The notes under the pieces: generated by a model
What the model was told of the DNA's origin: nothing
The model's database searches: none
What the model saw: only the letters and a program-made list of their open reading frames with translations
Program-made: the position numbers and the translations under genes
Shown here: positions 1 through 64,000 of the stretch, piece by piece
Position numbering within the stretch: position 1 is the stretch's first letter
Layout of the letters: the number at the start of each line of letters is the position of its first letter
Origin: Lacrimispora sp. BS-2
Lineage (GTDB): Bacteria > Bacillota > Clostridia > Lachnospirales > Lachnospiraceae
Assembly (NCBI RefSeq): GCF_040207125.1
Contig: NZ_CP157940.1
Span: forward strand, 3,100,001-3,164,000
Length of the DNA stretch: 64,000 nt
Direction: 5' to 3'

Positions 1-164
1 TATTAAAAGCAAAAAAACGCCACTTGTCAGGCATAATATGCCAACAAGCAGCGCTTTATAAAAATCTATTATAGGAAAACCGGTAGCAATGACTGGTATA
101 CATATTGGACCGGTATTAGGTATTACCGCTCCTATTTTGCAATATTTCAAATGACGATGATTTC

Positions 165-1325
165 TTATTTGTTCTTAATACGGTTTACCTGTTCAACCAT
201 TATGATCATGACTGCTGCAAATATCATCAGGTAATAGGGGTATAACCGGATCGTCACGTATTCCGCTATGATTCCCATGAGAAGAGGCATAAGGGCTGCA
301 CCCACGTATGCACATGCCATCTGGATGCCCATAATGGCCTGTGATAAATCCTTGCCAAAGTTCTCCGGGGTCTCATGGAGCAGGCAGGGATAAACAGGCG
401 CACAGCCCATTCCGATTAAAATAAATCCTGCACACAGAAACAGGTTTCCCTGAGCCAGTATGATTACCAGGATACCCAGGAGGATAATTCCCTGTCCTAT
501 GCGGATCATTTTTTTATCAGATAATCTCATGGCTGCGAAACCATTTAAAAATCTTCCAAAGGTGATGCCGAAGAAAAATAAAGAAGCCCATTTTGCCGCC
601 GCATCCGGCGAAATTCCTTTTTCCATAACCATATAGCTGCTGCTCCACAGTCCTGCGGTGGACTCAAAGGCACAATAGCAGAAGAAAGCAGCAAGCACAG
701 GCTTTGCTCCTTTCAGCCCAAGCAATTCCTTTATGGTTACGCGTTTATGCTCTCTGGTTTCCTCTTCCGATTCCTGGTGGCTCTTCTTCCAAAAAGGCAG
801 AGAGAAAATCAGTATACCGGTTAATAGGATCTGAATTACAGAAATGGAACGGTATCCCATGAACCATGGCATGCCGCCGGTCAGAAAATACCCCATAATA
901 TACGGCCCCATGGTAGCCCCGATTCCCCAGAAACAATGAAGCCAGCTCATATGCTTAGCCTTATAATGAATCGCCACAAAGTTATTCAAGGCAGCATCCA
1001 CGGAACCAGCACCTAATCCGTAGGGGATCGCCCACAGGCACAGGGACTGAAAAGAGGGAGAAACGGAAAAGCCCCATAAGGCTGCGGCTGTCATTCCAAC
1101 ACTGGCAGCCGTTACTTTACCCGTCCCAAATCTCTTAATAAGGCGGTCGCTGTTTAAGCTTGAAATAACAGTACATCCTATTATAATAGTAGAAATAATA
1201 CCGGCATAAGATAGGGGAACATTAAGCTGCCGGTACATGGTAGGCCACGCGGACCCCAGCAGCGAATCCGGTAATCCCAGACTGATAAAGGATATGTAAA
1301 TAATGACGAGCAATAAGGATAACAT
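165..1325 (-). CDS. MFS transporter
   Basis: Integral membrane transporter of the major facilitator superfamily, 386 aa, with about twelve hydrophobic segments spread evenly along the chain. The loop after the second segment reads SDRLIKRFGTGK, an MFS motif-A-like D-R-x-x-R-x-G pattern, and the N-terminus contains GLPDSLLGSAWP, as in many Firmicutes MFS sugar or drug carriers. The ATG at 1325 is chosen because GGAGGAA lies 8 nt upstream; the open frame runs further but without a ribosome site. It is divergent from the AraC-type gene at 1511, which is a plausible regulator. The substrate cannot be read from sequence. Confidence 0.85.
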   Translation of the reverse strand: MLSLLLVIIYISFISLGLPDSLLGSAWPTMYRQLNVPLSYAGIISTIIIGCTVISSLNSDRLIKRFGTGKVTAASVGMTAAALWGFSVSPSFQSLCLWAIPYGLGAGSVDAALNNFVAIHYKAKHMSWLHCFWGIGATMGPYIMGYFLTGGMPWFMGYRSISVIQILLTGILIFSLPFWKKSHQESEEETREHKRVTIKELLGLKGAKPVLAAFFCYCAFESTAGLWSSSYMVMEKGISPDAAAKWASLFFFGITFGRFLNGFAAMRLSDKKMIRIGQGIILLGILVIILAQGNLFLCAGFILIGMGCAPVYPCLLHETPENFGKDLSQAIMGIQMACAYVGAALMPLLMGIIAEYVTIRLYPYYLMIFAAVMIIMVEQVNRIKNK

Positions 1326-1510
1326 ATATTTTCCTCCAAAAAAGTAATAATCTGTGGGCAAAGCTGTGCAATAATCATTTGCTTTCCATATCACATTTTG
1401 ATATTATAACATGGTATATCAGTATTTTCTTATATAATACTATTAAAATCTGATACCATTGTATGATTTTCTCATCGACGTTTCTCATTGAAGTCCAGGA
1501 GGAGTTTGTT
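1326..1510. promoter_or_regulatory. Divergent promoter region, MFS / AraC
   Basis: This AT-rich spacer separates two divergent genes. A TATAAT lies at 1433-1438 on the plus strand for the AraC gene and ATTATA at 1403-1408 gives TATAAT on the minus strand for the MFS gene. Neither has a good -35 box, which would fit activator-dependent promoters. No clear inverted repeat operator was seen. Confidence 0.4.
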
Positions 1511-2398
1511 TTGGAGCCCTATTTACTGTCGTCGCAAAAACAGGATGTGAACCACGGAACCATCCTTTCGCCCTATGCGCTTTACCACTGTATCTTACCA
1601 ACAGTTATGCCTGACGTATTGCTTCACTGGCATGTGGAAGCTGAAATTACCATTATTTTAGAAGGAAGTGCAAATTATAAAATCGGGAAAGAAACCTTTC
1701 AATCCAGAAAAGGGGATTTGATCTTCGTACCACCCAACACCCTTCATTCGGTCAAGCCTTTGCCGGGCAGCACCCATATTTCCGATACTTTGGTCTTTCA
1801 TCTTGATATGCTGGGATATTCTCTTATGGATCAATACAGCTTAACCTATCTCCAGCCCATACATAATGGTTTTATCCGGCCTCTTTCCCATATGAATCAA
1901 GACCATCCCTTTTATCCTGAATTTTATGAATGCATGAACCAGATTTTCCTTTGTGTAAAAAATAAAGATGATTATTTTGAAATGATCTTAAAAGAGAAGC
2001 TGCATCATCTTTTTTACCTGTTATTTCAACATCAATGCTTTACAAATACAGATGCTGCATCTCCCACCCATGCACATATGGATAAAGTAAAGAAAGCGGT
2101 AAAATATATTCAGGAAAATTATCAGGAGCCAATCTCCATCGGTGAATTGGCAGACTTATGCCATTTCAGCAAAACCCATTTCATGAACTTTTTTAAACAT
2201 GCTGTGGGAATTACCTGTGTGGAATATATGATTCAGCACCGTCTTAAAATAGCAGCCAACCTTTTAAGGACAACAGGGCTGTCCATATCAGATATTGCTT
2301 TTGAAAGCGGCTTTCGCAATCTGTCTAACTTTAACCGAAAATTCAAGAGTTATTATCATATGACTCCTTTTGAATACCGCAGGCAGTGGATCATCTGA
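1511..2398 (+). CDS. AraC family transcriptional regulator (cupin sensor)
   Basis: Cytoplasmic DNA-binding regulator of 295 aa. The N-terminal half is a cupin-type sensing domain (HWHVEAEITIILEG, then GDLIFVPPNTLHSV), and the last ~100 residues hold the two AraC helix-turn-helix units (ISIGELADLCHFSKTHF and LSISDIAFESGF). The start is a TTG at 1511, preceded by AGGAGG at 1497-1502 with an 8-nt spacer; an upstream ATG at 1463 has no ribosome site. Cupin-AraC proteins usually sense a sugar or small metabolite and activate an adjacent transporter, so control of the divergent MFS gene is a reasonable inference. Confidence 0.9.
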   Translation: MEPYLLSSQKQDVNHGTILSPYALYHCILPTVMPDVLLHWHVEAEITIILEGSANYKIGKETFQSRKGDLIFVPPNTLHSVKPLPGSTHISDTLVFHLDMLGYSLMDQYSLTYLQPIHNGFIRPLSHMNQDHPFYPEFYECMNQIFLCVKNKDDYFEMILKEKLHHLFYLLFQHQCFTNTDAASPTHAHMDKVKKAVKYIQENYQEPISIGELADLCHFSKTHFMNFFKHAVGITCVEYMIQHRLKIAANLLRTTGLSISDIAFESGFRNLSNFNRKFKSYYHMTPFEYRRQWII

Positions 2399-2432
2399 TC
2401 TGATCTGATTTGATTATCATCTAACCTGAGAA

Positions 2433-2478
2433 AAACCCGCTCAACGGCTGACCTGTCAGGCCCTCCGCAGGCGGGTTT
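2433..2478. terminator. Bidirectional terminator, araC / clpP
   Basis: AAACCCGC (2433-2440) pairs with GCGGGTTT (2471-2478). T-rich sequence follows on the plus side and A-rich sequence precedes it, so it can serve both convergent genes. Confidence 0.75.
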
Positions 2479-2498
2479 CTTATTTCAATATTCCGGTA

Positions 2499-3092
2499 TC
2501 ATCTGCGGCATAACAGAATTTCATCAATTAAGCCATATTCTTTTGCCTCCTCAGCCGTCAGATAATGATCCCGTTCCATATCTTCCTCAACTTTTTTAAG
2601 GGGCTGGCCTGTAAGCTCACTGTATATCTTATTGAGCTTTTCCTTTGTCTTTTCAAGCCAGTCACTATGGATTTTAATATCCGTGGCCTGTCCCTGCAGC
2701 CCCCCGGATATTGACGGCTGATGGATCAGTATTTCACTGTTTTTAAGGGCAAAACGCTTTCCTTTTTTCCCAGATGCCAGGATCAGGGAGGCCGCACTTC
2801 CTGATTGGCCTATGCTGATGGTGGAAACATCGCATCTGATATTGTTCATGGTGTCCATAATAGCGAACCCGTCCGTTACAGACCCTCCTGGGCTGTTAAT
2901 ATACAAGTGAATGTCTTTGCTGCTGTCAGCGGATTCCAGAAAAAGCATCTGGGCTATAATCAGGCTTGCCATTTCATTGGTCACAACGCCGTTAAGCATG
3001 ACAATGCGGTCATTCAGCAGCCTGGAAAAAATGTCAAAGGACCGCTCGCCGTGAGATGTCTGTTCAATTACCATTGGAATAAGATTGCTCAT
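2499..3092 (-). CDS. clpP: ClpP-family serine protease (second-type paralog)
   Basis: Cytosolic self-compartmentalising peptidase subunit that works with a Clp ATPase; 197 aa, normal ClpP length. Catalytic residues visible by alignment to known ClpP are Ser99 (IGQSGSAAS), His124 (EILIHQPS) and Asp175 (MERDHYL). The nucleophile region IGQSGSAAS differs from the usual IGMAASMGA of the main housekeeping ClpP, and two extra residues sit in the handle after HQP, so this looks like a paralog rather than the primary ClpP. AGGAGG sits just before the ATG. It follows a short AraC-type gene by 16 nt and is probably cotranscribed with it. No clpX is adjacent. Confidence 0.9.
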
Positions 3093-3108
3093 GTAAACCT
3101 CCTGACTA

Positions 3109-3501
3109 TTATGCGGCCATATCCATGATTTTGTTGAAGCGGCTGCTGAGATTGATCACTTGATCAGAGGAATTGCCGCCATACATTCTCCGGTATTTCC
3201 CCGGTGTCAGACCGTAAATCTTTAAAAAAGCCCTTGAAAAGGATTCCTGGGAAGCATACTGGTATTCCAGGGCGATATCAATAATCGGCCTGTCTGTCCG
3301 GGCAAGCTCTCCCGCAGCTTTCTCCATCCGCTTTTTAGTGATATATCTGGTAACCGATTCTCCTGATACTTTATGAAAAATTCTATGATAGTGATATTTA
3401 GACAGATAAGCTCTTTTTGCAAGATCATCAAGGTCAATTTTACGATTTAAATTTTCATCAATATATTTAAGTGAATCCTTTACCTTTGAATGATAATCCA
3501 T
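3109..3501 (-). CDS. Stand-alone AraC-type DNA-binding protein
   Basis: A 130-aa protein that is essentially only an AraC HTH domain ([20 protein letters not shown] and [20 protein letters not shown], then [11 protein letters not shown]) with a ~30-residue basic tail and no sensor domain. It resembles the SoxS/MarA size class. ATG at 3501 is preferred because AAAGGAG lies 8 nt upstream; the frame continues to 3525 without support. Being 16 nt upstream of clpP suggests an operon linking a stress-type regulator to proteolysis, which is inference. Confidence 0.85.
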
Positions 3502-3712
3502 ATACCTGCTCCTTTCCCAAAACATATTATCATTATATACTCCTTTTGAAATTAATTCTTGATAATCTTTGCTTAAATCCAGCTTTTTCTTTTCATTATA
3601 TATCCGGAAGGTTTCCCTCCATACCCATATGGACTGTGGAATTGTACAGAGGGATATGATATGATAACGGCAAGGGAAAATTCATATAAGCCAATAAGGA
3701 GAAACGATTAAA
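3502..3712. promoter_or_regulatory. Divergent intergenic region, AraC-type / GNAT
   Basis: AT-rich spacer between divergent genes. ATTATA at 3532-3537 gives a minus-strand TATAAT for the AraC-clpP pair, and TATGAT near 3656 could be the plus-strand -10. AAGGAG at 3696-3701 supports the GTG start at 3713. No repeat or structured element was seen. Confidence 0.35.
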
Positions 3713-4126
3713 GTGAACTTTAAAATAACTGATAAAATAAAAAAAGAAGATGAGGAAATCATTTACCAGGGCTTACTAGATTATAATTTAGCCAGAATTG
3801 AGGACAAAAATCCAAGGGATTTAGGAGTCTATCTGCGGGATGAGGCGGAAGAAACGGTTGGGGGACTGATTGGAAATACACACGGCAACTGGTTGTTTGT
3901 AAAATATTTATGGGTCAGCGAAGACCTGCGGGGTCAAAATATTGGCAGTGAGCTTTTAAAACAGGCGGAAGAAACAGCAAAAGAGCGTGGGTGTCAGTAC
4001 GCATTTCTGGATACTTTCAGTTTTCAGGCGCCTGCCTTCTATGAAAAGCACGGATACAGGAACGTGTTTGCACTGGAAGAATACCCTGTGACAGGAAAAC
4101 GCTATTATTTTACTAAAACTTTGTAA
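3713..4126 (+). CDS. GNAT family N-acetyltransferase
   Basis: Small cytosolic acetyl-CoA-dependent acetyltransferase, 137 aa. The acetyl-CoA-binding motif A is visible as LWVSEDLRGQNIGSELL (R/Q-x-x-G-x-G/S form), followed by the ALDT-like strand (CQYAFLDTFSFQAPAFYEKHGY) typical of the family C-terminus. The start is GTG at 3713 with AAGGAG 11 nt upstream. The acceptor substrate is unknown. It lies 51 nt before another AraC-type gene and may be cotranscribed with it. Confidence 0.85.
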   Translation: MNFKITDKIKKEDEEIIYQGLLDYNLARIEDKNPRDLGVYLRDEAEETVGGLIGNTHGNWLFVKYLWVSEDLRGQNIGSELLKQAEETAKERGCQYAFLDTFSFQAPAFYEKHGYRNVFALEEYPVTGKRYYFTKTL

Positions 4127-4177
4127 ATGCATTTCTTAATGCCACTTGTTTTATAATCGGGAAAGGATGAAAAACCA

Positions 4178-5089
4178 TTGAAGAACGTTCATAGAATCGA
4201 ATTTCATACGGGAAGCAAAGAAGAATTATTTCCTGGTTTTACGTCAGATTTTCCATATACTGCCTCCTGCTCCCAATTGGATCAGTTTATGGGAGGTTTT
4301 GTTCCATGGCACTGGCATAAAAACGTGGAACTGTTTTATATGGAAAGCGGGAGAATGGAATATTGTACACCAAAGGGACGAATGATATTTCCCGCAGGTT
4401 CCGGCGGGATGATCAATTCCAATGTGCTTCACACGGCAAGGCCACAGGCGGAATCAGAAAAAAACCTTCAGTTCCTTCATATTTTTGATCCTTCTTTCAT
4501 AGCCGGCCAACATGGAAGCCGGATCGAGCAAAAATACGTTACGCCGATTACCGCAGCCACCCAGGCAGAAATCTTTGCCTTATATCCGGAAGATCCGGAA
4601 CAGGCGAAAGTTATAGATGTCATTCGTGAATCTTTTCACCTTTCCGAACATGATTTTGGATATGAAATAAAGCTGCGGGAGGTCTTATCCGACATATGGA
4701 TCCAGCTTCTCCAGATATCACGTCCTCTGCTGGAAGAAAAGGGGAATTCCAGCAAAGCAAATGATAAAATAAAATCAATGATGGTTTATGTCCATGAGCA
4801 TTATGGGGAAAAAATATCAATCCCAGAGATTGCTGCCGCCGCTTTTTCCAGTGAACGGGAGTGCTTTCGGGTATTCCATGACTGCCTGCATACGACACCG
4901 GTGGAATATATCAAAACCTACCGTTTACAAATGGCCTGCCATATGCTGGCAAACAGCAGGGAAACGATAACCTCTATCAGCCATGCCTGCGGATTGGGCA
5001 GCAGCAGCTACTTTGGAAAGGTCTTTCGGGAGTATATTGGCTGTACGCCCCTGGAATACCGCCGTAAATGGCAGGATAATAACATATAA
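4178..5089 (+). CDS. AraC family transcriptional regulator (cupin sensor)
   Basis: 303-aa cytosolic regulator. The cupin sensor occupies roughly residues 15-140 (VPWHWHKNVELFYMESG, then GGMINSNVLHTA), and the AraC HTH pair occupies the last ~100 residues (ISIPEIAAAAFSSERECFRV; ITSISHACGLGSSSYFGKVF; TPLEYRRKW). The start codon is TTG at 4178 with AAAGGATG about 9 nt upstream. It follows the GNAT gene closely. The target is not evident; the downstream 79-aa gene has its own ribosome site after a 134-nt gap. Confidence 0.9.
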   Translation: MKNVHRIEFHTGSKEELFPGFTSDFPYTASCSQLDQFMGGFVPWHWHKNVELFYMESGRMEYCTPKGRMIFPAGSGGMINSNVLHTARPQAESEKNLQFLHIFDPSFIAGQHGSRIEQKYVTPITAATQAEIFALYPEDPEQAKVIDVIRESFHLSEHDFGYEIKLREVLSDIWIQLLQISRPLLEEKGNSSKANDKIKSMMVYVHEHYGEKISIPEIAAAAFSSERECFRVFHDCLHTTPVEYIKTYRLQMACHMLANSRETITSISHACGLGSSSYFGKVFREYIGCTPLEYRRKWQDNNI

Positions 5090-5223
5090 CGGCAGAAATA
5101 ATATATTTATTTAAAAAATATTGCACTATAATGATACCTGTAGAGGTGATAGGGCAATCTTTTTAATTTTAAAGTCATTGCAGTCACCATATAATCACTG
5201 TTTTTCACAATGGAGGGTTTGTA

Positions 5224-5463
5224 ATGATAAAACTGAACATCTTGGATATGGATAGCTTTTTACAAACAGTAAATGCATGCAGTGACGCGGTTCATTTGCT
5301 GTACCCGGACGGAAGAAAAGAAAATATCAACAAACACCATGGACTCCAGATGGAGCTGATGCATCAATACAGGGAAAATAAAAACTTCTTGTGTCTTACC
5401 CTGGATATTCCTGCTCCAAAGGATTATATGAGCATTATCTCCTATTACGCAGGAGATTGCTGA
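5224..5463 (+). CDS. Small conserved-looking hypothetical protein (79 aa)
   Basis: A 79-aa acidic soluble protein with no signal peptide or membrane segment. AATGGAGG precedes the ATG with a good spacing, and a strong terminator follows 28 nt after the stop, so it is a real transcription unit. The sequence pattern (LLYPDGRKENINKHHG, ending SIISYYAGDC) gives the impression of a small family found in Lachnospiraceae, but I cannot assign a function. A TATAAT at 5127-5132 may be its promoter. Expression alone from the araC upstream is also possible. Confidence 0.7.
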   Translation: MIKLNILDMDSFLQTVNACSDAVHLLYPDGRKENINKHHGLQMELMHQYRENKNFLCLTLDIPAPKDYMSIISYYAGDC

Positions 5464-5490
5464 TCATTTGCTTGCAACTAATTCATCATA

Positions 5491-5524
5491 AAGGGGTCTG
5501 ACCGCTATGCAGGTCAGACCCCTT
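5491..5524. terminator. Perfect 13-bp hairpin terminator
   Basis: AAGGGGTCTGACC (5491-5503) pairs perfectly with GGTCAGACCCCTT (5512-5524) across an 8-nt loop. It lies between convergent genes; the plus-side tail CCCCTTTT is only moderately U-rich. Confidence 0.75.
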
Positions 5525-5530
5525 CCCCTT

Positions 5531-6916
5531 TTACAGGCGGGTGCTTTTCTGCGCCCGCTTTTCTGCTTTTCCAGGAACCGTTACCTCCTTCATCAGGAAA
5601 ATAATTGCGATGATATTGGGAAGCGCCATCAGCCCATTCCAGATATCGGAAAATTCCCACACAGTTTCCAGCTTTGCCATACACCCAAGAAAAACGGCCC
5701 CCAGATAAAGCAGGGTATAGACCTTTCCTCTTAAAATGCGCTGCAGTATGTAAAGGGATCCCCGTCTTTTTAAGCTCTCCGCCAGATATATGGCGGCCTG
5801 ACGGCCCAGATAATACCATGCAATAATAGTAGCAAATGCAAAAATCAGCATGGCTCCTGATACCACATATTCCCCAAGCGGCCCTAAACGTTTTGAGAAG
5901 CAGAAGGCAGTCAAAACCGCTCCGTCATAGCCGGAACCGGCAGCATCCCCATCCGTCATGCACAGGATCACAAAGGCGGTCATGGTACAGATCAAAATGG
6001 TATCAAAAAACACTTCAAACATGGCCCACATTCCCTGCTGCTCTGGTGTCGTATCCTCTGCCGCACCGTGAAGGACTGCCATGCTCCCAAGTCCTGCTTC
6101 ATTGGAAAATACTCCCCTGGATATGCCGTACTGCAGGCTTTTGCTGATTTGGTAGCCCGCAGCTCCTGAAAATACGGAAACCGGACGAAAGGCATCCTGA
6201 AAAATGCATTGAAAGATATACGGGATCTTATCGTAACAGGACATGATCACAACCATGGAAAACAGCATATAAGCGCCGGCCGAGATAGGAATAAGCCGCT
6301 CAGAGACAAAAGCAATCCTTGCGATCCCACCCAGAACCACCAATAATACAATTCCAGTCAACAGGATACCAATAGGAACCGGCGGTATGCCAAAGGAATA
6401 TTCCAGAGTTTCCGCAATGGAATTGGACTGGACCATGCTTCCCATTCCAAGAGAAACCATGATACAAAGAAAGCTGTATATCATGCCAAGTACCGGAAGC
6501 TTAAGCCCCCGTTCCAGGTAAACCATTGGCCCGCATATCCAGGCGCCGTTTCTGTCCCGGTAGCGGTACCGGATACCCAGCATGGTCTCCGCATAGCCTG
6601 TCATCATACCGATTGCAGCAGAAACCCACATCCAGAATATGGCTCCAGGTCCACCGGCCGTAAGTGCGGTGGCCACACCGGCAATATTTCCGGTCCCAAT
6701 AGTAGCCGCCAGAGCCGTACAGGCTGTCTGGAATTTTGTCACTTCACCTTTTTCTTCCACCTCATCCTCTTGTATGCTTCCAATGGTATGTTTCCACCAA
6801 AAGGGGAATTTTCTAATCTGAAAAAAACCTGTTTTTAACGTAAAAAAGACTCCGGTTCCCAGAAACAGAACCAAAAGCCACGGCCCCCACACCAGCTCAT
6901 GTATACGATGTATCAT
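5531..6916 (-). CDS. AGCS family sodium:alanine symporter
   Basis: Membrane symporter importing alanine or glycine with sodium, 461 aa, with about ten or eleven hydrophobic segments. Family features are visible: the N-terminal VWGPWLLVLFLGTGVFFTL, the signature-like LAATIGTGNIAGVATALTAG around residues 68-88, and GGPGAIFWMWVSA. The C-terminal loop ends in a charged tail. GGGAG lies upstream of the ATG at 6916. It is convergent with the 79-aa gene and divergent from the phospholipase C-like gene, so it forms its own unit. Substrate preference between alanine and glycine is not readable. Confidence 0.9.
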   Translation of the reverse strand: MIHRIHELVWGPWLLVLFLGTGVFFTLKTGFFQIRKFPFWWKHTIGSIQEDEVEEKGEVTKFQTACTALAATIGTGNIAGVATALTAGGPGAIFWMWVSAAIGMMTGYAETMLGIRYRYRDRNGAWICGPMVYLERGLKLPVLGMIYSFLCIMVSLGMGSMVQSNSIAETLEYSFGIPPVPIGILLTGIVLLVVLGGIARIAFVSERLIPISAGAYMLFSMVVIMSCYDKIPYIFQCIFQDAFRPVSVFSGAAGYQISKSLQYGISRGVFSNEAGLGSMAVLHGAAEDTTPEQQGMWAMFEVFFDTILICTMTAFVILCMTDGDAAGSGYDGAVLTAFCFSKRLGPLGEYVVSGAMLIFAFATIIAWYYLGRQAAIYLAESLKRRGSLYILQRILRGKVYTLLYLGAVFLGCMAKLETVWEFSDIWNGLMALPNIIAIIFLMKEVTVPGKAEKRAQKSTRL

Positions 6917-6990
6917 AGAATCAGCTCCCGAACGCTCTCTTTAACACTTATTCAACCTGGCCGGGTAGTATGAAAATTTCCAATGATTTT

Positions 6991-7020
6991 TTCACAAAAT
7001 AAAATTTCCTGTGGTATAAT
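6991..7020 (+). promoter_or_regulatory. Promoter of the structured leader and phospholipase C-like gene
   Basis: TTCACA (6991-6996), an 18-nt spacer and TATAAT (7015-7020) with an upstream TGG, giving an extended -10. The structured leader starts about 10 nt downstream, so the element is at the 5' end of the transcript. The same TTCACA -35 is found before the related leader near 55.98 kb. Confidence 0.65.
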
Positions 7021-7030
7021 CTCCATATAA

Positions 7031-7163
7031 GCAATGAGCAGTGCGAATTAGAACACAGAAAAATTTTCGTCGTGCTTGCACGTAAGAAAATTCTTCTGCG
7101 TTCTAATTCATAGGGCGAATGCCCGTGAGCGAACGAATCCGCAGGATTCGCGAGCTGCACTGC
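7031..7163 (+). ncRNA. Candidate four-way-junction leader RNA, copy 1
   Basis: Closing stem GCAGTGC (7038-7044) with GCACTGC (7157-7163). Inside are three hairpins. The first is long: AATTAGAACACAGAA (7046-7060) pairs with TTCTGCGTTCTAATT (7094-7108). The second is GGGC-GAAT-GCCC (7113-7124). The third is CGAATCC-GCA-GGATTCG (7134-7150). The linkers GCAATGAGCAGTGCGAA and TTCATAGGGCGAAT recur in the copy near 55.9 kb although the first stem there is unrelated in sequence and still pairs. It lies directly after a promoter, in the 5' UTR of the gene at 7321. I do not recognise it as a known riboswitch. Confidence 0.65.
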
Positions 7164-7303
7164 GGATTCGCGAGCTGCACTGCGGATTCGCGGACTGCAC
7201 TACGGATTCGCGAGCTGCACTGCGGATTCGCGGACTGCACTACGGATTCGCAGACTGCACTGCCGATTCGCAGACTGCACTGCCAATTCGCGAACTGCCA
7301 AAA
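7144..7303 (+). repeat. 20-bp tandem repeat array (seven units plus a decayed eighth)
   Basis: Units start at 7144, 7164, 7184, 7204, 7224, 7244 and 7264 with consensus GGATTCGCGAGCTGCACTGC; variants have CGGACT or CAGACT in the middle and CACTAC at the end. An eighth, degenerate unit (7284-7303) runs into the ribosome site of the gene at 7321. There are no spacers, so it is not CRISPR. The first unit is also the 3' strand of the preceding RNA structure (third hairpin plus closing stem), so the array looks like an expansion of that strand. Confidence 0.9.
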
Positions 7304-7320
7304 AATGCGAGGTGAACAAT

Positions 7321-8301
7321 ATGCCTGGTTTTACCACTCACTATCTACTGGGAGTCAAAGTTTTTAATGACATGAAAAACACTCCATTAAAGCGTATAAT
7401 CTCCAAATACCGATGGCTTTATCAGCTTGGTCTCCAGGGACCGGATATTTTTTTTTACAATATCCCCATTCTCCGCCACCGGGATTACCGCAATGTAGGT
7501 TCCTATATGCACGAAAACCATGTACATGATTTTTTTGTTTCCTGCTTAAACCATTTATCCCAGATCGAGTCCCGGCAGCAGAGAGAACAGGCCATTTCTT
7601 ATATGAGCGGCTACTTCTGCCATTACATCGGGGACTCCATCTGCCACCCTTATGTGTACGGAAGGATTGAATATGACGTTAAAAACTCCGGAAACTATCA
7701 TCACGGGCTTCATGCCATGCTGGAAAATGATATTGATGCATTGCTATTGATGAAGTACAAAAGGAAAAGGCCATCTCAGTTCAATCAGGCGGCCACCATC
7801 TGTTTAAACGGCCAGGAGCTGCAGTTCATCTCCGGTTTTTTGTCTTTATGCATCAATGAAGCCTACTATCCCCTAAATTACCGGAATAATTTCCGGGTAA
7901 CCTCCCGGATGGTATCCCGCTCCATTCTGGCTATGCGCTTAGGGTGCCGGACTCTTGCCGATCCTTCCAGCCGTAAGAAAAACAGCCTTGAATTTGTGGA
8001 ATCTCTTTTCCTGCGTACGCACCTTGCCTCCCGGAAACTGGTTACGGACATTCCGCCGGATCCCGTTGTCACCATGAATTTAAATCATGAAACCTGGTGT
8101 AATCCCTGGAACCGCCGCCTTGCATCCCAGGCATCTTTCCCTGATCTCTTCTATCAGTCCATGGCAAAATGCAGTGACGTGTTCTTTTTACTGAACGAGG
8201 AACTGACTTCGCCGGTTCCACTAAAGAACCTGGATCACAATAAGCTTTTAAAGGAGCTTGGCAATTATTCCTACCACAGCGGGCTGGCGGTTGATCAATA
8301 A
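7321..8301 (+). CDS. Zinc-dependent phospholipase C-like protein
   Basis: 326-aa protein of the Zn-dependent phospholipase C / S1-P1 nuclease-like fold family (PF00882 type). The N-terminal MPGFTTHYLLG, GLQGPDIFFY (37-46), YMHENHVHDFF (62-72), YFCHYIGDSICHPY (98-111) and HHGLHAMLENDID (127-139) supply the histidine and aspartate zinc ligands expected of the family. No signal peptide is evident, unlike secreted clostridial alpha-toxins, so it is probably cytosolic and may not be a toxin. ATG at 7321 follows GAGGTG by 6 nt. Its ~300-nt leader holds the structured RNA and the 20-bp array. The true substrate is unknown. Confidence 0.8.
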   Translation: MPGFTTHYLLGVKVFNDMKNTPLKRIISKYRWLYQLGLQGPDIFFYNIPILRHRDYRNVGSYMHENHVHDFFVSCLNHLSQIESRQQREQAISYMSGYFCHYIGDSICHPYVYGRIEYDVKNSGNYHHGLHAMLENDIDALLLMKYKRKRPSQFNQAATICLNGQELQFISGFLSLCINEAYYPLNYRNNFRVTSRMVSRSILAMRLGCRTLADPSSRKKNSLEFVESLFLRTHLASRKLVTDIPPDPVVTMNLNHETWCNPWNRRLASQASFPDLFYQSMAKCSDVFFLLNEELTSPVPLKNLDHNKLLKELGNYSYHSGLAVDQ

Positions 8302-8324
8302 CAGATAGACGGCAGGGAAACAAT

Positions 8325-8376
8325 AAAAAACATGGATAAGGAGTGATTTACAAACCATTCCTCATCCATGTTTTTT
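8325..8376. terminator. Bidirectional terminator
   Basis: AAAAAACATGGATAAGGA (8325-8342) pairs with TCCTCATCCATGTTTTTT (8359-8376), one G-U or A-C step aside. A/T runs on both flanks suit both convergent genes. Confidence 0.85.
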
Positions 8377-8393
8377 TATCCTGTGTTATAAAT

Positions 8394-8978
8394 CTATTGA
8401 TCTGACTCTGAGCTTTCAGTATCCGTCTCCTCATCCTCAGCGGTGGTCTCCATAATAACTGCACCTTCCTTTGGAACAATCTTTTCATCAGAACCCTTAG
8501 GGATGTCCATATCTACCAGCCAGTACTTCTTCTCATTCATCGCATAATCAGGCATCACGATAAGATGCATATCATATTCCTTGAAAAATCCGCCATAAGA
8601 AGTAGCGCTTGACTTTTCAAAGGAAAAATCCTGCATAGCCGCCTCATCGTTTATGTATCGAACCGCTGCATTAGCAAATACAACTGCTTCCTCAGGCGTG
8701 GTTCCTTCTTTTACAATCAGCGTCAAATCGATGCGTTTCTTTTCCGGATCTTCCTTTTCTACCATGTAATTGATGCTTAACGCCATAGGATATTCTTCGT
8801 TGTCTACGAATTCATCATCCATATCACTTCCAATCTGATCCCAATCCAGAACAATCCCCTGCTGAGTTTCAAAAACAGGCTCTGCAGGACCTCCGGAAGA
8901 AAGAATGTGGCTTTCCGTGCAGCCCGTCAGTAACATTGCCGACATTGCACATATCATAAGAGCTTTGTTCTTCATCAT
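8394..8978 (-). CDS. Putative lipoprotein
   Basis: 194-aa predicted lipoprotein: short basic N-terminus (MMKNK), hydrophobic stretch ALMICAMSAMLL and lipobox LTGC, so the mature chain starts at Cys around residue 20. The rest is acidic and ends in a low-complexity tail (TTAEDEETDTESSESDQ). I recognise no catalytic domain. AAGGAGG lies 5 nt before the ATG at 8978; the next ATG three bases on is equally possible. It is divergent from the BCCT transporter and both genes carry an ATGTTCAA-type motif just before the ribosome site. Confidence 0.8.
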   Translation of the reverse strand: MMKNKALMICAMSAMLLTGCTESHILSSGGPAEPVFETQQGIVLDWDQIGSDMDDEFVDNEEYPMALSINYMVEKEDPEKKRIDLTLIVKEGTTPEEAVVFANAAVRYINDEAAMQDFSFEKSSATSYGGFFKEYDMHLIVMPDYAMNEKKYWLVDMDIPKGSDEKIVPKEGAVIMETTAEDEETDTESSESDQ

Positions 8979-9321
8979 AATATCCTCCTTATTGAACATC
9001 TAACATTATATCGGATGTAATCCATTTTTTGTAGTGGTTTCTGCAAAATGTCAGAAAATCTTCACAAATACGTCAGTGTTTTTGTTGAAATCAATGCCTT
9101 GTTTTTCCTTTTTCATGCCATGTTCTTTTGACTTTATGATTTATTTTGAAAAGTGTTTTCTGCATATCCCTTATTATTGCGCAATTACTTCTCCATTAGA
9201 TCCAAACCATTTTGTTCAAATAATCTTCTCATTTAATTCTTGCATTTTCTGGTTATCCATGATATTATGTTCAATATCAATAATAATTTTATTTTTTTGA
9301 ACATTTTAGGAGGCTATGTAC
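8979..9321. promoter_or_regulatory. Divergent regulatory region, lipoprotein / BCCT transporter
   Basis: Noncoding stretch of 343 nt. For the BCCT gene TTGCAT (9240-9245), a 17-nt spacer and TATTAT (9263-9268) form a promoter. For the lipoprotein ATTATA at 9005-9010 is a minus-strand TATAAT. The heptamer TGTTCAA or its complement occurs four times (8992-8998, 9213-9219, 9268-9274, 9298-9304); ATGTTCAA (9267-9274) and TTGAACAT (9297-9304) could form a hairpin just before AGGAGG (9308-9313). A shared operator is possible. Confidence 0.5.
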
Positions 9322-10845
9322 ATGGACCACAATGAGAAAAAAGCTTTGTTTAAAAAGCTGGACTGGATAACGACCCTGATTCCTTTTATGAGCATCATTC
9401 TTTTATGCCTTGTTTTCACCATATATCCCGGTAAATCTGCAGATACTCTGGCAGCTATCCGGTCTTTTTTAGGCGATGAGCTGGGTAGTTACTACCTAAT
9501 TATCGGACTTTTTACCTTCTTGTGCTCCCTGTATATAGCTTTTTCCAAATACGGTACCATCAAGCTTGGAAACCTGGAAAAACCCCAATATTCAAATTTC
9601 AAATGGGGTACTATGATGTTTACTGCCGGTCTGGCTGCCGATATCCTCTTCTATTCCCTTTGTGAATGGATCCTCTACGCAGGAGAACCTCATATCACGG
9701 ATCTGGGAGCCATGCAGGATTGGGCTTCCACCTATCCTCTGTTTCACTGGGGCCCTATTCCCTGGAGCTTTTATGTGATATTGGCCGCAGCATTCGGCTT
9801 CATGCTCCATGTTAAAAAACGGACAAAGCAAAAATACTCGGAAGCCTGCCGCCCCCTTTTAGGGAAGCATGTAGACGGCATTTGGGGAAAGCTTATTGAC
9901 CTGGTTGCCGTATTTGCTTTACTGGCCGGCACTGCAACCACATTTTCCCTGGCAACTCCCCTTCTTTCCATGGCCATCAGCAGGGTGACCGGCCTGCCGG
10001 AATCCAGTTTATTGACCATTGCAATCCTGGTCATTATATGCATCGTTTATACTATTACGGTTTATTTCGGTATGAAGGGCATTGCAAAGCTGGCTGCTTC
10101 CTGTACATACCTGTTCTTTGGTCTGCTTCTCTATGTACTGATCGGCGGAGGAGAAGCCAGATATACCATTGAAACAGGGATCACCGCAGTGGGTAATCTA
10201 ACGCAGAACTTTATCAGCCTGTCCACCTGGACCGATGCCCTGCGTACCTCCTCCTTCCCGCAGAACTGGACCATCTTTTATTGGGCTTATTGGATGGTAT
10301 GGTGTGTCGCCACTCCTTTCTTTATCGGGGCCATCAGCAAAGGGCGGACCATTAAGCAGACCATCCTTGGAGGATATTTCTTTGGAATCTCAGGAACTTT
10401 TACTTCCTTTATTATATTAGGAAATTACAGCCTTGCCCTTCAGACAAAGGGAGTGCTGGATGTGATGGGCATTTATTCGTCCACAGGAGACTTGTACCAG
10501 ACGATCATGGCAATCCTTGAGACCTTGCCATTTGCAAAGCTGGGGCTGATCCTTTTAGCAATTACCATGGTGGCTTTTTATGCAACCAGCTTTGATGCCC
10601 TGGCCCTGGTGGCTTCCACTTACTCCTATAAGGAGCTTCCCGAGGATGCTGAACCGGATAAACATGTAAAGCTGTTCTGGTCCGTGCTATTAATGCTGTT
10701 TCCCATCGCTCTTATATTTTCCAGGAATTCCATGACCAATCTGCAAACGGTTTCCATCATTGCAGCATTTCCTATCGGAATTATCATACTCCTGATTATT
10801 TTCAGCTTTTTTAAAGATGCAAAGGAATATTTAAACCAGCAATAA
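9322..10845 (+). CDS. BCCT family betaine/carnitine/choline transporter
   Basis: Membrane carrier of the betaine-choline-carnitine family, 507 aa with about twelve membrane segments. Family marks include FKWGTMMFTAGLAADILFYS, the Trp-rich segment WTIFYWAYWMVWCVATPFF and FIGAISKGRTIKQ. It would import quaternary ammonium compounds either for osmoprotection or for carnitine/choline metabolism; the sequence does not let me choose. ATG at 9322 lies 8 nt after AGGAGG; an in-frame ATG at 9316 is too close. No choline or carnitine catabolic genes are adjacent. Confidence 0.9.
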   Translation: MDHNEKKALFKKLDWITTLIPFMSIILLCLVFTIYPGKSADTLAAIRSFLGDELGSYYLIIGLFTFLCSLYIAFSKYGTIKLGNLEKPQYSNFKWGTMMFTAGLAADILFYSLCEWILYAGEPHITDLGAMQDWASTYPLFHWGPIPWSFYVILAAAFGFMLHVKKRTKQKYSEACRPLLGKHVDGIWGKLIDLVAVFALLAGTATTFSLATPLLSMAISRVTGLPESSLLTIAILVIICIVYTITVYFGMKGIAKLAASCTYLFFGLLLYVLIGGGEARYTIETGITAVGNLTQNFISLSTWTDALRTSSFPQNWTIFYWAYWMVWCVATPFFIGAISKGRTIKQTILGGYFFGISGTFTSFIILGNYSLALQTKGVLDVMGIYSSTGDLYQTIMAILETLPFAKLGLILLAITMVAFYATSFDALALVASTYSYKELPEDAEPDKHVKLFWSVLLMLFPIALIFSRNSMTNLQTVSIIAAFPIGIIILLIIFSFFKDAKEYLNQQ

Positions 10846-10872
10846 AGGTAGTCAGGCAACTTCAAAGACAAG

Positions 10873-10921
10873 AAAATCCGCATTGAAATGACTTATTATA
10901 AGCCTGATCAATGCGGATTTT
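10873..10921. terminator. Bidirectional terminator, BCCT / licD
   Basis: AAAATCCGCATTGA (10873-10886) pairs with TCAATGCGGATTTT (10908-10921), followed by T residues. Confidence 0.85.
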
Positions 10922-10947
10922 TATATTGCATCTTCTAATAGCTGCAT

Positions 10948-11787
10948 TTAGTGATATATTTTAATTTCCATGCTGGAATGGGAGGGCACCCGTTGCCCCT
11001 CCGGAGGAAGTTTCTTATAATCACCGTAGATCCAGGTAAGAACCTCATGCCAGCCCTTTGGGGCCATCAGCCTGGTATCTTCGAACTCCAGATCAACGGT
11101 TTCTTCACACCATTCCTTTTTCAGCGTCACATAAAGATAATCCGGCTGGTAGTTGCTGTAATACCTGAGGCTGCTTTTTCCCTTCTGATCCTTGACCGCT
11201 GTCATATGCTGCAGCTTTCTCAAGATTTTCATTGGAATCAATTTTCCCAAAGCTGACAGCCCGCCGACAGCGATTTTATTAACCAGGCTGTACTTCTTAA
11301 AATCCAGCCGGTAACGGTGGCCCATGGCCATACCGTAGATCACGGTATGAAGAAGGCGGGTAATTGCAGAAGCTGCCTTGCCTTCAGGAAGCTCATCAAT
11401 GGTGAATAAGTCTACCCACAGATGGTTTAATCTCCCTTCATAAAACCTCATCTCTTCCGAGTCTTCATGCGTCTGGCTGTTTTTATATATGATCCTTGTT
11501 GCAAAATCATAAAAAGCGGTTCCGCCTCTTAAATCCTTTGGTTCAAGAAGTTCCATTTCTTCCGGAAGTTCCCGGCGCACTACCTTTAAAAAAGCATCAT
11601 AATTGGAACGGGTAAATGCTACATCCGCGTCATCATCCCAGGGAATAAAGCCTTTGTGCCTTACCGCGCCTAATAACGTTCCTGCATCCAGAAGATATTT
11701 AATCTTGTATTTCCGGCAGATACGGTCAATTTCCTTTAAAATAGCCAGGTTCGCCTGATGTACCTCCGTTAAATCGTATTCCTTCAT
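10948..11787 (-). CDS. LicD family phosphotransferase
   Basis: 279-aa cytosolic LicD-family protein, a nucleotidyltransferase-fold enzyme that in characterised members transfers phosphocholine or another phospho-substituent to surface glycans. The signature is clear near residues 30-50: LLDAGTLLGAVRHKG then FIPWDDDADVAF with the catalytic D-D-D/D pattern. ATG at 11787 follows GAGGAA; the frame extends to 11820 only through a repeat hairpin. It is the last gene of the minus-strand glycan cluster, downstream of rfbH, with about 100 nt of hairpin repeats between. Cofactor and acceptor are unknown. Confidence 0.85.
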   Translation of the reverse strand: MKEYDLTEVHQANLAILKEIDRICRKYKIKYLLDAGTLLGAVRHKGFIPWDDDADVAFTRSNYDAFLKVVRRELPEEMELLEPKDLRGGTAFYDFATRIIYKNSQTHEDSEEMRFYEGRLNHLWVDLFTIDELPEGKAASAITRLLHTVIYGMAMGHRYRLDFKKYSLVNKIAVGGLSALGKLIPMKILRKLQHMTAVKDQKGKSSLRYYSNYQPDYLYVTLKKEWCEETVDLEFEDTRLMAPKGWHEVLTWIYGDYKKLPPEGQRVPSHSSMEIKIYH

Positions 11788-11880
11788 GTTTCCTCTTTTC
11801 CGCCCACGTTCTTTGGGCATAAAGGTATACCCGCAGGGTGTTTCCTCTTTTCCGCCCGAGCTTCCTGGGCATAAAGGTAT
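11788..11880 (-). repeat. Tandem double-hairpin element before licD
   Basis: Two copies of one unit (11788-11841 and 11840-11880). Read on the minus strand it is ATACCTTTATGCCCA, 5-7 variable bases, then GGGCGGAAAAGAGGAAAC. The GCCC/GGGC arms pair, and ACACCCTGCGGGTAT forms a second hairpin. The GAGGAA of the proximal copy is the licD ribosome site. Related copies lie at 13236-13267 and 18376-18415. Confidence 0.75.
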
Positions 11881-11888
11881 AAAACCTT

Positions 11889-13229
11889 TTACAGGCTCAG
11901 TGCCTCCTTAATGGTCTTTGCCATAAAGTCGATCATTTCATCAGTCATTCCCGGATACACTCCTACCCAGAAGGTATCCTCCATGATCCGGTCGGTATTA
12001 GTCAGCTGTTGGGCAATCCGGTATCCTTTCCCGGACTCTCTCATCTGGTCAAAACAAGGGTGTTTTGTCAAATTACCGGCAAAAAGCATCCTTGTCTGAA
12101 TGCCCTTGGATTCCACATACTGTACCACCTGATTCCTGCTTACGCCTTCCCTGCAGGTTATCAAAAAGCCGAACCAGCTTGGCTTGGAGCCCGGGCAGGC
12201 CTCAGGAAGGATCAGCTTGTCAGAAACCTCTTCCAGACCTTTGTAAAGGCGGTCAAAATTATGGCGTCTTCTCTCCACAAAAGATGGGAACTTTTCAATC
12301 TGGGCGCATCCAATGGCTGCCTGCATGTCAGTGGCTTTTAAATTGTAGCCAAAATGGGAGTAAACATATTTATGGTCATAGCCAACAGGAAGTTCCCCGT
12401 ACTGGCGGTCAAACCGGTGTCCGCATAAGTTGTCACGTCCGGAAGGACATACACAGTCACGTCCCCAATCCCGGAAAGAACGGATAATTTTATTTAACAG
12501 GGAGTTGTTCGTATAAACCGCGCCTCCCTCTCCCATTGTCATATGGTGAGGCGGATAAAAGCTGGAGGTTCCTATATCACCGATGGTACCGGAGAAACGT
12601 TCTTCCCCATCTATCGTATAAGTTGTTCCCAGGGCATCACAGTTATCCTCTACAAGCCACAACTGGTACTTATCACAGAATTCCTTAACCGCGGAAAGGT
12701 CAAAGGGATTTCCCAGAGTATGGGCAATCATAACTGCCTTGGTCTTTTCAGAACGGGCAGCTTCAAGCATATTCACATCAATGTTATACTGAGGGATGGT
12801 AACATCCACAAATACGGGAACCGCCCCATACTGGATCATCGGTGTCACTGTAGTAGGAAATCCGGCTGCTACGGTGATCACTTCATCACCGCGTTTTATC
12901 TGGCGTTCCTTTAAAAGCGGCGATGTGAGGGCCATAAATGCTAGTAGATTCGCCGATGAACCGGAATTCACAAGGGAACAGAACCTGACTTTTAAATATT
13001 GTGCCAGCTTTTTCTCAAATTCATCAGTATACCGCCCGGATGTAAGCCAGAACTCCAAAGAGCTGTCCACCAGGTTCACCATTTCCTGATGATCGTATAC
13101 ACGGGAAGCGTAAGAAATCCGGTCTCCTTCCTTAAACGGAGCCTTCTGATTGTGGTAGGTGCTGCAGTATTCCTTTACCAGAGAAAGGATTTCCTCCCGC
13201 GCCTCTTTTTCTGTCTTGTTCTCAAACAT
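11889..13229 (-). CDS. rfbH: CDP-4-keto-6-deoxy-D-glucose 3-dehydrase
   Basis: 446-aa iron-sulfur, PMP/PLP-dependent C3 dehydrase (E1, AscC/RfbH type) acting on CDP-4-keto-6-deoxyglucose in 3,6-dideoxyhexose synthesis. It has the aminotransferase fold of DegT/DnrJ proteins (NSGSSANLLAFMAL; VEDNCDALGTTY), but the usual PLP lysine is replaced by histidine in SSFYPPHHMTMGEGGAV, the hallmark of E1. Cysteines in RDCVCPSGRDNLCGHRF match the [2Fe-2S] ligand pattern C-x-C-x7-C. It is in a cluster with rfbF and rfbG; the E3 reductase partner is not present in this window. Confidence 0.93.
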   Translation of the reverse strand: MFENKTEKEAREEILSLVKEYCSTYHNQKAPFKEGDRISYASRVYDHQEMVNLVDSSLEFWLTSGRYTDEFEKKLAQYLKVRFCSLVNSGSSANLLAFMALTSPLLKERQIKRGDEVITVAAGFPTTVTPMIQYGAVPVFVDVTIPQYNIDVNMLEAARSEKTKAVMIAHTLGNPFDLSAVKEFCDKYQLWLVEDNCDALGTTYTIDGEERFSGTIGDIGTSSFYPPHHMTMGEGGAVYTNNSLLNKIIRSFRDWGRDCVCPSGRDNLCGHRFDRQYGELPVGYDHKYVYSHFGYNLKATDMQAAIGCAQIEKFPSFVERRRHNFDRLYKGLEEVSDKLILPEACPGSKPSWFGFLITCREGVSRNQVVQYVESKGIQTRMLFAGNLTKHPCFDQMRESGKGYRIAQQLTNTDRIMEDTFWVGVYPGMTDEMIDFMAKTIKEALSL

Positions 13230-13235
13230 TCTATA

Positions 13236-13267
13236 TTTTCCTCTTTCCTGCCAATGTTTTTTGGGCA
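13236..13267 (-). repeat. Hairpin element before rfbH
   Basis: On the minus strand TGCCCAAAAAACATTGGCAGGAAAGAGGAAA, here cited by its arms GCCCA/TGGC and its GAGGAAA tail, matches the licD-leader unit. It fills most of the rfbG-rfbH gap and supplies the rfbH ribosome site. Confidence 0.6.
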
Positions 13268-13276
13268 GAGCCCGTA

Positions 13277-14353
13277 TTAATTGAAAAATTCCTTTATCTG
13301 CAAGTCCATGAATGGCAGCATATCTGCCTTATCCAAATAGGCCTTGGTCCATTCCACGGTCTTTTCCACCGCTTCCTTTACTCCATATCTGGGACACCAG
13401 CCAAAAATACTCTTGATCTTGGAACAGTCTAACTTTAAGAAGTTGGCTTCATGAGGGCCTCCTTCAAACTTGTCTATCCACTTTATTCCCTGGCCCCAGG
13501 CCTCACAGAACAAATCTGCCAGCTCTCCTGTAGTCACGCAGTCTCTGTCATCAGGGCCTACGTTATAATATCCCTGGAACTTTGAATCCTTATACTGCTC
13601 CATTGCAATCGTCATATAAATAGCCAAAGGTTCCAGCACATGCTGATACGGCCTTGTTGAATGGGGATTTCTTACGATGATGTCCTGCTCTGCCGCTGCC
13701 GCCCGGATACAGTCCGGAATGATTCTGTCATTGGCAAAATCCCCTCCTCCGATCACATTGCCTGCGCGGGAGGTGGAAATGGACACATGTCCGTCGGAAA
13801 AAAAGGACTTGGCATAGCTGTGGGTCACCAGCTCAGAACAGGATTTACTGTTGGAATAAGGATCATAACCATCTAATGGGTCGTTTTCCCGGTATCCGTA
13901 CTCCCATTCCTTATTTTCATACACCTTATCCGTTGTAACATTTAAAAAAGATTTAACCGAAGGGGTCAGACGAATGCATTCCAGTACGTTGACCGTACCC
14001 ATGACGTTCGTCTCATAGGTGTAGACCGGATCCTTGTAGGAGTCCCTGACAATTGGCTGAGCAGCCAGGTGAAACACGATTTCCGGCTCCTCCTGTAAAA
14101 ACACTTTTTTTAAATGCTCCAAATCCCGGATATCCCCAATTACGGAATTTATGGTATCAGAAAGCCCCATTACTTCAAACAGGTTTGGGTCAGTGGAAGG
14201 CATGAGGGAATACCCCGTTACCGATGCACCGGCCTTTACAAGGAGCCGGCTGAGCCAGCTTCCCTTAAAGCCTGTATGCCCTGTGATCAGAACCTTTTTT
14301 CCTTTATAAAAATCACAAAATTCGTTCCACTTAATACTTGTCCAGCTTGTCAT
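13277..14353 (-). CDS. rfbG: CDP-glucose 4,6-dehydratase
   Basis: 358-aa NAD-dependent short-chain dehydrogenase/reductase converting CDP-glucose to CDP-4-keto-6-deoxyglucose. The Rossmann motif is GHTGFKGSWL (residues ~24-33). The catalytic T-D and YxxxK elements are visible in NVTTDKVYENKEW and YDPYSNSKSCSELV. Length is normal. GGGAG precedes the ATG. It starts one base after the rfbF stop, so translation is probably coupled, and it feeds rfbH directly downstream. Confidence 0.93.
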   Translation of the reverse strand: MTSWTSIKWNEFCDFYKGKKVLITGHTGFKGSWLSRLLVKAGASVTGYSLMPSTDPNLFEVMGLSDTINSVIGDIRDLEHLKKVFLQEEPEIVFHLAAQPIVRDSYKDPVYTYETNVMGTVNVLECIRLTPSVKSFLNVTTDKVYENKEWEYGYRENDPLDGYDPYSNSKSCSELVTHSYAKSFFSDGHVSISTSRAGNVIGGGDFANDRIIPDCIRAAAAEQDIIVRNPHSTRPYQHVLEPLAIYMTIAMEQYKDSKFQGYYNVGPDDRDCVTTGELADLFCEAWGQGIKWIDKFEGGPHEANFLKLDCSKIKSIFGWCPRYGVKEAVEKTVEWTKAYLDKADMLPFMDLQIKEFFN

Positions 14354-14354
14354 G

Positions 14355-15131
14355 TCATTTCTCCCAAATCTTCCATGGCGCCTGTCCGGACTGCCATAAA
14401 TCTTCCAGCTTCTTCATTTCCCGCTGAGTATCCATGCACTGCCAGAAGCCATTGTGATGGAAGCTCATAAGCTGCCCCTCTGCCGCCAGGCTCTGCAATG
14501 GTTCCCTTTCAAATACGGTGGTATCATCTTTTAAATAGGAAAATATCTCCGGATTTAAGATCATGAAGCCTCCGTTGATCAGGCTGTTATCCGCCTCGTC
14601 CTTTTCTCTGAAGGAACGGACCACATCGCCTTCGTCAATATCCAGAACTCCTTTTAGCTGGGCGATATTGACAGTAGTCATGGTAGCAGTTTTTCCATGG
14701 TCCTGATGGAATTTTAACAAAGCTTTTAAATCCACATCGCAGACTCCGTCTCCATAGGTCATCATAAAGGGCTCATCGCCGATGTAAGGCTGGATGCGCT
14801 TAATACGCCCGCCGGTCATAGTATTTAACCCCGTATCCACCAGGGTCACCTTCCATGGTTCCGAATAATTGTTATGTACCTCCATCTTATTGTTGGCAAG
14901 ATCAAAGGTAACATCTGACGTATGAAGAAAATAATCCGCAAAAAATTCCTTTACAACATACTGTTTATATCCAAGGCAAATAACAAAATCGTGAAAGCCA
15001 TATTGGGAATAATATTTCATAATATGCCACAAAATAGGCTTTTCTCCGATTTCAATCATTGGCTTCGGCTTTAAATGGCTCTGCTCACTGATCCTGGTAC
15101 CAAAGCCTCCCGCTAATAATACTACCTTCAT
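14355..15131 (-). CDS. rfbF: Glucose-1-phosphate cytidylyltransferase
   Basis: 258-aa nucleotidyltransferase making CDP-glucose from glucose-1-phosphate and CTP, the first step of the CDP-dideoxyhexose path. The signature is KVVLLAGGFGTRISEQSHLK at the N-terminus, with KPMIEIGEKPILWHIMKYYS, YGDGVCDVDL and NGFWQCMDTQREM as in RfbF. ATG at 15131 has GGAGG 8 nt upstream; an upstream TTG extension of five codons overlaps that site and is rejected. It precedes rfbG with a 1-nt gap. Confidence 0.93.
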   Translation of the reverse strand: MKVVLLAGGFGTRISEQSHLKPKPMIEIGEKPILWHIMKYYSQYGFHDFVICLGYKQYVVKEFFADYFLHTSDVTFDLANNKMEVHNNYSEPWKVTLVDTGLNTMTGGRIKRIQPYIGDEPFMMTYGDGVCDVDLKALLKFHQDHGKTATMTTVNIAQLKGVLDIDEGDVVRSFREKDEADNSLINGGFMILNPEIFSYLKDDTTVFEREPLQSLAAEGQLMSFHHNGFWQCMDTQREMKKLEDLWQSGQAPWKIWEK

Positions 15132-15154
15132 CACTTCATCCTCCAAATGTTCTT

Positions 15155-15937
15155 TTATTCATACTCTTTATATGCTTTCCGGTAAAAATACATCAACACC
15201 TTTACAACCGGTCCCGGCCACATCTTTGAAAACATATGGGCCTCTTCCCTGACACGGCTGTTGTCCGCAATACATGCCTTTGTCGTAGCCTCCCCGTGAA
15301 CCCTGTAATACAGGATCGGCTTTTCTACGCTGATAAAACGTCCCGGCAGCCCGGATAACTGATAAAGCGTGTCCCAATCCAGGGCAAACTGATAGGGAGA
15401 GGTGAAAAGAGATTCACCTAACCTTTCCTTATTATATGCGCATGCAGGACAGCAGATGGAATTGCCAAACATCAAAGCGCCTTTTTTAACCCAGGTCAAG
15501 TGGCTGATACGACGAAAACGCAAAGGAAGCCTGAGAAAACGTTTGATAAACTCCACCTTTTCAAAGACAGCGGGCTGATTCCCCCTGATTACTGTATATC
15601 CTCCCGTAAACAGCGTCATGTCCGGGTATTTTTCATAACATTCCAGAAGCTTCTTCACATAATCCTTCCGGTATAAATCATCCTGATGGGCGATGGTAAC
15701 AAAACGGGCGGAAGCCATATTATAGGCAAAGTTCCAGTCTTCCCGTATATTGCTTTTCCCATTCCGCACAAACAGCGGGACTTCATACTTGTCCGCCATT
15801 TTTTCAATATAAGGGCTGGGCGTTGATGTGCATATTATGACCTCCGATTTAACGCTTTGTTTCAAAAGAGAATGGAGGCAGGCTTCAAGATATGGCGAAT
15901 CCTTATATGCACAGACCGCAAATGCATGTGGTTTCAT
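15155..15937 (-). CDS. Family 2 glycosyltransferase
   Basis: 260-aa GT-A glycosyltransferase, cytosolic or membrane-associated. The N-terminal FAVCAYKDSPYLEACLHSLL, the DxD-like HQDDLYRKDY (about residues 88-97) and a later ALDWDTLYQL acceptor-side motif are typical GT2 features. It heads the rfbF-G-H-licD cluster, 23 nt before rfbF, so it probably adds a sugar to the same surface polymer. The sugar donor is unknown. AGGAG lies before the ATG, adjacent to a small structured leader. Confidence 0.85.
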   Translation of the reverse strand: MKPHAFAVCAYKDSPYLEACLHSLLKQSVKSEVIICTSTPSPYIEKMADKYEVPLFVRNGKSNIREDWNFAYNMASARFVTIAHQDDLYRKDYVKKLLECYEKYPDMTLFTGGYTVIRGNQPAVFEKVEFIKRFLRLPLRFRRISHLTWVKKGALMFGNSICCPACAYNKERLGESLFTSPYQFALDWDTLYQLSGLPGRFISVEKPILYYRVHGEATTKACIADNSRVREEAHMFSKMWPGPVVKVLMYFYRKAYKEYE

Positions 15938-15948
15938 ATTTTGTCTCC

Positions 15949-16026
15949 TAATAAATCAAACGGATATGCTTGCATATCCAGTTGACGCCCCATGAGGCGG
16001 GGCATTATTATCTGGCTATGATTATA
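15949..16026 (-). promoter_or_regulatory. Promoter and structured leader of the glycan cluster
   Basis: On the minus strand an extended -10 ATGGTATAAT (TATAAT = 16021-16026) is followed by a compact structure. TTATTA (16005-16010 by plus numbering) pairs with TAATAA (15949-15954) as a closing stem. It encloses GCCCC (15987-15991)/GGGGC (15999-16003) and the hairpin GGATATGCTTGCATATCC (15962-15979). The closing stem abuts the GGAG ribosome site of the GT2 gene, so translation control is possible. The rest of 16027-16315 shows nothing beyond an AT-rich promoter region for the HAD gene. Confidence 0.5.
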
Positions 16027-16315
16027 CCATAAAAACCGCAAAACATTCCACCATATTCATTATTTTGAAAGAATTTAACTATCAGGCTGTAAACCTGAAA
16101 TTTTTGCAGTATTTTGCAGAATGGAGAAAGAATTTTGTTTTATCAGAAAGGTTATATGTAAGGATTGTAAAAAGGATGGGAAGAAACCTGATGAAAGATA
16201 TGAAATCTGATGAAATTAGGGTTCTCCTGCCCCTCTTCATTGACGAACCGGCTTATTTAGGATAAGCTAAGTATAAGAACAAAAATACTTGACTAGATAA
16301 AGGAGATTACCTGCC

Positions 16316-17188
16316 ATGAGCATCCGACTGATCGCCTCCGATATGGACGGCACCCTTCTAAACCCTCAGACCAATATCTCAAAAGCCAATGTAGATGCAA
16401 TCCGCAGGCTTGAGCGCACCGGCATAGAATTTTTAATCTGCAGCGGACGGGATTATCAAGAAGCAAAAGCCGTTATGGATGCCTGTGATATCACATGCAG
16501 CTACATCTGCTTAAGCGGGGCTGCCGTATACAGTCAGGATGGCGAAACTCTGAGCGAGATTCCTCTCACCTCTCAGAATCTTGCAGATATTGACCAGATC
16601 CTGACTGAGCAGCAGGCGGATATGGATATCCTGGCTTCCAGCGGGCGGTATACCACTTCCACGAAAGAACGGAAAATGAATGGGCTATACTCCTTTTTTA
16701 AAAATAAATTCAGCTCTCATGGTTTTGTTTCTCAGGAACTGGAAGCTGCCATACAAAGCCGGATAGAATCCACGGCCTTTATTTCTTCTCTTAAGGAACT
16801 TCCTGAGGGGGATGCTGTATTTAAAATATGCAGCAACGGGCTTCCTGTCCATAAGGCTGCGGGATTAAAGGAAATTTTTGCAGACTATCCGGATCTGGCT
16901 GCGGCCTCCTCTTTTCCTGACAATATTGAGCTGACCAACCATGCCGCCCAGAAAGGGCCGGCCCTAAAAGCCTATGCAGAGCGCAAGGGGATCTCTCTTA
17001 AGGATGTGATGGTGCTTGGAGACAGCGATAATGATTTATCCATGTTCACACCGGAATTCGGTTGGACCGTTGCCATGGAAAATGCCATGGCATGCATCCG
17101 GGATGCGGCAAAATACCACACCAGATCCAATGCAGAGGATGGAGTCGCCTGGGCCATTCATAACCTTGTGTTTCAGGAAAATATATAA
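16316..17188 (+). CDS. Cof-type HAD hydrolase
   Basis: 290-aa cytosolic haloacid dehalogenase-superfamily phosphatase of the Cof/YidA type. Motif I is SDMDGTLLN (residues 8-16), motif II CSGRDYQEA, motif III lysine lies in NHAAQKGPALK, and motif IV is VLGDSDNDLSMF. The C2-type cap sits between motifs II and III. Such enzymes dephosphorylate sugar phosphates or flavin/PLP cofactors, usually promiscuously. AAAGGAG supports the ATG. It stands alone, convergent with the MupG-like gene. Confidence 0.88.
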   Translation: MSIRLIASDMDGTLLNPQTNISKANVDAIRRLERTGIEFLICSGRDYQEAKAVMDACDITCSYICLSGAAVYSQDGETLSEIPLTSQNLADIDQILTEQQADMDILASSGRYTTSTKERKMNGLYSFFKNKFSSHGFVSQELEAAIQSRIESTAFISSLKELPEGDAVFKICSNGLPVHKAAGLKEIFADYPDLAAASSFPDNIELTNHAAQKGPALKAYAERKGISLKDVMVLGDSDNDLSMFTPEFGWTVAMENAMACIRDAAKYHTRSNAEDGVAWAIHNLVFQENI

Positions 17189-17198
17189 AAGCAAACAA

Positions 17199-17248
17199 AA
17201 AAAGCCGGAAGAGACAGATGGATACCTCTCTGTTTCCTCCGGCTTTTA
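17199..17248. terminator. Bidirectional terminator, HAD / PTS operon
   Basis: AAAAAGCCGGA (17199-17209) pairs with TCCGGCTTTT (17239-17248), with an inner AGAGACAGA/TCTCTGTTT stem. It ends the long minus-strand PTS operon and the plus-strand HAD gene. Confidence 0.85.
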
Positions 17249-17256
17249 AAAGCAAA

Positions 17257-18351
17257 TCACACTTCCGTAAAACCAAACAATTTCCAGGGCTTAATATAAT
17301 CAAGCAGCACCAGTTCATAATCCGGTATATGGCCGATCACATTCTTTCGTCCGTCATTGGGCATATCCTTTAAAACAACGTGCAACTCTCCCTTATAACG
17401 GGAATAGCCGTCATTTAAGATCACAACATCTCCCCGTTTTAGATCCCTGGTATTGGCCGGGGGCACTGTCTTGTCTGCAAATGCTACTCTCGGCCAGGTG
17501 GACCGAATCATATATTCGCTGATATCGCCTCTGATCACATGCTGCCGGTCAAAGTATAAAATCTCCCGCTCTGTTTCCGTGAGCTCCTTTTCCAGGCGAA
17601 GGCCAAACATCAGCTTTCCGGGTGTTACCGAGGCACAGGCCTTTAACTCCTCCTCAGATGCATAGGCGTTGGCAATGATCACATCATCTACCAGGCGGGT
17701 CGCAAGCAAATGCCGTACCTGGGCATCCACCGGCAGGCCCCGGTGCATCTCCAGAGTACACAATCCCTCATTCACCGGCCATGGGCCATAGGTATTTTCA
17801 TTGTTGCTGGATACGAAAGCAGCAACCTTAAGGCCGTGCTTTTTCATTTCCCGGTTGCAGTAATCAAAATGTTTCAGGCTGATTCCCGTATATTTCTGAG
17901 GATAAAAGTTATGGCAGGTAATGATTCTTTCCGGCACCGGATGATGATTCATAACATTTGCCACATAGCTTGGATCGGTACTGGCATTCAGCTCGATCTT
18001 CAGCCCCTCTTTGTTATAGCTCATGGCAGCTTCCTTCATTCCGTCAAACCCTTCATCCAGCCGGATCCCGTCTGCATGCATTTCCTTAAAAGGGGCAAGG
18101 TTATCATAGGAAGCCCCAAGCGCTTCAAAAACAGGAGGCGCCACATCAAGGATTACCTCCATCCCGGACTCATGAGCCGTATCGATCATATCACGAAATT
18201 CATTGAATAGCTCATCCTTGTTTTTATTCCCCACGCTCAATAAGCAGGTAAAAATCCGCTGAAACCCGTATTTACCGGCCAGCCGGATATATTCCTTATC
18301 CCGTTCCGGAGTGGAATGCTCCGGATACAGGGAGATACCAAGTCTTCCCAT
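17257..18351 (-). CDS. mupG: MupG-like 6-phospho-N-acetylmuramidase (DUF871)
   Basis: 364-aa protein of the DUF871/MupG family: an N-terminal TIM barrel (GRLGISLYPEHSTPERDKEY, then LDVAPPVFEALG, IELNASTDPSY) and a C-terminal beta domain from about residue 250. Characterised MupG hydrolyses MurNAc-6-phosphate-GlcNAc imported by a PTS, and this copy is the last gene of a PTS operon, so it probably acts on the phosphodisaccharide or a related one. ATG at 18351 lies 7 nt after AAAGGAG; ATG at 18354 is an alternative. Exact substrate is inference. Confidence 0.8.
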   Translation of the reverse strand: MGRLGISLYPEHSTPERDKEYIRLAGKYGFQRIFTCLLSVGNKNKDELFNEFRDMIDTAHESGMEVILDVAPPVFEALGASYDNLAPFKEMHADGIRLDEGFDGMKEAAMSYNKEGLKIELNASTDPSYVANVMNHHPVPERIITCHNFYPQKYTGISLKHFDYCNREMKKHGLKVAAFVSSNNENTYGPWPVNEGLCTLEMHRGLPVDAQVRHLLATRLVDDVIIANAYASEEELKACASVTPGKLMFGLRLEKELTETEREILYFDRQHVIRGDISEYMIRSTWPRVAFADKTVPPANTRDLKRGDVVILNDGYSRYKGELHVVLKDMPNDGRKNVIGHIPDYELVLLDYIKPWKLFGFTEV

Positions 18352-18375
18352 CATGAAACTCCTTTCCATTTTGCT

Positions 18376-18415
18376 GCCCGTTTTTCCGGGCCTAAAGGTA
18401 CACCCGTAGGGTGTT
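18376..18415 (-). repeat. Double-hairpin element between gntR and mupG-like gene
   Basis: On the minus strand ACACCCTACGGGTGT forms one hairpin and GCCCGGAAAAACGGGC a second, joined by ACCTTTAG. It matches the licD-leader units and fills the intercistronic gap after the gntR stop. Confidence 0.65.
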
Positions 18416-18416
18416 T

Positions 18417-19091
18417 CTATGTGGTTATTTCAATTATCTTTTCAAAAGGGTTATTAAATTCTCTGATATATACGACCGGGCTGCCGCTTTTGCTCACAAT
18501 GGTGCTCTCAACCATAATAATCGGAGTATTCAGCTTTACATGAAGCAGGTTAATATATTTTACAGGCACCGTAGTAGGAAGAAACTTCTGTGTAACAGAG
18601 CCTTCATCAATGTATCCTTTCAGATCCAAAAGCTTATTTAAGTTGTTGTAATCATTGTCATTGATCAGGCTTTGGATCAAATAAATTTCCTCAACGCTTA
18701 AAGGCTTTCCATTCTTCCGGTTTAACCGCACGATCCGGATCATCCGGTCCTCGGAACCGATTTCCAGACAGGAAGCCACCTTTTCGTCGGAAAAGCAGGA
18801 GCTGAAATAGATCACATTGTAATCATAGGTATCATCCAAAGGCTTATTTAAAGTTTCTGCCGATGTGTTTTTTTTCATCAGCCTTTGGTCTGCAACAAAA
18901 GTTCCTTTATTTTTATCTCTATATAATACTCCCTCTTCCACCAGTTCATTTAAAGCATTGCGCACGGTCATACGGCTGGCATTATACCGGCTGGCCAGTT
19001 CCCGTTCTGATGCAATAGGGGTATTGACAGATGCATCCTTAATTTCTTCCATAAGGTCCTGTTTAATTTTCTGATATTTAGGAGCCCCCAT
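18417..19091 (-). CDS. GntR family regulator (HutC/UTRA type)
   Basis: 224-aa DNA-binding repressor. The winged helix is at residues 10-70 (IASERELASRYNASRMTVRN), and the C-terminal UTRA ligand domain (PLSVEEIYLIQSL; YIDEGSVTQKFL) is of the kind that binds phosphorylated sugars. It sits inside the PTS operon, 20 nt after the DUF3284 gene. Its likely operator is the palindrome GTGGTCTAGACCAC in the IIB leader at 23005-23018, which matches the DasR/NagR-type sites of this subfamily. AGAGGTG precedes the ATG. Confidence 0.88.
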   Translation of the reverse strand: MGAPKYQKIKQDLMEEIKDASVNTPIASERELASRYNASRMTVRNALNELVEEGVLYRDKNKGTFVADQRLMKKNTSAETLNKPLDDTYDYNVIYFSSCFSDEKVASCLEIGSEDRMIRIVRLNRKNGKPLSVEEIYLIQSLINDNDYNNLNKLLDLKGYIDEGSVTQKFLPTTVPVKYINLLHVKLNTPIIMVESTIVSKSGSPVVYIREFNNPFEKIIEITT

Positions 19092-19111
19092 TGTATCACC
19101 TCTTATCACTT

Positions 19112-19564
19112 TTAATTCTCTTTTGCACGTTGTCCCTTTATAAAGCTTTCCATGGACGTAAGCATCCGGGAAATCCTCTTTTTTGAAGCTTTTTGATAGA
19201 ACCAGGAGACAACTCTATGGTTTAAGGAGTAGGAAGTACTCTCCCCCTCAAATTCCTCCCTGTAGTGTACCATAATGTTTCCGTCTTTGCTATCTTCGAT
19301 CTCATAAAATATAAAATTTGTCCCATGAGAGGTGCGAAAACCTGCCTCATAGCAGCTGGGAGAGACAAACTGCTTGATCACCACATCCACATTGTTCTCC
19401 TGCCCCATCTTGTTTTTCATCTTCTTTTTATATCGAAAACCGGAATATATCTGGTCTGGATTTACTTTTTTCCCTGTGGCCTGGCTGATATCATAGGCAA
19501 CCGAGGCCGCCAGGGCATTGAAGAATTCCTTTGCCTCTACGTTCAGTTTTTGATTTACTTCCAT
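19112..19564 (-). CDS. DUF3284 domain protein
   Basis: 150-aa soluble protein of the DUF3284 family, found mainly in Firmicutes PTS and phospho-glycosidase operons with unknown function. It is basic (FRYKKKMKNKMG) with mixed alpha/beta character and no membrane segment; a lipid-binding-like START/SRPBCC shape is conceivable. TAGGAGAG supports the ATG, and it lies 9 nt after the GH1 gene. Location points to a role in uptake or sensing of the PTS substrate. Confidence 0.75.
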   Translation of the reverse strand: MEVNQKLNVEAKEFFNALAASVAYDISQATGKKVNPDQIYSGFRYKKKMKNKMGQENNVDVVIKQFVSPSCYEAGFRTSHGTNFIFYEIEDSKDGNIMVHYREEFEGESTSYSLNHRVVSWFYQKASKKRISRMLTSMESFIKGQRAKEN

Positions 19565-19573
19565 ATGTCTCTC

Positions 19574-20965
19574 CTATTTGCCAGATTCAAAACCGTTGTT
19601 TTTAAGCAGCTCCTGATACCAATAACCCGACTTTTTTATGGTTCGTTTCTGGGTCTCCAAATCCAGCTCCACAAGCCCGTAACGGTTCTTATAAGCATTG
19701 AGCCATGACCAGCAGTCCACAAAGGTCCACACATGATATCCAATGCAATTGCTGCCTTCTTCTATCCCCTTATGAAGCCAGGTCAAATGCTCCTTATAGA
19801 ACTCAATGCGGTAGTCATCCTGTATCATACCGTCTGTCTTAAAACGTCCCTCATTTTCCACGCCCATGCCATTTTCAGTGACCATCCATTCAATGTTTCC
19901 ATAGTTATCACGAATATTGAGAGCAATGTCATATAAGCCTCTGGGATAGATTTCCCAGCCCCTGTATGGATTCATCCGTTTACCAGGCATATCATAGATA
20001 TCAAAATAATATTCCGGCGTAAACGGAGCTGCCGGATTGGGAAGACTGGCCTTTGCGCAGACACGGAACGGATGATAGTAGTTTACTCCCAGAAAATCCA
20101 CCGTATTTTGACGGATAACCTCCAGGTCCTCCCTGGAAGTATCCGGCAGCAATCCATGCTTTTCTATGAGCGCAACCAGTTCCGGATCATAAGTCCCCTT
20201 TACGGCAGGATCCAGAAAACTCTTATTCTGGAACAGCTCGGCAATCTTTGCCGCCTTCTGATCCTCTGGATGGGAACTTCTGGGATAAGCCGGGGTCAGG
20301 TTTAAGACAATCCCGATCTTTCCTCCCTGCTTCATGCTGTGATATTCCTTCACCGCTAAAGCGCTGGCAAGAGCCGTATGATAAGCCACTAAAACCGCCG
20401 CTTTGGGATCCACCTTGCAGGGATAGTGATAGCATTGCAGATATCCGCATTCCACATGGACGATGGGTTCATTAAAGGTAAACCAGTGTTTAACCAGATC
20501 CCCAAATAAGTTAAAGCAGGTCCAGGCATATTCCTTATAATAATCCACGACCTTTCTGTTTTCCCAGCCTCCCAGCTCCTGCAGCTTTACCGGCATATCA
20601 AAATGATACAGATTCACAAACGGTTCGATCCCATTTTCTCTTAATTCAAGAAACAGGCTACGGTAAAAATCAGCCGCTTTCTCGTTCACCTCACCATATC
20701 CCTCCGGAAACAGGCGGGACCAGCTAATGGATGTCCGAAAAGAGTTATGGCCTGTCTGCTTCATCAGCTGAATATCCTCTTTATAATTCCGGTAAAAGGA
20801 AGAGGTAATGCCCGGGCCAACGGCTCCATGAAATTTATAGCTTTCTTCCTCATACCACAAATCCCAGATATTTTTTCCTCTTCCATCATCTTCTGCACCT
20901 CCCTCACACTGGGTGGCGCTGGTTGCACTTCCAAAGTAAAACCCTTCCGGAAACTTAAGTCCCAT
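19574..20965 (-). CDS. GH1 (6-phospho-)beta-glucosidase
   Basis: 463-aa family 1 glycosidase. The acid/base is in HWFTFNEPIVH and the nucleophile in WMVTENGMGV. The aglycone-side region reads FVDCWSWLNAYKNRYG. The glutamate typical of non-phospho enzymes (DNFEW) is replaced by serine, and a K/R-Y follows, which is what 6-phospho-beta-glycosidases have. Together with the PTS genes this makes a 6-phospho substrate likely. It lies 13 nt after a small membrane protein. Exact sugar preference is unknown. Confidence 0.88.
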   Translation of the reverse strand: MGLKFPEGFYFGSATSATQCEGGAEDDGRGKNIWDLWYEEESYKFHGAVGPGITSSFYRNYKEDIQLMKQTGHNSFRTSISWSRLFPEGYGEVNEKAADFYRSLFLELRENGIEPFVNLYHFDMPVKLQELGGWENRKVVDYYKEYAWTCFNLFGDLVKHWFTFNEPIVHVECGYLQCYHYPCKVDPKAAVLVAYHTALASALAVKEYHSMKQGGKIGIVLNLTPAYPRSSHPEDQKAAKIAELFQNKSFLDPAVKGTYDPELVALIEKHGLLPDTSREDLEVIRQNTVDFLGVNYYHPFRVCAKASLPNPAAPFTPEYYFDIYDMPGKRMNPYRGWEIYPRGLYDIALNIRDNYGNIEWMVTENGMGVENEGRFKTDGMIQDDYRIEFYKEHLTWLHKGIEEGSNCIGYHVWTFVDCWSWLNAYKNRYGLVELDLETQKRTIKKSGYWYQELLKNNGFESGK

Positions 20966-20978
20966 ATCTTATACCCCC

Positions 20979-21125
20979 TTATTTCCTTTTCTTTATCAGC
21001 ATGACTGCACCCAACAGTACAAATATCAGACCAACAGTCATATACATGGCAGGGGATGGAAGCTGGGGTGATACAGTAATGAACAGACAGCCTATGGCGA
21101 TTAAAAATATGGTCCAGCTTTTCAT
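20979..21125 (-). CDS. Small two-helix membrane protein (48 aa)
   Basis: A 48-residue protein: MKSWTIFLIAIGCLFITV forms one hydrophobic helix, a short PQLPSPAM turn follows, then a second helix (TVGLIFVLLGAVML) and the basic end IKKRK. GGGGAG lies 9 nt before the ATG, and it fits between the IIC and GH1 genes in the same orientation, which supports it as real. Function unknown; it might modulate the permease. A 63-aa form starting at 21170 lacks a ribosome site. Confidence 0.6.
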   Translation of the reverse strand: MKSWTIFLIAIGCLFITVSPQLPSPAMYMTVGLIFVLLGAVMLIKKRK

Positions 21126-21228
21126 GAAACTTTCTCCCCTTCTTTCTCTGCTAAACTTAAGAACTGCCAAATCAGTTCTGTCAGGACATCCCCTGTGAAC
21201 TGGTCTGGCAGCTCCTTCTTAATCTAAG

Positions 21229-22620
21229 TTACGATTCGTTCTTCATCTTATTTGCCATAATTACAAATGGTGTCCAGATGGCAAAAGATATAAACAGATT
21301 AAACAATGATACAATCGCCGCCATTATGCTTCCGCCTGTTGCAAGGAAGGCGTAGATGCCTGCAGGCATTACCCAAGGTACCGCTACGAATACCGGAGGG
21401 ATCAGGCCTATGGCAGTTGCGCCGTATGCGATAGCCGCACATACCGGAGGAACGATCAGCCATGGAATCAAATATACCGGGTTCAATACAATAGGCATAC
21501 CGAAGATGATCGGCTCATTGATATTAAATACACCCATGGGCCAGGACAGCTTGGCAATCGCTTTCTGGTCATCCCTCTTGGAAAACAGGAAGATTGCAAT
21601 GATAAGTCCTAAGGTAATTCCGGAACCGCCCATCTGGCAATAGGCATCAAAGGAACCACGTGTCCATAAGTATGGAAGGTTCGCAGTGCTCTGGTTGGTG
21701 GTAAATGCCTCAATGTTCTGGTTTAATGCCGTTAAGTAGATTCCATCCATAATAGGTGCCAGTACGTTGTGTCCATGGAGACCAAAGAACCATAACAGCT
21801 GGATCAGGAATACCATGAAGATTACGCTGAAGAAGCCCTGTGACAAGCTGAGAAGCGGCCTCTGGATATATCTTAAAACCATTTCATTGATGGTAGAACC
21901 TGTTGTGGATACGCAGATCTGGGTTAAAATACCTGCAGCATAAATGGCGATCACACCTGGGATAATTGCTGCAAATGCTTTGCTTACTGCCGGCGGTACG
22001 GAATCCGGAAGTTTGATAGTCACTTTCTTCTGCATCAGCTTTATGTAAATCATGGTACAGATAAAGCCCATAATCAATGCGGTAAACAGACCGCCGGAAC
22101 CGGTATATCCGGAACCTAAGTATCCCCAGCCGCTGACTCCGTTTAATGCAACACCGCCGCCTGGTGTGGCAGCCACATCAAGTCCAAGACCTTTTAACTG
22201 GTCAACAGCAGCCGCTGCAATACCTGGAAGCTCATAGTCGAAGGTAGCGCTTTGTCCCATACAGGTGACTAAGCTTGCAAATGCGATGACTCCGCCTGCA
22301 ATGGCGTTTACATCGTAGGTTTTTGAAAGATTATAGCCCAAGGCAAAGACAAATGCCAGAGCCAGAATTACGATAGAACCAAAATATACGTTACCGTTGA
22401 CGCTGATGATCGGGTTCATAGCCTGAACAAAACCGGTCATACCTGCCTGATTTGGAAGGTCTCTTAAAAATACATTAAGCAAAACTGCTATGGAACCAAC
22501 CATGGTAATTGGCATGATGGCAATAAAGGCATCACGAATGGCAACCAGATGTTTCTGGGAACCAATTTTAGCTGCGATTGGCATAAATTTTGCTTCCATG
22601 AATGAATTAAATGCACCCAT
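21229..22620 (-). CDS. PTS lactose/cellobiose-family EIIC permease
   Basis: 463-aa integral membrane component of a lactose/cellobiose/diacetylchitobiose-type PTS. It has about ten hydrophobic segments; family motifs include AIRDAFIAIMPITMVGS, WFFGLHGHNVLAPIMDGIY and FNINEPIIFGMPIVLNP, the last being the conserved IIC substrate/phosphoryl site. ATG at 22620 follows GGGAG. It lies 62 nt after the IIB gene in the same operon. It would import a beta-disaccharide as its 6-phosphate. Confidence 0.93.
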   Translation of the reverse strand: MGAFNSFMEAKFMPIAAKIGSQKHLVAIRDAFIAIMPITMVGSIAVLLNVFLRDLPNQAGMTGFVQAMNPIISVNGNVYFGSIVILALAFVFALGYNLSKTYDVNAIAGGVIAFASLVTCMGQSATFDYELPGIAAAAVDQLKGLGLDVAATPGGGVALNGVSGWGYLGSGYTGSGGLFTALIMGFICTMIYIKLMQKKVTIKLPDSVPPAVSKAFAAIIPGVIAIYAAGILTQICVSTTGSTINEMVLRYIQRPLLSLSQGFFSVIFMVFLIQLLWFFGLHGHNVLAPIMDGIYLTALNQNIEAFTTNQSTANLPYLWTRGSFDAYCQMGGSGITLGLIIAIFLFSKRDDQKAIAKLSWPMGVFNINEPIIFGMPIVLNPVYLIPWLIVPPVCAAIAYGATAIGLIPPVFVAVPWVMPAGIYAFLATGGSIMAAIVSLFNLFISFAIWTPFVIMANKMKNES

Positions 22621-22682
22621 AACTTTCTCTCCCTCTTTTATCATCCCCTAAACCATTGGAAAGGGGAGTTTCTTTTTCATAC

Positions 22683-22988
22683 CTACCCGTTTAATGTTTC
22701 CAGCGCCTGATCCAGTACCTTGGCGCCGTTCATTGTGCCGTAAGCCATCATATCGATGACAAGCACAGGTTTCTCATTTTTCACTCTCTCGTTCATCTTC
22801 TTCTCCAGATAACGAACCTGAGGCCCCAATAAAATAATATCTGCTTTTTTCACTTCCTCAACGGATTCAGCATCTCCCACCGCCCAAATGGTGGCCTCCA
22901 CACCTTTTTCTGATGCTGCATCTTGCATTTTTTTTACAAGCATGCTTGTCGACATTCCTGCTGAGCAAACTAATAAAATATGATACAT
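22683..22988 (-). CDS. PTS lactose/cellobiose-family EIIB
   Basis: 101-aa cytosolic phosphocarrier. The phosphorylated cysteine is Cys8 in ILLVCSAGMSTSMLV, a typical IIB P-loop, and the LGPQVRYLEKKM segment is conserved. It passes phosphate from IIA to the sugar bound by IIC. GAGG lies upstream of the ATG. It heads the operon whose leader holds the GTGGTCTAGACCAC operator. Confidence 0.93.
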   Translation of the reverse strand: MYHILLVCSAGMSTSMLVKKMQDAASEKGVEATIWAVGDAESVEEVKKADIILLGPQVRYLEKKMNERVKNEKPVLVIDMMAYGTMNGAKVLDQALETLNG

Positions 22989-23003
22989 CCTCGCACCCCT
23001 TTC

Positions 23004-23060
23004 TGTGGTCTAGACCACTTCTTCTTACCCATATAATACTATATCATATGCAAAAACACA
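23004..23060 (-). promoter_or_regulatory. PTS operon promoter with GntR-type operator
   Basis: GTGGTCTAGACCAC (23005-23018) is a perfect 14-bp palindrome closely matching the published DasR-type consensus ACTGGTCTAGACCACT. It lies downstream of a minus-strand promoter with TTGCTT and, 18 nt on, TAGTAT, so bound repressor would block elongation or clearance. The gntR gene of the same operon is the likely binder. Confidence 0.75.
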
Positions 23061-23149
23061 AGCAAATTCTAAAATAAAAATAAACTTTTTATTTAATAAT
23101 CGAAAATTCCCCCTTTGTCCATACATTTTCTCCGTTATAACGCCAAAAA

Positions 23150-23192
23150 AATTGCTGTGAAACAGACCTTTTCAGTCAATTTCACAGCAATT
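23150..23192 (-). terminator. Terminator of the IIA-GH4 unit
   Basis: AATTGCTGTGAAA (23150-23162) pairs with TTTCACAGCAATT (23180-23192); on the minus strand it is followed by seven T residues. It separates the IIA-GH4 unit from the IIB operon. Confidence 0.85.
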
Positions 23193-23195
23193 CTC

Positions 23196-24530
23196 TTATT
23201 CCTGCCTTTCGTCTCTAAAAAATTGGGGGAGGTATTTTTTATGGGCCTCCAGTAATTCCTCAATGACAACATTGGCGTCATGATCGCTTGCACAAAGGGG
23301 ATTCATGTTAAGAGCCGTCACTGCCAGATCCCGGTTTCCGGTGACCGCCGCTTCGCAGACCAGGCGCTCAAAGGTCTTGATGGTTTGTATGGTCCCGTTA
23401 ATCTGAGGCTTTAACTCGCCCACAGCAATGGGCTTTGGACCGCCGCTTGTGATGATGCAGGCGGCTTCCACCGCACTGTCTGCCGGGAGATTTGTAATTG
23501 TCCCGTTGTTGCGGACGTCTACATACTGGATATCACCGGTATTATTATGCAGGGAGCAGATTAAGTTGCAGGCAGCATCGCTGTACCTGGCGCCGCCTCT
23601 CATCTCCAGCTGCTTTGGCTTTACATTCAGATTCTCATCCCTGTACAGCTCAAACAGTTCCTCTTCCACCTTTTTCACCACTTCCCCCCGGACCCGGCCT
23701 TCCTTGTATTCCTTAAGCTCTTCTTCCAGCTGCTCCCTGGTAAAGAAATAATAGTTGTGATAGGGGCAGGGGATGCAGTGAAGTCCACGGATAAACTCCG
23801 GCGAAAACGGCAGGGTGGAAAAATTCTTCATGGAAATGGCATCCTCCGCGCTGATGTTCTGATATATTTCCAGGATTTCTTCCAGTCTTGACTGCCCATC
23901 CACAAATACATCCGTTGCAAAAATATGGTGGTTCAAACCGGACAGCTCCATAGTCACCCGCTCCGGCTCCACATCTAACAGTCTGGCAAAGCCGTTCACC
24001 ATATTGACCGGCACATTGCAAAGGCCGATCACCTTCTTAAAATCCGTATATCTTAACACAGCCTCAGTGATCATTCCCGCAGGATTGGTAAAGTTGATCA
24101 TCCACGCCTCCGGGCAAAGCTCTTCCATGTCCTTTACAATATCCAGAATCACCGGAATGGTCCGGAATGCTTTGAACATACCGGCTGCTCCGTTTGTCTC
24201 CTGGCCGATCATGCCGTGGCTTAAGGGAATCCGCTCATCCTTGATTCTTGCCTCTAAAAGCCCCACTCTCATCTGTGTTGTCACATAATCTGCATACTTT
24301 AAAGCCTCCCGCCTGTCATAGGACAAAATTACCTTCATGGGAAGCCCTGCCTTTTTTACCATGCGCTGTGCAAGGGCACCTACGGTCTCCAGCTTTTCCC
24401 TTCCCTCTTCAATGTCCACCAGCCAAAGTTCTCTTACAGGCAGTTTTTCATAACGTTTGATAAACCCTTCCACCAGTTCCGGCGTATAAGAGGAGCCACC
24501 CCCAATGGTAACGATTTTGATCCCTTCCAT
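23196..24530 (-). CDS. GH4 6-phospho-beta-glucosidase
   Basis: 444-aa family 4 glycosidase, NAD- and metal-dependent. The dinucleotide site is VTIGGGSSYTPELVEGF at the N-terminus; metal-binding Cys and His lie in IGLCNVPVNM and LSGLNHHIFA; INFTNPAGMITEA is the other conserved family motif. These hydrolyse 6-phospho-beta-glucosides through a redox-elimination mechanism. It follows IIA by 90 nt that contain an intercistronic hairpin. The locus therefore has two mechanistically different phosphoglycosidases (GH1 and GH4). Confidence 0.92.
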   Translation of the reverse strand: MEGIKIVTIGGGSSYTPELVEGFIKRYEKLPVRELWLVDIEEGREKLETVGALAQRMVKKAGLPMKVILSYDRREALKYADYVTTQMRVGLLEARIKDERIPLSHGMIGQETNGAAGMFKAFRTIPVILDIVKDMEELCPEAWMINFTNPAGMITEAVLRYTDFKKVIGLCNVPVNMVNGFARLLDVEPERVTMELSGLNHHIFATDVFVDGQSRLEEILEIYQNISAEDAISMKNFSTLPFSPEFIRGLHCIPCPYHNYYFFTREQLEEELKEYKEGRVRGEVVKKVEEELFELYRDENLNVKPKQLEMRGGARYSDAACNLICSLHNNTGDIQYVDVRNNGTITNLPADSAVEAACIITSGGPKPIAVGELKPQINGTIQTIKTFERLVCEAAVTGNRDLAVTALNMNPLCASDHDANVVIEELLEAHKKYLPQFFRDERQE

Positions 24531-24559
24531 AATCTCTCTCCTTTTCCTGGATTGTAATA

Positions 24560-24601
24560 AGCCTTCTTACTCCTGAGATAGTATCAGTGTGCAAGAAGGC
24601 T
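24560..24601 (-). other. Intercistronic hairpin between IIA and GH4
   Basis: AGCCTTCTT (24560-24568) pairs with AAGAAGGCT (24593-24601). It has no T-run on the minus strand, so it is more likely an RNA processing or stability element than a terminator. Confidence 0.45.
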
Positions 24602-24620
24602 GTTTTTGATAAACGCTTAT

Positions 24621-24953
24621 TTACTTTTCAATGGCATCCTTTAAATCCTTGATCATCCGGTAAAGGTTTAAGACCTCTGCCGCCTGATCCTTTGCCATCA
24701 TAGCCATGGTCAGATGATCCTGGGCATGTACCAGAATAATGTTTACCTCAACAGGATTGCCCTGGGCCTCCTGCTGGATCAAGTCGATCTGAGACTGATG
24801 AGCGGATCGCATCTCCGCCTCCGCCTCTTTTAAGTACTTCTCCGCTTCCTCAAAGTTAAATTCCCTGGCAGATTCCATCGCCATCATGGAAAGCGATTTT
24901 GAATTTCCTGCGTTCATAATGAGCTGAAATGCTATAGCATAATTCTCATCCAT
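24621..24953 (-). CDS. PTS lactose/cellobiose-family EIIA
   Basis: 110-aa helical trimeric phosphocarrier. The active site is His76 in LVHAQDHLTMAMM, with Gln78 and Asp79 as in lactose-type IIA. It accepts phosphate from HPr and passes it to IIB, whose gene lies 1.6 kb downstream in another transcription unit. GGGAGGAG precedes the ATG. A separate minus-strand promoter with TTGCAA, 17 nt, TAGTAT lies between this gene and the M42 peptidase. Confidence 0.93.
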   Translation of the reverse strand: MDENYAIAFQLIMNAGNSKSLSMMAMESAREFNFEEAEKYLKEAEAEMRSAHQSQIDLIQQEAQGNPVEVNIILVHAQDHLTMAMMAKDQAAEVLNLYRMIKDLKDAIEK

Positions 24954-25047
24954 GGTATACTCCTCCCCAATGTCAAATTTGCCTATATACTAGCACAAGC
25001 ATTTTTCTTTTGCAAGAGAAAGTAAAAAGAGAAAAGGAAAAAATTTC

Positions 25048-26091
25048 TTAAGGTCTGCCGGAAAACGGAAGGCCAATATACCCTTCAATCAGCTTTAAAG
25101 TCTGTTCTAAGCCTTTCTCATGGGTCCGTTCTGTTCCATGGGAGGCATGGACTCCCGGGCCGATCAAAGCGCCCCGGATGTCATGTCCGCCCCGGATGGC
25201 GCTTCCCACATCAGAACCATAGTGAGGGAATACATCAACCGCAAAATCTAAGTTTCTTTCCTTTGCAACGGCTATGAGGCGGTTTGTCATTTCATAGTCA
25301 TAAGGCCCGGTGGAATCCTGGGCACAGATGGATACCTTTTTTTCATCCCCGGTTAAGTCATCCCCCAAAGCCCCCATATCCACGGCAAGAAATTCCTCTA
25401 TATCCCCGGGAATCCAGCTTGCGCCATATCCCACCTCTTCATAATTGCTGATCACTATTTTAAGGGTCCTTTCCGGCTTATGCCCGGACTCCCATAAATC
25501 CTTTAATACTCCCATAAGGACTGCCACAGAAGCCTTGTCATCTAAATGGCGGGATTTGATAAATCCGTTTTCCGTATGGACAAACATGGGATCAAAGCTG
25601 ATGTAATCCCCAGGGGATATTTCAAGCTTCTTTACATCATCGGCGTTGTCTACCAACTCATCCAGGCGTATCTCCATATTTTTTGCCTTCCTCTCAAGAG
25701 TTTTGGCATTGTCATAGGTGTGGACGGATGGCTCTTTTGTAAGAATGGTCCCGGTGTAGGTTTTACCGGTTCTGGTGTGTATTTTGCAGTACATGCCTTC
25801 AATGGTCTCCATCATGAAACCTCCTACCGGCACAAGGGTGAGCATCCCCTCCGGAGTGATGGAACGGACCATGGCTCCTAAGGTGTCCACATGGGCGGAT
25901 AAGCCTAAAACCTCCTGTTTTTCTCCGGGAACCTTAATGATAAGGCCGCCCTTTTTGTTTAAAACGGAAGAATAGCCGAATTTTTCAGCCTCCTCCTGGA
26001 TCGCTTTTATGACTTCCCTGGTATAGCCGCTGGGACTTGGAATATTTACGATCTTTTCTAAAATTGATGTGACATATGACATTGTCTCCAT
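25048..26091 (-). CDS. M42 family metallopeptidase
   Basis: 347-aa cytosolic dinuclear-metal aminopeptidase of the M42 (FrvX/PepA/cellulase-M-like) family. Metal and catalytic motifs are LSAHVDTLGAMV, SRHLDDKASVAVLMG, NYEEVGYGAS, AVDMGALG and HASHGTERTHEKG. Such enzymes trim oligopeptides; the old endoglucanase label for this family is doubtful. It lies upstream of the PTS IIA gene in the same direction but a promoter intervenes, so coupling is weak. Confidence 0.9.
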   Translation of the reverse strand: METMSYVTSILEKIVNIPSPSGYTREVIKAIQEEAEKFGYSSVLNKKGGLIIKVPGEKQEVLGLSAHVDTLGAMVRSITPEGMLTLVPVGGFMMETIEGMYCKIHTRTGKTYTGTILTKEPSVHTYDNAKTLERKAKNMEIRLDELVDNADDVKKLEISPGDYISFDPMFVHTENGFIKSRHLDDKASVAVLMGVLKDLWESGHKPERTLKIVISNYEEVGYGASWIPGDIEEFLAVDMGALGDDLTGDEKKVSICAQDSTGPYDYEMTNRLIAVAKERNLDFAVDVFPHYGSDVGSAIRGGHDIRGALIGPGVHASHGTERTHEKGLEQTLKLIEGYIGLPFSGRP

Positions 26092-26141
26092 GGTGATCTA
26101 CCTTCTTCTTTCTTCTTTCTTTTTTTCTTTTTGTGTTCTTT

Positions 26142-27029
26142 TTACTGTGAATGCAAATTCCTGTATTGGCTTGGAGTACATCCATAGCTTCGTAAAAACA
26201 GCTTGGAGTAGTAGCTGAGATGATTAAAGCCGCAGGCAAGTGCAACCTGGGTAATGCTGTCGGCAGTGTCTTTTAAAAGGCCGCGGCTGACTTCCAGCCT
26301 GTAGGAATTTAAAAAATCAATGGGGGACTGCTGCAGAAATCGTTTAAAGATAATACAGCATTTGCTCCGGCATATGCTGCCGGATGCCGCAATATCAGAC
26401 AAGGACAGCTTTTCCCCATAATGCTGGTGAATAAAGGATACCATATCCTTCTGGACCGATAGATCCGAACCTCCCTGAACCGCGGTTTCCGGGGATATGG
26501 CTTTACAGCGCTCACAGAGCCGTTTCCATAACGCAAGTATGATCCCTACCACCTCGATCTCATAGGCAACGGCTGCATGCTCCTTTGAAAAATAAACCTG
26601 ATCGAGCAGGGCTGCCGTTTCCCGTCCCTCACTGCTTAAACCATCAAAATAAATATATTCCATGGCCTGATTTTCCATAATTGGCACTATGTATTTCTGG
26701 AAAAGCAGCTTATTACCGGTAAACAACTGAGGGTGGAACAGAATGCAGATAAAATCACAGTCCTGGCGATTGCAGGAATAGCCATAGTGCATCTGTCTGG
26801 CATTGACCATGAGGCAGTCATCCTTTTTCAGCAAAATCCTTTTTCCATTTATATGGTAATACATCTGACCTCTTAAAATACGGATAAATTCCAGGTCCTC
26901 ATGCCAGTGGCAAAGGGCCTTCCTATCTGGATAATCTGACAACCTGTCCCTCTGGATGTAAAGGGGAATTCCCATCTGATCATAACGGACGATTTCAGAG
27001 GCATCCTGCATGACATTGGTATCCATCAT
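26142..27029 (-). CDS. AraC family transcriptional regulator (cupin sensor)
   Basis: 295-aa regulator with a cupin sensor at residues ~40-130 (LCHWHEDLEFIRILRGQMYY; VNARQMHYGYS) and C-terminal AraC HTH (LSLSDIAASGSICRSKCCII; ITQVALACGFNHLSYYSKLF; TPSQYRNLH). GAGGAAAG precedes the ATG at 27029. It lies 50 nt before the M42 gene and could be cotranscribed with it. The ligand is unknown. Confidence 0.9.
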   Translation of the reverse strand: MMDTNVMQDASEIVRYDQMGIPLYIQRDRLSDYPDRKALCHWHEDLEFIRILRGQMYYHINGKRILLKKDDCLMVNARQMHYGYSCNRQDCDFICILFHPQLFTGNKLLFQKYIVPIMENQAMEYIYFDGLSSEGRETAALLDQVYFSKEHAAVAYEIEVVGIILALWKRLCERCKAISPETAVQGGSDLSVQKDMVSFIHQHYGEKLSLSDIAASGSICRSKCCIIFKRFLQQSPIDFLNSYRLEVSRGLLKDTADSITQVALACGFNHLSYYSKLFLRSYGCTPSQYRNLHSQ

Positions 27030-27100
27030 CAAACTTTCCTCACTTTCTCTAAATACGATTGTTATAATAAATAAAAATAATTGTGTTAGATAAGTGGGTC

Positions 27101-27198
27101 TTGGTGTATTATCATTATATCATATAAACTCTAAACCGGCAAAGCAGGTTAAAAGAAAAATTCATTCGTATACGAAAATGAGGTTGGAGGAACAGAGC
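27101..27198 (+). promoter_or_regulatory. PHP-gene promoter and palindrome
   Basis: TTGGTG (27101-27106), 16 nt and TATAAA (27123-27128) form a possible promoter. A perfect 12-bp palindrome TTCGTATACGAA lies at 27165-27176, just before the GGAGG of the PHP gene, and could be an operator. Confidence 0.45.
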
Positions 27199-27984
27199 AT
27201 GCTGTCAGATTATCATATACACTCTTATTTCAGCGATGATTCCCAGTGCCCTATGGAAGAAATAGTACAAAGAGCAATTCTTTTGGGACTTAATGAAATC
27301 GCATTTACAGAGCACGTGGATTATGGGGTAAAAACAGACTTAAATTGTGATTATGAAAATTATTTTAAAGAAGTAGAAAAAATGAAAGAAAAATACAAAG
27401 GGAAATTGTCCATAAAAGCAGGAATTGAATTCGGGGTCCAGACCCACACCATCCCCCTTTTTCAAAAGGATTATGAGAAATATCCCTTTGATTTTATCAT
27501 TTTAAGCAATCATCAGGTGGGCGACAAGGAATTCTGGAATTACCAGTTTCAGGAGGGAAAAAGTCAGGAAGAATTTCAAAAAGATTATTATGAGGCGATC
27601 TATGAGGTTGTACGAAAGTATAAAGATTATTCTGTCCTTGGCCATCTGGATATGATCAAAAGGTACGACACTTACGGGGAATACCCGGACAGCTGTATTA
27701 TGGATATGGTGGACAAAATACTCCGCCAGGTGATTGCCGATGGAAAAGGAATTGAGGTCAACACCTCCTGTTTCCGGTATGGTTTAAAGGACTTAACCCC
27801 ATCCAGAGAGATTCTGAAACGTTACCTTCAATTAGGAGGCCGCATCCTTACCATTGGTTCTGATACCCATAAATTTGAACATTTGGGAGCCTACATTCCG
27901 GAAGTAAAAGGAATGTTAAAAGGCCTTGGATTTAAACAGTTCTGTACCTTTGAGAACATGGAGCCCATTTACTGGGATTTATAA
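27199..27984 (+). CDS. PHP-domain phosphoesterase (HisJ-like)
   Basis: 261-aa metal-dependent PHP phosphatase resembling histidinol-phosphatase HisJ/HisK. The N-terminus SDYHIHSYFSDDSQCPMEEI carries the HxH and following aspartate, FTEHVDYG gives the next histidine, and LGHLDMIKRYD, EVNTS and TIGSDTHKFEHLG supply the remaining ligands. ATG at 27199 has GGAGG 8 nt upstream; the frame is open earlier without a ribosome site. No histidine genes are nearby, so a histidinol-phosphatase role is only possible. Confidence 0.85.
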   Translation: MLSDYHIHSYFSDDSQCPMEEIVQRAILLGLNEIAFTEHVDYGVKTDLNCDYENYFKEVEKMKEKYKGKLSIKAGIEFGVQTHTIPLFQKDYEKYPFDFIILSNHQVGDKEFWNYQFQEGKSQEEFQKDYYEAIYEVVRKYKDYSVLGHLDMIKRYDTYGEYPDSCIMDMVDKILRQVIADGKGIEVNTSCFRYGLKDLTPSREILKRYLQLGGRILTIGSDTHKFEHLGAYIPEVKGMLKGLGFKQFCTFENMEPIYWDL

Positions 27985-27988
27985 GAAT

Positions 27989-28029
27989 AAGGTGCTGTCC
28001 CGCAAACAGGACGGCACCTTTCTTTTTTC
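27989..28029 (+). terminator. Terminator of PHP gene
   Basis: AAGGTGCTGTCC (27989-28000) pairs with GGACGGCACCTT (28009-28020), followed by TCTTTTTTC. Confidence 0.85.
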
Positions 28030-28041
28030 ACATCTGCTTCA

Positions 28042-30159
28042 TTACACTTCGAAGATTAAATCTCCGTAGCTTGGCATTGGCCAAAATTCTTTATCTACTA
28101 TCATTTCCAGCTTATCGGCAGGGGTACGGAGAGCCGCCATGGCAGGTACTACCTCGTTCCGGAAAGCATTTGCCCGTTCTTTGTTCCCTTCCATTGCCGA
28201 GCATTTCTCGTCGGCATCTGTCAGGGCGGCCAGGGCTATTTTCATATCGGACAGATAAGCACTCACCTCTATGAGAAGCTCTTCCTGAACGCTGGTATCG
28301 GCTGCCGGACAGGCTGATTTTACCTTTCCCAGGGAATCTGCCAGCAGGGAGGCATATTTTACTGCAGAAGGTATGATCTGTTTTCCGGCCATATCGATCA
28401 TGGTTCTGGCCTCAATGTTAATGGCTTTGCTGTAAGCCTCATATTCGATCTCAACCCGGGATTCCAGCTCAGCCCTTGTGAATACCTTAAACTCCTCAAA
28501 CATCTTAACCGATGCATCTGTGGTAAGAGCAGGAATCGCCTCAACCATTGACTTAAGGTTTGGAAGCCCTCTTCTTTCTGCTTCCTCTACCCATGCCTGG
28601 GAATATCCGTTGCCATTAAAAATAATCCTTCTATGGGCTGCCAGCTGCTCTTTAATCATGTCATGGACTGCTGTTTCAAAATCAGCCGCCTTCTCAAGGA
28701 CATCTGCCGCTTCCTTTAACGCCTCAGCCGCAATGGTATTTAAAACCACGTTGGGAGAAGAAATGGAATCAGAGGAACCGACCATGCGGAACTCGAACTT
28801 ATTGCCCGTAAATGCAAAGGGGGAGGTTCTGTTTCTGTCCGTGGCATCCTTGGATAAATCCGGCAAGGTTCTGACTCCTGTTTTTAAGGTGCCGCCCGCC
28901 TTGGAACGGGTAGCCTCTCCGGTGCTGCAAAGCTGATCTACCACATCCTCCAGCTGTTCGCCGATGAATATGGAGATAATGGCCGGCGGTGCTTCGTTTG
29001 CACCCAGCCTGTGGTCATTTCCAACATCAGCCGCGGACTCCCGGAGCAGATCTGCATGGCGGTCAACCGCCTTTAAGATACAGGACAGTACCAAAAGGAA
29101 CTGGATGTTCTCATGAGGCGTTTCTCCTGGATTCAACAGGTTGATTCCATCATCAGTGGTTAAGGACCAGTTGTTGTGCTTACCGGAACCATTGACTCCG
29201 GCAAAGGGCTTTTCATGAAGCAGACAGTTTAATCCATGACGGCCCGCCACCTTTTTTAAGGTTTCCATTACCAATTGGTTATGATCAACGGCCACGTTTG
29301 CCTGTTCATAGATGGGAGCCAGTTCATGCTGGGCGGGAGCGACTTCATTATGCTGGGTTTTTGCCGGTACGCCCAGCTTCCAGAGCTCTTCATTCACTTC
29401 CTTCATGTAAGCCGCGACCCTCTCACGGATGGAACCGAAGTAGTGGTCATCCAGCTCCTGTCCCTTTGGAGGCATTGCTCCGAACAGGGTGCGTCCTGCA
29501 TAGATTAAATCTTTTCTCTGTAAATACTTTTCATGATCAACCAGAAAATATTCCTGCTCGGCGCCAACAGAAGGAATAACCCTTTTTGAGGTGGTATTTC
29601 CAAATAATCTTAAGATTCTTAAAGCCTGCTCGTCGACGGCTTCCATGGATCTTAAAAGAGGTGTTTTTTTATCAAGAGCTTCTCCTGTATAAGAGCAGAA
29701 AGCGGTGGGAATGCAGAGGGTAACGCCGATGGCATCTTCTCTTAAGAATGCCGGGGAAGTACAATCCCAGGCCGTATAACCTCTTGCTTCAAAGGTCGCC
29801 CTTAAGCCTCCGGACGGGAAAGAAGAAGCATCCGGCTCTCCCTTTACCAACTCCTTACCGGAAAACTCCATAATTACCTTTCCTTCCGATGTAGGGGCGG
29901 AGATGAAGGAATCATGTTTTTCAGCGGTAATGCCGGTAAGAGGCTGAAACCAGTGGGTGTAGTGAGTTGCGCCTCTCTCAATGGCCCAGTCTTTCATGGC
30001 ATGGGAAACCACGTCAGCAATCGATGGATCCAGTACTGCACCATCCTCAATGGTTTTCTTTAATTTTTTAAAAACTGATTTTGGCAAGCGCTCTCTCATT
30101 ACGGTTTCGTTAAATACATTCCTACCAAACAGTTCAGCAACGTTTACAACTTCGCTCAT
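28042..30159 (-). CDS. glnN: Glutamine synthetase type III
   Basis: 705-aa GSIII enzyme forming glutamine from glutamate, ammonia and ATP, dodecameric and cytosolic. The long form distinguishes it from ~450-aa GSI. Family signatures are [49 protein letters not shown] and [20 protein letters not shown] lies 11 nt before the ATG. It stands alone, with no glnR or amtB nearby. Confidence 0.96.
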
Positions 30160-30239
30160 AAATTTTCCATCCTCCCATATTTCGATAAGTCAAACTGCCT
30201 TTATAGTCTCCTCACGATCTGAATATGCACATAAATCAG

Positions 30240-30271
30240 AAAAGGCGTCCTCCCGGTATAAGGAGAACGCC
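30240..30271 (-). terminator. Terminator of fba
   Basis: GGCGTCCTCC (30244-30253) pairs with GGAGAACGCC (30262-30271); on the minus strand it ends in TTTTCTGATTT. It separates fba from glnN. Confidence 0.7.
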
Positions 30272-30338
30272 ATCGTTCTTAAATTAAGTTAAACCATTTT
30301 TCCCAAAAAATCAAGTACTTTTTTGAAAAATATTTTAC

Positions 30339-31202
30339 TTAAGCTTTTCCAACGGAGCCAAATAATTCCATTTTCTCTTTCACGGTTGCTTTGATGGCCT
30401 CTGTACCGGGAGCGAGAAGCTTACGGGGATCAAAGCCCTTGCCTTCTAAATCCTTGCCTGCCTCAATGTATTTGCGGGTGGCCTCTGCAAAGGTAAGCTG
30501 GCACTCCGTATTAACATTGATCTTTGCAACGCCAAGGCTGATGGCTTTCTTGATCTGGTCTTCCGGGATGCCTGTCCCACCGTGAAGTACTAAAGGCATG
30601 TCACCTACTTTATCCTTGATGGCAGCCAGGGTTTCAAAGCTTAAGCCTGCCCAGTTTTCCGGATATTTTCCGTGAATGTTGCCGATTCCTGCTGCCAGCA
30701 TGGTTACGCCTAAGTCTGCAACCTGCTTGCACTCATCGGGATCTGCGCATTCGCCCATACCCACAACGCCGTCTTCTTCGCCGCCGATGGAGCCGACCTC
30801 TGCTTCAAGGGAAAGTCCTTTTTCTGCACAGACCTTTACAAGCTCCGTGGTCTTTTCCACATTCTCAGCGATGGGATAATGGGAACCATCAAACATAATG
30901 GATGAAAATCCCGCTTCAATGCACTTATAGCATCCGTCATAAGAACCATGATCCAGATGAAGTGCTACGGGAACAGTGATTTTTAATTCTTCGATCATGG
31001 CTTTCACCATAGCTGTTACGGTTTTATAGCCTGTCATGTATTTGCCAGCGCCTTCGGAAACACCCAGAATAACCGGGGATTTCAGCTCTTCGGCTGTCTG
31101 TAAAACAGCTTTTGTCCACTCAAGGTTGTTGATGTTGAACTGTCCAACTGCGTACTTTCCGTCTCTTGCCTTTTCAAGCATATCTTTTGCTGAAACTAAC
31201 AT
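30339..31202 (-). CDS. fba: Class II fructose-1,6-bisphosphate aldolase
   Basis: 287-aa zinc-dependent aldolase of glycolysis and gluconeogenesis. Zinc and substrate motifs are VALHLDHGSYDGC, SLEAEVGSIGGEED, GIGNIHGKYPENW and LVLHGGTGIPEDQIKK, then INVNTECQ. ATG at 31202 has GGAGG 8 nt upstream; a 5-codon longer reading overlaps that site. TATAAT on the minus strand at 31244-31249 suits its promoter. It is divergent from the MATE gene. Confidence 0.95.
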   Translation of the reverse strand: MLVSAKDMLEKARDGKYAVGQFNINNLEWTKAVLQTAEELKSPVILGVSEGAGKYMTGYKTVTAMVKAMIEELKITVPVALHLDHGSYDGCYKCIEAGFSSIMFDGSHYPIAENVEKTTELVKVCAEKGLSLEAEVGSIGGEEDGVVGMGECADPDECKQVADLGVTMLAAGIGNIHGKYPENWAGLSFETLAAIKDKVGDMPLVLHGGTGIPEDQIKKAISLGVAKINVNTECQLTFAEATRKYIEAGKDLEGKGFDPRKLLAPGTEAIKATVKEKMELFGSVGKA

Positions 31203-31315
31203 ATCACGAACCTCCATTTAAATTTTTTCTCGTACATCTTTATATTATATACCATCTTATCCTATTTGGAAAGAATAATTTTTCCAGATTGTCATTTTTA
31301 TAACAAACTTACATT

Positions 31316-31344
31316 TTGCTTTTATCATAACTATGCTTTATAAT
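31316..31344 (+). promoter_or_regulatory. Promoter of MATE gene
   Basis: TTGCTT (31316-31321), a 17-nt spacer and TATAAT (31339-31344), about 37 nt before the start codon. Confidence 0.65.
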
Positions 31345-31380
31345 GGGGACAGGTTCCAAATACATAATAGGAGATTTTTT

Positions 31381-32790
31381 ATGAAACGAAAGATGAGACA
31401 CGGCATTTTTCGCCGCCCAAGCTCTGAAACTACAGAAAAGCAGGAACGCCAGGAAAAACCTGAGATGTTTTCCCGCAAACAGCTGCGCCAGTTGATCTTT
31501 CCCCTGGTCATAGAACAGATACTGGCTGTTTTTATGGGAATGGCTGATATCATTATGGTAGCCTCCTGCGGTGAGGAAGCCGTATCGGGTATCTCCATCG
31601 TGGATACCATAAACGTCCTTTTGATCGGATTGTTCGGGGCAATGGCTGCAGGAGGTTCTGTTGTGACGGCCCAGTACATTGGCCGAAAGGATGAAAAAAA
31701 TGTTGCCAGAGCCTCAGGCCAGCTGTTCCTTGCCGTTGGCGGGCTTTCCCTGGCCATTATGGCAGTGACCCTGATCTTTAACGGGCCGCTTCTAAGACTT
31801 ATCTACGGAGAAATCGGCCAGGAGGTCATGCACAACGGGAGAATTTATTTCTACATATCCTCCCTCTCCTATCCGTTCCTGGCATTTTATAACAGCAGCG
31901 CCGCCCTTTTCAGGACAGCCGGAAACTCCAAGGTATCCATGCAGGTCTCCCTGGGTGCCAACCTCTGCAATATCGCAGGAAATTTTCTGTTAATCTACGT
32001 GTTTCAAATGGGCGTTGCAGGCGCCGGGCTTTCCACCCTGTTTTCCAGGATCCTGTCCGCTGGGGTCATGCTGGTTCTTCTTAGAAAGCAGAATCATTTC
32101 CCCGTGGAATTCCGTCTGCGCGCAGATAAGAACATGCTTCGCCAGATCCTCTATATCGGCATTCCAAACGGCCTGGAAAACAGCATTTTCCAGCTTGGAA
32201 AGCTTTTGCTGTCCAGTCTGACCGCCAGCTTCGGTACCATGGCCATTGCTGCAAATGCGGTTGCAAGCACCATCTGCGGCATGGAAACCATCCCTGCCAG
32301 CGCCATAGGCATCGCCCTGGTAACGGTGGTGGGACAGTGCGTAGGAGCCGGAGAACTGAAACAGGCCCGCAAATATATGGGAAGGCTTTTAAAAACGGCA
32401 TATATCTGTCTGTGGATATTAAACCTTTCCATTATACCGTTTTTAAAACCCATATGCGGACTGTTTCATCTGTCCGGTGAAACAAGCGCCCTGGCCTTTA
32501 AGCTGATGCTTTACCACAGCATCTGCTGCATGATAATCCATCCTCTGTCCTTTTGCCTGACCAATGGCTTAAGGGCTGCCAATGACGTCCGTTTTACCAT
32601 GACAGTTTCCATCTGTTCCATGTGGATCTGCCGGATTGTCATGGCTTACATATTAAGCCTCTATTTCGGCCTTGGCCTTATGGGAATCTGGATCGCCATG
32701 ACCATTGACTGGCTGGTGCGCGCCATTTTCTTCTCCACCCGTGTCTTAAGCGGAAAATGGTGCCGGTATGCCAACCGGAATACCCATTAG
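31381..32790 (+). CDS. MATE family efflux transporter
   Basis: 469-aa membrane exporter of the multidrug and toxin extrusion family, twelve hydrophobic segments in two homologous halves (FPLVIEQILAVFMGMADIIM near residue 35 and IGIPNGLENSIFQLGKLL near residue 255). It starts with a ~30-residue polar N-terminal extension. TAGGAG lies before ATG 31381. The last codon and stop overlap the end of thrC, which runs the other way. Substrate unknown. Confidence 0.9.
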   Translation: MKRKMRHGIFRRPSSETTEKQERQEKPEMFSRKQLRQLIFPLVIEQILAVFMGMADIIMVASCGEEAVSGISIVDTINVLLIGLFGAMAAGGSVVTAQYIGRKDEKNVARASGQLFLAVGGLSLAIMAVTLIFNGPLLRLIYGEIGQEVMHNGRIYFYISSLSYPFLAFYNSSAALFRTAGNSKVSMQVSLGANLCNIAGNFLLIYVFQMGVAGAGLSTLFSRILSAGVMLVLLRKQNHFPVEFRLRADKNMLRQILYIGIPNGLENSIFQLGKLLLSSLTASFGTMAIAANAVASTICGMETIPASAIGIALVTVVGQCVGAGELKQARKYMGRLLKTAYICLWILNLSIIPFLKPICGLFHLSGETSALAFKLMLYHSICCMIIHPLSFCLTNGLRAANDVRFTMTVSICSMWICRIVMAYILSLYFGLGLMGIWIAMTIDWLVRAIFFSTRVLSGKWCRYANRNTH

Positions 32791-34271
32791 CTTAAAAAGC
32801 TTTCAACCGCTTCCTTCATCTTATCCCCATCGCATTCTGTATCGTGGCGTACAGGCGCGGTGCGGATTTCTTCTACTGCCTGGGGTACGGGAACCCTGGA
32901 TATCTTTGACAAATGATCGATGATCCGGAATTCATCCGGCTCTTCCTGTTCCCCTTCAATGGCTTTCAGAACGCTTCCCGCAAACTTATATGGACTTGCC
33001 GTGGAGGCAATGATATTCTTCGTCTGATCCTTTGTCTCCGCCTTGTACCTGTCATAGACGCAGGCTGCAACACCAGTATGGGGATCGATCAGATAGCCGG
33101 TATCTTCAAAAACCTTCTTAATGGCTTCCCCGGTTTCCTTTTCTCCTGCAAAGCCTCCCTTAAAATCTTCCATAAAGCCCTTCATGCCGGCAGTTACCGA
33201 ATAGCTGCCTTTATCGCCCAGCTCCTTCATAAGGGCTGCATTGGCCTTAGCATCGCATCCTGCGCTTAAATAGATGAGACGCTCCAAGTTGCTGGAAATC
33301 AGGATATCCATGGACGGAGAACTGGTGAGAATAAAATCCCGGTTCCGGTCATAGGTTCCGGTCTGGAAGAAATCATAAAGAACCTTATTTTCATTGGAGG
33401 CACAGATAAGGGTCTTAATGGGAACACCCATCTGCTTTGCTAAGTAGGCAGCCAGAATGTTTCCAAAGTTTCCCGTAGGTACGGTCACATTAATTTCTTC
33501 TCCGTCGGAAATCTCTTCACAGGCAAGGAGCTTTGCATAGGCATAAACATAATATACCACCTGGGGAACCAGCCTTCCGATGTTGATGGAGTTGGCTGAG
33601 GAGAGCTGAAATCCCTTTTCATCAAGCCTGCGGGCAAACTCTTTATCCCCGAATATCTTTTTGACCCCTGTCTGGGCATCGTCAAAGTTTCCATGAATGG
33701 CAGCCACATGGGTGTTTTCACCTTTCTGGGTCACCATCTGAAGCTCCTGGACCCGGCTTACGCCATCCTTTGGATAAAATACGATGATTTCCGTTCCCTC
33801 CACATCGGCAAAACCTGCCATTGCAGCTTTTCCCGTGTCTCCGGAGGTGGCAGTAAGAATCACGATTTTATTTTTTACCTGGTTCTTTTTTGCCGCAACG
33901 ATCATCAGATGAGGAAGAATGGAAAGCGCCATATCCTTAAATGCAATGGTGCTTCCATGGTATAATTCCAGATAATAAGCCCCGTCAGCCTTAGCCAGAG
34001 GAGCGATTTCCTCTGTATCGAATTTGCTGTCATAGGCCCGTTCAATGCAGGTCTTAAGCTCCTCAGAACTATAATCCGTAAGATACAGCTTCATGACTTC
34101 ATAGGCTGTTTCCTGGTATGTCATTGCCGACAACTCTTTCATGGACTTGTCAAGCTTTGGGATAAAACACGGCATAAACAGGCCGCCGTCATCTGCCAGC
34201 CCTTTTAAGATTGCCTGGGAAGCCGTTACACCGGTCTGGCCGCCCCTTGTACTTTGATAGGATATTTCCAT
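32787..34271 (-). CDS. thrC: Threonine synthase
   Basis: 494-aa PLP enzyme converting O-phosphohomoserine to threonine. It is the long form with N-terminal YQSTRGG region; the PLP lysine is in HGSTIAFKDMALS and the phosphate loop in LTATSGDTGKAAMAG; VPTGNFGNILAAYLA is also conserved. The gene ends inside the MATE stop (4-bp convergent overlap, TTAG). It has a ~145-nt leader with a branched RNA fold. No homoserine kinase or dehydrogenase is adjacent. Confidence 0.95.
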   Translation of the reverse strand: MEISYQSTRGGQTGVTASQAILKGLADDGGLFMPCFIPKLDKSMKELSAMTYQETAYEVMKLYLTDYSSEELKTCIERAYDSKFDTEEIAPLAKADGAYYLELYHGSTIAFKDMALSILPHLMIVAAKKNQVKNKIVILTATSGDTGKAAMAGFADVEGTEIIVFYPKDGVSRVQELQMVTQKGENTHVAAIHGNFDDAQTGVKKIFGDKEFARRLDEKGFQLSSANSINIGRLVPQVVYYVYAYAKLLACEEISDGEEINVTVPTGNFGNILAAYLAKQMGVPIKTLICASNENKVLYDFFQTGTYDRNRDFILTSSPSMDILISSNLERLIYLSAGCDAKANAALMKELGDKGSYSVTAGMKGFMEDFKGGFAGEKETGEAIKKVFEDTGYLIDPHTGVAACVYDRYKAETKDQTKNIIASTASPYKFAGSVLKAIEGEQEEPDEFRIIDHLSKISRVPVPQAVEEIRTAPVRHDTECDGDKMKEAVESFLS

Positions 34272-34307
34272 GGTATTTTATTCCTTTCCTGCTCTCATAA
34301 ATATAAT

Positions 34308-34450
34308 TTATCGGAACTTGCAATGCAAGCTTTCATAAAAGGGCTGCCTTTTAGCCCATCCCTCCGATTACCAGAAGCATTTTTGCTTCCGATAATATTA
34401 ATGGATCAAAACCTTGCCAGAATTGTAGCATACTTTTTTTAACAGCGCAA
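34308..34450 (-). promoter_or_regulatory. thrC promoter and structured leader
   Basis: Minus-strand promoter TTGCGC (34445-34450), 17 nt, TACAAT (34422-34427). The leader can close a 9-bp stem TTCCGATAA (34387-34395) with TTATCGGAA (34308-34316). It encloses GGGCT/AGCCC (34341-34357) and CTTGCA/TGCAAG (34317-34329); a hairpin GAAGCA-TTTT-TGCTTC (34374-34389) overlaps one stem arm. TCCGATTA at 34363-34370 can compete for the same arm, so a switch between two folds is possible. I see no T-box motif. Confidence 0.45.
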
Positions 34451-34573
34451 GAAAAAAGGGCGAAAAAGTTTTCATATAACGGACAGATGTATTCACTATA
34501 GAGACAGAAGGGTTCCCTTTTTATTCTCTGTGTGGTAAAATACCCTTTGATGCAGAAAGGAGAGACAGCTTCA

Positions 34574-35374
34574 TTGAGATACGAACACATGATGACAGGA
34601 ACCTTTTTAAGCCGCCCCAACCGTTTTATTGCCCACGTCCTGATCACAAAAGAGGGCCATGGGGAAGAAGAGGTAATCTGTCACGTTAAAAATACAGGAC
34701 GCTGCCGGGAGTTACTCCTCCCCGGCGTCAGGGTGCTGGTGCAGTTTCATCCGGAAGCCACAGCCCTGGGAAGAAAAACGGAATACTCCCTGATCGGCGT
34801 ATGGAAAGAACGGGAAAGAGGCGGGCCGCTCCTCATTAACATGGATTCCCAGGCCCCCAATCAGGCGGCTTATGAATGGCTGCAATCCATCCGGGAAAAT
34901 CCGCCCCTGCCTTTTCATCAGGCAGCGGAAACGCCTTCCATTTTAAGCCCCACAATAAAAAACATCAGACGGGAAGTCACCTATGACCAGTCACGGTTTG
35001 ACCTTGCCTTTCAGGCGGTGCTGCAGGGAAGCTGTGAGGGGAAACAGGAGGAAATCCCTGCATTCATGGAAGTTAAGGGCGTCACTCTGGAGGAAAGCGG
35101 CCTTGCCATGTTTCCCGATGCACCCACGGAGCGGGGAGTAAAACATATACAGGAGCTTATAAACGCTCACAGGGAAGGGTATGAAGCCTACATCCTGTTT
35201 GTCATCCAGATGAAAGAGATGGAAGCTTTTACCCCAAACAAAAAAACCCATCCGGAATTTGCGGAAGGGTTAAAAAAAGCCAGGGAGGCCGGTGTCCATA
35301 TTTTAGCTTATGACTGTGCCATTACGGAGGATTCCATTACCTTAGACATGCCCATTCCGGTATATCTGGCCTGA
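34574..35374 (+). CDS. sfsA: SfsA family DNA-binding/nuclease-like protein
   Basis: 266-aa SfsA-family protein, historically linked to sugar fermentation stimulation, with an OB-like N-terminal and PD-(D/E)xK-like C-terminal part. Family motifs are GTFLSRPNRFIAHV, CHVKNTGRCRELLLPG, PAFMEVKGVTLEE and AMFPDAPTERGVKHIQEL. The start is TTG 34574 with AAAGGAG 11 nt upstream; family members begin at the same point. Role in this organism is unclear. Confidence 0.9.
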   Translation: MRYEHMMTGTFLSRPNRFIAHVLITKEGHGEEEVICHVKNTGRCRELLLPGVRVLVQFHPEATALGRKTEYSLIGVWKERERGGPLLINMDSQAPNQAAYEWLQSIRENPPLPFHQAAETPSILSPTIKNIRREVTYDQSRFDLAFQAVLQGSCEGKQEEIPAFMEVKGVTLEESGLAMFPDAPTERGVKHIQELINAHREGYEAYILFVIQMKEMEAFTPNKKTHPEFAEGLKKAREAGVHILAYDCAITEDSITLDMPIPVYLA

Positions 35375-35401
35375 TAAATGAAGAGATTTCCCATCCCATC
35401 A

Positions 35402-35446
35402 AAAAACCTGCTGACAAAAAGTCTTGGCTTTTGTCAGCAGGTTTTT
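35402..35446. terminator. Bidirectional terminator, sfsA / TPM operon
   Basis: AAAAACCTGCTGACAAAA (35402-35419) pairs perfectly with TTTTGTCAGCAGGTTTTT (35429-35446). Confidence 0.9.
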
Positions 35447-35518
35447 GTGTATGATTTTTCAGTGAGATGATTATTGAGTCAAGCAGATATTCGCAATCCG
35501 CGGTCCTGCCTGATTCAG

Positions 35519-36430
35519 TTAAAATTTCCGTCCCCCGCCCCCCATGGTATGTCCTGAGGAGGTATGGGTGGTACTCCTGCCGCCGGAGGAAAGACCGCCG
35601 CCGCCATGGCCTCCATTCCCCTGGTTCCGTGGAATTATCATATGGGTCACGGTCTTGTTCACCAGATGGTCGTACTGGTCCGTATACCGGAACTGACAGT
35701 TTGCACGATAGGCCATCAGCGAGTTACTGGCCCAGCCCCTTTCCTTTTTCATGGAATACCGGCTGGTCACTGCCCCGCAGGCAGCCGCCGCTGCAATGAG
35801 CCCGATGAGAGCTGCCAGAGCAGCCTCATACCACCGGATGCTGCGGTAAACGCTTATTTTTCCGGTCTCCTTATCGTAATTATACTGTCCTCCGGGAATC
35901 CCTGCCTTATAATATTTGTTCACGCCATCCAGAAAGCTTTGGACACAGGCACCGTATTCCTGACTGCTTACCTCTTCATAGGCGGCATCCAGGATGGAAT
36001 TCCAGCGTTTATCCGTTAAAAAGCGGTTCATTTTTCCTACGGGAAGGATGTAAAGCTCCCGGTTATCCATGTCTATCAGGAACAATACTCCGTTATAATC
36101 CTTTCCAACACCAAAGGCTCCTCTTATGTAAAAATCCTCTGCATATTCCCCGGCTGTCTTTCCGCCTGCCCGGTCTGTGGTCGTGATCACCACATCCATG
36201 TTCATCTCTTTTCTCATCGCCTGGATCTGAGATTCAAACGTATCTATTTCCTCCCTGGAAAAGAGTCCTGCTTCATCATAAACCCGTTTTTCCCCGGAAA
36301 CACCTTCAGGGCTCCCGCTTTTGGCAAACGCTTTCATGCCCCCGGAAAAAAAGATCAAAAGCAGAAGAACCATGGGCAGTAAAACAGCTATCCTGCATAT
36401 CCGAAGAAACAATCCCTTTGTTCTAATCAT
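35519..36430 (-). CDS. TPM-domain membrane protein (YdjH-like)
   Basis: 303-aa membrane-anchored protein. An N-terminal signal/anchor (ICRIAVLLPMVLLLLIFF) precedes a TPM domain at about residues 48-175 (VYDEAGLFSREEIDTFESQI; NGVLFLIDMDNRELYILPVG; KRWNSILDAAY), then a second membrane helix near 200-222 and a Gly/Ser/His-rich tail ending GGGGRKF. TPM domains face outside and occur in phosphatases or chaperone-like proteins. Its start overlaps the zinc-ribbon gene stop (ATGA). The trio matches the Bacillus YdjG-H-I set. Confidence 0.85.
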   Translation of the reverse strand: MIRTKGLFLRICRIAVLLPMVLLLLIFFSGGMKAFAKSGSPEGVSGEKRVYDEAGLFSREEIDTFESQIQAMRKEMNMDVVITTTDRAGGKTAGEYAEDFYIRGAFGVGKDYNGVLFLIDMDNRELYILPVGKMNRFLTDKRWNSILDAAYEEVSSQEYGACVQSFLDGVNKYYKAGIPGGQYNYDKETGKISVYRSIRWYEAALAALIGLIAAAAACGAVTSRYSMKKERGWASNSLMAYRANCQFRYTDQYDHLVNKTVTHMIIPRNQGNGGHGGGGLSSGGRSTTHTSSGHTMGGGGRKF

Positions 36431-37467
36431 ATCAGATACCCCACAATCAGCATGGCAAAAAATACGGGCAGGAATATTTCAAGAAACAAAAGCATCAGCT
36501 TATTCCGGTCCACAGGAAGCTTGCCGCATACCTTACCGGTCTGCCCGTTCACTGTAAAATAATACATCTGGTCCTTTGGTCCGTCATGGTAGGTAAGGGT
36601 CCATACAGGCAAAAGGGCATACTCCCACTTTTCTTCCTCCAGATGGACGGATTGATTCTGAACTCTCACAGAATCATAGGATGTGATGCTGTTTTTTAAG
36701 GACTCCCCGGCAAACTGGCGCACCTCAGACTTTACTTCCTCAGAAAATTCCTGCTCTCCCATATCCCGCCGTTCTGCCACAAAGCCGGAAAGGAACCCCA
36801 TGGTAAAGGGCTTCATTTTCTCTGTTTCATAGGGCAGTACGCCCTCCACCAGCTCCCGGTTGGATTTTTTCAAGGCATTGCGGGGCACGAATTTTACAGG
36901 CATAGTCCCTTCCCTGCGGACATCATAGGTCTGGGTTTCCGTATAGCGGCGGTCGCCGCTTACCCAGACCCGCAGACGGTCCGCTTTTGCATCCAGGCTT
37001 CCCTCCGCCCGGCAGCTGTAAAGCATGTAAGGAAAATATACGCCGGAGATTTTCTCGATCTGGTCTTCACTGTAAAAAGCCTTTGGAACAAACCGTTTCT
37101 TTTTCATCCATTGTTCAAAAATTTCCACAGCCCGCTTCTTCTCCATTGCAAATGGAATCACATAATCCGGATGGAATTCTCCGGAAAGCCTGCCTGAGAG
37201 GATTACCGGATTATGGCAATAATAGCAGAAGGTCGCAGCAGTGGTCTCATCCGTTACGATCTCGGCGCCGCAGCTGGGGCAGGTATAAAGCACAGGCTCT
37301 CCGCCCTCCTTTTTCTTTCCTGCCTCAGGCTCTTTTTGCTCCCCGTCTGCAGTTTCTTTCTGAGTGAATTCTGATAAACAGTATTCACAGGCATACTTCT
37401 GCTTTTTCGGATCAAAGATAAGCGGTCCGCCGCAATTAGGACATTTATAACTTATGATCTCACTCAT
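36427..37467 (-). CDS. Zinc-ribbon membrane protein (YdjG-like)
   Basis: 346-aa protein with two N-terminal zinc ribbons (YKCPNCGGPLIF...CEYCLSEF and YTCPSCGAEIV...FCYYCHNPV), a large soluble middle and one C-terminal membrane helix (LLFLEIFLPVFFAMLIVGYL). The start ATG at 37467 overlaps the SPFH gene stop as ATGA. It lies between SPFH and TPM genes, the same composition as the Bacillus ydjI-ydjG-ydjH membrane-stress cluster. Function unknown; an adaptor between membrane and SPFH scaffold is plausible. Confidence 0.8.
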   Translation of the reverse strand: MSEIISYKCPNCGGPLIFDPKKQKYACEYCLSEFTQKETADGEQKEPEAGKKKEGGEPVLYTCPSCGAEIVTDETTAATFCYYCHNPVILSGRLSGEFHPDYVIPFAMEKKRAVEIFEQWMKKKRFVPKAFYSEDQIEKISGVYFPYMLYSCRAEGSLDAKADRLRVWVSGDRRYTETQTYDVRREGTMPVKFVPRNALKKSNRELVEGVLPYETEKMKPFTMGFLSGFVAERRDMGEQEFSEEVKSEVRQFAGESLKNSITSYDSVRVQNQSVHLEEEKWEYALLPVWTLTYHDGPKDQMYYFTVNGQTGKVCGKLPVDRNKLMLLFLEIFLPVFFAMLIVGYLI

Positions 37468-38678
37468 GGTCTTGGTTTCCCACACTCCGAACAAAATCTG
37501 CCATTGTTTATAGTTTTACATTCACAGGTCCATGGTCCTGCCTGCTTTGGATTTCCGCATTCCGGACAGAATTTTCCTGTATTCACACTTCCGCAGCTGC
37601 AGGTCCATGGGCTCTCTGAAGAACTTTGTGCCTTACTCTCTCCGCCTGCTGCCGTCTGTTCTCCGGGATTTCCCTGCTGGCCCCGGTTCATCTGCATCTG
37701 CTGATAGTTGGCGCTTGAAGCTGCACCCATAAAGCCGCCACCGGCATTCATTCCCATACCCATGCCCATAAATCCTGCCATGGAACCATTGGCATTGCTT
37801 CCTGCCGCTTCTAAGCCTCTGGCTACTGCTCCCTGCACATAGCCCTCCCTGACACCCGGATCGCTTAACATGGCTCCCTGGTTGCGAAGATGGATCAGCT
37901 CCTTGGATTCCTGGTCATAGGAAATGCTTGCGATTCCTACAGACTGGATCTCCATTCCTCTCTGGTCCTTCCACTGGTAGTCAAGGACATCGGACATATA
38001 CTGGCCCAGCTCTCTTCCTTTGGAAGCCACATAGGAGATACGTATGCCATCGGCAGACATCTGATTGATGGAAGACTGAAGAGCCTCTAAAAATTCAGAT
38101 AAATACTGGGCGTTGATGTCATCTACCTCAACACGGGAAGCATTTTTCGGTATGACCTCCGCATAGAACAGCAGAGGGTCCGTCACTTTGATGGAATACG
38201 TTCCGTGAGCCCGTAAAAACAATTCCGCATTATAAAACTGGTCAAAATAATTAATGGGATTCGGAGTACCGAACTTGATCCCTTTAATCTCCTGCAGATT
38301 AATGAAATATACCTTCTGGGAAGTAGGAGTCTGACCACCAAAACGAATCCGGTCAAAGGATTCTTTTATGGCCTCATCAAACTGGCCGTTAAAAAGGGAG
38401 GGGAGGGAAGAGTTTTTTACGGTAAAATAGCCTGGTTCCCCGGTGTAGTCGATCACTTTTCCTCCATCTACCAAAATCATGAACTGGTTGGGGTAAACAT
38501 GAATGATAGAACCATCGGAAATGGTATAATCCGTGCTCTTTGTATTGGATCCTTTTCGTATCTTCACTCCGCTGGCAAATACGGTCTGATCTCCCATGCT
38601 GCCTGCTTCTATCACTTCAAGCCACTGATCTGCCAGTGAGCCTCCTACTGCGGTAGTAAGCGCCTTAACAATTCCCAT
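37464..38678 (-). CDS. SPFH-domain protein with C-terminal zinc ribbons (YdjI-like)
   Basis: 404-aa cytosolic or peripheral membrane protein of the YdjI family, sometimes annotated as virion core protein homolog. The SPFH-like part covers residues ~30-270, then comes a Gly/Met-rich linker (GFMGMGMGMNAGGGF) and two zinc ribbons (WTCSCGSVNTGKFCPECG; WTCECKTINNGRFCSECG). In Bacillus, YdjI recruits a PspA-like protein to membrane; no pspA homolog is visible here. GAGGAGG precedes the ATG. It heads the three-gene operon. Confidence 0.88.
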   Translation of the reverse strand: MGIVKALTTAVGGSLADQWLEVIEAGSMGDQTVFASGVKIRKGSNTKSTDYTISDGSIIHVYPNQFMILVDGGKVIDYTGEPGYFTVKNSSLPSLFNGQFDEAIKESFDRIRFGGQTPTSQKVYFINLQEIKGIKFGTPNPINYFDQFYNAELFLRAHGTYSIKVTDPLLFYAEVIPKNASRVEVDDINAQYLSEFLEALQSSINQMSADGIRISYVASKGRELGQYMSDVLDYQWKDQRGMEIQSVGIASISYDQESKELIHLRNQGAMLSDPGVREGYVQGAVARGLEAAGSNANGSMAGFMGMGMGMNAGGGFMGAASSANYQQMQMNRGQQGNPGEQTAAGGESKAQSSSESPWTCSCGSVNTGKFCPECGNPKQAGPWTCECKTINNGRFCSECGKPRP

Positions 38679-38710
38679 GTTGCTACCTCCTCAACAAATT
38701 TATTTTCCCT

Positions 38711-38797
38711 ATTATATCATGAACCTGCGGTTCCTGATCGTCATTCGCCGCCCGCGCCGGTGAGCTTGCTCATCTTCGCTTTCTTTCGCTCATTATA
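38711..38797 (-). promoter_or_regulatory. Promoter region of the SPFH operon
   Basis: Two minus-strand TATAAT boxes (ATTATA at 38711-38716 and 38792-38797). Between them lie two hairpins, GGTGAGCTTGCTCATC (38759-38774) and ATCATGAACC-TGC-GGTTCCTGAT (38717-38739). The second resembles the third hairpin of the leader RNAs, so this may be a decayed relative. Confidence 0.4.
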
Positions 38798-38867
38798 CTA
38801 CACAATTTACTGGTTGGCTATACTGTTTCTATCCTTCGCCACCGCTATGCTATACCGCTTTTCATAT

Positions 38868-39692
38868 TTATATAGCACGCATCATGGCAATTTCTTTGGC
38901 ATACCCGGAAAGATCATTGGGTGTCTCCAGATAAAAGGGAAGGCTCTTTAAAGCCGGGTGAACCGTCATCCGCTTCAGAGCCTCAAATCCGATAAAGCCT
39001 TCTCCGATCTTTGCGTGGCGGTCCTTATGGGCCCCAAGAGGATTCTGGCTGTCATTTAAATGGATTGCCTTTAATTTATCCAGTCCGACGATCTGGTCGA
39101 ACCGGTTTAAAACTCCATCCAGGTCACCGGCAATATCATAGCCTGCATCCCATACGTGGCACGTATCCAGGCAGACTCCCATATGGTCCTTTTGCTCTAC
39201 CCGGTCCAGGATCTCCCGTAACTCCTCAAATTCCCGTCCTACCTCGCTGCCCTTGCCGGACATGGTTTCCAAAAGGACGGTGGTATGATGTTCCGGAGTC
39301 AGAATCTGATTGAGCATATCTGAAATATAACGGATCCCCGCCTCTGTTCCCTGTCCCACATGGCTTCCCGGATGGAAATTGTAGCAGTTTCCGGGAGTAT
39401 ATTCCATCCGGTCCAAATCATCCTTCATGGTGTCTCTGGCAAGGGCACGGAGCCCTTCATCCGCGGAACAGGCATTTAGAGTGTAGGGCGCATGAGCCAG
39501 AATCCTGTTTATTCCATGTTCCCCGGCAAAGGCCAGGAAACGGTCCACATCTTCAGGATTCATGGCCTTAGCCCTGGTTCCCCTTGGATTTCTTGTAAAA
39601 AACTGAAACGTGTTGGCATCAATCTTCACAGCCTCCTTCCCCATGGCAAAATAACCTTTTGAGGAAGACAGATGACATCCGATCGTAAGCAT
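38868..39692 (-). CDS. nfo: Endonuclease IV
   Basis: 274-aa AP endonuclease of base excision repair, three-metal TIM barrel. Motifs are [86 protein letters not shown] read as separate conserved blocks. AGGAGG supports the ATG. It lies 12 nt after the ABC permease, so it seems to be the last gene of the VanRS-ABC convoy, which is an unusual place for a repair gene. Confidence 0.95.
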
Positions 39693-39704
39693 ATAAGCCT
39701 CCTG

Positions 39705-40619
39705 TCATTTTATTTTTCTTATCTTATTCCCTTTGGCCGGACTGATGGCATTTACGGCGATGAACATGAACATGGCTGCCAGAGCCAGCTGGATGAAGAT
39801 GCTTAAGACCACCCAGTGTTCCATGATAAAGTTATCCGGATGGGGACCGAACCAGCTGTTTAAACTCCTTACCACCTGATTATCCCCTGTCTGGCCGTTG
39901 ATCATGGCATAAAAAGTAGCCACCGGGTTTAACAGGAGCAGGTACAAACATGCGCCGGAATTGGTCTGGTCAGCCATGCCGCCCACGGTCATGGCATAAG
40001 TGCTGCTCATATTCATCCTGGCCATGGACAATGCAAAAGCATTGATCGCATAGGTGCCTGCGGCAATGAGAACCAGTACCCCATAGCTTACCACAGTGGC
40101 AATGGTGGAACGCTTGAACAGGGTGGAAAAACAGATTCCCATGCTTCCGCAGAGAAGGGCAACTGCCAGGTAGCACAAAAGCAAAAGTAATACGTCGTAA
40201 ATCATCACGCCCCCATACACAAAGGATACGGCCAGAAGGGGAAAGCTGGACATGATCATGAGAAACATAGTACTAAAGGATGAAGTAAACTTTCCCCATA
40301 TGATATCCCATGGCTTTAAGGTGGTGGTGAGAAGAAGGTCAAGGGTCTGGCGTTCCCTCTCTCCGCTGATGCTTCCTGCTGTCAGCGCCGGCATGATGAA
40401 CATCAGCATCACAAATTCCACAGCAGCCACGAATACATACAAATTGGTAAAGGAAGAATACTGGATTTCCGCAGTGAGCTTTACCCTCTCCACCACGGAA
40501 TACATATTAAGCAGAATCACCAAAGCCAGAATCGTATTAAAAATTGCCAGGATCAGCGCCAGACGGAAGCTTCTGGAGCTGACGGTTGTCTCCCTCTTAT
40601 AAACCGGATTCAATTTCAT
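39705..40619 (-). CDS. ABC-2 type transporter permease
   Basis: 304-aa permease with six hydrophobic segments and the typical ABC-2 start KLNPVYKRETTVSSRSF and coupling motif SGERERQTLDLLLTTTL (about residues 80-96). It would pair with the ATPase immediately upstream, whose end it overlaps by 23 nt, in a GldF/NatB-like exporter. ATG at 40619 is chosen because the upstream frame reads as nonsense inside the ATPase gene; the ribosome site GGCGGTG is weak and coupling likely. Confidence 0.85.
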   Translation of the reverse strand: MKLNPVYKRETTVSSRSFRLALILAIFNTILALVILLNMYSVVERVKLTAEIQYSSFTNLYVFVAAVEFVMLMFIMPALTAGSISGERERQTLDLLLTTTLKPWDIIWGKFTSSFSTMFLMIMSSFPLLAVSFVYGGVMIYDVLLLLLCYLAVALLCGSMGICFSTLFKRSTIATVVSYGVLVLIAAGTYAINAFALSMARMNMSSTYAMTVGGMADQTNSGACLYLLLLNPVATFYAMINGQTGDNQVVRSLNSWFGPHPDNFIMEHWVVLSIFIQLALAAMFMFIAVNAISPAKGNKIRKIK

Positions 40620-41562
40620 GTACAAGCACCGCCTTTTCTTTATCATGATCCGTAATCTGCATAAACAGGGATTCCAGACTTCCCTGCTCTCTGCAGAACC
40701 CATGTACCAGCACATCGGCATCCACCAGCTGCTGCAAAAGAATGGCCTCATCCTGTTCATCTCCAATGAAATTCACCCGAATGTCCTCTTCCTTTACCGC
40801 TATGGTCTGGACGCAGGGCTGGCTTTTTAAGATGGTCAGAGCTTTTTCCTTATTTCCGAGAACAGAGATGATCAGAGGATTGGAAGCATTGACCCGGCGC
40901 AGGATCTCCTCCATGCTGCCGCTTAATATCATCTTCCCCTGGTCAATGACCCCAATGTCAGTACACAGCTCGGAAAGCTCGGAAAGCACATGGGAGCTGA
41001 TGAATATGGTCTTTCCCTGCTCTTTTAATTCCTTTAAGATTTCTTTAAATTCAAACCTGGTTCTTGGGTCCAGCCCTGAGGCCGGTTCATCAAGGACCAG
41101 CAACAGGGGATCGTGGATCAATGCCCTCGCCAGGCAGAGCCGCTGCTTCATTCCCCTTGATAAGCTGTCTACGTAAAAATTCACCTTATCCTCTAACCCT
41201 ACCTGTTCCAAAAGGGTCATATACCGGGTCCTGCCCTTAAGCCCGTCAATCCCGTAGCAGGAGGCAAAAAATTCCATATATTCATTGACTTTTAAATTAT
41301 CATAAACGCCGAAAAAGTCCGGCACATAACCGATCTTCAGCTTTAATTCATGTAAGCCCCCGGACACATCCACTCCGTCGATCATCACCTTGCCGCTGTC
41401 GGCAAAAAGAAGCCCTGTCATGATCTTGATGGTGGTGGTCTTTCCCGCTCCGTTAGGCCCTACAAAGCCATAAAGGGATCCTTTGGGAATATGAAGATCC
41501 AGGCCGTTTAACGCATGGAATTTTCCAAACTTTTTCCGCAAATCCTTAATTTCTAACATCAT
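40597..41562 (-). CDS. ABC transporter ATP-binding protein (GldA/NatA-like)
   Basis: 321-aa cytosolic ATPase. Walker A GPNGAGKTTTIK near residue 37, Q-loop region IGYVPDFFGVYDNL, signature LSRGMKQRLCLARAL, Walker B LLVLDEPASGLD and switch histidine in FISSHVLSEL. The C-terminal ~100 residues follow the NatA-like extension. Its ATG overlaps the stop of the 829-aa gene as ATGA. It energises the neighbouring permease; the exported substrate is unknown. Confidence 0.92.
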   Translation of the reverse strand: MMLEIKDLRKKFGKFHALNGLDLHIPKGSLYGFVGPNGAGKTTTIKIMTGLLFADSGKVMIDGVDVSGGLHELKLKIGYVPDFFGVYDNLKVNEYMEFFASCYGIDGLKGRTRYMTLLEQVGLEDKVNFYVDSLSRGMKQRLCLARALIHDPLLLVLDEPASGLDPRTRFEFKEILKELKEQGKTIFISSHVLSELSELCTDIGVIDQGKMILSGSMEEILRRVNASNPLIISVLGNKEKALTILKSQPCVQTIAVKEEDIRVNFIGDEQDEAILLQQLVDADVLVHGFCREQGSLESLFMQITDHDKEKAVLVHEIESGL

Positions 41563-44048
41563 TTATCCCTTCCTGCCACAGTCAGCATTGGCAGAGTCAC
41601 ATACCAGTTATTCTCAGCCGCATTGTCACATACATATTTCACGGTCAGCGTGTTGCCGGGAGACAGATAAGGGGTAAGCTCCCAGGCTTTATAAACTGTT
41701 TTATCTGGTTCCATGGCATCGTAATTTCCCGTATCATGATTATAGAAATAAATATTTCCCTTAAAGATGGTGGTATAGTAAAAGTTTTCGCTGTTTAAAA
41801 ACTCATCAGACGGGTTTTCAAAGATCAGCTTTTCCACCTCCAGATCATTACCGAGAAAATACTCCAGGGATACCGGGTCCACGCCGTAAATGGCGTTGGC
41901 TTCTGCATAATACTGCCCGCTTACCACTGTAGGGGTCTTCATAAGGGCAGAACGGGAGGTCTCCCCGTCTTTCTTTGTCTTTACATTAATGGTAGACGTA
42001 AACATGGACATGCCGTAGGTTTCATAATTTCCCCCGGCAAGGAACTGGCTGTCGGACTGATCTTTGCTGAAAGCCACAATCCTGGCTTCCGGATTATAGA
42101 ATGAGGAATATTTATCAAGGTAAAAGCTTAAAATATTGGTTCTTGATAAAGCCAGCATGTAAGCAGGATCCTCAATATCCGCTTTTGGATATTGATAGCT
42201 TCCCGTCACCCGGGCAGATACCAGGAAGGAATTATTGATGGGATAGTTGATGACAGGAAGCCCGTCAAGATTTACGGCCTCTCCCGGCTTCAGTTCATCA
42301 ATGACCACCATTTTCCCGTACATCAGGATTCCCACCTTTTCTACCTGGAAAGGATATTCATTGGTCACAGTGCCGTATACCTTTCCTTCAAACAGGGTGA
42401 TGTCCCCGATCAGGCCCTTATGCTCTTTATTAAGGGTTCTTTTCTTTAAGGAATAATATTTGGAGGTAAAAGCTGCTGCGTTCTGGACCGAAACCCTGGT
42501 ATCTTTATCCCCATAGGATATCTTCACCTTATAGTCCTCATTCCCTATAAATCTGGGAACCGGCTTCATCTCATAGGAACTGCTTCTGGTAATGGGAAGC
42601 AGATCATATGACGGATCAAGGGCAATGGTATATGCCTTGTTATAGGGCGTCCTCATGTTGATATAGGTATATTCGTCTACATAGTCTTCCGTGGTATCCA
42701 GAATGGTTGCATAGGTAAAAAAGGTATCCTTAAACCTGGTTCCCATTCCCATTAAATATACCACTGCCGAAAAGGCCAGGGACACCGTCACAACCGCGGT
42801 CCGGTAAAACCTTCTCCGTTCCTGCTTCTTCAAAAACAGGTACAGTACCGGTCCCACCAAAACAATGTATCCCAGAATCACTACGGAATAAAGGGCCAGG
42901 TTCGGCAGTTTATCTACATTTCCGGTATTTAACATATTCTGAACGGACCAGAACTGGCCGGAATTGCCGCTGTAAAGGTAAGAGGACAAATTATTCAACT
43001 TGGCTTCTCCTAAAAGCGCAGTGAAAAGCTTATCCACATAGGAACGCTGGACCTGGCAGAAAGAAGCGATGTCCACAAAATCATAGGCAGCCACGCCTAC
43101 CTTTCCTTTTCCCTTTGATACGGAGGTAAGGACCGGGAATTCATCATTGGACAGAACTCCGGTTCCTCCTTTTAAGGATACATCTGCACAAACCAGATTC
43201 ATGAAGGAATCTCCCGGACCGTTGGAAGAATATTCCACTCCCATGTCCACGGCTTTTTCCGATGGAGGAGCATAGTCCTCCTCCAGGATATCGGACCGGA
43301 ATGCATAAAGGGTGTCATCCACCCTGCTGCCGGTTCCAAGAAGTAAGGTTCCCCCCTCCTTCACCCATTCCCAGATTGCAGATACCTGGTCTGATGACAG
43401 CCTTTTGGTATCATAATCCGTAATGACCAGTACGTCCAGAAGGTCCAGCCCAATGACGTTATCCGGCATCTTTTCTGTATCCATCTCAAAGGTCTTGATC
43501 CTGACAGAACTGTAATTCACTCCCACCCCGTCCATATAGGACATGGCCTCCGGCTCATCGGATAAAACTCCCACAAACAGTTCCGCTATATCTGCCGTAA
43601 CATTCATTTTTAAACGTTTGCGGATCAGCTCTCTTCCCTGGGAGTCCAGAAGCTTTACATAAAGAGTATCTGCCCTTCCCACCGGAATATCCAGGGATTC
43701 CTCCGAGGCTTCAAAGGCCTTTAAGGAAACCGGATACTCATACTGGTAAATGTCATAATCAGATTCCATGGCAATGGCCTGGACCGTCCCATGAAATTCG
43801 GAATCCAACTGGTTCTTTAGCGAAAAATTCACCGGTACGTAACGTCCGCTTTTTGCATTTCCCTCATAGCCGTAGGAAACATCCATGGAAACGCCGGAAT
43901 TAAAAGCTGCATAATTTCCGTCTGTATAGGAATTTCCTGCCTCCATTCCGGCCGTTGTTTCATATGACATACCGAAAGCAGGCAGCGTTACGCTGCCTGC
44001 TATGGTGACCGCCATGGCACAAATCAGGGATACTTTTCTGAATTTCAT
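41559..44048 (-). CDS. Large exported membrane-anchored protein, GldG-position
   Basis: 829-aa protein with a signal peptide (FRKVSLICAMAVTIAGSVTLPAFG), a long extracytoplasmic N-half with a Rossmann/GATase-like stretch (LDVLVITDYDTKRLSSDQV; WVKEGGTLLLGTGS), two membrane helices near residues 390-440 (LYSVVILGYIVLVGPVLYLF; VVTVSLAFSAVVYLMGMG) and a second long outside domain rich in beta strands. Its place before an ABC-2 ATPase/permease pair recalls GldG-type accessory proteins. I do not recognise a catalytic domain. ATG 44048 follows AGGGTG; a GTG at 44057 overlapping the kinase stop is an alternative. Confidence 0.75.
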   Translation of the reverse strand: MKFRKVSLICAMAVTIAGSVTLPAFGMSYETTAGMEAGNSYTDGNYAAFNSGVSMDVSYGYEGNAKSGRYVPVNFSLKNQLDSEFHGTVQAIAMESDYDIYQYEYPVSLKAFEASEESLDIPVGRADTLYVKLLDSQGRELIRKRLKMNVTADIAELFVGVLSDEPEAMSYMDGVGVNYSSVRIKTFEMDTEKMPDNVIGLDLLDVLVITDYDTKRLSSDQVSAIWEWVKEGGTLLLGTGSRVDDTLYAFRSDILEEDYAPPSEKAVDMGVEYSSNGPGDSFMNLVCADVSLKGGTGVLSNDEFPVLTSVSKGKGKVGVAAYDFVDIASFCQVQRSYVDKLFTALLGEAKLNNLSSYLYSGNSGQFWSVQNMLNTGNVDKLPNLALYSVVILGYIVLVGPVLYLFLKKQERRRFYRTAVVTVSLAFSAVVYLMGMGTRFKDTFFTYATILDTTEDYVDEYTYINMRTPYNKAYTIALDPSYDLLPITRSSSYEMKPVPRFIGNEDYKVKISYGDKDTRVSVQNAAAFTSKYYSLKKRTLNKEHKGLIGDITLFEGKVYGTVTNEYPFQVEKVGILMYGKMVVIDELKPGEAVNLDGLPVINYPINNSFLVSARVTGSYQYPKADIEDPAYMLALSRTNILSFYLDKYSSFYNPEARIVAFSKDQSDSQFLAGGNYETYGMSMFTSTINVKTKKDGETSRSALMKTPTVVSGQYYAEANAIYGVDPVSLEYFLGNDLEVEKLIFENPSDEFLNSENFYYTTIFKGNIYFYNHDTGNYDAMEPDKTVYKAWELTPYLSPGNTLTVKYVCDNAAENNWYVTLPMLTVAGRDK

Positions 44049-44053
44049 TTCTG

Positions 44054-45190
44054 TCACCCTATCTTTCCAAAGTTCTCTTTATTGATATCAAAATCCACCT
44101 GCAGCTTAATCGTAAATACGGTTCCGGACAGATCACTGGTCACTTGAATGGTTCCGCCGTGCATATCCACAATATTCTTTGCAATGGCAAGGCCCAGCCC
44201 CGTTCCTCCCGTGTTGGTGGACCGGGACTGTTCCACGCGGTAAAACTTATTGAAGATAAGAGGCAGCTCTTCCTCCGGGATCACATAACCATAATTGATC
44301 ACCTGGATCGTAACCAGTTCTTCGCTTCCATGGACCTTTACCAGGATGCGCTTTCCATCCGCACCGTATTTGATGGCATTGTTGATCAGATTGTCAAACA
44401 GACGGGCAAGAAGGTTGCCGTCTGCCGAGATTATTTGGGCGGGAACATTGCTTTGTAGCTCATAGGAAAGATTCTTATCCACAAAACTGGGATAAAATTC
44501 TTCCAGAAGCTGACTTAAAAGCTTCACCACGTCCACCTTGGCTACGTGCATGGAGATCTTTCCATAGTTCAGCTTTGTAAATCCGAATAAATCCTCAATC
44601 AGCTTTTCCAGCCGCTTTGTCTTTACGTATGCAATCCCTATGTACTTTTTCTGGACTTCCGGATCAAGCTTTGTTTCTCCGGACAACAATTCCAGATACC
44701 CGATGATGGAGGTTAATGGAGTCCTTAAGTCATGAGCAATATTGGTGATGAGCTCGTTCTTGGTCCGCTCCGCCTCCCGTTCCTTGTCCATGAGACCTCT
44801 TAAATCTCCCACCATCTTATTTAAACTGGCTGCCATGACGGAGAATTCATCATCTCCCTCAATGTCAACCGTAATATTTAAATCTCCCTCGGAAATGCTC
44901 TGCATGGCATCAGAAATCCGGCTGATATAACGCATGGACTTTTCCTGGAGGAGGAGAAAGGTGACCGTAAATATTCCGATCCCGAAAATCACATAAATCA
45001 GGATCACCACCACATCAAAGGAGGTGAGCATCTCCACAAATGCATTATCCCTTTGTGTGTTTCTCATGTAGGAGGCTACCAAAGATACATTGGTCACCAG
45101 AAATATCTCGATCAGGACCGTGACCACTGCACTGTAAAAAATATTGGCAATGACCCGGGTATGAAAACGGCGGTTAAGATCACTTTTCAA
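44054..45190 (-). CDS. Sensor histidine kinase (VanS-like)
   Basis: 378-aa membrane kinase with two helices (residues ~16-40 and ~58-82), a HAMP linker (ISRISDAMQSISEGDLNITV), DHp domain with phospho-His in ITNIAHDLRTPLTSIIGYLE and a catalytic domain with N box LFDNLINNAIKYG, F/G boxes NKFYRVEQSRST and GGTGLGLAIAKNIV. It overlaps the response regulator gene by 11 nt. The short extracytoplasmic loop suggests intramembrane sensing, perhaps through the neighbouring ABC system. Confidence 0.93.
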   Translation of the reverse strand: MKSDLNRRFHTRVIANIFYSAVVTVLIEIFLVTNVSLVASYMRNTQRDNAFVEMLTSFDVVVILIYVIFGIGIFTVTFLLLQEKSMRYISRISDAMQSISEGDLNITVDIEGDDEFSVMAASLNKMVGDLRGLMDKEREAERTKNELITNIAHDLRTPLTSIIGYLELLSGETKLDPEVQKKYIGIAYVKTKRLEKLIEDLFGFTKLNYGKISMHVAKVDVVKLLSQLLEEFYPSFVDKNLSYELQSNVPAQIISADGNLLARLFDNLINNAIKYGADGKRILVKVHGSEELVTIQVINYGYVIPEEELPLIFNKFYRVEQSRSTNTGGTGLGLAIAKNIVDMHGGTIQVTSDLSGTVFTIKLQVDFDINKENFGKIG

Positions 45191-45887
45191 TTTTGTATCC
45201 TACCCCCCAAACAGTGGTGATGATTTTGTTCTGTCTGGTATCTTCCTTCATCTTACCCCGCAGCCGTCTGATATGTACCATTACTGTGTTGTTGGCCTCA
45301 TAAACCTTTTCATTCCACACCTTTTCAAAAATCTCATCGGTACTGAACACTCTTCCGGGATTGGAAGCCAATAAGTAGAGGATGTCAAACTCAATGGGGG
45401 TAAGCTTGATCTCTTCCCCATAAACAGTCACCTTATGGTTATCCTTGTTAATGGTCAGTCCTCTTATGGCGATTTCATTCTTAGCAGATTCGTTTGCCGC
45501 ACTGTTGGGGTTTAACTGGGTGTAACGGCGAAGCTGGGATTTTACCCGTGCCGTCAGCTCCAGGGGATTAAAGGGCTTTGTCACGTAATCATCAGCCCCG
45601 GTTCCAAGTCCCAGAATTTTGTCCAGATCCGTGGACTTGGCGCTGAGCATAATGATGGGAATGTTATTGGTCTCCCGTATTTTCTTGCACATTTGCAGGC
45701 CATCCATTCCTGGCATCATAATGTCTAAAAGAACCAGATGGATCTGGGTCTTTTCCAGAATTTCCAGTCCTTCTTCCGCATTATTTGCTTTATGTACTTT
45801 ATATCCATCACTGACCAGATAAATCTCCACTAAGTCTGCAATTTCTTTCTCATCATCCACAACCAAGATGTTTATTGTTTCGGACAT
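45180..45887 (-). CDS. OmpR/PhoB family response regulator (VanR-like)
   Basis: 235-aa regulator. Receiver domain 1-120 with acid pocket VVDDEKE, phospho-Asp in HLVLLDIMMPGMDGLQM and Lys in YVTKPFNPLEL; winged-helix DNA-binding domain in the last 100 residues (LTPIEFDILYLLASNPGRVF; NTVMVHIRRLRGKM). GGGAGG lies upstream of ATG. The gene is the first of the convoy and its leader carries copy 3 of the structured RNA. Confidence 0.95.
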   Translation of the reverse strand: MSETINILVVDDEKEIADLVEIYLVSDGYKVHKANNAEEGLEILEKTQIHLVLLDIMMPGMDGLQMCKKIRETNNIPIIMLSAKSTDLDKILGLGTGADDYVTKPFNPLELTARVKSQLRRYTQLNPNSAANESAKNEIAIRGLTINKDNHKVTVYGEEIKLTPIEFDILYLLASNPGRVFSTDEIFEKVWNEKVYEANNTVMVHIRRLRGKMKEDTRQNKIITTVWGVGYKIEK

Positions 45888-45925
45888 GAAAAATACCTCC
45901 CTTGTCGTATGTATATATAAGGTTC

Positions 45926-46057
45926 AGCGGTGCATTCATAATTTGGCTGACGCCAAATTATTCATGACGGGCGTTCCGCCCTATAGAAACACTTGCACAG
46001 TTCGTGCTTAGTGAGCAAATTCCCACGCACGAACTGTGCAAATGTTTCTGCACCGCT
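45926..46057 (-). ncRNA. Candidate four-way-junction leader RNA, copy 3
   Basis: Read on the minus strand: closing stem AGCGGTGC (46050-46057) with GCACCGCT (45926-45933), perfect over 8 bp. The long first hairpin has its arms at 46027-46049 and 45985-46007, 22 of 23 positions pairing plus one G-U. The second is GGGCG-GAA-CGCCC (45969-45981). The third is ATAATTTGGC/GCCAAATTAT (45938-45961). The linker ATAGGGCGGAACGCCCGT matches the other copies. It starts about 14 nt after an extended -10 (TAAAAT, 46071-46076) and ends 38 nt before the VanR-like gene. Confidence 0.65.
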
Positions 46058-46070
46058 TAGACTCTTATCC

Positions 46071-46080
46071 ATTTTACCAC
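46071..46080 (-). promoter_or_regulatory. Promoter of VanR-like operon
   Basis: Minus-strand extended -10 GTGGTAAAAT (TAAAAT = 46071-46076). No good -35 box is seen at the usual spacing, as expected for an extended -10 type. Confidence 0.45.
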
Positions 46081-46157
46081 AAGAAAGGTATCTTTGCCTT
46101 ACTATTTTCTTACAAAAAAGCTATAATTCGGTAACTATGGGGAGCCTTTCCTCTGGC

Positions 46158-48300
46158 TTACCCCTGACTTTCCGTAGGAATAAATACCCGGCTGCCTACT
46201 GGATCTGATTTGCCAAGCTCCGCCTTAACGCTCTGAATGGCCTCTTCACAGAACTGTTCCTGGCTGTTGACCAGAACCTTGCCCCTTTTATCAGGTTTTT
46301 CATAAGTTCCGTCGGATTTTAAGATATGGGCCTTCACATTATCCTGAAACTGCACCTTAAGGACATGAAGAATCTGGTCTGTCAATATTTCATCCTCCAC
46401 AGGAAACATGATCTCCACCCTTCGGTCCAGGTTTCTTGGCATCCAGTCGGCGCTTCCCATATAAAGCTCCGGGCTGTTGTCATTTTCAAAATAAAAGATC
46501 CGGGCATGCTCAAGGAAATTTCCAACAATGGAATGAACCGTAATATTTTCGCTCAGCCCCGGGACTCCTGCCTTTAAGTCTGCATATCCCCCGGACAATT
46601 AATTCGATCTTTACTCCTGCGCAGGAGGCCTCGTAAAGGGCCGCTATGATCTCCTTGTCGCAAAGGGAATTCATTTTGGCCATGATATGAGCGGTTTTCC
46701 CGTTTTCCGCATTTTTTGCCTCCCTGCGGATCATCCTTAAGAACCTGGCCCGCAGCCAGATGGGTGCCAGCACCAGCTTATTCCAGTGAAGAGGCTCGGA
46801 GTAGCCTGACAGCATGTTAAACACTGCGGTGGCGTCTTCCCCGATCTGAGGATTGCAGGTCATGAGGCCAAAATCCGTATAAAGCTTTGCCGTGGAATCG
46901 TTGTAATTTCCTGTACCTAAGTGGACATAACGGCGGATGCCATCCTCTTCCCTTCTCACCACCAGAGTGATCTTGCTGTGGGTCTTTAAGCCCACCAGCC
47001 CGTAGATGACATGGCAGCCGGCTTTTTCCAGCTTTTTTGCCCAGTTAATATTATTTTCCTCATCAAAGCGTGCCTTTAATTCCACCAACACCGATACCTG
47101 TTTCCCATTGTCAGCGGCCTCTGCCAGAGCGGCGATGATGGAAGAATTTCCGCTGACCCTGTAAAGGGTCTGCTTGATGGCCAGGACCGACCGGTCACTG
47201 GCAGCGGTCTTTACGAAATTTACCACAGGATCAAAGGTCTCGTAAGGGTGGTGAAGTAAAATGTCGCCTCCCCGGATGTTGGTAAATATGTCATCTTCAT
47301 TCATAAGCCTTGGAACCTGCTGGGGAATATAGGGAACAGCCTTTAAATGGTCAAAGCCTTCCATTCCGTACATCTTCATGAGAAAGGTCAGGTCCAGAGG
47401 GCCTGCGATCTCAAAGATATCTGCGGAGCTGATGCTTAACTCCCGCTTGAGTATTTTTAACAGGCGTTTATCCATCTTTTCTTCCACTTCCAGGCGGATG
47501 GCCTCACCCCACTGACGTTTCTTAAGCTGCTTTTTGATTTCCTCCAGAAGGTCCTCTGCTTCCTCCTCGTCAATGGTGAGATCCGCATTTCTCATGATGC
47601 GGAAGGGATGGGCGGTAATGACATTGTAATTTAAAAACAGGCTGCCAATATTCCGTTCCATGATCTGTTCCAGCAAAATGACGGCCCGTTCTCCTTTTTT
47701 CCCTGTGGGCAATTCCACGATCCTTGGAAGAACACTAGGCACCTGGACCATGGCAAATTCCAGTTCCTCTTCCCCGCTCTTTTTCTGAAGGAGAGCCGCG
47801 ATGTTTAAGGATTTGTTCCGGACCAGAGGGAAAGGCCTGGAGGAATCCACAGCCATGGGAGTGAGCACCGGATACACATTCCTCTCAAAATAACTGTCCG
47901 CATAGCTTCCCTCCTCTTCGCTTAGATCCTCATGGCACTGGACCACCCGAAGCCCGTTCTGTTTTAATGCAGGAAGAAGGGAACGGTTATAGGTGGAATA
48001 CTGCAAAGCCACCAGCTCATGAGTCCGCCCGCTGATCCTTTCAAGCTGCTCCGGCGGCTTCATGCCCGCAATATCCGGCTTTGTATATTTGGCATGAACC
48101 ATATCCTTAAGGGAGGCAACGCGGACCATATAGAATTCATCAAAGTTGGAGGCGGTGATGCTTAAAAATTTCAGCCGTTCAAAAAGAGGAAGGGTCTTAT
48201 CTCTCGCTTCGCTGAGCACGCGGTAATTGAACTCGATCCAGCTCAGTTCCCGGTTTACATAACTTTCAGGGTTGTTGTATATCTCATTGGTGTCTGTCAT
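46158..48300 (-). pseudogene. ppk: Polyphosphate kinase 1, frameshifted
   Basis: PPK1 polymerises ATP gamma-phosphate into polyphosphate. The 5' part (48300 down to ~46575, about 575 aa) carries NRELSWIEFNYRVL, IKQTLYRVSGNSSI and the first catalytic histidine in GLKTHSKITLVVRRE. Near 46570-46575 the reading AELIVRGICRLK runs out of frame into 22 unrelated residues. One base removed there restores KAGVPGLSENITV and the second catalytic histidine (IVGNFLEHARIFYF), which continues in another frame to 46158. Either a single-base insertion or a sequencing error; both halves are otherwise well conserved. It overlaps the ppx stop (TGATG). Confidence 0.88.
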
Positions 48301-49868
48301 CAGGATAACCTCCTCTTCTGTTTTAATATGGGCCTTATTCCGAATATCTCTTCAAAAAAATCTGCTTTCTGGCGGAATGCCACCGCTTCCAGGGTGATGT
48401 CGCCTTCATAGGAGACCGTCACCACCAGCTTTCCGTTCTTTACGCTCATATGGCTGTCTGACAGCTTCTGCTTGTGGCTGCGGTCCATGGAATTGGCCAG
48501 CCTTAAAATAGCTGTCAGCTTTCCCACAAGTAAGAGGCTGTCCTTTTGTGGAAATTCTCCCTTAGCGTTCCGGAACACCTCTTCACTTATATGGATCCGG
48601 TTATAATCAAATTCCACTCCATTGTAGCGGACCGCATTGGCAATGATCTCCCGTTCCATATGGGACAGACCGATGATTTCCGTTGACATGATGATATGGT
48701 AGGCGGATTCGCTGGGGTTTCTCATGCTGATAAATTTACCGCAGGCGTGAAGGATGGCGGCAATCTGCAAAAGCAGCCTTTCCCTCTTTCCCATTCCGTG
48801 GTATTTCTTCATGCTGTCGAAAATATCAAGCACGTATTTTTCCATACTGACTGTGTGGGGACCATGGCATTTATAGCGCTTTGCCATGTTGCGGGAGGCC
48901 GCAAGAATGTCCTCGGAAAAATCATGGTTGAATTTTACCGCCTTTGTCTCTTCCGCATATTCGGCTGCAATGCTGTCGCAGAGGCGGATTCCAGGAATCC
49001 AGAAAAGCTCTGCCCTGGTCAATTCCAGAACACGTTTAAAGATGATGGCCGCCGGAATCAGGAGAGACGCGTATTCCGCATTGACTCCAAACCGGTCCTG
49101 AATCTGGTCTAAAGACATTTCCACAATTCTTTCATAAAAAAATGCAAATTTCTCCGCAGTGACCCGCTCCACAGGCTTTCCAACCTGGCTGTCCCTGGAC
49201 AGATAAAGGATGCTCTCTCCGATCCCGATCAGGTTTTTGATCTCCCTGTCCTTTAAGTAAACCTTGCGGAATGTGTACAGTTCATTATCCACCATTTCTT
49301 CGATCAAAGTATTCTGCGTCTGGTTGTCGGTCTGTACGGTCCCCATCATTTCCCGGATCCTTAAGACGCCTAACATCAGATTATGGGTGGAAACAAGGGC
49401 ATCCCGGTCAAACAGAGAAACCTGCATGCTTCCAAAGCCCACATCCACAATGGCGGTTCCTTTTTGTATGATCTTATGGAATTCCGCATCCTTTGAAGCA
49501 ATGGCCTTATAGCTGATAAAGCGCTGCTCAGAGTTACTGATGACCCGCACTTCGATTCCGGTCCTCACCCGGATCTGATCCAGGACGATCCGGCTGTTTT
49601 TCGCTTCCCGCAGGGCGCTGGTGCCATAGGCCCGGTAGCCGATCACTTTATAGGACTCCATGATGCCGGCAAAATCCTTGATGACCTGGCACATTTCCTC
49701 CACCAACTCGTAGCTGATCTTTCCATCGTTATAGGTGTCCCTTCCAAGGGCAATGACATGGCGGACATGGTCCACCTTCCGGATTCCGGCTTTAGCAGAA
49801 ATCTCATAGATACCAAGCTCCAGTTCAAACGATCCCACATCAATGGCGGCAAATAATCTTATTGCCAT
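48300..49868 (-). CDS. ppx: Exopolyphosphatase (Ppx/GppA family)
   Basis: 522-aa cytosolic phosphatase of the sugar kinase/Hsp70 fold degrading polyphosphate or pppGpp. N-terminal phosphate loop AAIDVGSFELELGIYEI; second nucleotide loop AIVDVGFGSMQVSLFD; catalytic Glu region SNSEQRFISYKAI. The C-terminal ~200 residues form the HD-like helical domain (LQIAAILHACGKFISM; HMEREIIANAVRYNG). AAGGAGG precedes the ATG. Pairing with ppk in one operon supports a polyphosphate role. Confidence 0.92.
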   Translation of the reverse strand: MAIRLFAAIDVGSFELELGIYEISAKAGIRKVDHVRHVIALGRDTYNDGKISYELVEEMCQVIKDFAGIMESYKVIGYRAYGTSALREAKNSRIVLDQIRVRTGIEVRVISNSEQRFISYKAIASKDAEFHKIIQKGTAIVDVGFGSMQVSLFDRDALVSTHNLMLGVLRIREMMGTVQTDNQTQNTLIEEMVDNELYTFRKVYLKDREIKNLIGIGESILYLSRDSQVGKPVERVTAEKFAFFYERIVEMSLDQIQDRFGVNAEYASLLIPAAIIFKRVLELTRAELFWIPGIRLCDSIAAEYAEETKAVKFNHDFSEDILAASRNMAKRYKCHGPHTVSMEKYVLDIFDSMKKYHGMGKRERLLLQIAAILHACGKFISMRNPSESAYHIIMSTEIIGLSHMEREIIANAVRYNGVEFDYNRIHISEEVFRNAKGEFPQKDSLLLVGKLTAILRLANSMDRSHKQKLSDSHMSVKNGKLVVTVSYEGDITLEAVAFRQKADFFEEIFGIRPILKQKRRLS

Positions 49869-49927
49869 ACCTTTCCTCCTTACTGCCCATGAGCCGGGCA
49901 GCTTCTTCTATATTCCACTTTATCATT

Positions 49928-51220
49928 TTAATCATTTGTTCCCAAAAGGTGTGTGATAAACTGGCTTGCCGTTCTGCCGGATAAGCCTCCGTGGTTTAAT
50001 TCCCATACATTCGCTTTTGCATACAATTCTTCCAGAGGCATGTTTACATCACTGCGGGAGGCCAGCTCCCTTACGATCTCCTGGAATTCCCTTCTGTCCG
50101 GCGAGCCAAAGTAAATGCTCACTCCGAAGCGGGCCACCAGGGAAAGCTTTTCCTGGACGGTGTCATTATTATGTAAGTCATCATCCAGCTCCCTTTTGTC
50201 ACTGAATTTTTCCCGTATGAGATGCCTGCGGTTGGAAGTGGCATAAATAAGCACATTGCCCGGCTTCTTCCCAAGGCCGCCTTCAATGATTGCCTTTAAA
50301 TACTTATACTCCAGTTCAGAATCCTCAAAGGATAAGTCATCCATGTAAATAATAAATTTGTAATTCCGGTCCTTTACCTGCTCCTGAACCTTTGAAAGAG
50401 ACTTGAACTGATGCTTGTAAACCTCGATGATCCGAAGCCCCCTGTCATAATATTCATTGAGGATTGCCTTGATGCTGGAGGATTTTCCGGTTCCGCTGTC
50501 ACCGAAAAGCAGAACGTTGTTGGCGGCGCGGCCGCTTAAGAATGCCTCCGTATTTTCAATCAGCTTCTGCTTTTGCAGCTGGTAGCCGATGATGTCATCC
50601 AAATGGACGTGTTCAATGCTGGTGATGGGCAGTATCTGAGGTTCGCCCATTCCATCTTCTATGCGAAAGGCTTTATTAAGGCCGAACTTCCCCACCCCGA
50701 ACTTACGGTAAAACTCTGTTACCTCAGCAGCAAAGTCCCTTTCATCCCTTGCCTGTTCCAGGGCAACAGCCAGGGCCACGATCTGATCCCTGATCCTCTT
50801 ATTATAGATCTTGCTGGTGCCGTCTGCCGTCCGGTAATGGGAAAGTGCGGTCCATATCCCCCTGCCCTCCTCATGGTTTAAACAGTCCAGCTTTCTGATG
50901 TCATAATCGAACAACTCCTTAATGACCCGGAAATCGTGGGCAGCCAGTTCATTTAAAGTCCCTTCAATAGGGCCTAGGATCTCACAGGAGGTGCTGTAGG
51001 CATTTTCATTGTCAGCCAGGCAGAAAGCTAAAAAACAATGCCAGAGATTCCCCTCAAAGCCATAGGAAGCCGCCAGCTCTATAAGCTGACCGGCACAGGC
51101 ATGGGAATCCGGCATTGTTTCTGTTTCAGGCCGCTGGTCCAGGCTCAAAAGTCCGGCCGTCTTGTCAAAAAGTTCACAATGTTTTAAATTACGGTACAAA
51201 ATCAATTCCTGGGATTTCAT
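49928..51220 (-). CDS. DUF815 AAA+ ATPase
   Basis: 430-aa predicted AAA+ ATPase. The N-terminal ~180 residues are a helical domain of unknown role. The ATPase core follows, with Walker A LLFGDSGTGKSSSIKAIL near residue 240, Walker B KFIIYMDDLSFED, sensor 1 VLIYATSNRRHL and an arginine-rich helix (FSDKRELDDDLH). ATG 51220 follows AGGAGG by 7 nt; a longer frame reaches back through a hairpin repeat. DUF815 proteins are widespread and uncharacterised. Confidence 0.88.
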   Translation of the reverse strand: MKSQELILYRNLKHCELFDKTAGLLSLDQRPETETMPDSHACAGQLIELAASYGFEGNLWHCFLAFCLADNENAYSTSCEILGPIEGTLNELAAHDFRVIKELFDYDIRKLDCLNHEEGRGIWTALSHYRTADGTSKIYNKRIRDQIVALAVALEQARDERDFAAEVTEFYRKFGVGKFGLNKAFRIEDGMGEPQILPITSIEHVHLDDIIGYQLQKQKLIENTEAFLSGRAANNVLLFGDSGTGKSSSIKAILNEYYDRGLRIIEVYKHQFKSLSKVQEQVKDRNYKFIIYMDDLSFEDSELEYKYLKAIIEGGLGKKPGNVLIYATSNRRHLIREKFSDKRELDDDLHNNDTVQEKLSLVARFGVSIYFGSPDRREFQEIVRELASRSDVNMPLEELYAKANVWELNHGGLSGRTASQFITHLLGTND

Positions 51221-51239
51221 AATCTGCCTCCTAAATGGG

Positions 51240-51269
51240 TCAGGCGGATATGTCTGCATATCCAGCTGA
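51240..51269. repeat. Small hairpin repeat before DUF815 gene
   Basis: TCAG-GC-GGATATGTCTGCATATCC-AG-CTGA, where TCAG pairs with CTGA around a 2x2 internal loop. It belongs to the same 18-nt hairpin family as 15956-15985, 51373-51404 and 63662-63693. Confidence 0.65.
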
Positions 51270-51329
51270 TTCATAAACTCAAGGTTAAAAGACGTTTTCT
51301 TTCAACCATCCTCTTTTTTGTAAAACAAT

Positions 51330-51362
51330 AAGAAACACGCTTTGCGGGTTTCTTATTGTTTT
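51330..51362 (-). terminator. Terminator of pheA
   Basis: AAACAATAAGAAAC with a short CGCTTTGCG-type loop pairs with GTTTCTTATTGTTT; T residues follow on the minus strand. It lies between pheA and the DUF815 gene. Confidence 0.8.
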
Positions 51363-51372
51363 CGCGGCAGCC

Positions 51373-51404
51373 GCCGGGCGAACATGCAAATATGTTCATC
51401 CGGC
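51373..51404. repeat. Small hairpin repeat after pheA
   Basis: GCCGG-GC-GAACATGCAAATATGTTC-AT-CCGGC: five outer base pairs, a 2x2 internal loop and an 18-nt hairpin, same architecture as the other members but with different paired bases. Confidence 0.6.
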
Positions 51405-51462
51405 CTGCAGCCCGTATAAATTCAGGCACGGCCCGATCACCAGAACGAACCTATACAAGCCT

Positions 51463-52599
51463 TTAATAATTTCCCAAAATCCTCATGTTGCTTCCCTCTT
51501 CGGATATTCCCTTTAGGGCATTCTGAATGGAGGCATCACTTAAATTCCCCTCAATATCTATGAAAAACCGATATTCCCAGTTTCTTCCCAGGATGGGCCT
51601 TGACTCGATCATCATCATGTTGACCCCGTTATAGATAAAATTACCCAGCATATTATAAAGAGAACCGCTCTTATGGGGCAGTTCAAAGCTTATGCTTATC
51701 TTGTCCGCATTTTCCCGGTATACCGGCTCCCTTGACAGGATGATGAACCGGGTCGTGTTGTTTTTATTGTGGTTGACAGAAGACTTTAAAACCTTCAGTC
51801 CATAAAGCTTCCCTGCGGTCTCGCTGGCAACCGCCGCCTGGGACGGATCTCCATCCTCAAGAACCTTTTTAGCAGCCACGGCAGTATTTTCCACACTGAT
51901 CTGCTTCCAGCCCCTGTTGGCATTTAAAAATTCGGAGCACTGCATAAGAGCCTGGGGATGGGAAAATACCGTCCGGATGTTCTCCTCCTTTGCCTCTGAA
52001 AGTCCAAGCAGCGCATGGTCTACGGGAAGAAAGGTTTCCGCCACAATGTAATTGTGGTATTTTATGAGCAGGTCATAATTATGAGTGACAGCACCTGCCG
52101 AGGAATTCTCAATAGGCAGCACCGCGTAATCCGCAGTTCCTGCCTCCACCTCTTTCATGGCATCTTCCCAGGAATCCACATGGCGGGCATCTGCATCGTC
52201 TCCAAAATATTTTAAGGCCGCCTCGTGGCTGTAGGCGCCTTCCACTCCCTGATACACCACACGAACCTGCTTTACAGGAAGGTCCTTTACCGGACGGAAA
52301 TCATTTTCCGTTTTCAATCCATGCTCCGCCATAAGCCTGTACTGTAAATGGCGGCTAATGGTCATCATCTGGGTGAACAGCTCCCTTACCGCCTGTTTAT
52401 GGAATTCATCCTCCACCATAGCGGTCACGACCTCAATCTTCTGCTGTTCCCTTTCCCTGTCATAAACCTGTTTCCCTGTTTCAATCTTATATTCCGCCAC
52501 CTGGCCGCTAAGCTCCAGCCGCTTTTCAAATAATGATACAATCTCACGGTCAATCCCGTCAAGCTGTTTTCTGATCTCCTGTAAATCCAATGTCTTCAT
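51463..52599 (-). CDS. pheA: Bifunctional chorismate mutase / prephenate dehydratase
   Basis: 378-aa P-protein of phenylalanine synthesis. Chorismate mutase covers residues 1-85 (IRKQLDGIDREIVSLFEKRL), prephenate dehydratase about 105-285 (VVYQGVEGAYSHEAALKYF; VLPIENSSAGAVTHNYDLL; NNTTRFIILSR) and a C-terminal ACT domain for feedback by phenylalanine (SFELPHKSGSLYNML; ESRPILGRNWEYRFF). ATG 52599 lies 12 nt after AAAGGA; an ATG four codons earlier sits on that site. It precedes its own terminator and is a single-gene unit or follows plsC. Confidence 0.95.
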   Translation of the reverse strand: MKTLDLQEIRKQLDGIDREIVSLFEKRLELSGQVAEYKIETGKQVYDREREQQKIEVVTAMVEDEFHKQAVRELFTQMMTISRHLQYRLMAEHGLKTENDFRPVKDLPVKQVRVVYQGVEGAYSHEAALKYFGDDADARHVDSWEDAMKEVEAGTADYAVLPIENSSAGAVTHNYDLLIKYHNYIVAETFLPVDHALLGLSEAKEENIRTVFSHPQALMQCSEFLNANRGWKQISVENTAVAAKKVLEDGDPSQAAVASETAGKLYGLKVLKSSVNHNKNNTTRFIILSREPVYRENADKISISFELPHKSGSLYNMLGNFIYNGVNMMMIESRPILGRNWEYRFFIDIEGNLSDASIQNALKGISEEGSNMRILGNY

Positions 52600-52636
52600 A
52601 GGTATTATCATTCCTTTGTCTTATCTGTCTGTGTGC

Positions 52637-53398
52637 TTAAGCTTTGTCTGAAAGCTTTCCCTGGCTTTTAAGCTCCGCTTCCAGCATGGTCTTTATCTGA
52701 TTTTCTACATAGGCTCCGGGGAATTTCCGAAACTCCGGTTCCAGCTCCTTTGTATAAAAGGGACTGCCAAATTCAATGGTCACCTGGGAGGAACGGATGC
52801 GGGGAAATTGCCGTTCAAACACCTCTGCAGTTCCGGATATTGCCACCGGCACTACCGGGCAGCCGCTTTTTTCCGCAATTTTAAGACTTCCTTCCTTAAA
52901 TGGAAGCAGGTCAAGGGGATTTTCCTCCCGGTTTCTGGTACCTTCCGGAAAAATCCAGACGGAAACGCCTCTTTTTACCTGATCAATTCCTGTGAGAATG
53001 GTTTTTAAGCCTTCCTTTAAATTCTTCCTGTCAAGAAACAGGCAATTGACTAACTTCATCCAGGTGGAAAGGAGGGGAATCTTCTCCATCTCCTTTTTTG
53101 CCACAAATCCCATAAGGTCCGGAACCGTCACATAACCTACAAGAATATCAAAATAGCTTCTGTGATTTCCCACATACAAAACGGCCTGGTCTGCCGGAAT
53201 ATTCTCCTTTCCTTTCACCGTGATTTTCACGCCGGCCATTTTAAGGAGGATACTAAAGATCCATTGAACCACCGCCAGGCTCTGTATATCCCGCCGGCGG
53301 CGGTCCTTTTTACCGGTCAGACACATAAAAGCCATGACCGGAATGCTTAAAATCAAAAATAAAATGACTGTTGCTGCTACAAGAATAAAACGTATCAT
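52637..53398 (-). CDS. plsC: 1-acyl-sn-glycerol-3-phosphate acyltransferase
   Basis: 253-aa membrane-bound acyltransferase making phosphatidic acid. One N-terminal membrane helix (FILVAATVILFLILSIPVMAF) precedes motif I NHRSYFDIL (HX4D), motif II LFLDRKNLKEG, motif III WIFPEGTRNREENPL and motif IV VVPVAISGT. ATG 53398 lies 9 nt after GGAGG. It neighbours cardiolipin synthase, giving a small phospholipid gene group. Confidence 0.93.
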   Translation of the reverse strand: MIRFILVAATVILFLILSIPVMAFMCLTGKKDRRRRDIQSLAVVQWIFSILLKMAGVKITVKGKENIPADQAVLYVGNHRSYFDILVGYVTVPDLMGFVAKKEMEKIPLLSTWMKLVNCLFLDRKNLKEGLKTILTGIDQVKRGVSVWIFPEGTRNREENPLDLLPFKEGSLKIAEKSGCPVVPVAISGTAEVFERQFPRIRSSQVTIEFGSPFYTKELEPEFRKFPGAYVENQIKTMLEAELKSQGKLSDKA

Positions 53399-53452
53399 TG
53401 GTCTAGCCCTCCATTTCATCTATTATATAAAATGGCGACTTTAATTACAATA

Positions 53453-53923
53453 CTACCTGCCTTTCTTTTTTGTAATTTGTTCAAACAACAATCCTGTGGC
53501 AAACCACAGCGGTGCAAAATCCAGACGGATCAGCCCGTCAATGTTGGTGTTTCGTCCCGTATAATCCCAGGGGCATATCCCTCTGCCCCGCAAAAGGGTA
53601 CCGGCAAAGTATTCCGCCACAAAAATGAGAACCATGTAAAGAAATCCATGGCGGATGGCCAGTTCCGCTTTCTTTGCCGCAAATCCTGAACCGGGATTTA
53701 CCCACCGGTCAATAAGATCTCCAATGGGGCCTAAAAGCGCTCCGCATCCATAGATGGGAAACATTAAAAGAGAAGTCTGCCCCATAAGCCGCCAGTCCTG
53801 GCGCAAAATGGATTCCGTGGAGGTAAAGATAACCTCCAGGCACCAGCCTGTCACCCCGCATTTGCAGAAATCAAGTGGCAGCTGTTTTAAGTTTAATTGT
53901 GATAGTGTCTTCATATCCTCCAT
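53453..53923 (-). CDS. Putative membrane protein of the CmpB family
   Basis: 156-aa membrane protein of the PF06541-type family (annotated as putative ABC transporter type IV permease). Several hydrophobic stretches are seen; GWCLEVIFTS, SLLMFPIYGCGALLGPIG and CPWDYTGRNTNIDGLIRLD are characteristic. ATG 53923 is the upstream-most start but lacks a clear ribosome site; ATG 53914 is too close to GGAGG, so the exact start is uncertain. Function unknown. Confidence 0.7.
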   Translation of the reverse strand: MEDMKTLSQLNLKQLPLDFCKCGVTGWCLEVIFTSTESILRQDWRLMGQTSLLMFPIYGCGALLGPIGDLIDRWVNPGSGFAAKKAELAIRHGFLYMVLIFVAEYFAGTLLRGRGICPWDYTGRNTNIDGLIRLDFAPLWFATGLLFEQITKKKGR

Positions 53924-53967
53924 TATGCGCCGGTTATGGACTTATTATGTTCTTCTGTAAAAGAATT

Positions 53968-55479
53968 CTATAAAAGTGGGGATAACAGCCTGCTTCCCTG
54001 TTCCTTGATCCGGATAAAAAGGCTTCTCTCCTCATACACCTCTCTTGTGATCTCTTTGCACACCTTTAAATCCTCCAGGAACAGTGCTTCCAGCCTGCGG
54101 GTGGTCTCCTCATCGTAAATTACGGCATTTACTTCAAAATTAAGCTCAAAGCTTCGGATATCCATATTGGCAGTGCCGTAAGAGCTTACTTTTCCATCGG
54201 TCATGACCCCCTTGGAATGGAGAAACCCGTTTTCATAGGTATAGCATCTGGCTCCGGCAGATATTAAATCTCCCACATAGGAATAGGAAGCCCAGTAAAC
54301 AAAAGGATGATCCGGCTTACATGGGATCATGAGCCTTACATCCACACCGGAACGGGCAGCCATCTGCAACGTGGAAAGTACGGCATCATCAGGCACAAAA
54401 TAGGGCGTCTGGATGTAAATATGATCCCTGGCCTTTGAAAACAGGCGGATATAATTATCCCGGATCTGACGGCTCCTTGCATCCGGACCGCTTGCAATGA
54501 TCTGGATTCCAACATATTTTTCCTCATTATTTATGTCAACCACACCCAGTAATTCCAGGCATTTTCCATCTTCATCTTCACAAAAATACTTCATATTTCG
54601 AAACAGGTTCTCTCCTGTGGCATAATTCCAGTCCAGTGCAAAACGGATCTGAAGGCTTAGCACGGAGCCTCCCTGCAGTTTTAAATGAGTATCTCTCCAA
54701 TAACCGAATCTGGTATCCTTGGAAATGTATTCCCGGCCGATGTTAAAGCCCCCTACATATCCGACCCTGTTGTCAATGACCACGATCTTTCTGTGGTTTC
54801 TGTAGTTTACCCGAAGCTGCAGCCTGCCAAGTATGGGCGGAAAAAAGATTCCCACCTTTACCCCGTTTTCCTTGAGCCGGTTCCATTTGTTCTTTGGCAT
54901 GAAACGCCCTCCCATGCCGTCGCAGAGAATACGCACCTCGACTCCTGCTCTGGCCCGCTCGATGAGGATGGGGACCATGGAATCAAACACTTCATCATCC
55001 TTAATAATGTAATACTGCATATGAATGAAATGGGCCGCATTGGAAAGCTCCATTCTTAAATCCTTAAACTTTTCCTCACCGTCAGTAAATATCTGGGCAG
55101 TGTTGTCAACGGTCAGCACTGATCCGGAGGTTTCTAAATTGTACACCACCAGATCCGCATAGTCACGGGACAAAGAGGATACCAGGCTGATGTCATGGCT
55201 TTTTAAAAATTCCTCCTGGTTTTTTGCGGAGTAACGTACCCGGTCTTCCACTTCCTTAATCCGGAACAGCTTGCCCTTTCGCATATCCTGGCCCAAAAGC
55301 AGATAAACAAGAATGCCGAATACGGGAACAAAATACAGGGCCAGGAGCCAGGTCCAGACCGCTTTGGGATCACGACGCTGGAAAAACACGATGATAATTG
55401 AAAGAATCAGGTTGATATAAATCAGATGATCGATCAGCCAGTTCCAGATTTCAACTGTCTGTAAAAAAACTGTTTCCAT
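53968..55479 (-). CDS. cls: Cardiolipin synthase
   Basis: 503-aa membrane phospholipase-D-type enzyme joining two phosphatidylglycerols. Two N-terminal membrane helices (LIYINLILSIIIVFFQ; VWTWLLALYFVPVFGILVYL) precede two HKD motifs: NHRKIVVIDNRVGYVGGFN (about residue 215-233) and LHSKGVMTDGKVSSYGTANMD (about 430-450). GGAGGG supports the ATG. A small GCGG/CCGC hairpin lies just before the ribosome site. Confidence 0.94.
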   Translation of the reverse strand: METVFLQTVEIWNWLIDHLIYINLILSIIIVFFQRRDPKAVWTWLLALYFVPVFGILVYLLLGQDMRKGKLFRIKEVEDRVRYSAKNQEEFLKSHDISLVSSLSRDYADLVVYNLETSGSVLTVDNTAQIFTDGEEKFKDLRMELSNAAHFIHMQYYIIKDDEVFDSMVPILIERARAGVEVRILCDGMGGRFMPKNKWNRLKENGVKVGIFFPPILGRLQLRVNYRNHRKIVVIDNRVGYVGGFNIGREYISKDTRFGYWRDTHLKLQGGSVLSLQIRFALDWNYATGENLFRNMKYFCEDEDGKCLELLGVVDINNEEKYVGIQIIASGPDARSRQIRDNYIRLFSKARDHIYIQTPYFVPDDAVLSTLQMAARSGVDVRLMIPCKPDHPFVYWASYSYVGDLISAGARCYTYENGFLHSKGVMTDGKVSSYGTANMDIRSFELNFEVNAVIYDEETTRRLEALFLEDLKVCKEITREVYEERSLFIRIKEQGSRLLSPLL

Positions 55480-55576
55480 AATAAATCCCTCCTGTCTAAG
55501 CGGTCACTATCCGCTTTATTTGTGCAGGCAATGAAGATGGTTCAAGCAGCTTTTGCAGGGTATCTGATTGCAGAAA

Positions 55577-55600
55577 GGGCCACCGCCGATGCGATGACCC
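55577..55600 (-). terminator. Weak terminator-like hairpin after DUF4250 gene
   Basis: GGGCCACCGC (55577-55586) pairs with GCGATGACCC (55591-55600) allowing G-U pairs; on the minus strand TTTCTG follows. Confidence 0.45.
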
Positions 55601-55603
55601 TTA

Positions 55604-55783
55604 TTATACAAACTGATTTCTCTCCCTGTTGTAATGATAATCAATCGCGGCCAGAGAAAGGGTCAGATCCTCTTCCCGGATCCCAAGACTATGGCAGCAT
55701 TCCTCCAGAGAAGGATAATAATCTCTTAACTGAGTATTGACATAGCTTAGCAGCATCACTGGATCTTTAGGTATGTTAAACAT
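55604..55783 (-). CDS. DUF4250 protein (59 aa)
   Basis: A 59-codon gene: it starts MFNIPKDPVMLLSYVNTQ, continues LRDYYPSLEECCHSLGIREE and ends AIDYHYNRERNQFV, followed by two TAA stops. This is the whole DUF4250 family pattern, a small soluble helical protein common in Clostridia with no known function. AGGAGG lies 6 nt before the ATG. Its leader carries copy 2 of the structured RNA, so this tiny gene has a long, structured 5' UTR of about 190 nt. The antisense open frame from 55522 is not supported. Confidence 0.85.
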   Translation of the reverse strand: MFNIPKDPVMLLSYVNTQLRDYYPSLEECCHSLGIREEDLTLSLAAIDYHYNRERNQFV

Positions 55784-55839
55784 TTTTTCCTCCTGTTATG
55801 CTATTATTAGTGCATACTATCATATAAATCCATGAGTCC

Positions 55840-55974
55840 GCAGTGGAAGCTGATAAAACCGCAGGTTTTATCAGCTCACGGGTATTCGCCCTATGAAATA
55901 AGGCAGGGAAAGATTTTCTTATGTGCGAGCACAACGAAATTTTTTTCCTGCCTTATTTCGCACTGCTCATTGCT
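55840..55974 (-). ncRNA. Candidate four-way-junction leader RNA, copy 2
   Basis: Minus strand: AGCAATGAGCAGTGCGAA opens the element, as in copy 1. Closing stem GCAGTG (55961-55966) pairs with CACTGC (55840-55845). The first hairpin AAATAAGGCAGG pairs across 55896-55911 and 55944-55959 and shares no stem sequence with copy 1. The second hairpin, GGGCGAATACCC, is at 55880-55891. The third is CTGATAAAACC-TGC-GGTTTTATCAG (55850-55874). TSS is expected near 55976 and the DUF4250 start is 57 nt after the element. Confidence 0.65.
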
Positions 55975-55982
55975 TCATGAAC

Positions 55983-56011
55983 ATTCTATCATAATTTTTC
56001 CCAGTTGTGAA
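55983..56011 (-). promoter_or_regulatory. Promoter of DUF4250 leader
   Basis: Minus-strand TTCACA (56006-56011), a 17-nt spacer and TAGAAT (55983-55988). The RNA element begins 8 nt after the -10, the same spacing as in copy 1. Confidence 0.6.
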
Positions 56012-56023
56012 TCTTTCAGAACA

Positions 56024-56101
56024 GGAGCCGCAGAATTTTCATGGAAAAAAATTCCGGGGCATTTTTCTTGCCTTAAGACTGGTCTTGCCCCTTTAGGCTC
56101 C
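56024..56101. other. Branched inverted-repeat structure between divergent promoters
   Basis: GGAGCC (56024-56029) pairs with GGCTCC (56096-56101) around two hairpins: GAATTTT/AAAATTC (56033-56054) and GGGGCA/TGCCCC (56056-56091). It sits upstream of both the DUF4250 and ABC promoters, so it is not in either leader; role unknown. Confidence 0.5.
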
Positions 56102-56108
56102 AAAATTC

Positions 56109-56138
56109 TTGACAAGCCCTGGAAGCAAACGATATAAT
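56109..56138 (+). promoter_or_regulatory. Consensus promoter of the ABC/ModD operon
   Basis: TTGACA (56109-56114), an 18-nt spacer and TATAAT (56133-56138), both perfect consensus. The start codon at 56190 leaves a UTR of about 45 nt. Confidence 0.85.
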
Positions 56139-56189
56139 ACCTTCAACGGATATTATTATAAAAATATATCGGGAAGGAAAAAAATTATT

Positions 56190-57254
56190 ATGTTAAAAAA
56201 GTTAACGTCTCTCGCAACTGCATTTCTACTACTGTTCAGCCTTACTGCCTGCAGCGGAAAGACTCCGGTGCAGACCTCTGCCGCCGCAAGCGAAGCTGAA
56301 AAAGAGACCCCTAAGCCGGTGGAAACCACCCTGGAGACCACATCTGAACGTGCTGCCAAAGAAAGACCTGAGGCAAACATGATTCTGGTAGGCGGATTTC
56401 TAAGTATCGGCGCCGTCAACCTGCTGGAAGCTGACGAAGCCGGAACCTCTCTTAACCAGTATAACTGGACCCTTGCCACCGCTCCTGACGAGGCCAGCGC
56501 CAAGCTGTTGTCAGGAGAAGCTGATATTGCCGCAGTCCCTACCAATATGGCTGCTACCCTTTACAACAAGTCTGAGGGAAAGGTGGTGATCGTGGCTGTC
56601 AACACACTGGGCGTCACAAAGCTGATGAGCACCGATGACTCCATCAAATCTCTTGACGATTTAAAAGGCAAAACAGTATACGGAAGCGGACAAGGTTCCA
56701 TTCCTGAATACACCTTTGACTATGTGCTGCGTCAGAACGGGATTGAACCGGGTGTGGACGTGACCGTTGAATACAAACCAGGGCATGAAGAGGTATCTGC
56801 CCAGATGTCGGCTGGCAATATTGAAATCGCAACCATCCCCATGCCTTCCGCAGCACAGGTGGCGGCCAACAATCAAAATGCCCATGTAATACTGGATTTG
56901 ACAGATGAATGGAACAAACTGGATACCAAGGCCCTTATTTCCCAGGGCTGTGTTGTAGTCCGGCGTGACCTTATTGAAAAACGGCCTGAGGTTTTAAAAA
57001 ACTTTCTGACAGATTATGAGTCTTCCTGTAAGGCCGTTCATTCTGATCTGGAAAAAACATCTGAATTATGCGAAAAGTTTGGAGTATTGAAAAAGCCCAT
57101 AGCCATGAAAGCCATACCCGAATCCCATCAGGTATACATTGCCGGACAGGAAATGAAGGATGGCCTGGAGCCTTTCTTTGAAGTTTTATTTAAAGCGAAT
57201 CCAAAATCTGTAGGCGGAGTTCTTCCGGCGGAAGACTTCTACTACCTTCCATAG
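56190..57254 (+). CDS. ABC transporter substrate-binding lipoprotein (NMT1/SsuA-like)
   Basis: 354-aa lipoprotein: signal LKKLTSLATAFLLLFSL and lipobox LTAC, then a Thr/Glu-rich linker (KETPKPVETTLETTSE) and a periplasmic-binding-protein type 2 fold of the NMT1/SsuA/TauA group (IGAVNLLEADEAG; GEADIAAVPTNMAATL; SLDDLKGKTVYGSGQGS). It delivers an unknown small solute to the permease 3 nt downstream. ATG 56190 has AAGGAA upstream. No TPP riboswitch was found, which argues against thiamine precursor uptake. Confidence 0.88.
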   Translation: MLKKLTSLATAFLLLFSLTACSGKTPVQTSAAASEAEKETPKPVETTLETTSERAAKERPEANMILVGGFLSIGAVNLLEADEAGTSLNQYNWTLATAPDEASAKLLSGEADIAAVPTNMAATLYNKSEGKVVIVAVNTLGVTKLMSTDDSIKSLDDLKGKTVYGSGQGSIPEYTFDYVLRQNGIEPGVDVTVEYKPGHEEVSAQMSAGNIEIATIPMPSAAQVAANNQNAHVILDLTDEWNKLDTKALISQGCVVVRRDLIEKRPEVLKNFLTDYESSCKAVHSDLEKTSELCEKFGVLKKPIAMKAIPESHQVYIAGQEMKDGLEPFFEVLFKANPKSVGGVLPAEDFYYLP

Positions 57255-57257
57255 CCT

Positions 57258-58034
57258 ATGAAAGGCCTGTTTCGGCAAATTGCCGTTTTGTTATTCTGGC
57301 TGGGGGTGTGGCAGCTTCTCTACATAGCCGTCGGACAAGCCGTTCTTGTGGCCGCACCGGCTGACGTCATATCCAACCTGTTGGATATGATGAAGACCAG
57401 AGACTTTTATATTACTGTAATTCATACGCTGCGCAACATAATTGCAGGCTTTTCCAGTGCGATGCTTATTGGCATCGCACTGGCTGTATTTACCTATGCC
57501 ATACCTGTTGTACGGATTCTTATTTCTCCTTTCATCTCAGTGATGAAGGCCACGCCGGTGGCTTCCTTCATTATCTTAGCCCTGGTATTTATGAAATCGA
57601 AAAACCTGCCCATTCTGGTATCATTTTTAATGGTCATGCCACTTGTATGGGGAAACATGACGGAAGCACTCCTTGCGGTGGACAGTAACTTACTTGAAAT
57701 GTCCCGGATGTTTCAAGTCCCCTTTTTATCCCAGCTGCGCCGCATTTACCTTCCCAGCTCCATTCCCTATTTCCAGGCTGCCTTTCAAACCGGATTTGGC
57801 TATGCCTGGAAATCAGCCATAACAGCCGAGGTCATGTCTTCCCCAATGCTGACCATTGGCCGCAACATGGCTGATGCAAAGGTTTACCTTGATACATTGA
57901 ACCTCTTTAGCTGGACCCTGGTGGTGATCCTGCTCAGCATTGTTACTGAAAAACTGGCTGCCGGCGGGATCCGGCTGTGGCTGAACCGGCACTTTCCGCC
58001 GTTACATACAGAAGGAACAAGCTCCTATGATTGA
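57258..58034 (+). CDS. ABC transporter permease (SsuC/NMT1-type)
   Basis: 258-aa permease with about six hydrophobic segments and the binding-protein-dependent permease loop (MSRMFQVPFLSQLRRIYLPS, EAA-like). It starts 3 nt after the substrate-binding gene with no strong ribosome site, so coupling is likely, and overlaps the ATPase by 8 nt. Forms the channel of the importer. Confidence 0.9.
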   Translation: MKGLFRQIAVLLFWLGVWQLLYIAVGQAVLVAAPADVISNLLDMMKTRDFYITVIHTLRNIIAGFSSAMLIGIALAVFTYAIPVVRILISPFISVMKATPVASFIILALVFMKSKNLPILVSFLMVMPLVWGNMTEALLAVDSNLLEMSRMFQVPFLSQLRRIYLPSSIPYFQAAFQTGFGYAWKSAITAEVMSSPMLTIGRNMADAKVYLDTLNLFSWTLVVILLSIVTEKLAAGGIRLWLNRHFPPLHTEGTSSYD

Positions 58035-58608
58035 ATGCAAAAAAATATCCAAAACTTTTGGAAAAACAACAGTATTGAAAGATTTTGATTATATTGTGGG
58101 AGAAACCGGACTGCATACGGTGACAGGTCCATCCGGCCGCGGAAAGACCACCCTTGCCCGTCTGATCATGGGATTGGAAAGACCTGACTCAGGAGAAATC
58201 CTTTATAAGGAGGGGATCCGAATCTCACCGGTCTTCCCGGAAAACCGTTTGATTCCCACTCTGACATGCCTGGAAAACGTGGAATATGCCGCAAAGAACA
58301 GGGCTAAAAGCCGGGAAATGCTCCATCGTCTAAAGCTGGGCGGATGGGAAGATGCCTATCCCGGTCAATTATCCAGCGGCATGAAACGCAGGGTGGCTCT
58401 GGCCCGTGCACTGGCCTACGGAGGAAATATCCTGATTCTGGACGAACCTTTTGCAGGCCTGGATGCAGCATTAAAAAGCTATGTACTTGAGCTTTTGCTT
58501 TACCATGGAAAAACCATGCCGGTCCTGCTGTTTTCACACGAAGTTGCCCTTGTTAAACCTGTATCCCATCATTTTTTGGATTTGCAGATGCTTCCAAAAT
58601 CCTATTGA
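58027..58608 (+). CDS. ABC transporter ATPase (short)
   Basis: 193-aa ATPase, shorter than the usual ~240-260 aa of SsuB/TauB. Walker A TGPSGRGKTTLARL, signature LSSGMKRRVALARAL, Walker B ILILDEPFAGLD and switch His in LLFSHEVALV are intact; the Q loop is VFPENRLIPTLT. The C-terminal regulatory region is missing. AAGGA precedes the ATG. It should power the importer despite its size. Confidence 0.9.
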   Translation: MIECKKISKTFGKTTVLKDFDYIVGETGLHTVTGPSGRGKTTLARLIMGLERPDSGEILYKEGIRISPVFPENRLIPTLTCLENVEYAAKNRAKSREMLHRLKLGGWEDAYPGQLSSGMKRRVALARALAYGGNILILDEPFAGLDAALKSYVLELLLYHGKTMPVLLFSHEVALVKPVSHHFLDLQMLPKSY

Positions 58609-58621
58609 AAAGGAGAATCCT

Positions 58622-59470
58622 ATGTTTTTTACCTGTGCGGAAATTGATCATTTCATCGAGGAAGATGTACCATATATGGACCTGACCAGCCACCTTCTGG
58701 GCCTTGCAGAACGGCCGGGCAGTATTACCTATTTCACCCGGGAAAGGGGGGTGGTGTGCGGTACCGAGGTGGTGGAGCAAATGTTCCGCCGGCTGGACAT
58801 CCGGACAGAGGAAATCATTGCCTCAGGAGAAAGGATTGAAGCCGGACGTGTGCTGATATCAGGCTCAGGCTCTGCCAGACAGCTTCATACTGTTTGGAAG
58901 GCCGCCCAAAATGTACTGGATCACTGCAGCGGAATTGCTACGAAGACGAGGAACATGGTGGATGCAGTCCAAAGCGTAAATAAAAACATGATGGTCCTGA
59001 CCACACGCAAGAGCTTTCCAGGCGCTAAAAAGCTGAGCGTTCATGCCATACTTGCAGGCGGCGCCATACCTCACCGGCTGGGACTTTCTGAAACAGTGCT
59101 CATCTTTGAACAGCACGTTTCCATGATCGGGGGGTATGAAGAACTAAAAAAAATGCTTCCAAACATGAAAAAACAATGTCCTGAGAAAAAAATCCTCATT
59201 GAAACCAATGATCCGGAATCAGCAAAAGAATTCCTTTCCCTTGGAGCTGACGGGATACAGTTTGATAAGATGAGCCCAAAGGATATAAGCCATGCCGCCG
59301 CATCCATCAAACAGCATTATCCCCAATCCATACTGCTGGCCGCAGGAGGGATTCATCCTGGAAATGCAATTGAATATGCAAATACCGGAGTTGACGGCAT
59401 TGTTACCACAAGCCTTTATACCGCTTCCCCCCTGGATATTGGCGTCAAAATCAGCATAAGGGATTGTTAA
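58622..59470 (+). CDS. modD: ModD-like pyrophosphorylase (quinolinate phosphoribosyltransferase family)
   Basis: 282-aa cytosolic enzyme of the NadC/ModD type. N-terminal EEDVPYMDLTSHLLGL, substrate-site RKSFPGAKKLSVHAILAGGA with HRLGLSETVLIFEQH, and C-terminal barrel pieces GADGIQFDKMSP and LLAAGGIHPGNAIEYA. ModD genes normally accompany molybdate ABC genes, but here the neighbours are an NMT1/SsuA-type importer with no ModA/ModB. AAAGGAG lies upstream of ATG 58622. A role in salvage of a nicotinate-like compound imported by the ABC system is an inference. Confidence 0.8.
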   Translation: MFFTCAEIDHFIEEDVPYMDLTSHLLGLAERPGSITYFTRERGVVCGTEVVEQMFRRLDIRTEEIIASGERIEAGRVLISGSGSARQLHTVWKAAQNVLDHCSGIATKTRNMVDAVQSVNKNMMVLTTRKSFPGAKKLSVHAILAGGAIPHRLGLSETVLIFEQHVSMIGGYEELKKMLPNMKKQCPEKKILIETNDPESAKEFLSLGADGIQFDKMSPKDISHAAASIKQHYPQSILLAAGGIHPGNAIEYANTGVDGIVTTSLYTASPLDIGVKISIRDC

Positions 59471-59546
59471 GCAAAAGTATCCCTGTACGAATGAGGAAAT
59501 CAGTGTTACAATCAGATATTGAAATCCTTTAGGAGGTATCCTGTAC

Positions 59547-60551
59547 ATGAAAAAAATACTTATGCTTGGAACAGGGGGCACCATAGCCTGCAAGCGGAGC
59601 GACAGTGGTCTAAAGCCTCTCCTCACCACTGACGAAATCCTTTCCTATGTTCCGGAAGCGTCAGCATTCTGTCAGGCAGACTGCCTGCAGATACTCAACA
59701 TAGACAGCACCAATATGCAGCCAGGCCACTGGCTTACCATGGCAAAGGCTATTGAAACCCATTATAAGGAGTACGATGGCTTTGTCATCTGCCACGGTAC
59801 GGATACCATGGCTTATACGGCCTCTGCCCTTTCCTACCTGGTCCAGAACTCGGAAAAGCCCATTGTCATCACCGGTGCACAAAGGCCCATTGATATGGAG
59901 AATACCGATGCCCGCACCAATTTATCAGACAGCCTCCGGTTTGCCAGCGAGTCTAAGGCCCATGGCGTTACCATTGTATTTGACGGAAAGGTCATTGCAG
60001 GCACCAGAGGAAAAAAAGAGCGCACCAAGAGCTACAATGCCTTCTCCAGCATCAATTTTCCTTATATTGCCGCCATCCAGGATGGGCATGTGCTGTTTTA
60101 CGTAGATGACAAGGCTTCCTCTCTTAGGCAGGTACAGTTTTTCCATAAGCTGAATCCTCACGTAGCATTAATGAAGCTGATTCCTTCCATGGGCTCTGAT
60201 GTTCTGGATTTTTTGGCAGAGCATTATGATGCGGTGATCATAGAATCCTTTGGCGTGGGCGGTCTTCCCTCCTATGATACAGGTGATTTTTATAAGGCCG
60301 TTAAAAAATGGATCTCCCTTGGAAAAACTGTGGTCATGGCCACCCAGGTGACCAATGAAGGCAGCGATATGTCCGTATACGAAGTAGGGCATTCCATAAA
60401 AAAGGAGCTGGGGCTTTTAGAAGCCTATGACATGACCCTGGAAGCCACTGTGACAAAGCTCATGTGGATCCTGGGACAGAGCAGCGACGAAAAAGAGATC
60501 CGGGAATTGTTTTACCGGACCATTAACAGAGATATTCTCTGGCAGGCATAA
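59547..60551 (+). CDS. ansA: L-asparaginase (type I)
   Basis: 334-aa cytosolic amidohydrolase cleaving asparagine to aspartate. Catalytic threonines are in LGTGGTIACKRSD (residue ~12) and FVICHGTDTMAYTASAL (residue ~88, with the D and the later Lys in TGAQRPIDMENTDARTN). No signal peptide, so the low-affinity AnsA type. AGGAGG supports the ATG. It follows modD after 76 nt. Confidence 0.93.
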   Translation: MKKILMLGTGGTIACKRSDSGLKPLLTTDEILSYVPEASAFCQADCLQILNIDSTNMQPGHWLTMAKAIETHYKEYDGFVICHGTDTMAYTASALSYLVQNSEKPIVITGAQRPIDMENTDARTNLSDSLRFASESKAHGVTIVFDGKVIAGTRGKKERTKSYNAFSSINFPYIAAIQDGHVLFYVDDKASSLRQVQFFHKLNPHVALMKLIPSMGSDVLDFLAEHYDAVIIESFGVGGLPSYDTGDFYKAVKKWISLGKTVVMATQVTNEGSDMSVYEVGHSIKKELGLLEAYDMTLEATVTKLMWILGQSSDEKEIRELFYRTINRDILWQA

Positions 60552-60557
60552 CAATAC

Positions 60558-60606
60558 GGCGCTGCAAAACAGATGAGCGGTCATCCCTTTTGCAGCGCCT
60601 TTTTTA
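60558..60606. terminator. Terminator, ansA / clpB
   Basis: GGCGCTGCAAAA (60558-60569) pairs with TTTTGCAGCGCC (60588-60599), then TTTTTT. The A run before it may also serve the convergent clpB. Confidence 0.9.
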
Positions 60607-60629
60607 ATATGCGTATTATGTCTTACCTT

Positions 60630-63218
60630 TTATTCCAGATAGGCAATCAGCCTCTGACCGTCTTCCGATACATCGATCACGATCACATTTCCCGGCCGGA
60701 CCTCATCTCCAAGGATGATCCTGGCCGCCAGGGTTTCCACATGCTTTTGCAGGTAACGTTTCAGCGGACGGGCTCCGTATACCGGATCATAGCCCTGTTC
60801 CACCACAAACTCCTTTGCCTGGTCAGTCAGTTCCAGCCTTAATTCCTGGTTTCCAATCCGTTTATTTAAGTCCGCAAGGAGCAGGTCAATGATTCCTGCA
60901 ATATTTTCCTTTTCAAGAGGTTTGAACAGGATTATTTCATCAAGACGGTTTAAGAATTCCGGACGGAAATGGTTCCTTAAATCATTCATTACCATTGCTT
61001 CCGCGTCTTTCCTGATCCTTCCGTCCTCATCAATGCCCGTCAGTAAATACTGGGAGCCGATATTGGAGGTCATAATGATGATGGTGTTTTTAAAGTCAAC
61101 GGTTTTTCCAGAAGAATCTGTGATCCGTCCATCGTCAAGGACCTGAAGCAGTACATTAAATACATCGGGATGGGCTTTTTCTACCTCATCAAAGAGCACC
61201 ACAGAATAGGGCTTTCTCCTGACTGCCTCCGTAAGCTGGCCGCCCTCGTCATAGCCCACATATCCTGGAGGGGCTCCGATCAGCCTGGATACGGAATGCT
61301 TTTCCATGTATTCGCTCATATCAATTCTGACAATGTTATTTTCATCGTCAAACAGGCTTTCTGCCAAAGCCTTGGCAAGCTCGGTCTTTCCCACGCCGGT
61401 AGGTCCTAAGAACAGGAAGGAGCCGATGGGCTTTGTAGGGTCCTTGATCCCTGCCTTGGAACGGATGATTGCCTCCGTAACCTTTAATACCGCCTCATCC
61501 TGGCCGATGACCCTCTTATGAAGCTCCTTATCAAGGTGAAGGGTCTTATTTCTTTCCCCTTCCGTCAGTCTGGCTACGGGAATTCCCGTCCATTTGGACA
61601 CGATTCTGGAAATCTCATCTTCTGTCACGCTCTCATGAACCAGGCTCATATCCTGGTTCCTTACCCGTTCTTCCTCTTCTTCCAGTTCCTTTTGAAGCTG
61701 GGGAAGCTTTCCGTATTGCAGCTCAGCCGCACGGTTTAAATCGTATTTCTGCTGTGCTGCCTGGATCTCCCGGTTCATATTTTCAATTTCTTCCCGCAGG
61801 GAGGATAACCGTTCTACGGAAGCTTTTTCATTTTCCCACTGGGCCTTCTGGGAAGCAAACTCATCATGAAGCTCTGCCAGTTCCTTCTGAAGCTCTGCAA
61901 GACGGTCCTGGCTTAAACGGTCGGTTTCCTTTTTTAAAGCAGCCTCTTCAATCTCCATCTGCATAATACGCCTTGAAAGCTCATCAAGCTCTGCCGGCAT
62001 GGAGTCCAGTTCTGTCTTTATCATGGCACAGGCTTCATCCACTAAGTCAATGGCCTTATCCGGCAGAAAACGCTCGCTGATATAACGGTCAGACAAAGTC
62101 GCCGCCGACACCAGGGCAGAGTCCGTGATTTTTACTCCATGGTAGACCTCATACCTTTCTTTCAGTCCCCTTAATATGGAAATGGTATCCTCCACCGTAG
62201 GTTCGTCGACCATGACCGGCTGGAACCGCCGTTCCAAAGCCTGATCCTTTTCAATATACTGGCGGTATTCATCCAGTGTGGTAGCGCCGATGCAGTGAAG
62301 CTCGCCTCTTGCAAGCATGGGCTTTAACATATTGCCCGCATCCATGGAACCTTCTGTCTTGCCTGCCCCTACAATGGTATGAAGCTCATCGATAAACAAA
62401 ATGATCTGGCCGTCGCTCTTCTTCACTTCATCAAGAACTGCCTTTAAACGTTCCTCAAATTCTCCCCGGTACTTGGCGCCTGCTAACAGTGCTCCCATGT
62501 CAAGGGCGAACAGTTTTTTATCCTTTAATCCATCCGGCACATCACCCCGGACAATCCTTTGGGCCAGGCCTTCTACTACGGCAGTTTTACCGACTCCAGG
62601 CTCACCGATTAAGACCGGGTTGTTCTTCGTCTTTCTGGAAAGAATACGAACCACATTCCGGATCTCGCTGTCCCGTCCGATCACCGGGTCCAATTTCTGG
62701 TCCCTGGCCCGCTCCACCATATCAAAGCCGTATTTGGTAAGGGTATCGTAAGTGGCCTCCGGGTTGTCATTTACAACCCGCTGGTTTCCTCTTACCGTGG
62801 AAAGAGCCTGTAAAAAGCTTTCCTTAGTTATGCCATAACTTCGGAACAATTCCTTTACCGCCTTAGATGGCTGCTTTAGCATGGCTAAAAACAGATGCTC
62901 TACGGAAACGTATTCATCTCCCATGGCCTTTGCTTCATCCTCGGCGCTTATTAAGACCTTATTTAATTCATTGCTGATATAAAGCTGTCCTCCCCTGACC
63001 TTGGGAAGTTTTTCAATTGCCTGAGCTGTTTCATTTAAGAACTGCTCTTTTTGTATATTCATCTTGGTAATGAGCTTCAAAATCAGGCTGTCTTCAATGG
63101 TGAGAAGACTGTACAGCATGTGTTCCTGTTCTATTTGCTGGTTCCCATATTCATATGCAAGTTTTTCGCAATTCTGGACAGCTTCCATAGATTTTTGCGT
63201 AAATTTATTGATGTTCAT
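60630..63218 (-). CDS. clpB: ClpB disaggregase
   Basis: 862-aa Hsp100 ATPase that disaggregates proteins together with DnaK. N domain with two repeats (residues 1-145), NBD1 Walker [16 protein letters not shown], a coiled-coil M domain about 410-530 (heptad-rich, [16 protein letters not shown]), NBD2 Walker [16 protein letters not shown], and the arginine-rich C-terminus. GGAGG precedes the ATG. A sigma-A promoter lies upstream; no CIRCE or CtsR box was seen. Full length and intact. Confidence 0.97.
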
Positions 63219-63277
63219 AATAGCTTCCTCCTTTTTCTCCGAATATGTAAAAATATTGCTTCACCTGTTCTATATGT

Positions 63278-63306
63278 AATATAACAAATAGTTTTTCATG
63301 TGTCAA
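63278..63306 (-). promoter_or_regulatory. Promoter of clpB
   Basis: Minus-strand TTGACA (63301-63306), 17-nt spacer and TATATT (63278-63283). Confidence 0.75.
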
Positions 63307-63439
63307 GATATTTTTCTCCGGATTCCAACAGAATTCAAACAAAAATCATGCAGTTTTCTTCCCTGCATTGTGTTCCAGACCCCTCGCCTATACTCAAAGC
63401 AGTGATCCTTATTTCCTTAATTCAGGAGGTGACGCTTTT

Positions 63440-63658
63440 ATGAAAAATCTTTCCCGCTGCAGGCCGATACACCAGGGAGCAGCAGTAACTGCTGTTTCCC
63501 TGTTTTTTTTGCATCCACAGTTCCCATTGACAGCTTTGCCCACACAAAGGATGTATTATAACCCAAATTCCGATGGCCTACTCGGACTTATGGCTGTAAG
63601 CCGGGTTGTTGATGGCTCTTATGTGGCTGCAAACGGGCGCATGGATGAAATCAGGTAG
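63440..63658 (+). CDS. Small predicted exported protein (72 aa)
   Basis: A 72-aa protein with a basic N-terminus (MKNLSRCRPIHQG) and a hydrophobic stretch AAVTAVSLFFL, resembling a signal peptide ending near PLTALPTQ; the mature part (MYYNPNSDGLLGLMAVSRVV) is short and has no known motif. AGGAGGTGA lies 7 nt before ATG 63440, the strongest ribosome site in the region, which is the main evidence. A hairpin repeat and a terminator follow. Function unknown. Confidence 0.6.
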   Translation: MKNLSRCRPIHQGAAVTAVSLFFLHPQFPLTALPTQRMYYNPNSDGLLGLMAVSRVVDGSYVAANGRMDEIR

Positions 63659-63661
63659 TTC

Positions 63662-63693
63662 GCTGAAGGAATATGCAAGCATATTCGCCTGGC
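63662..63693. repeat. Small hairpin repeat after the 72-aa gene
   Basis: GCTGA-AG-GAATATGCAAGCATATTC-GC-CTGGC, the fourth member of the 18-nt hairpin family, in opposite orientation to the other three. Outer pairs include G-U and one mismatch. Confidence 0.55.
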
Positions 63694-63705
63694 TCATTGC
63701 CTGCA

Positions 63706-63748
63706 AAAAAAGAGCAGCGCTGCTTAAGAAACAGGCACTGCTCTTTTT
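63706..63748. terminator. Terminator, small gene / LysR
   Basis: AAAAAGAGCAG (63706-63716) pairs with CTGCTCTTTTT (63738-63748); suitable for both convergent genes. Confidence 0.85.
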
Positions 63749-63844
63749 CTGTATTCATGATTCCGGTTTTTAACCCTTCCTTGTTTCTAACCTCGGTGCA
63801 TTTATTTTTCGGTTCAGTATATCATACCCAGACAGTCAGTACAA

Positions 63845-64000
63845 TTATTCTTTTGGAATGTCTGAAGGGGCGGTCCCTGCGCACTCCTGCTCCATTCTTT
63901 GAACCAGCTCAATAAATGCCTTCATCTCCCTGCTGATCCATTTATCCCTGTGATAGACCATCTGTCTCCATGTCTGCAAGTGAAAATCCTTCATTTTAAG
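63845..64000 (-). CDS. LysR family regulator, C-terminal fragment (window edge)
   Basis: The last 51 codons of a gene that continues beyond the window. The sequence QTWRQMVYHRDKWISREM followed by KAFIELVQRMEQE is the usual end of a LysR-type effector-binding domain (dimer interface helix and final helix). The stop TAA is at 63847-63845. Only the family can be stated. Confidence 0.6.
   Translation of the reverse strand, partial: LKMKDFHLQTWRQMVYHRDKWISREMKAFIELVQRMEQECAGTAPSDIPKE

Follow-up and report, generated by a model that had tools for sequence, protein, structure and literature searches.

A dispersed four-helix element of Clostridia that probably is of mobile type and supplies folded leaders to unrelated genes

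BOX, REP/BIME, ERIC and Correia/nemis are non-autonomous repeats of small size; they place hairpins in transcripts and can change how the mRNA is processed or how stable it is. The insertion sites of class C group II introns lie immediately behind intrinsic terminators. The element described here, which is present in three copies in the window (the whole stretch of 64,000 nucleotides of Lacrimispora sp. BS-2 DNA that was analysed), differs from the former in its four-helix junction with a proposed pseudoknot, in its placement at transcription-unit edges and in that no flush target duplication is seen here. It can be likened to the latter by the terminator position of 11 of 28 copies in class-level genomes, whereas it is only about 145 bp long and has no ORF; the Rfam group II intron domain lies near the element at two loci only (L312, about 350 nt away, and L301, 1.2 kb away). 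By description, the nearest known kind is that of the dispersed structured repeats such as the bcr elements. In the passages of PMC3446304 and PMC6542083 that deal with them, bcr1-bcr18 of Bacillus cereus are repeats of 100-400 bp scattered through intergenic DNA, some of them structurally conserved or with mobile features, and they often lie in UTRs and between operon genes. The likeness, that of dispersed structured repeats, is one of description; the bcr repeats belong to another host group, their mobility is tied to TTTAT motifs, and the same passages make no mention of flush insertion behind −10 boxes. The literature searches gave no paper describing the element; they did not reach supplementary lists, and the element may be listed among the 3161 candidates of which PMC8040213 speaks.

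The other system to be compared is the Clostridiales-1 RNA (RF01699; PMC2864571). The original prediction had recognised no known riboswitch, and this agrees with Rfam 15: no family reached its gathering score in the window, and in 40 further loci none did so on the element itself, the matches there being to neighbours (tRNA, rRNA, a group II intron domain, T-box, riboswitches), with the 5S rRNA matches overlapping the start of the element model by 2 nt in L344 and L363. At relaxed thresholds, RF01699 gave subthreshold full-length matches to copy 1 (34 bits, E 5.7e-6) and copy 3 (23.1 bits), and its best and only match in the own genome (30.8 bits) falls on a degraded copy of the family (L120). 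By eye, Clostridiales-1 has, like the element, a four-helix layout with a closing stem, a GCUUGC tip on P2 and the GGA-stem-GAA-stem-GGA motif in P4. It is also multicopy and dispersed in the same bacterial family. These likenesses would fit a diverged branch of Clostridiales-1, which we nevertheless hold to be very improbable, because the gathering score of 48 bits was missed in the window and the 40 further loci, copy 2 gave no match even at relaxed thresholds, and the reverse search of 26 RF01699 loci gave at best 20.2 bits with our model R1 and 23.2 bits with R2, on P2 only. By eye, RF01699 also has other linkers and another P3, together with outer inverted repeats, and although −10-like hexamers lie 6-25 nt ahead of 15 of its 26 loci, they do so at no fixed distance, with a maximum of six at one spacing. 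No intermediates above threshold with both the RF01699 and the family models were seen. With subthreshold matches and a failed reciprocal search, membership in Clostridiales-1 was rejected. It is noted that, by eye, several multicopy RF01699 loci (L061-L090) are flanked by longer inverted repeats (for example GGTCAAAAGG...CCTTTTGACC and TATGATG...CATCATA), and Clostridiales-1 looks as if it were itself part of a mobile repeat.

The three window copies and their surroundings are listed in Table 1.

Table 1. Positions of the element copies, their parts, promoters and neighbouring genes in the window
Feature	Positions	Strand	Remark
Copy 1, subtype A	7023..7168	+	144 bits with model R2
Copy 2, subtype B	45922..46071	-	79.2 bits with model R2
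Copy 3, subtype A	55835..55980	-	126.4 bits with model R2
5' tail of copy 1 (CAU)	7024..7026	+	proposed pseudoknot partner 7125-7127 (GUG)
P1 5' strand GCAGTGC, copy 1	7038..7044	+	
P2 long hairpin, copy 1	7045..7109	+	family-wide hypervariable yet paired
P3 hairpin GGGC-GAAT-GCCC, copy 1	7113..7124	+	
P4 hairpin, copy 1	7129..7155	+	
P1 3' strand GCACTGC, copy 1	7157..7163	+	
Tandem array, copy 1	7144..7298	+	period 20, 7.8 copies; unit is P4 3' strand plus P1 3' strand
−10 box TATAAT, copy 1	7015..7020	+	same promoter in 17 element-free relatives
−10-like TAAAAT (TGTGGTAAAAT), copy 2	46071..46076	-	closer to the element than in subtype A
−10 box TAGAAT, copy 3	55983..55988	-	
Gene behind copy 1	7321..8301	+	zinc-dependent phospholipase C domain, PF00882
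Gene behind copy 2	45180..45887	-	OmpR-type response regulator, PF00072 and PF00486
Histidine kinase gene, next after the response regulator gene of copy 2	44054-45190		
Gene behind copy 3	55604..55783	-	DUF4250 protein, 59 aa, PF14056

In the window, model R2, which was built from alignments that include the three window copies, finds at E ≤ 10 these three copies and five other matches, one of 26.1 bits on the opposite strand of copy 1 and four of 5.7-11.8 bits. That there are three leaders of one fold, as originally predicted, is borne out: all three lie where they had been placed, and copies 1, 2 and 3 beat all of 200 dinucleotide shuffles in RNA folding (z = −6.6, −12.4 and −6.7, respectively). 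The 5' edge, which had been put at 7031, has to be moved, because conservation begins further upstream, at TGGTATAATGTNCACGAAAGCAATGAGC; in the first 52 copies of the family it starts sharply at TGGTATAATGTNCACG. Over the family the element is about 145 nt long and has four helices, P1-P4, with the 5' tail NCACGAAAGCAATGA followed by P1 (GCAGTGC/GCACTGC with a covarying centre), P2 with about 20 hypervariable pairs and an inner GUGC-UUGC-type tip, then ATA, P3 (GGGC-NNNN-GCCC), GUGA, P4, the P1 3' strand and GGACT. P4 occurs in two forms. One is paired throughout; the other has tandem G.A/A.G pairs (45-47 of 93 rows) and often a GCGAAGC tip.

Judged from the alignments, the P1-P4 fold is a covarying structure and the covariation is very strong. 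With a structure of 46 pairs, 86.9% of the paired cells in the 52-copy alignment hold a pair versus 66.4 when shuffled, and the covariation is 0.515 versus 0.160 shuffled and 0.090-0.127 slid; in the 96-row alignment it is 0.640 versus 0.162 shuffled and at most 0.113 slid, and among the 95 distinct sequences of that alignment 46 of 46 pairs have changes on both sides, as the claim of compensatory change in several stems would have it. The first and third stems had also been called unrelated in sequence yet still paired. The stems of copies 1 and 3 are diverged and not unrelated, since both copies are of one subtype and copy 2 is of a second. For a pseudoknot between the 5' tail and J3-4, in which model bases 2-4 (CAC) would pair with the GUG after P3, there is moderate support, weaker than for the main fold: over the 95 sequences the three pairs are 86% paired with covariation 0.293 versus 0.188 ± 0.018 shuffled and at most 0.062 slid, and 132 of 500 shuffles match its number of pairs with double changes. 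In distant copies CGC faces GCG, and in one copy UAA faces UUA (L302, by eye).

The family is large. In the own genome of 4.49 Mb the linker pattern has 16 matches versus none for the reversed control, and model R1 gives 41 matches at E ≤ 1, with 32 strong ones (E < 1e-7), 16 of which were among the seeds of R1. Scanning species genomes for exact matches yielded 43 loci, with titles that include Lachnospiraceae bacteria, Lacrimispora celerecrescens, Hungatella, Parablautia and others; by eye, the copy-1 leader of L. celerecrescens (L055) is the same as that of genus member G155. The covariance-model search of Clostridia genomes that the original prediction had proposed finds the family in genus, order and class genomes, namely in 25 of 25 genus genomes (R1, E ≤ 0.001; 1-35 copies each), 55 of 295 order-level genomes (R1, E ≤ 1e-6) and 28 of 391 class-level genomes (R2, E ≤ 1e-7), where the order-level and class-level samples contain the own genus and the filters are stricter than in the genus search. 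As to the sets used, R2 was built from 96 rows; alignment A2 omits seven of the 43 scan loci (L038, L046, L053, L054, L058, L059, L060), three of the four tandem copies of L056 and the partial copy in L032; alignment A4 was made from 85 chosen loci; one model search took 100 chosen loci, with L116, L248-L251 and others omitted; and the 28 class-level loci consist of 11 from the search output and 17 chosen from five genomes. Based on these searches, the family is present in several families of the class Clostridia and common in Lachnospiraceae.

Comparison of orthologous sites within the genus, with gene names assigned by eye, gives filled and empty states at the same promoter or gene end. At a trpS-like locus, 7 of 24 genus genomes have the element right behind TTGACA-N16-TATAAT (TGGTATAAT), while the 17 empty ones have an element-free TTGACA-N16-TACAAT (TGGTACAAT). 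The site of window copy 1, compared over 23 genus genomes, is filled behind TATAAT in 6 and empty in 17, the −10 being the same in the empty sites, where the leader is short and plain. At a groEL-like 3' end, among 25 genomes, the element is within 3-5 nt of TAA in 6, a remnant is present in 1, and 18 are empty; the remnant (L168, genus genome G155) retains the 5' tail and the P1 5' strand, with the rest deleted. From such sites we infer that absence is the older state. At a dnaB-like locus a divergent copy overlaps the stop codon, and of the 23 loci read, 14 have P2, P3 and P4 by eye, 6 have a terminator-like hairpin only, 2 are cut by contig ends and 1 is shortened, the own-genome copy (52.2 bits) being the only one that was scored with a model. 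In 155 ortholog comparisons, which are not independent and include tandem copies, 575 pair positions changed on both sides versus 167.5 expected with independent sides, and 504 of them are still paired; the identity is 86% between orthologs and 71% between paralogs within one genome. Because of the compensated double changes and the higher identity of orthologs, the copies are taken to be inherited in place with their stems maintained. P1, with 7 compensated double changes versus 72 one-sided breaks, shows little compensation in place, which counts against the explanation that we favour below.

For the position of the element, 112 copies from seven genus genomes were grouped by their flanks into ortholog groups, 41 of which are usable as independent insertions; short pieces and the surplus tandem copies in L190 and L242 do not enter the counts per insertion. 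A TATAAT-like hexamer (at least 5/6) starts 6-9 nt before the model start in 25 of the 41 insertions by group median, 15 of them with 6/6, and in 22 when the first member of each group is scored, compared with 3.6% of 1720 control windows. In 17 of the 41 insertions, compared with 46 of 1599 control positions (2.9%), the stop codon of a co-directional upstream ORF (90 codons or longer) falls in the interval −3..+16 around the element start. By our own tally a −10 box or a stop codon is at the edge in 36 of 41, and window copy 2 is among the five with neither, despite its closer TAAAAT box. Outside the window genome, 29 of 36 family-level copies of the first 52-copy set, which were chosen by the exact linker pattern, have a −10-like box. 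Thus the promoter-proximal location that had been predicted agrees with copies lying directly behind −10 boxes; the distance from TTCACA to the −10, which had been said to be the same in two copies, is as read from the sequence 18 nt in copy 1 but 17 nt in copy 3. No −35 signal at a fixed distance was found in the first 52 copies, and a TTGACA-like hexamer (at least 5/6) starts 30-31 nt ahead of the element in 19 of 101 genus copies. A second TATAAT-like box starts 5 nt behind the element in 21 of the 101 (e.g., L109, L095, L092), and in L109 it is present though no −10 box precedes the element. In 11 genus genomes, mostly low-copy ones, a copy has the stop codon of a gene on one side and an ftsE-like gene on the other.

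Outside the genus, the element is flush (0-1 nt) behind tRNA-Thr(ggt) in L297 and L309 and behind tRNA-Arg(cct) in L306 and L310, and other copies sit behind ORF stop codons. In L296 (1352-1500), tRNA-Arg and the element are separated by a duplicated 3' fragment of tRNA-Arg, which resembles the att-site scar that a lost integrative element would leave. The element is flush behind a hairpin-plus-T terminator at 11 of 28 class-level loci and at 1 of 22 order-level loci, compared with 24 of 1250 control positions. Among those 11, the hairpin follows immediately on a c-di-GMP-I aptamer in L342, on a T-box in L356 and on a cobalamin riboswitch in L360; the end of a cobalamin aptamer is about 230 nt ahead in L366. 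5S rRNA precedes the element in L358 and L365, both among the 11, and in L344 and L363, a tRNA does so in class-level locus L343, and a stop codon is within 11 nt at seven class-level loci (L341, L345, L352, L353, L355, L357, L367). By eye, 21 of the 28 class-level loci are at a border, the seven without a clear one being L346, L348, L349, L350, L354, L359 and L364. Copies that have no −10 box more often carry a T-run in the 3' arm of P2 (Fisher p 0.04 with the original classification, and 0.0008 only once the three borderline loci L301, L308 and L312 are reassigned by hand), which is suggestive only of P2 as a possible intrinsic terminator.

Such positions might mean that a mobile element targets the transcription machinery, entering the DNA in the sense direction where RNA polymerase opens or leaves the template, and to this we give a rather small chance. 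The targets would then be the promoter start site, the terminator U-tract and the ends of stable RNA genes, the RNA of the element would begin or continue the host transcript, and the 5'-tail pseudoknot would need the +1 position. If true, mobile RNA elements would include a class directed at transcript borders.

It had also been suggested that the leaders carry a general signal or an RNA working in trans. This does not fit the presence or absence of the element at orthologous sites, its multiplication to as many as 35 copies in a genus genome, and its copies behind stop codons, tRNAs, 5S rRNA and terminators, all of which point to a dispersed mobile-type element that would be a leader only where it is located at a promoter. 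A more general form of the same idea, that of a riboswitch-like or protein-binding cis leader or a trans-acting RNA spread by selection for one signal that many genes need, would draw on the conserved linkers and the pseudoknot, on the position behind −10 boxes and on the retention of orthologous copies across species. We regard it as improbable, given that of the genus genomes compared at the same promoter, 17 of 24 in one case and 17 of 23 in the other have no element there. A ligand switch in particular is unlikely because the downstream genes are unrelated, as predicted (in the window PF00882, an OmpR-type regulator and DUF4250; elsewhere partly by eye), because by reading there is no U-tract behind the P1 3' strand and the distance to the next ORF is variable, and because the same element stands behind tRNAs, 5S rRNA and terminators.

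Like a MITE or other non-autonomous transposon, the element is multicopy and present or absent at orthologous sites. No target-site duplication flush at both ends was found in the 41 insertions (60-nt flanks). A shared flank word of 8-9 letters is present in 8 of the 41 versus 6.6% in the control, a mild excess; nearest to a flush duplication is window copy 3, with TATGATAG 5 nt before and 10 nt behind it, and in L346 (1443-1707) a direct repeat of about 55 bp flanks the element and takes in the start of the downstream gene. The second TATAAT at the trpS-like locus is not a duplication, since a similar sequence stands at that place in the empty sites too. Y1 transposases (PF01797) are present in 20 of 25 genus genomes with counts that do not track the element counts, and Y1/IS200-IS605 was rejected as a simple partner, being absent from G154 and G157, which have 27 and 35 copies. 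The viral contigs had no exact linker-pattern match and the plasmids no blastn match of copy 1. Tandem amplification recurs: in Parablautia L056 (4441-5019) four whole copies lie head-to-tail with a spacing of 147 bp, in genus genome G158 (L242, 1201-2465) about nine full or partial copies do so with a spacing of about 140 bp, and the 3' part of copy 1 is amplified as listed in Table 1. The lone P1 5' strand of copy 1 has many alternative partners in this last array. By eye, 3'-part arrays of a similar kind also stand behind copies from other species (L029, L031, L044, L050).

The element could also be a purely DNA-level mobile repeat, the palindromes of which matter as single-stranded or cruciform DNA in transposition, with the arms kept matched by template-switch repair and the RNA inert. 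Inside the genus, GU and AC cells are equally frequent (99 vs 90), as expected with a constraint on symmetric DNA palindromes; RNA-level and DNA-level constraint are therefore not separated within the genus, and this counts against the explanation that we favour. The window copies 1, 2 and 3 also fold strongly with DNA parameters (z −5.9, −11.2, −6.2), copies occur in several kinds of site, one locus (L136/L137) has the element between opposite-strand genes, and the mild excess of short shared flank words mentioned above would fit as well. Across the wider family, however, GU exceeds AC (101 vs 38, counted in a covariance-model-fitted alignment, a setting that favours GU), and about half of the rows retain tandem G.A/A.G pairs in P4. 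Moreover, covariation between species links the two P1 strands, which lie about 110 nt from each other, and is also seen in the pseudoknot, so that local template switching is a poor account. On balance we consider a repeat that acts at the DNA level alone to be somewhat unlikely.

We propose, as the explanation that is probably correct though with real reserve, that the element is a dispersed non-autonomous structured element of mobile type at transcription-unit edges, which at promoters becomes a folded, probably cis-acting mRNA leader. The sequences themselves show the fold and its covariation, the family, the flush placement, promoters or gene ends that element-free relatives share, and the compensatory evolution in place. 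Behind a −10 box the RNA would start at the element and the gene would gain a compact folded 5' leader, making up the first ~145 nt of otherwise unrelated mRNAs. This leader would act in cis on the processing or decay of the message, not as a ligand switch, with the long P2 helix being a plausible RNase III substrate and the folded 5' end a plausible exonuclease barrier, while at gene 3' ends P2 may serve as a terminator. Besides the points noted before, the terminator position at only 1 of 22 order-level loci, the lack of a flush target duplication and the absence of Y1 transposases from the two copy-rich genomes G154 and G157 count against the proposal.

Finally, the element constitutes a large RNA-like family with strong covariation, for which Rfam 15 gives no match at threshold. 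For a repeat it is unusual to sit flush against −10 boxes, stop codons, stable-RNA ends and terminators, and this placement raises the question of how the element finds the transcript borders. With it, unrelated genes would be given the same folded mRNA 5' end, and because natural pairs of orthologous promoters with and without the element exist, the effect of an added structured leader can be tested directly.
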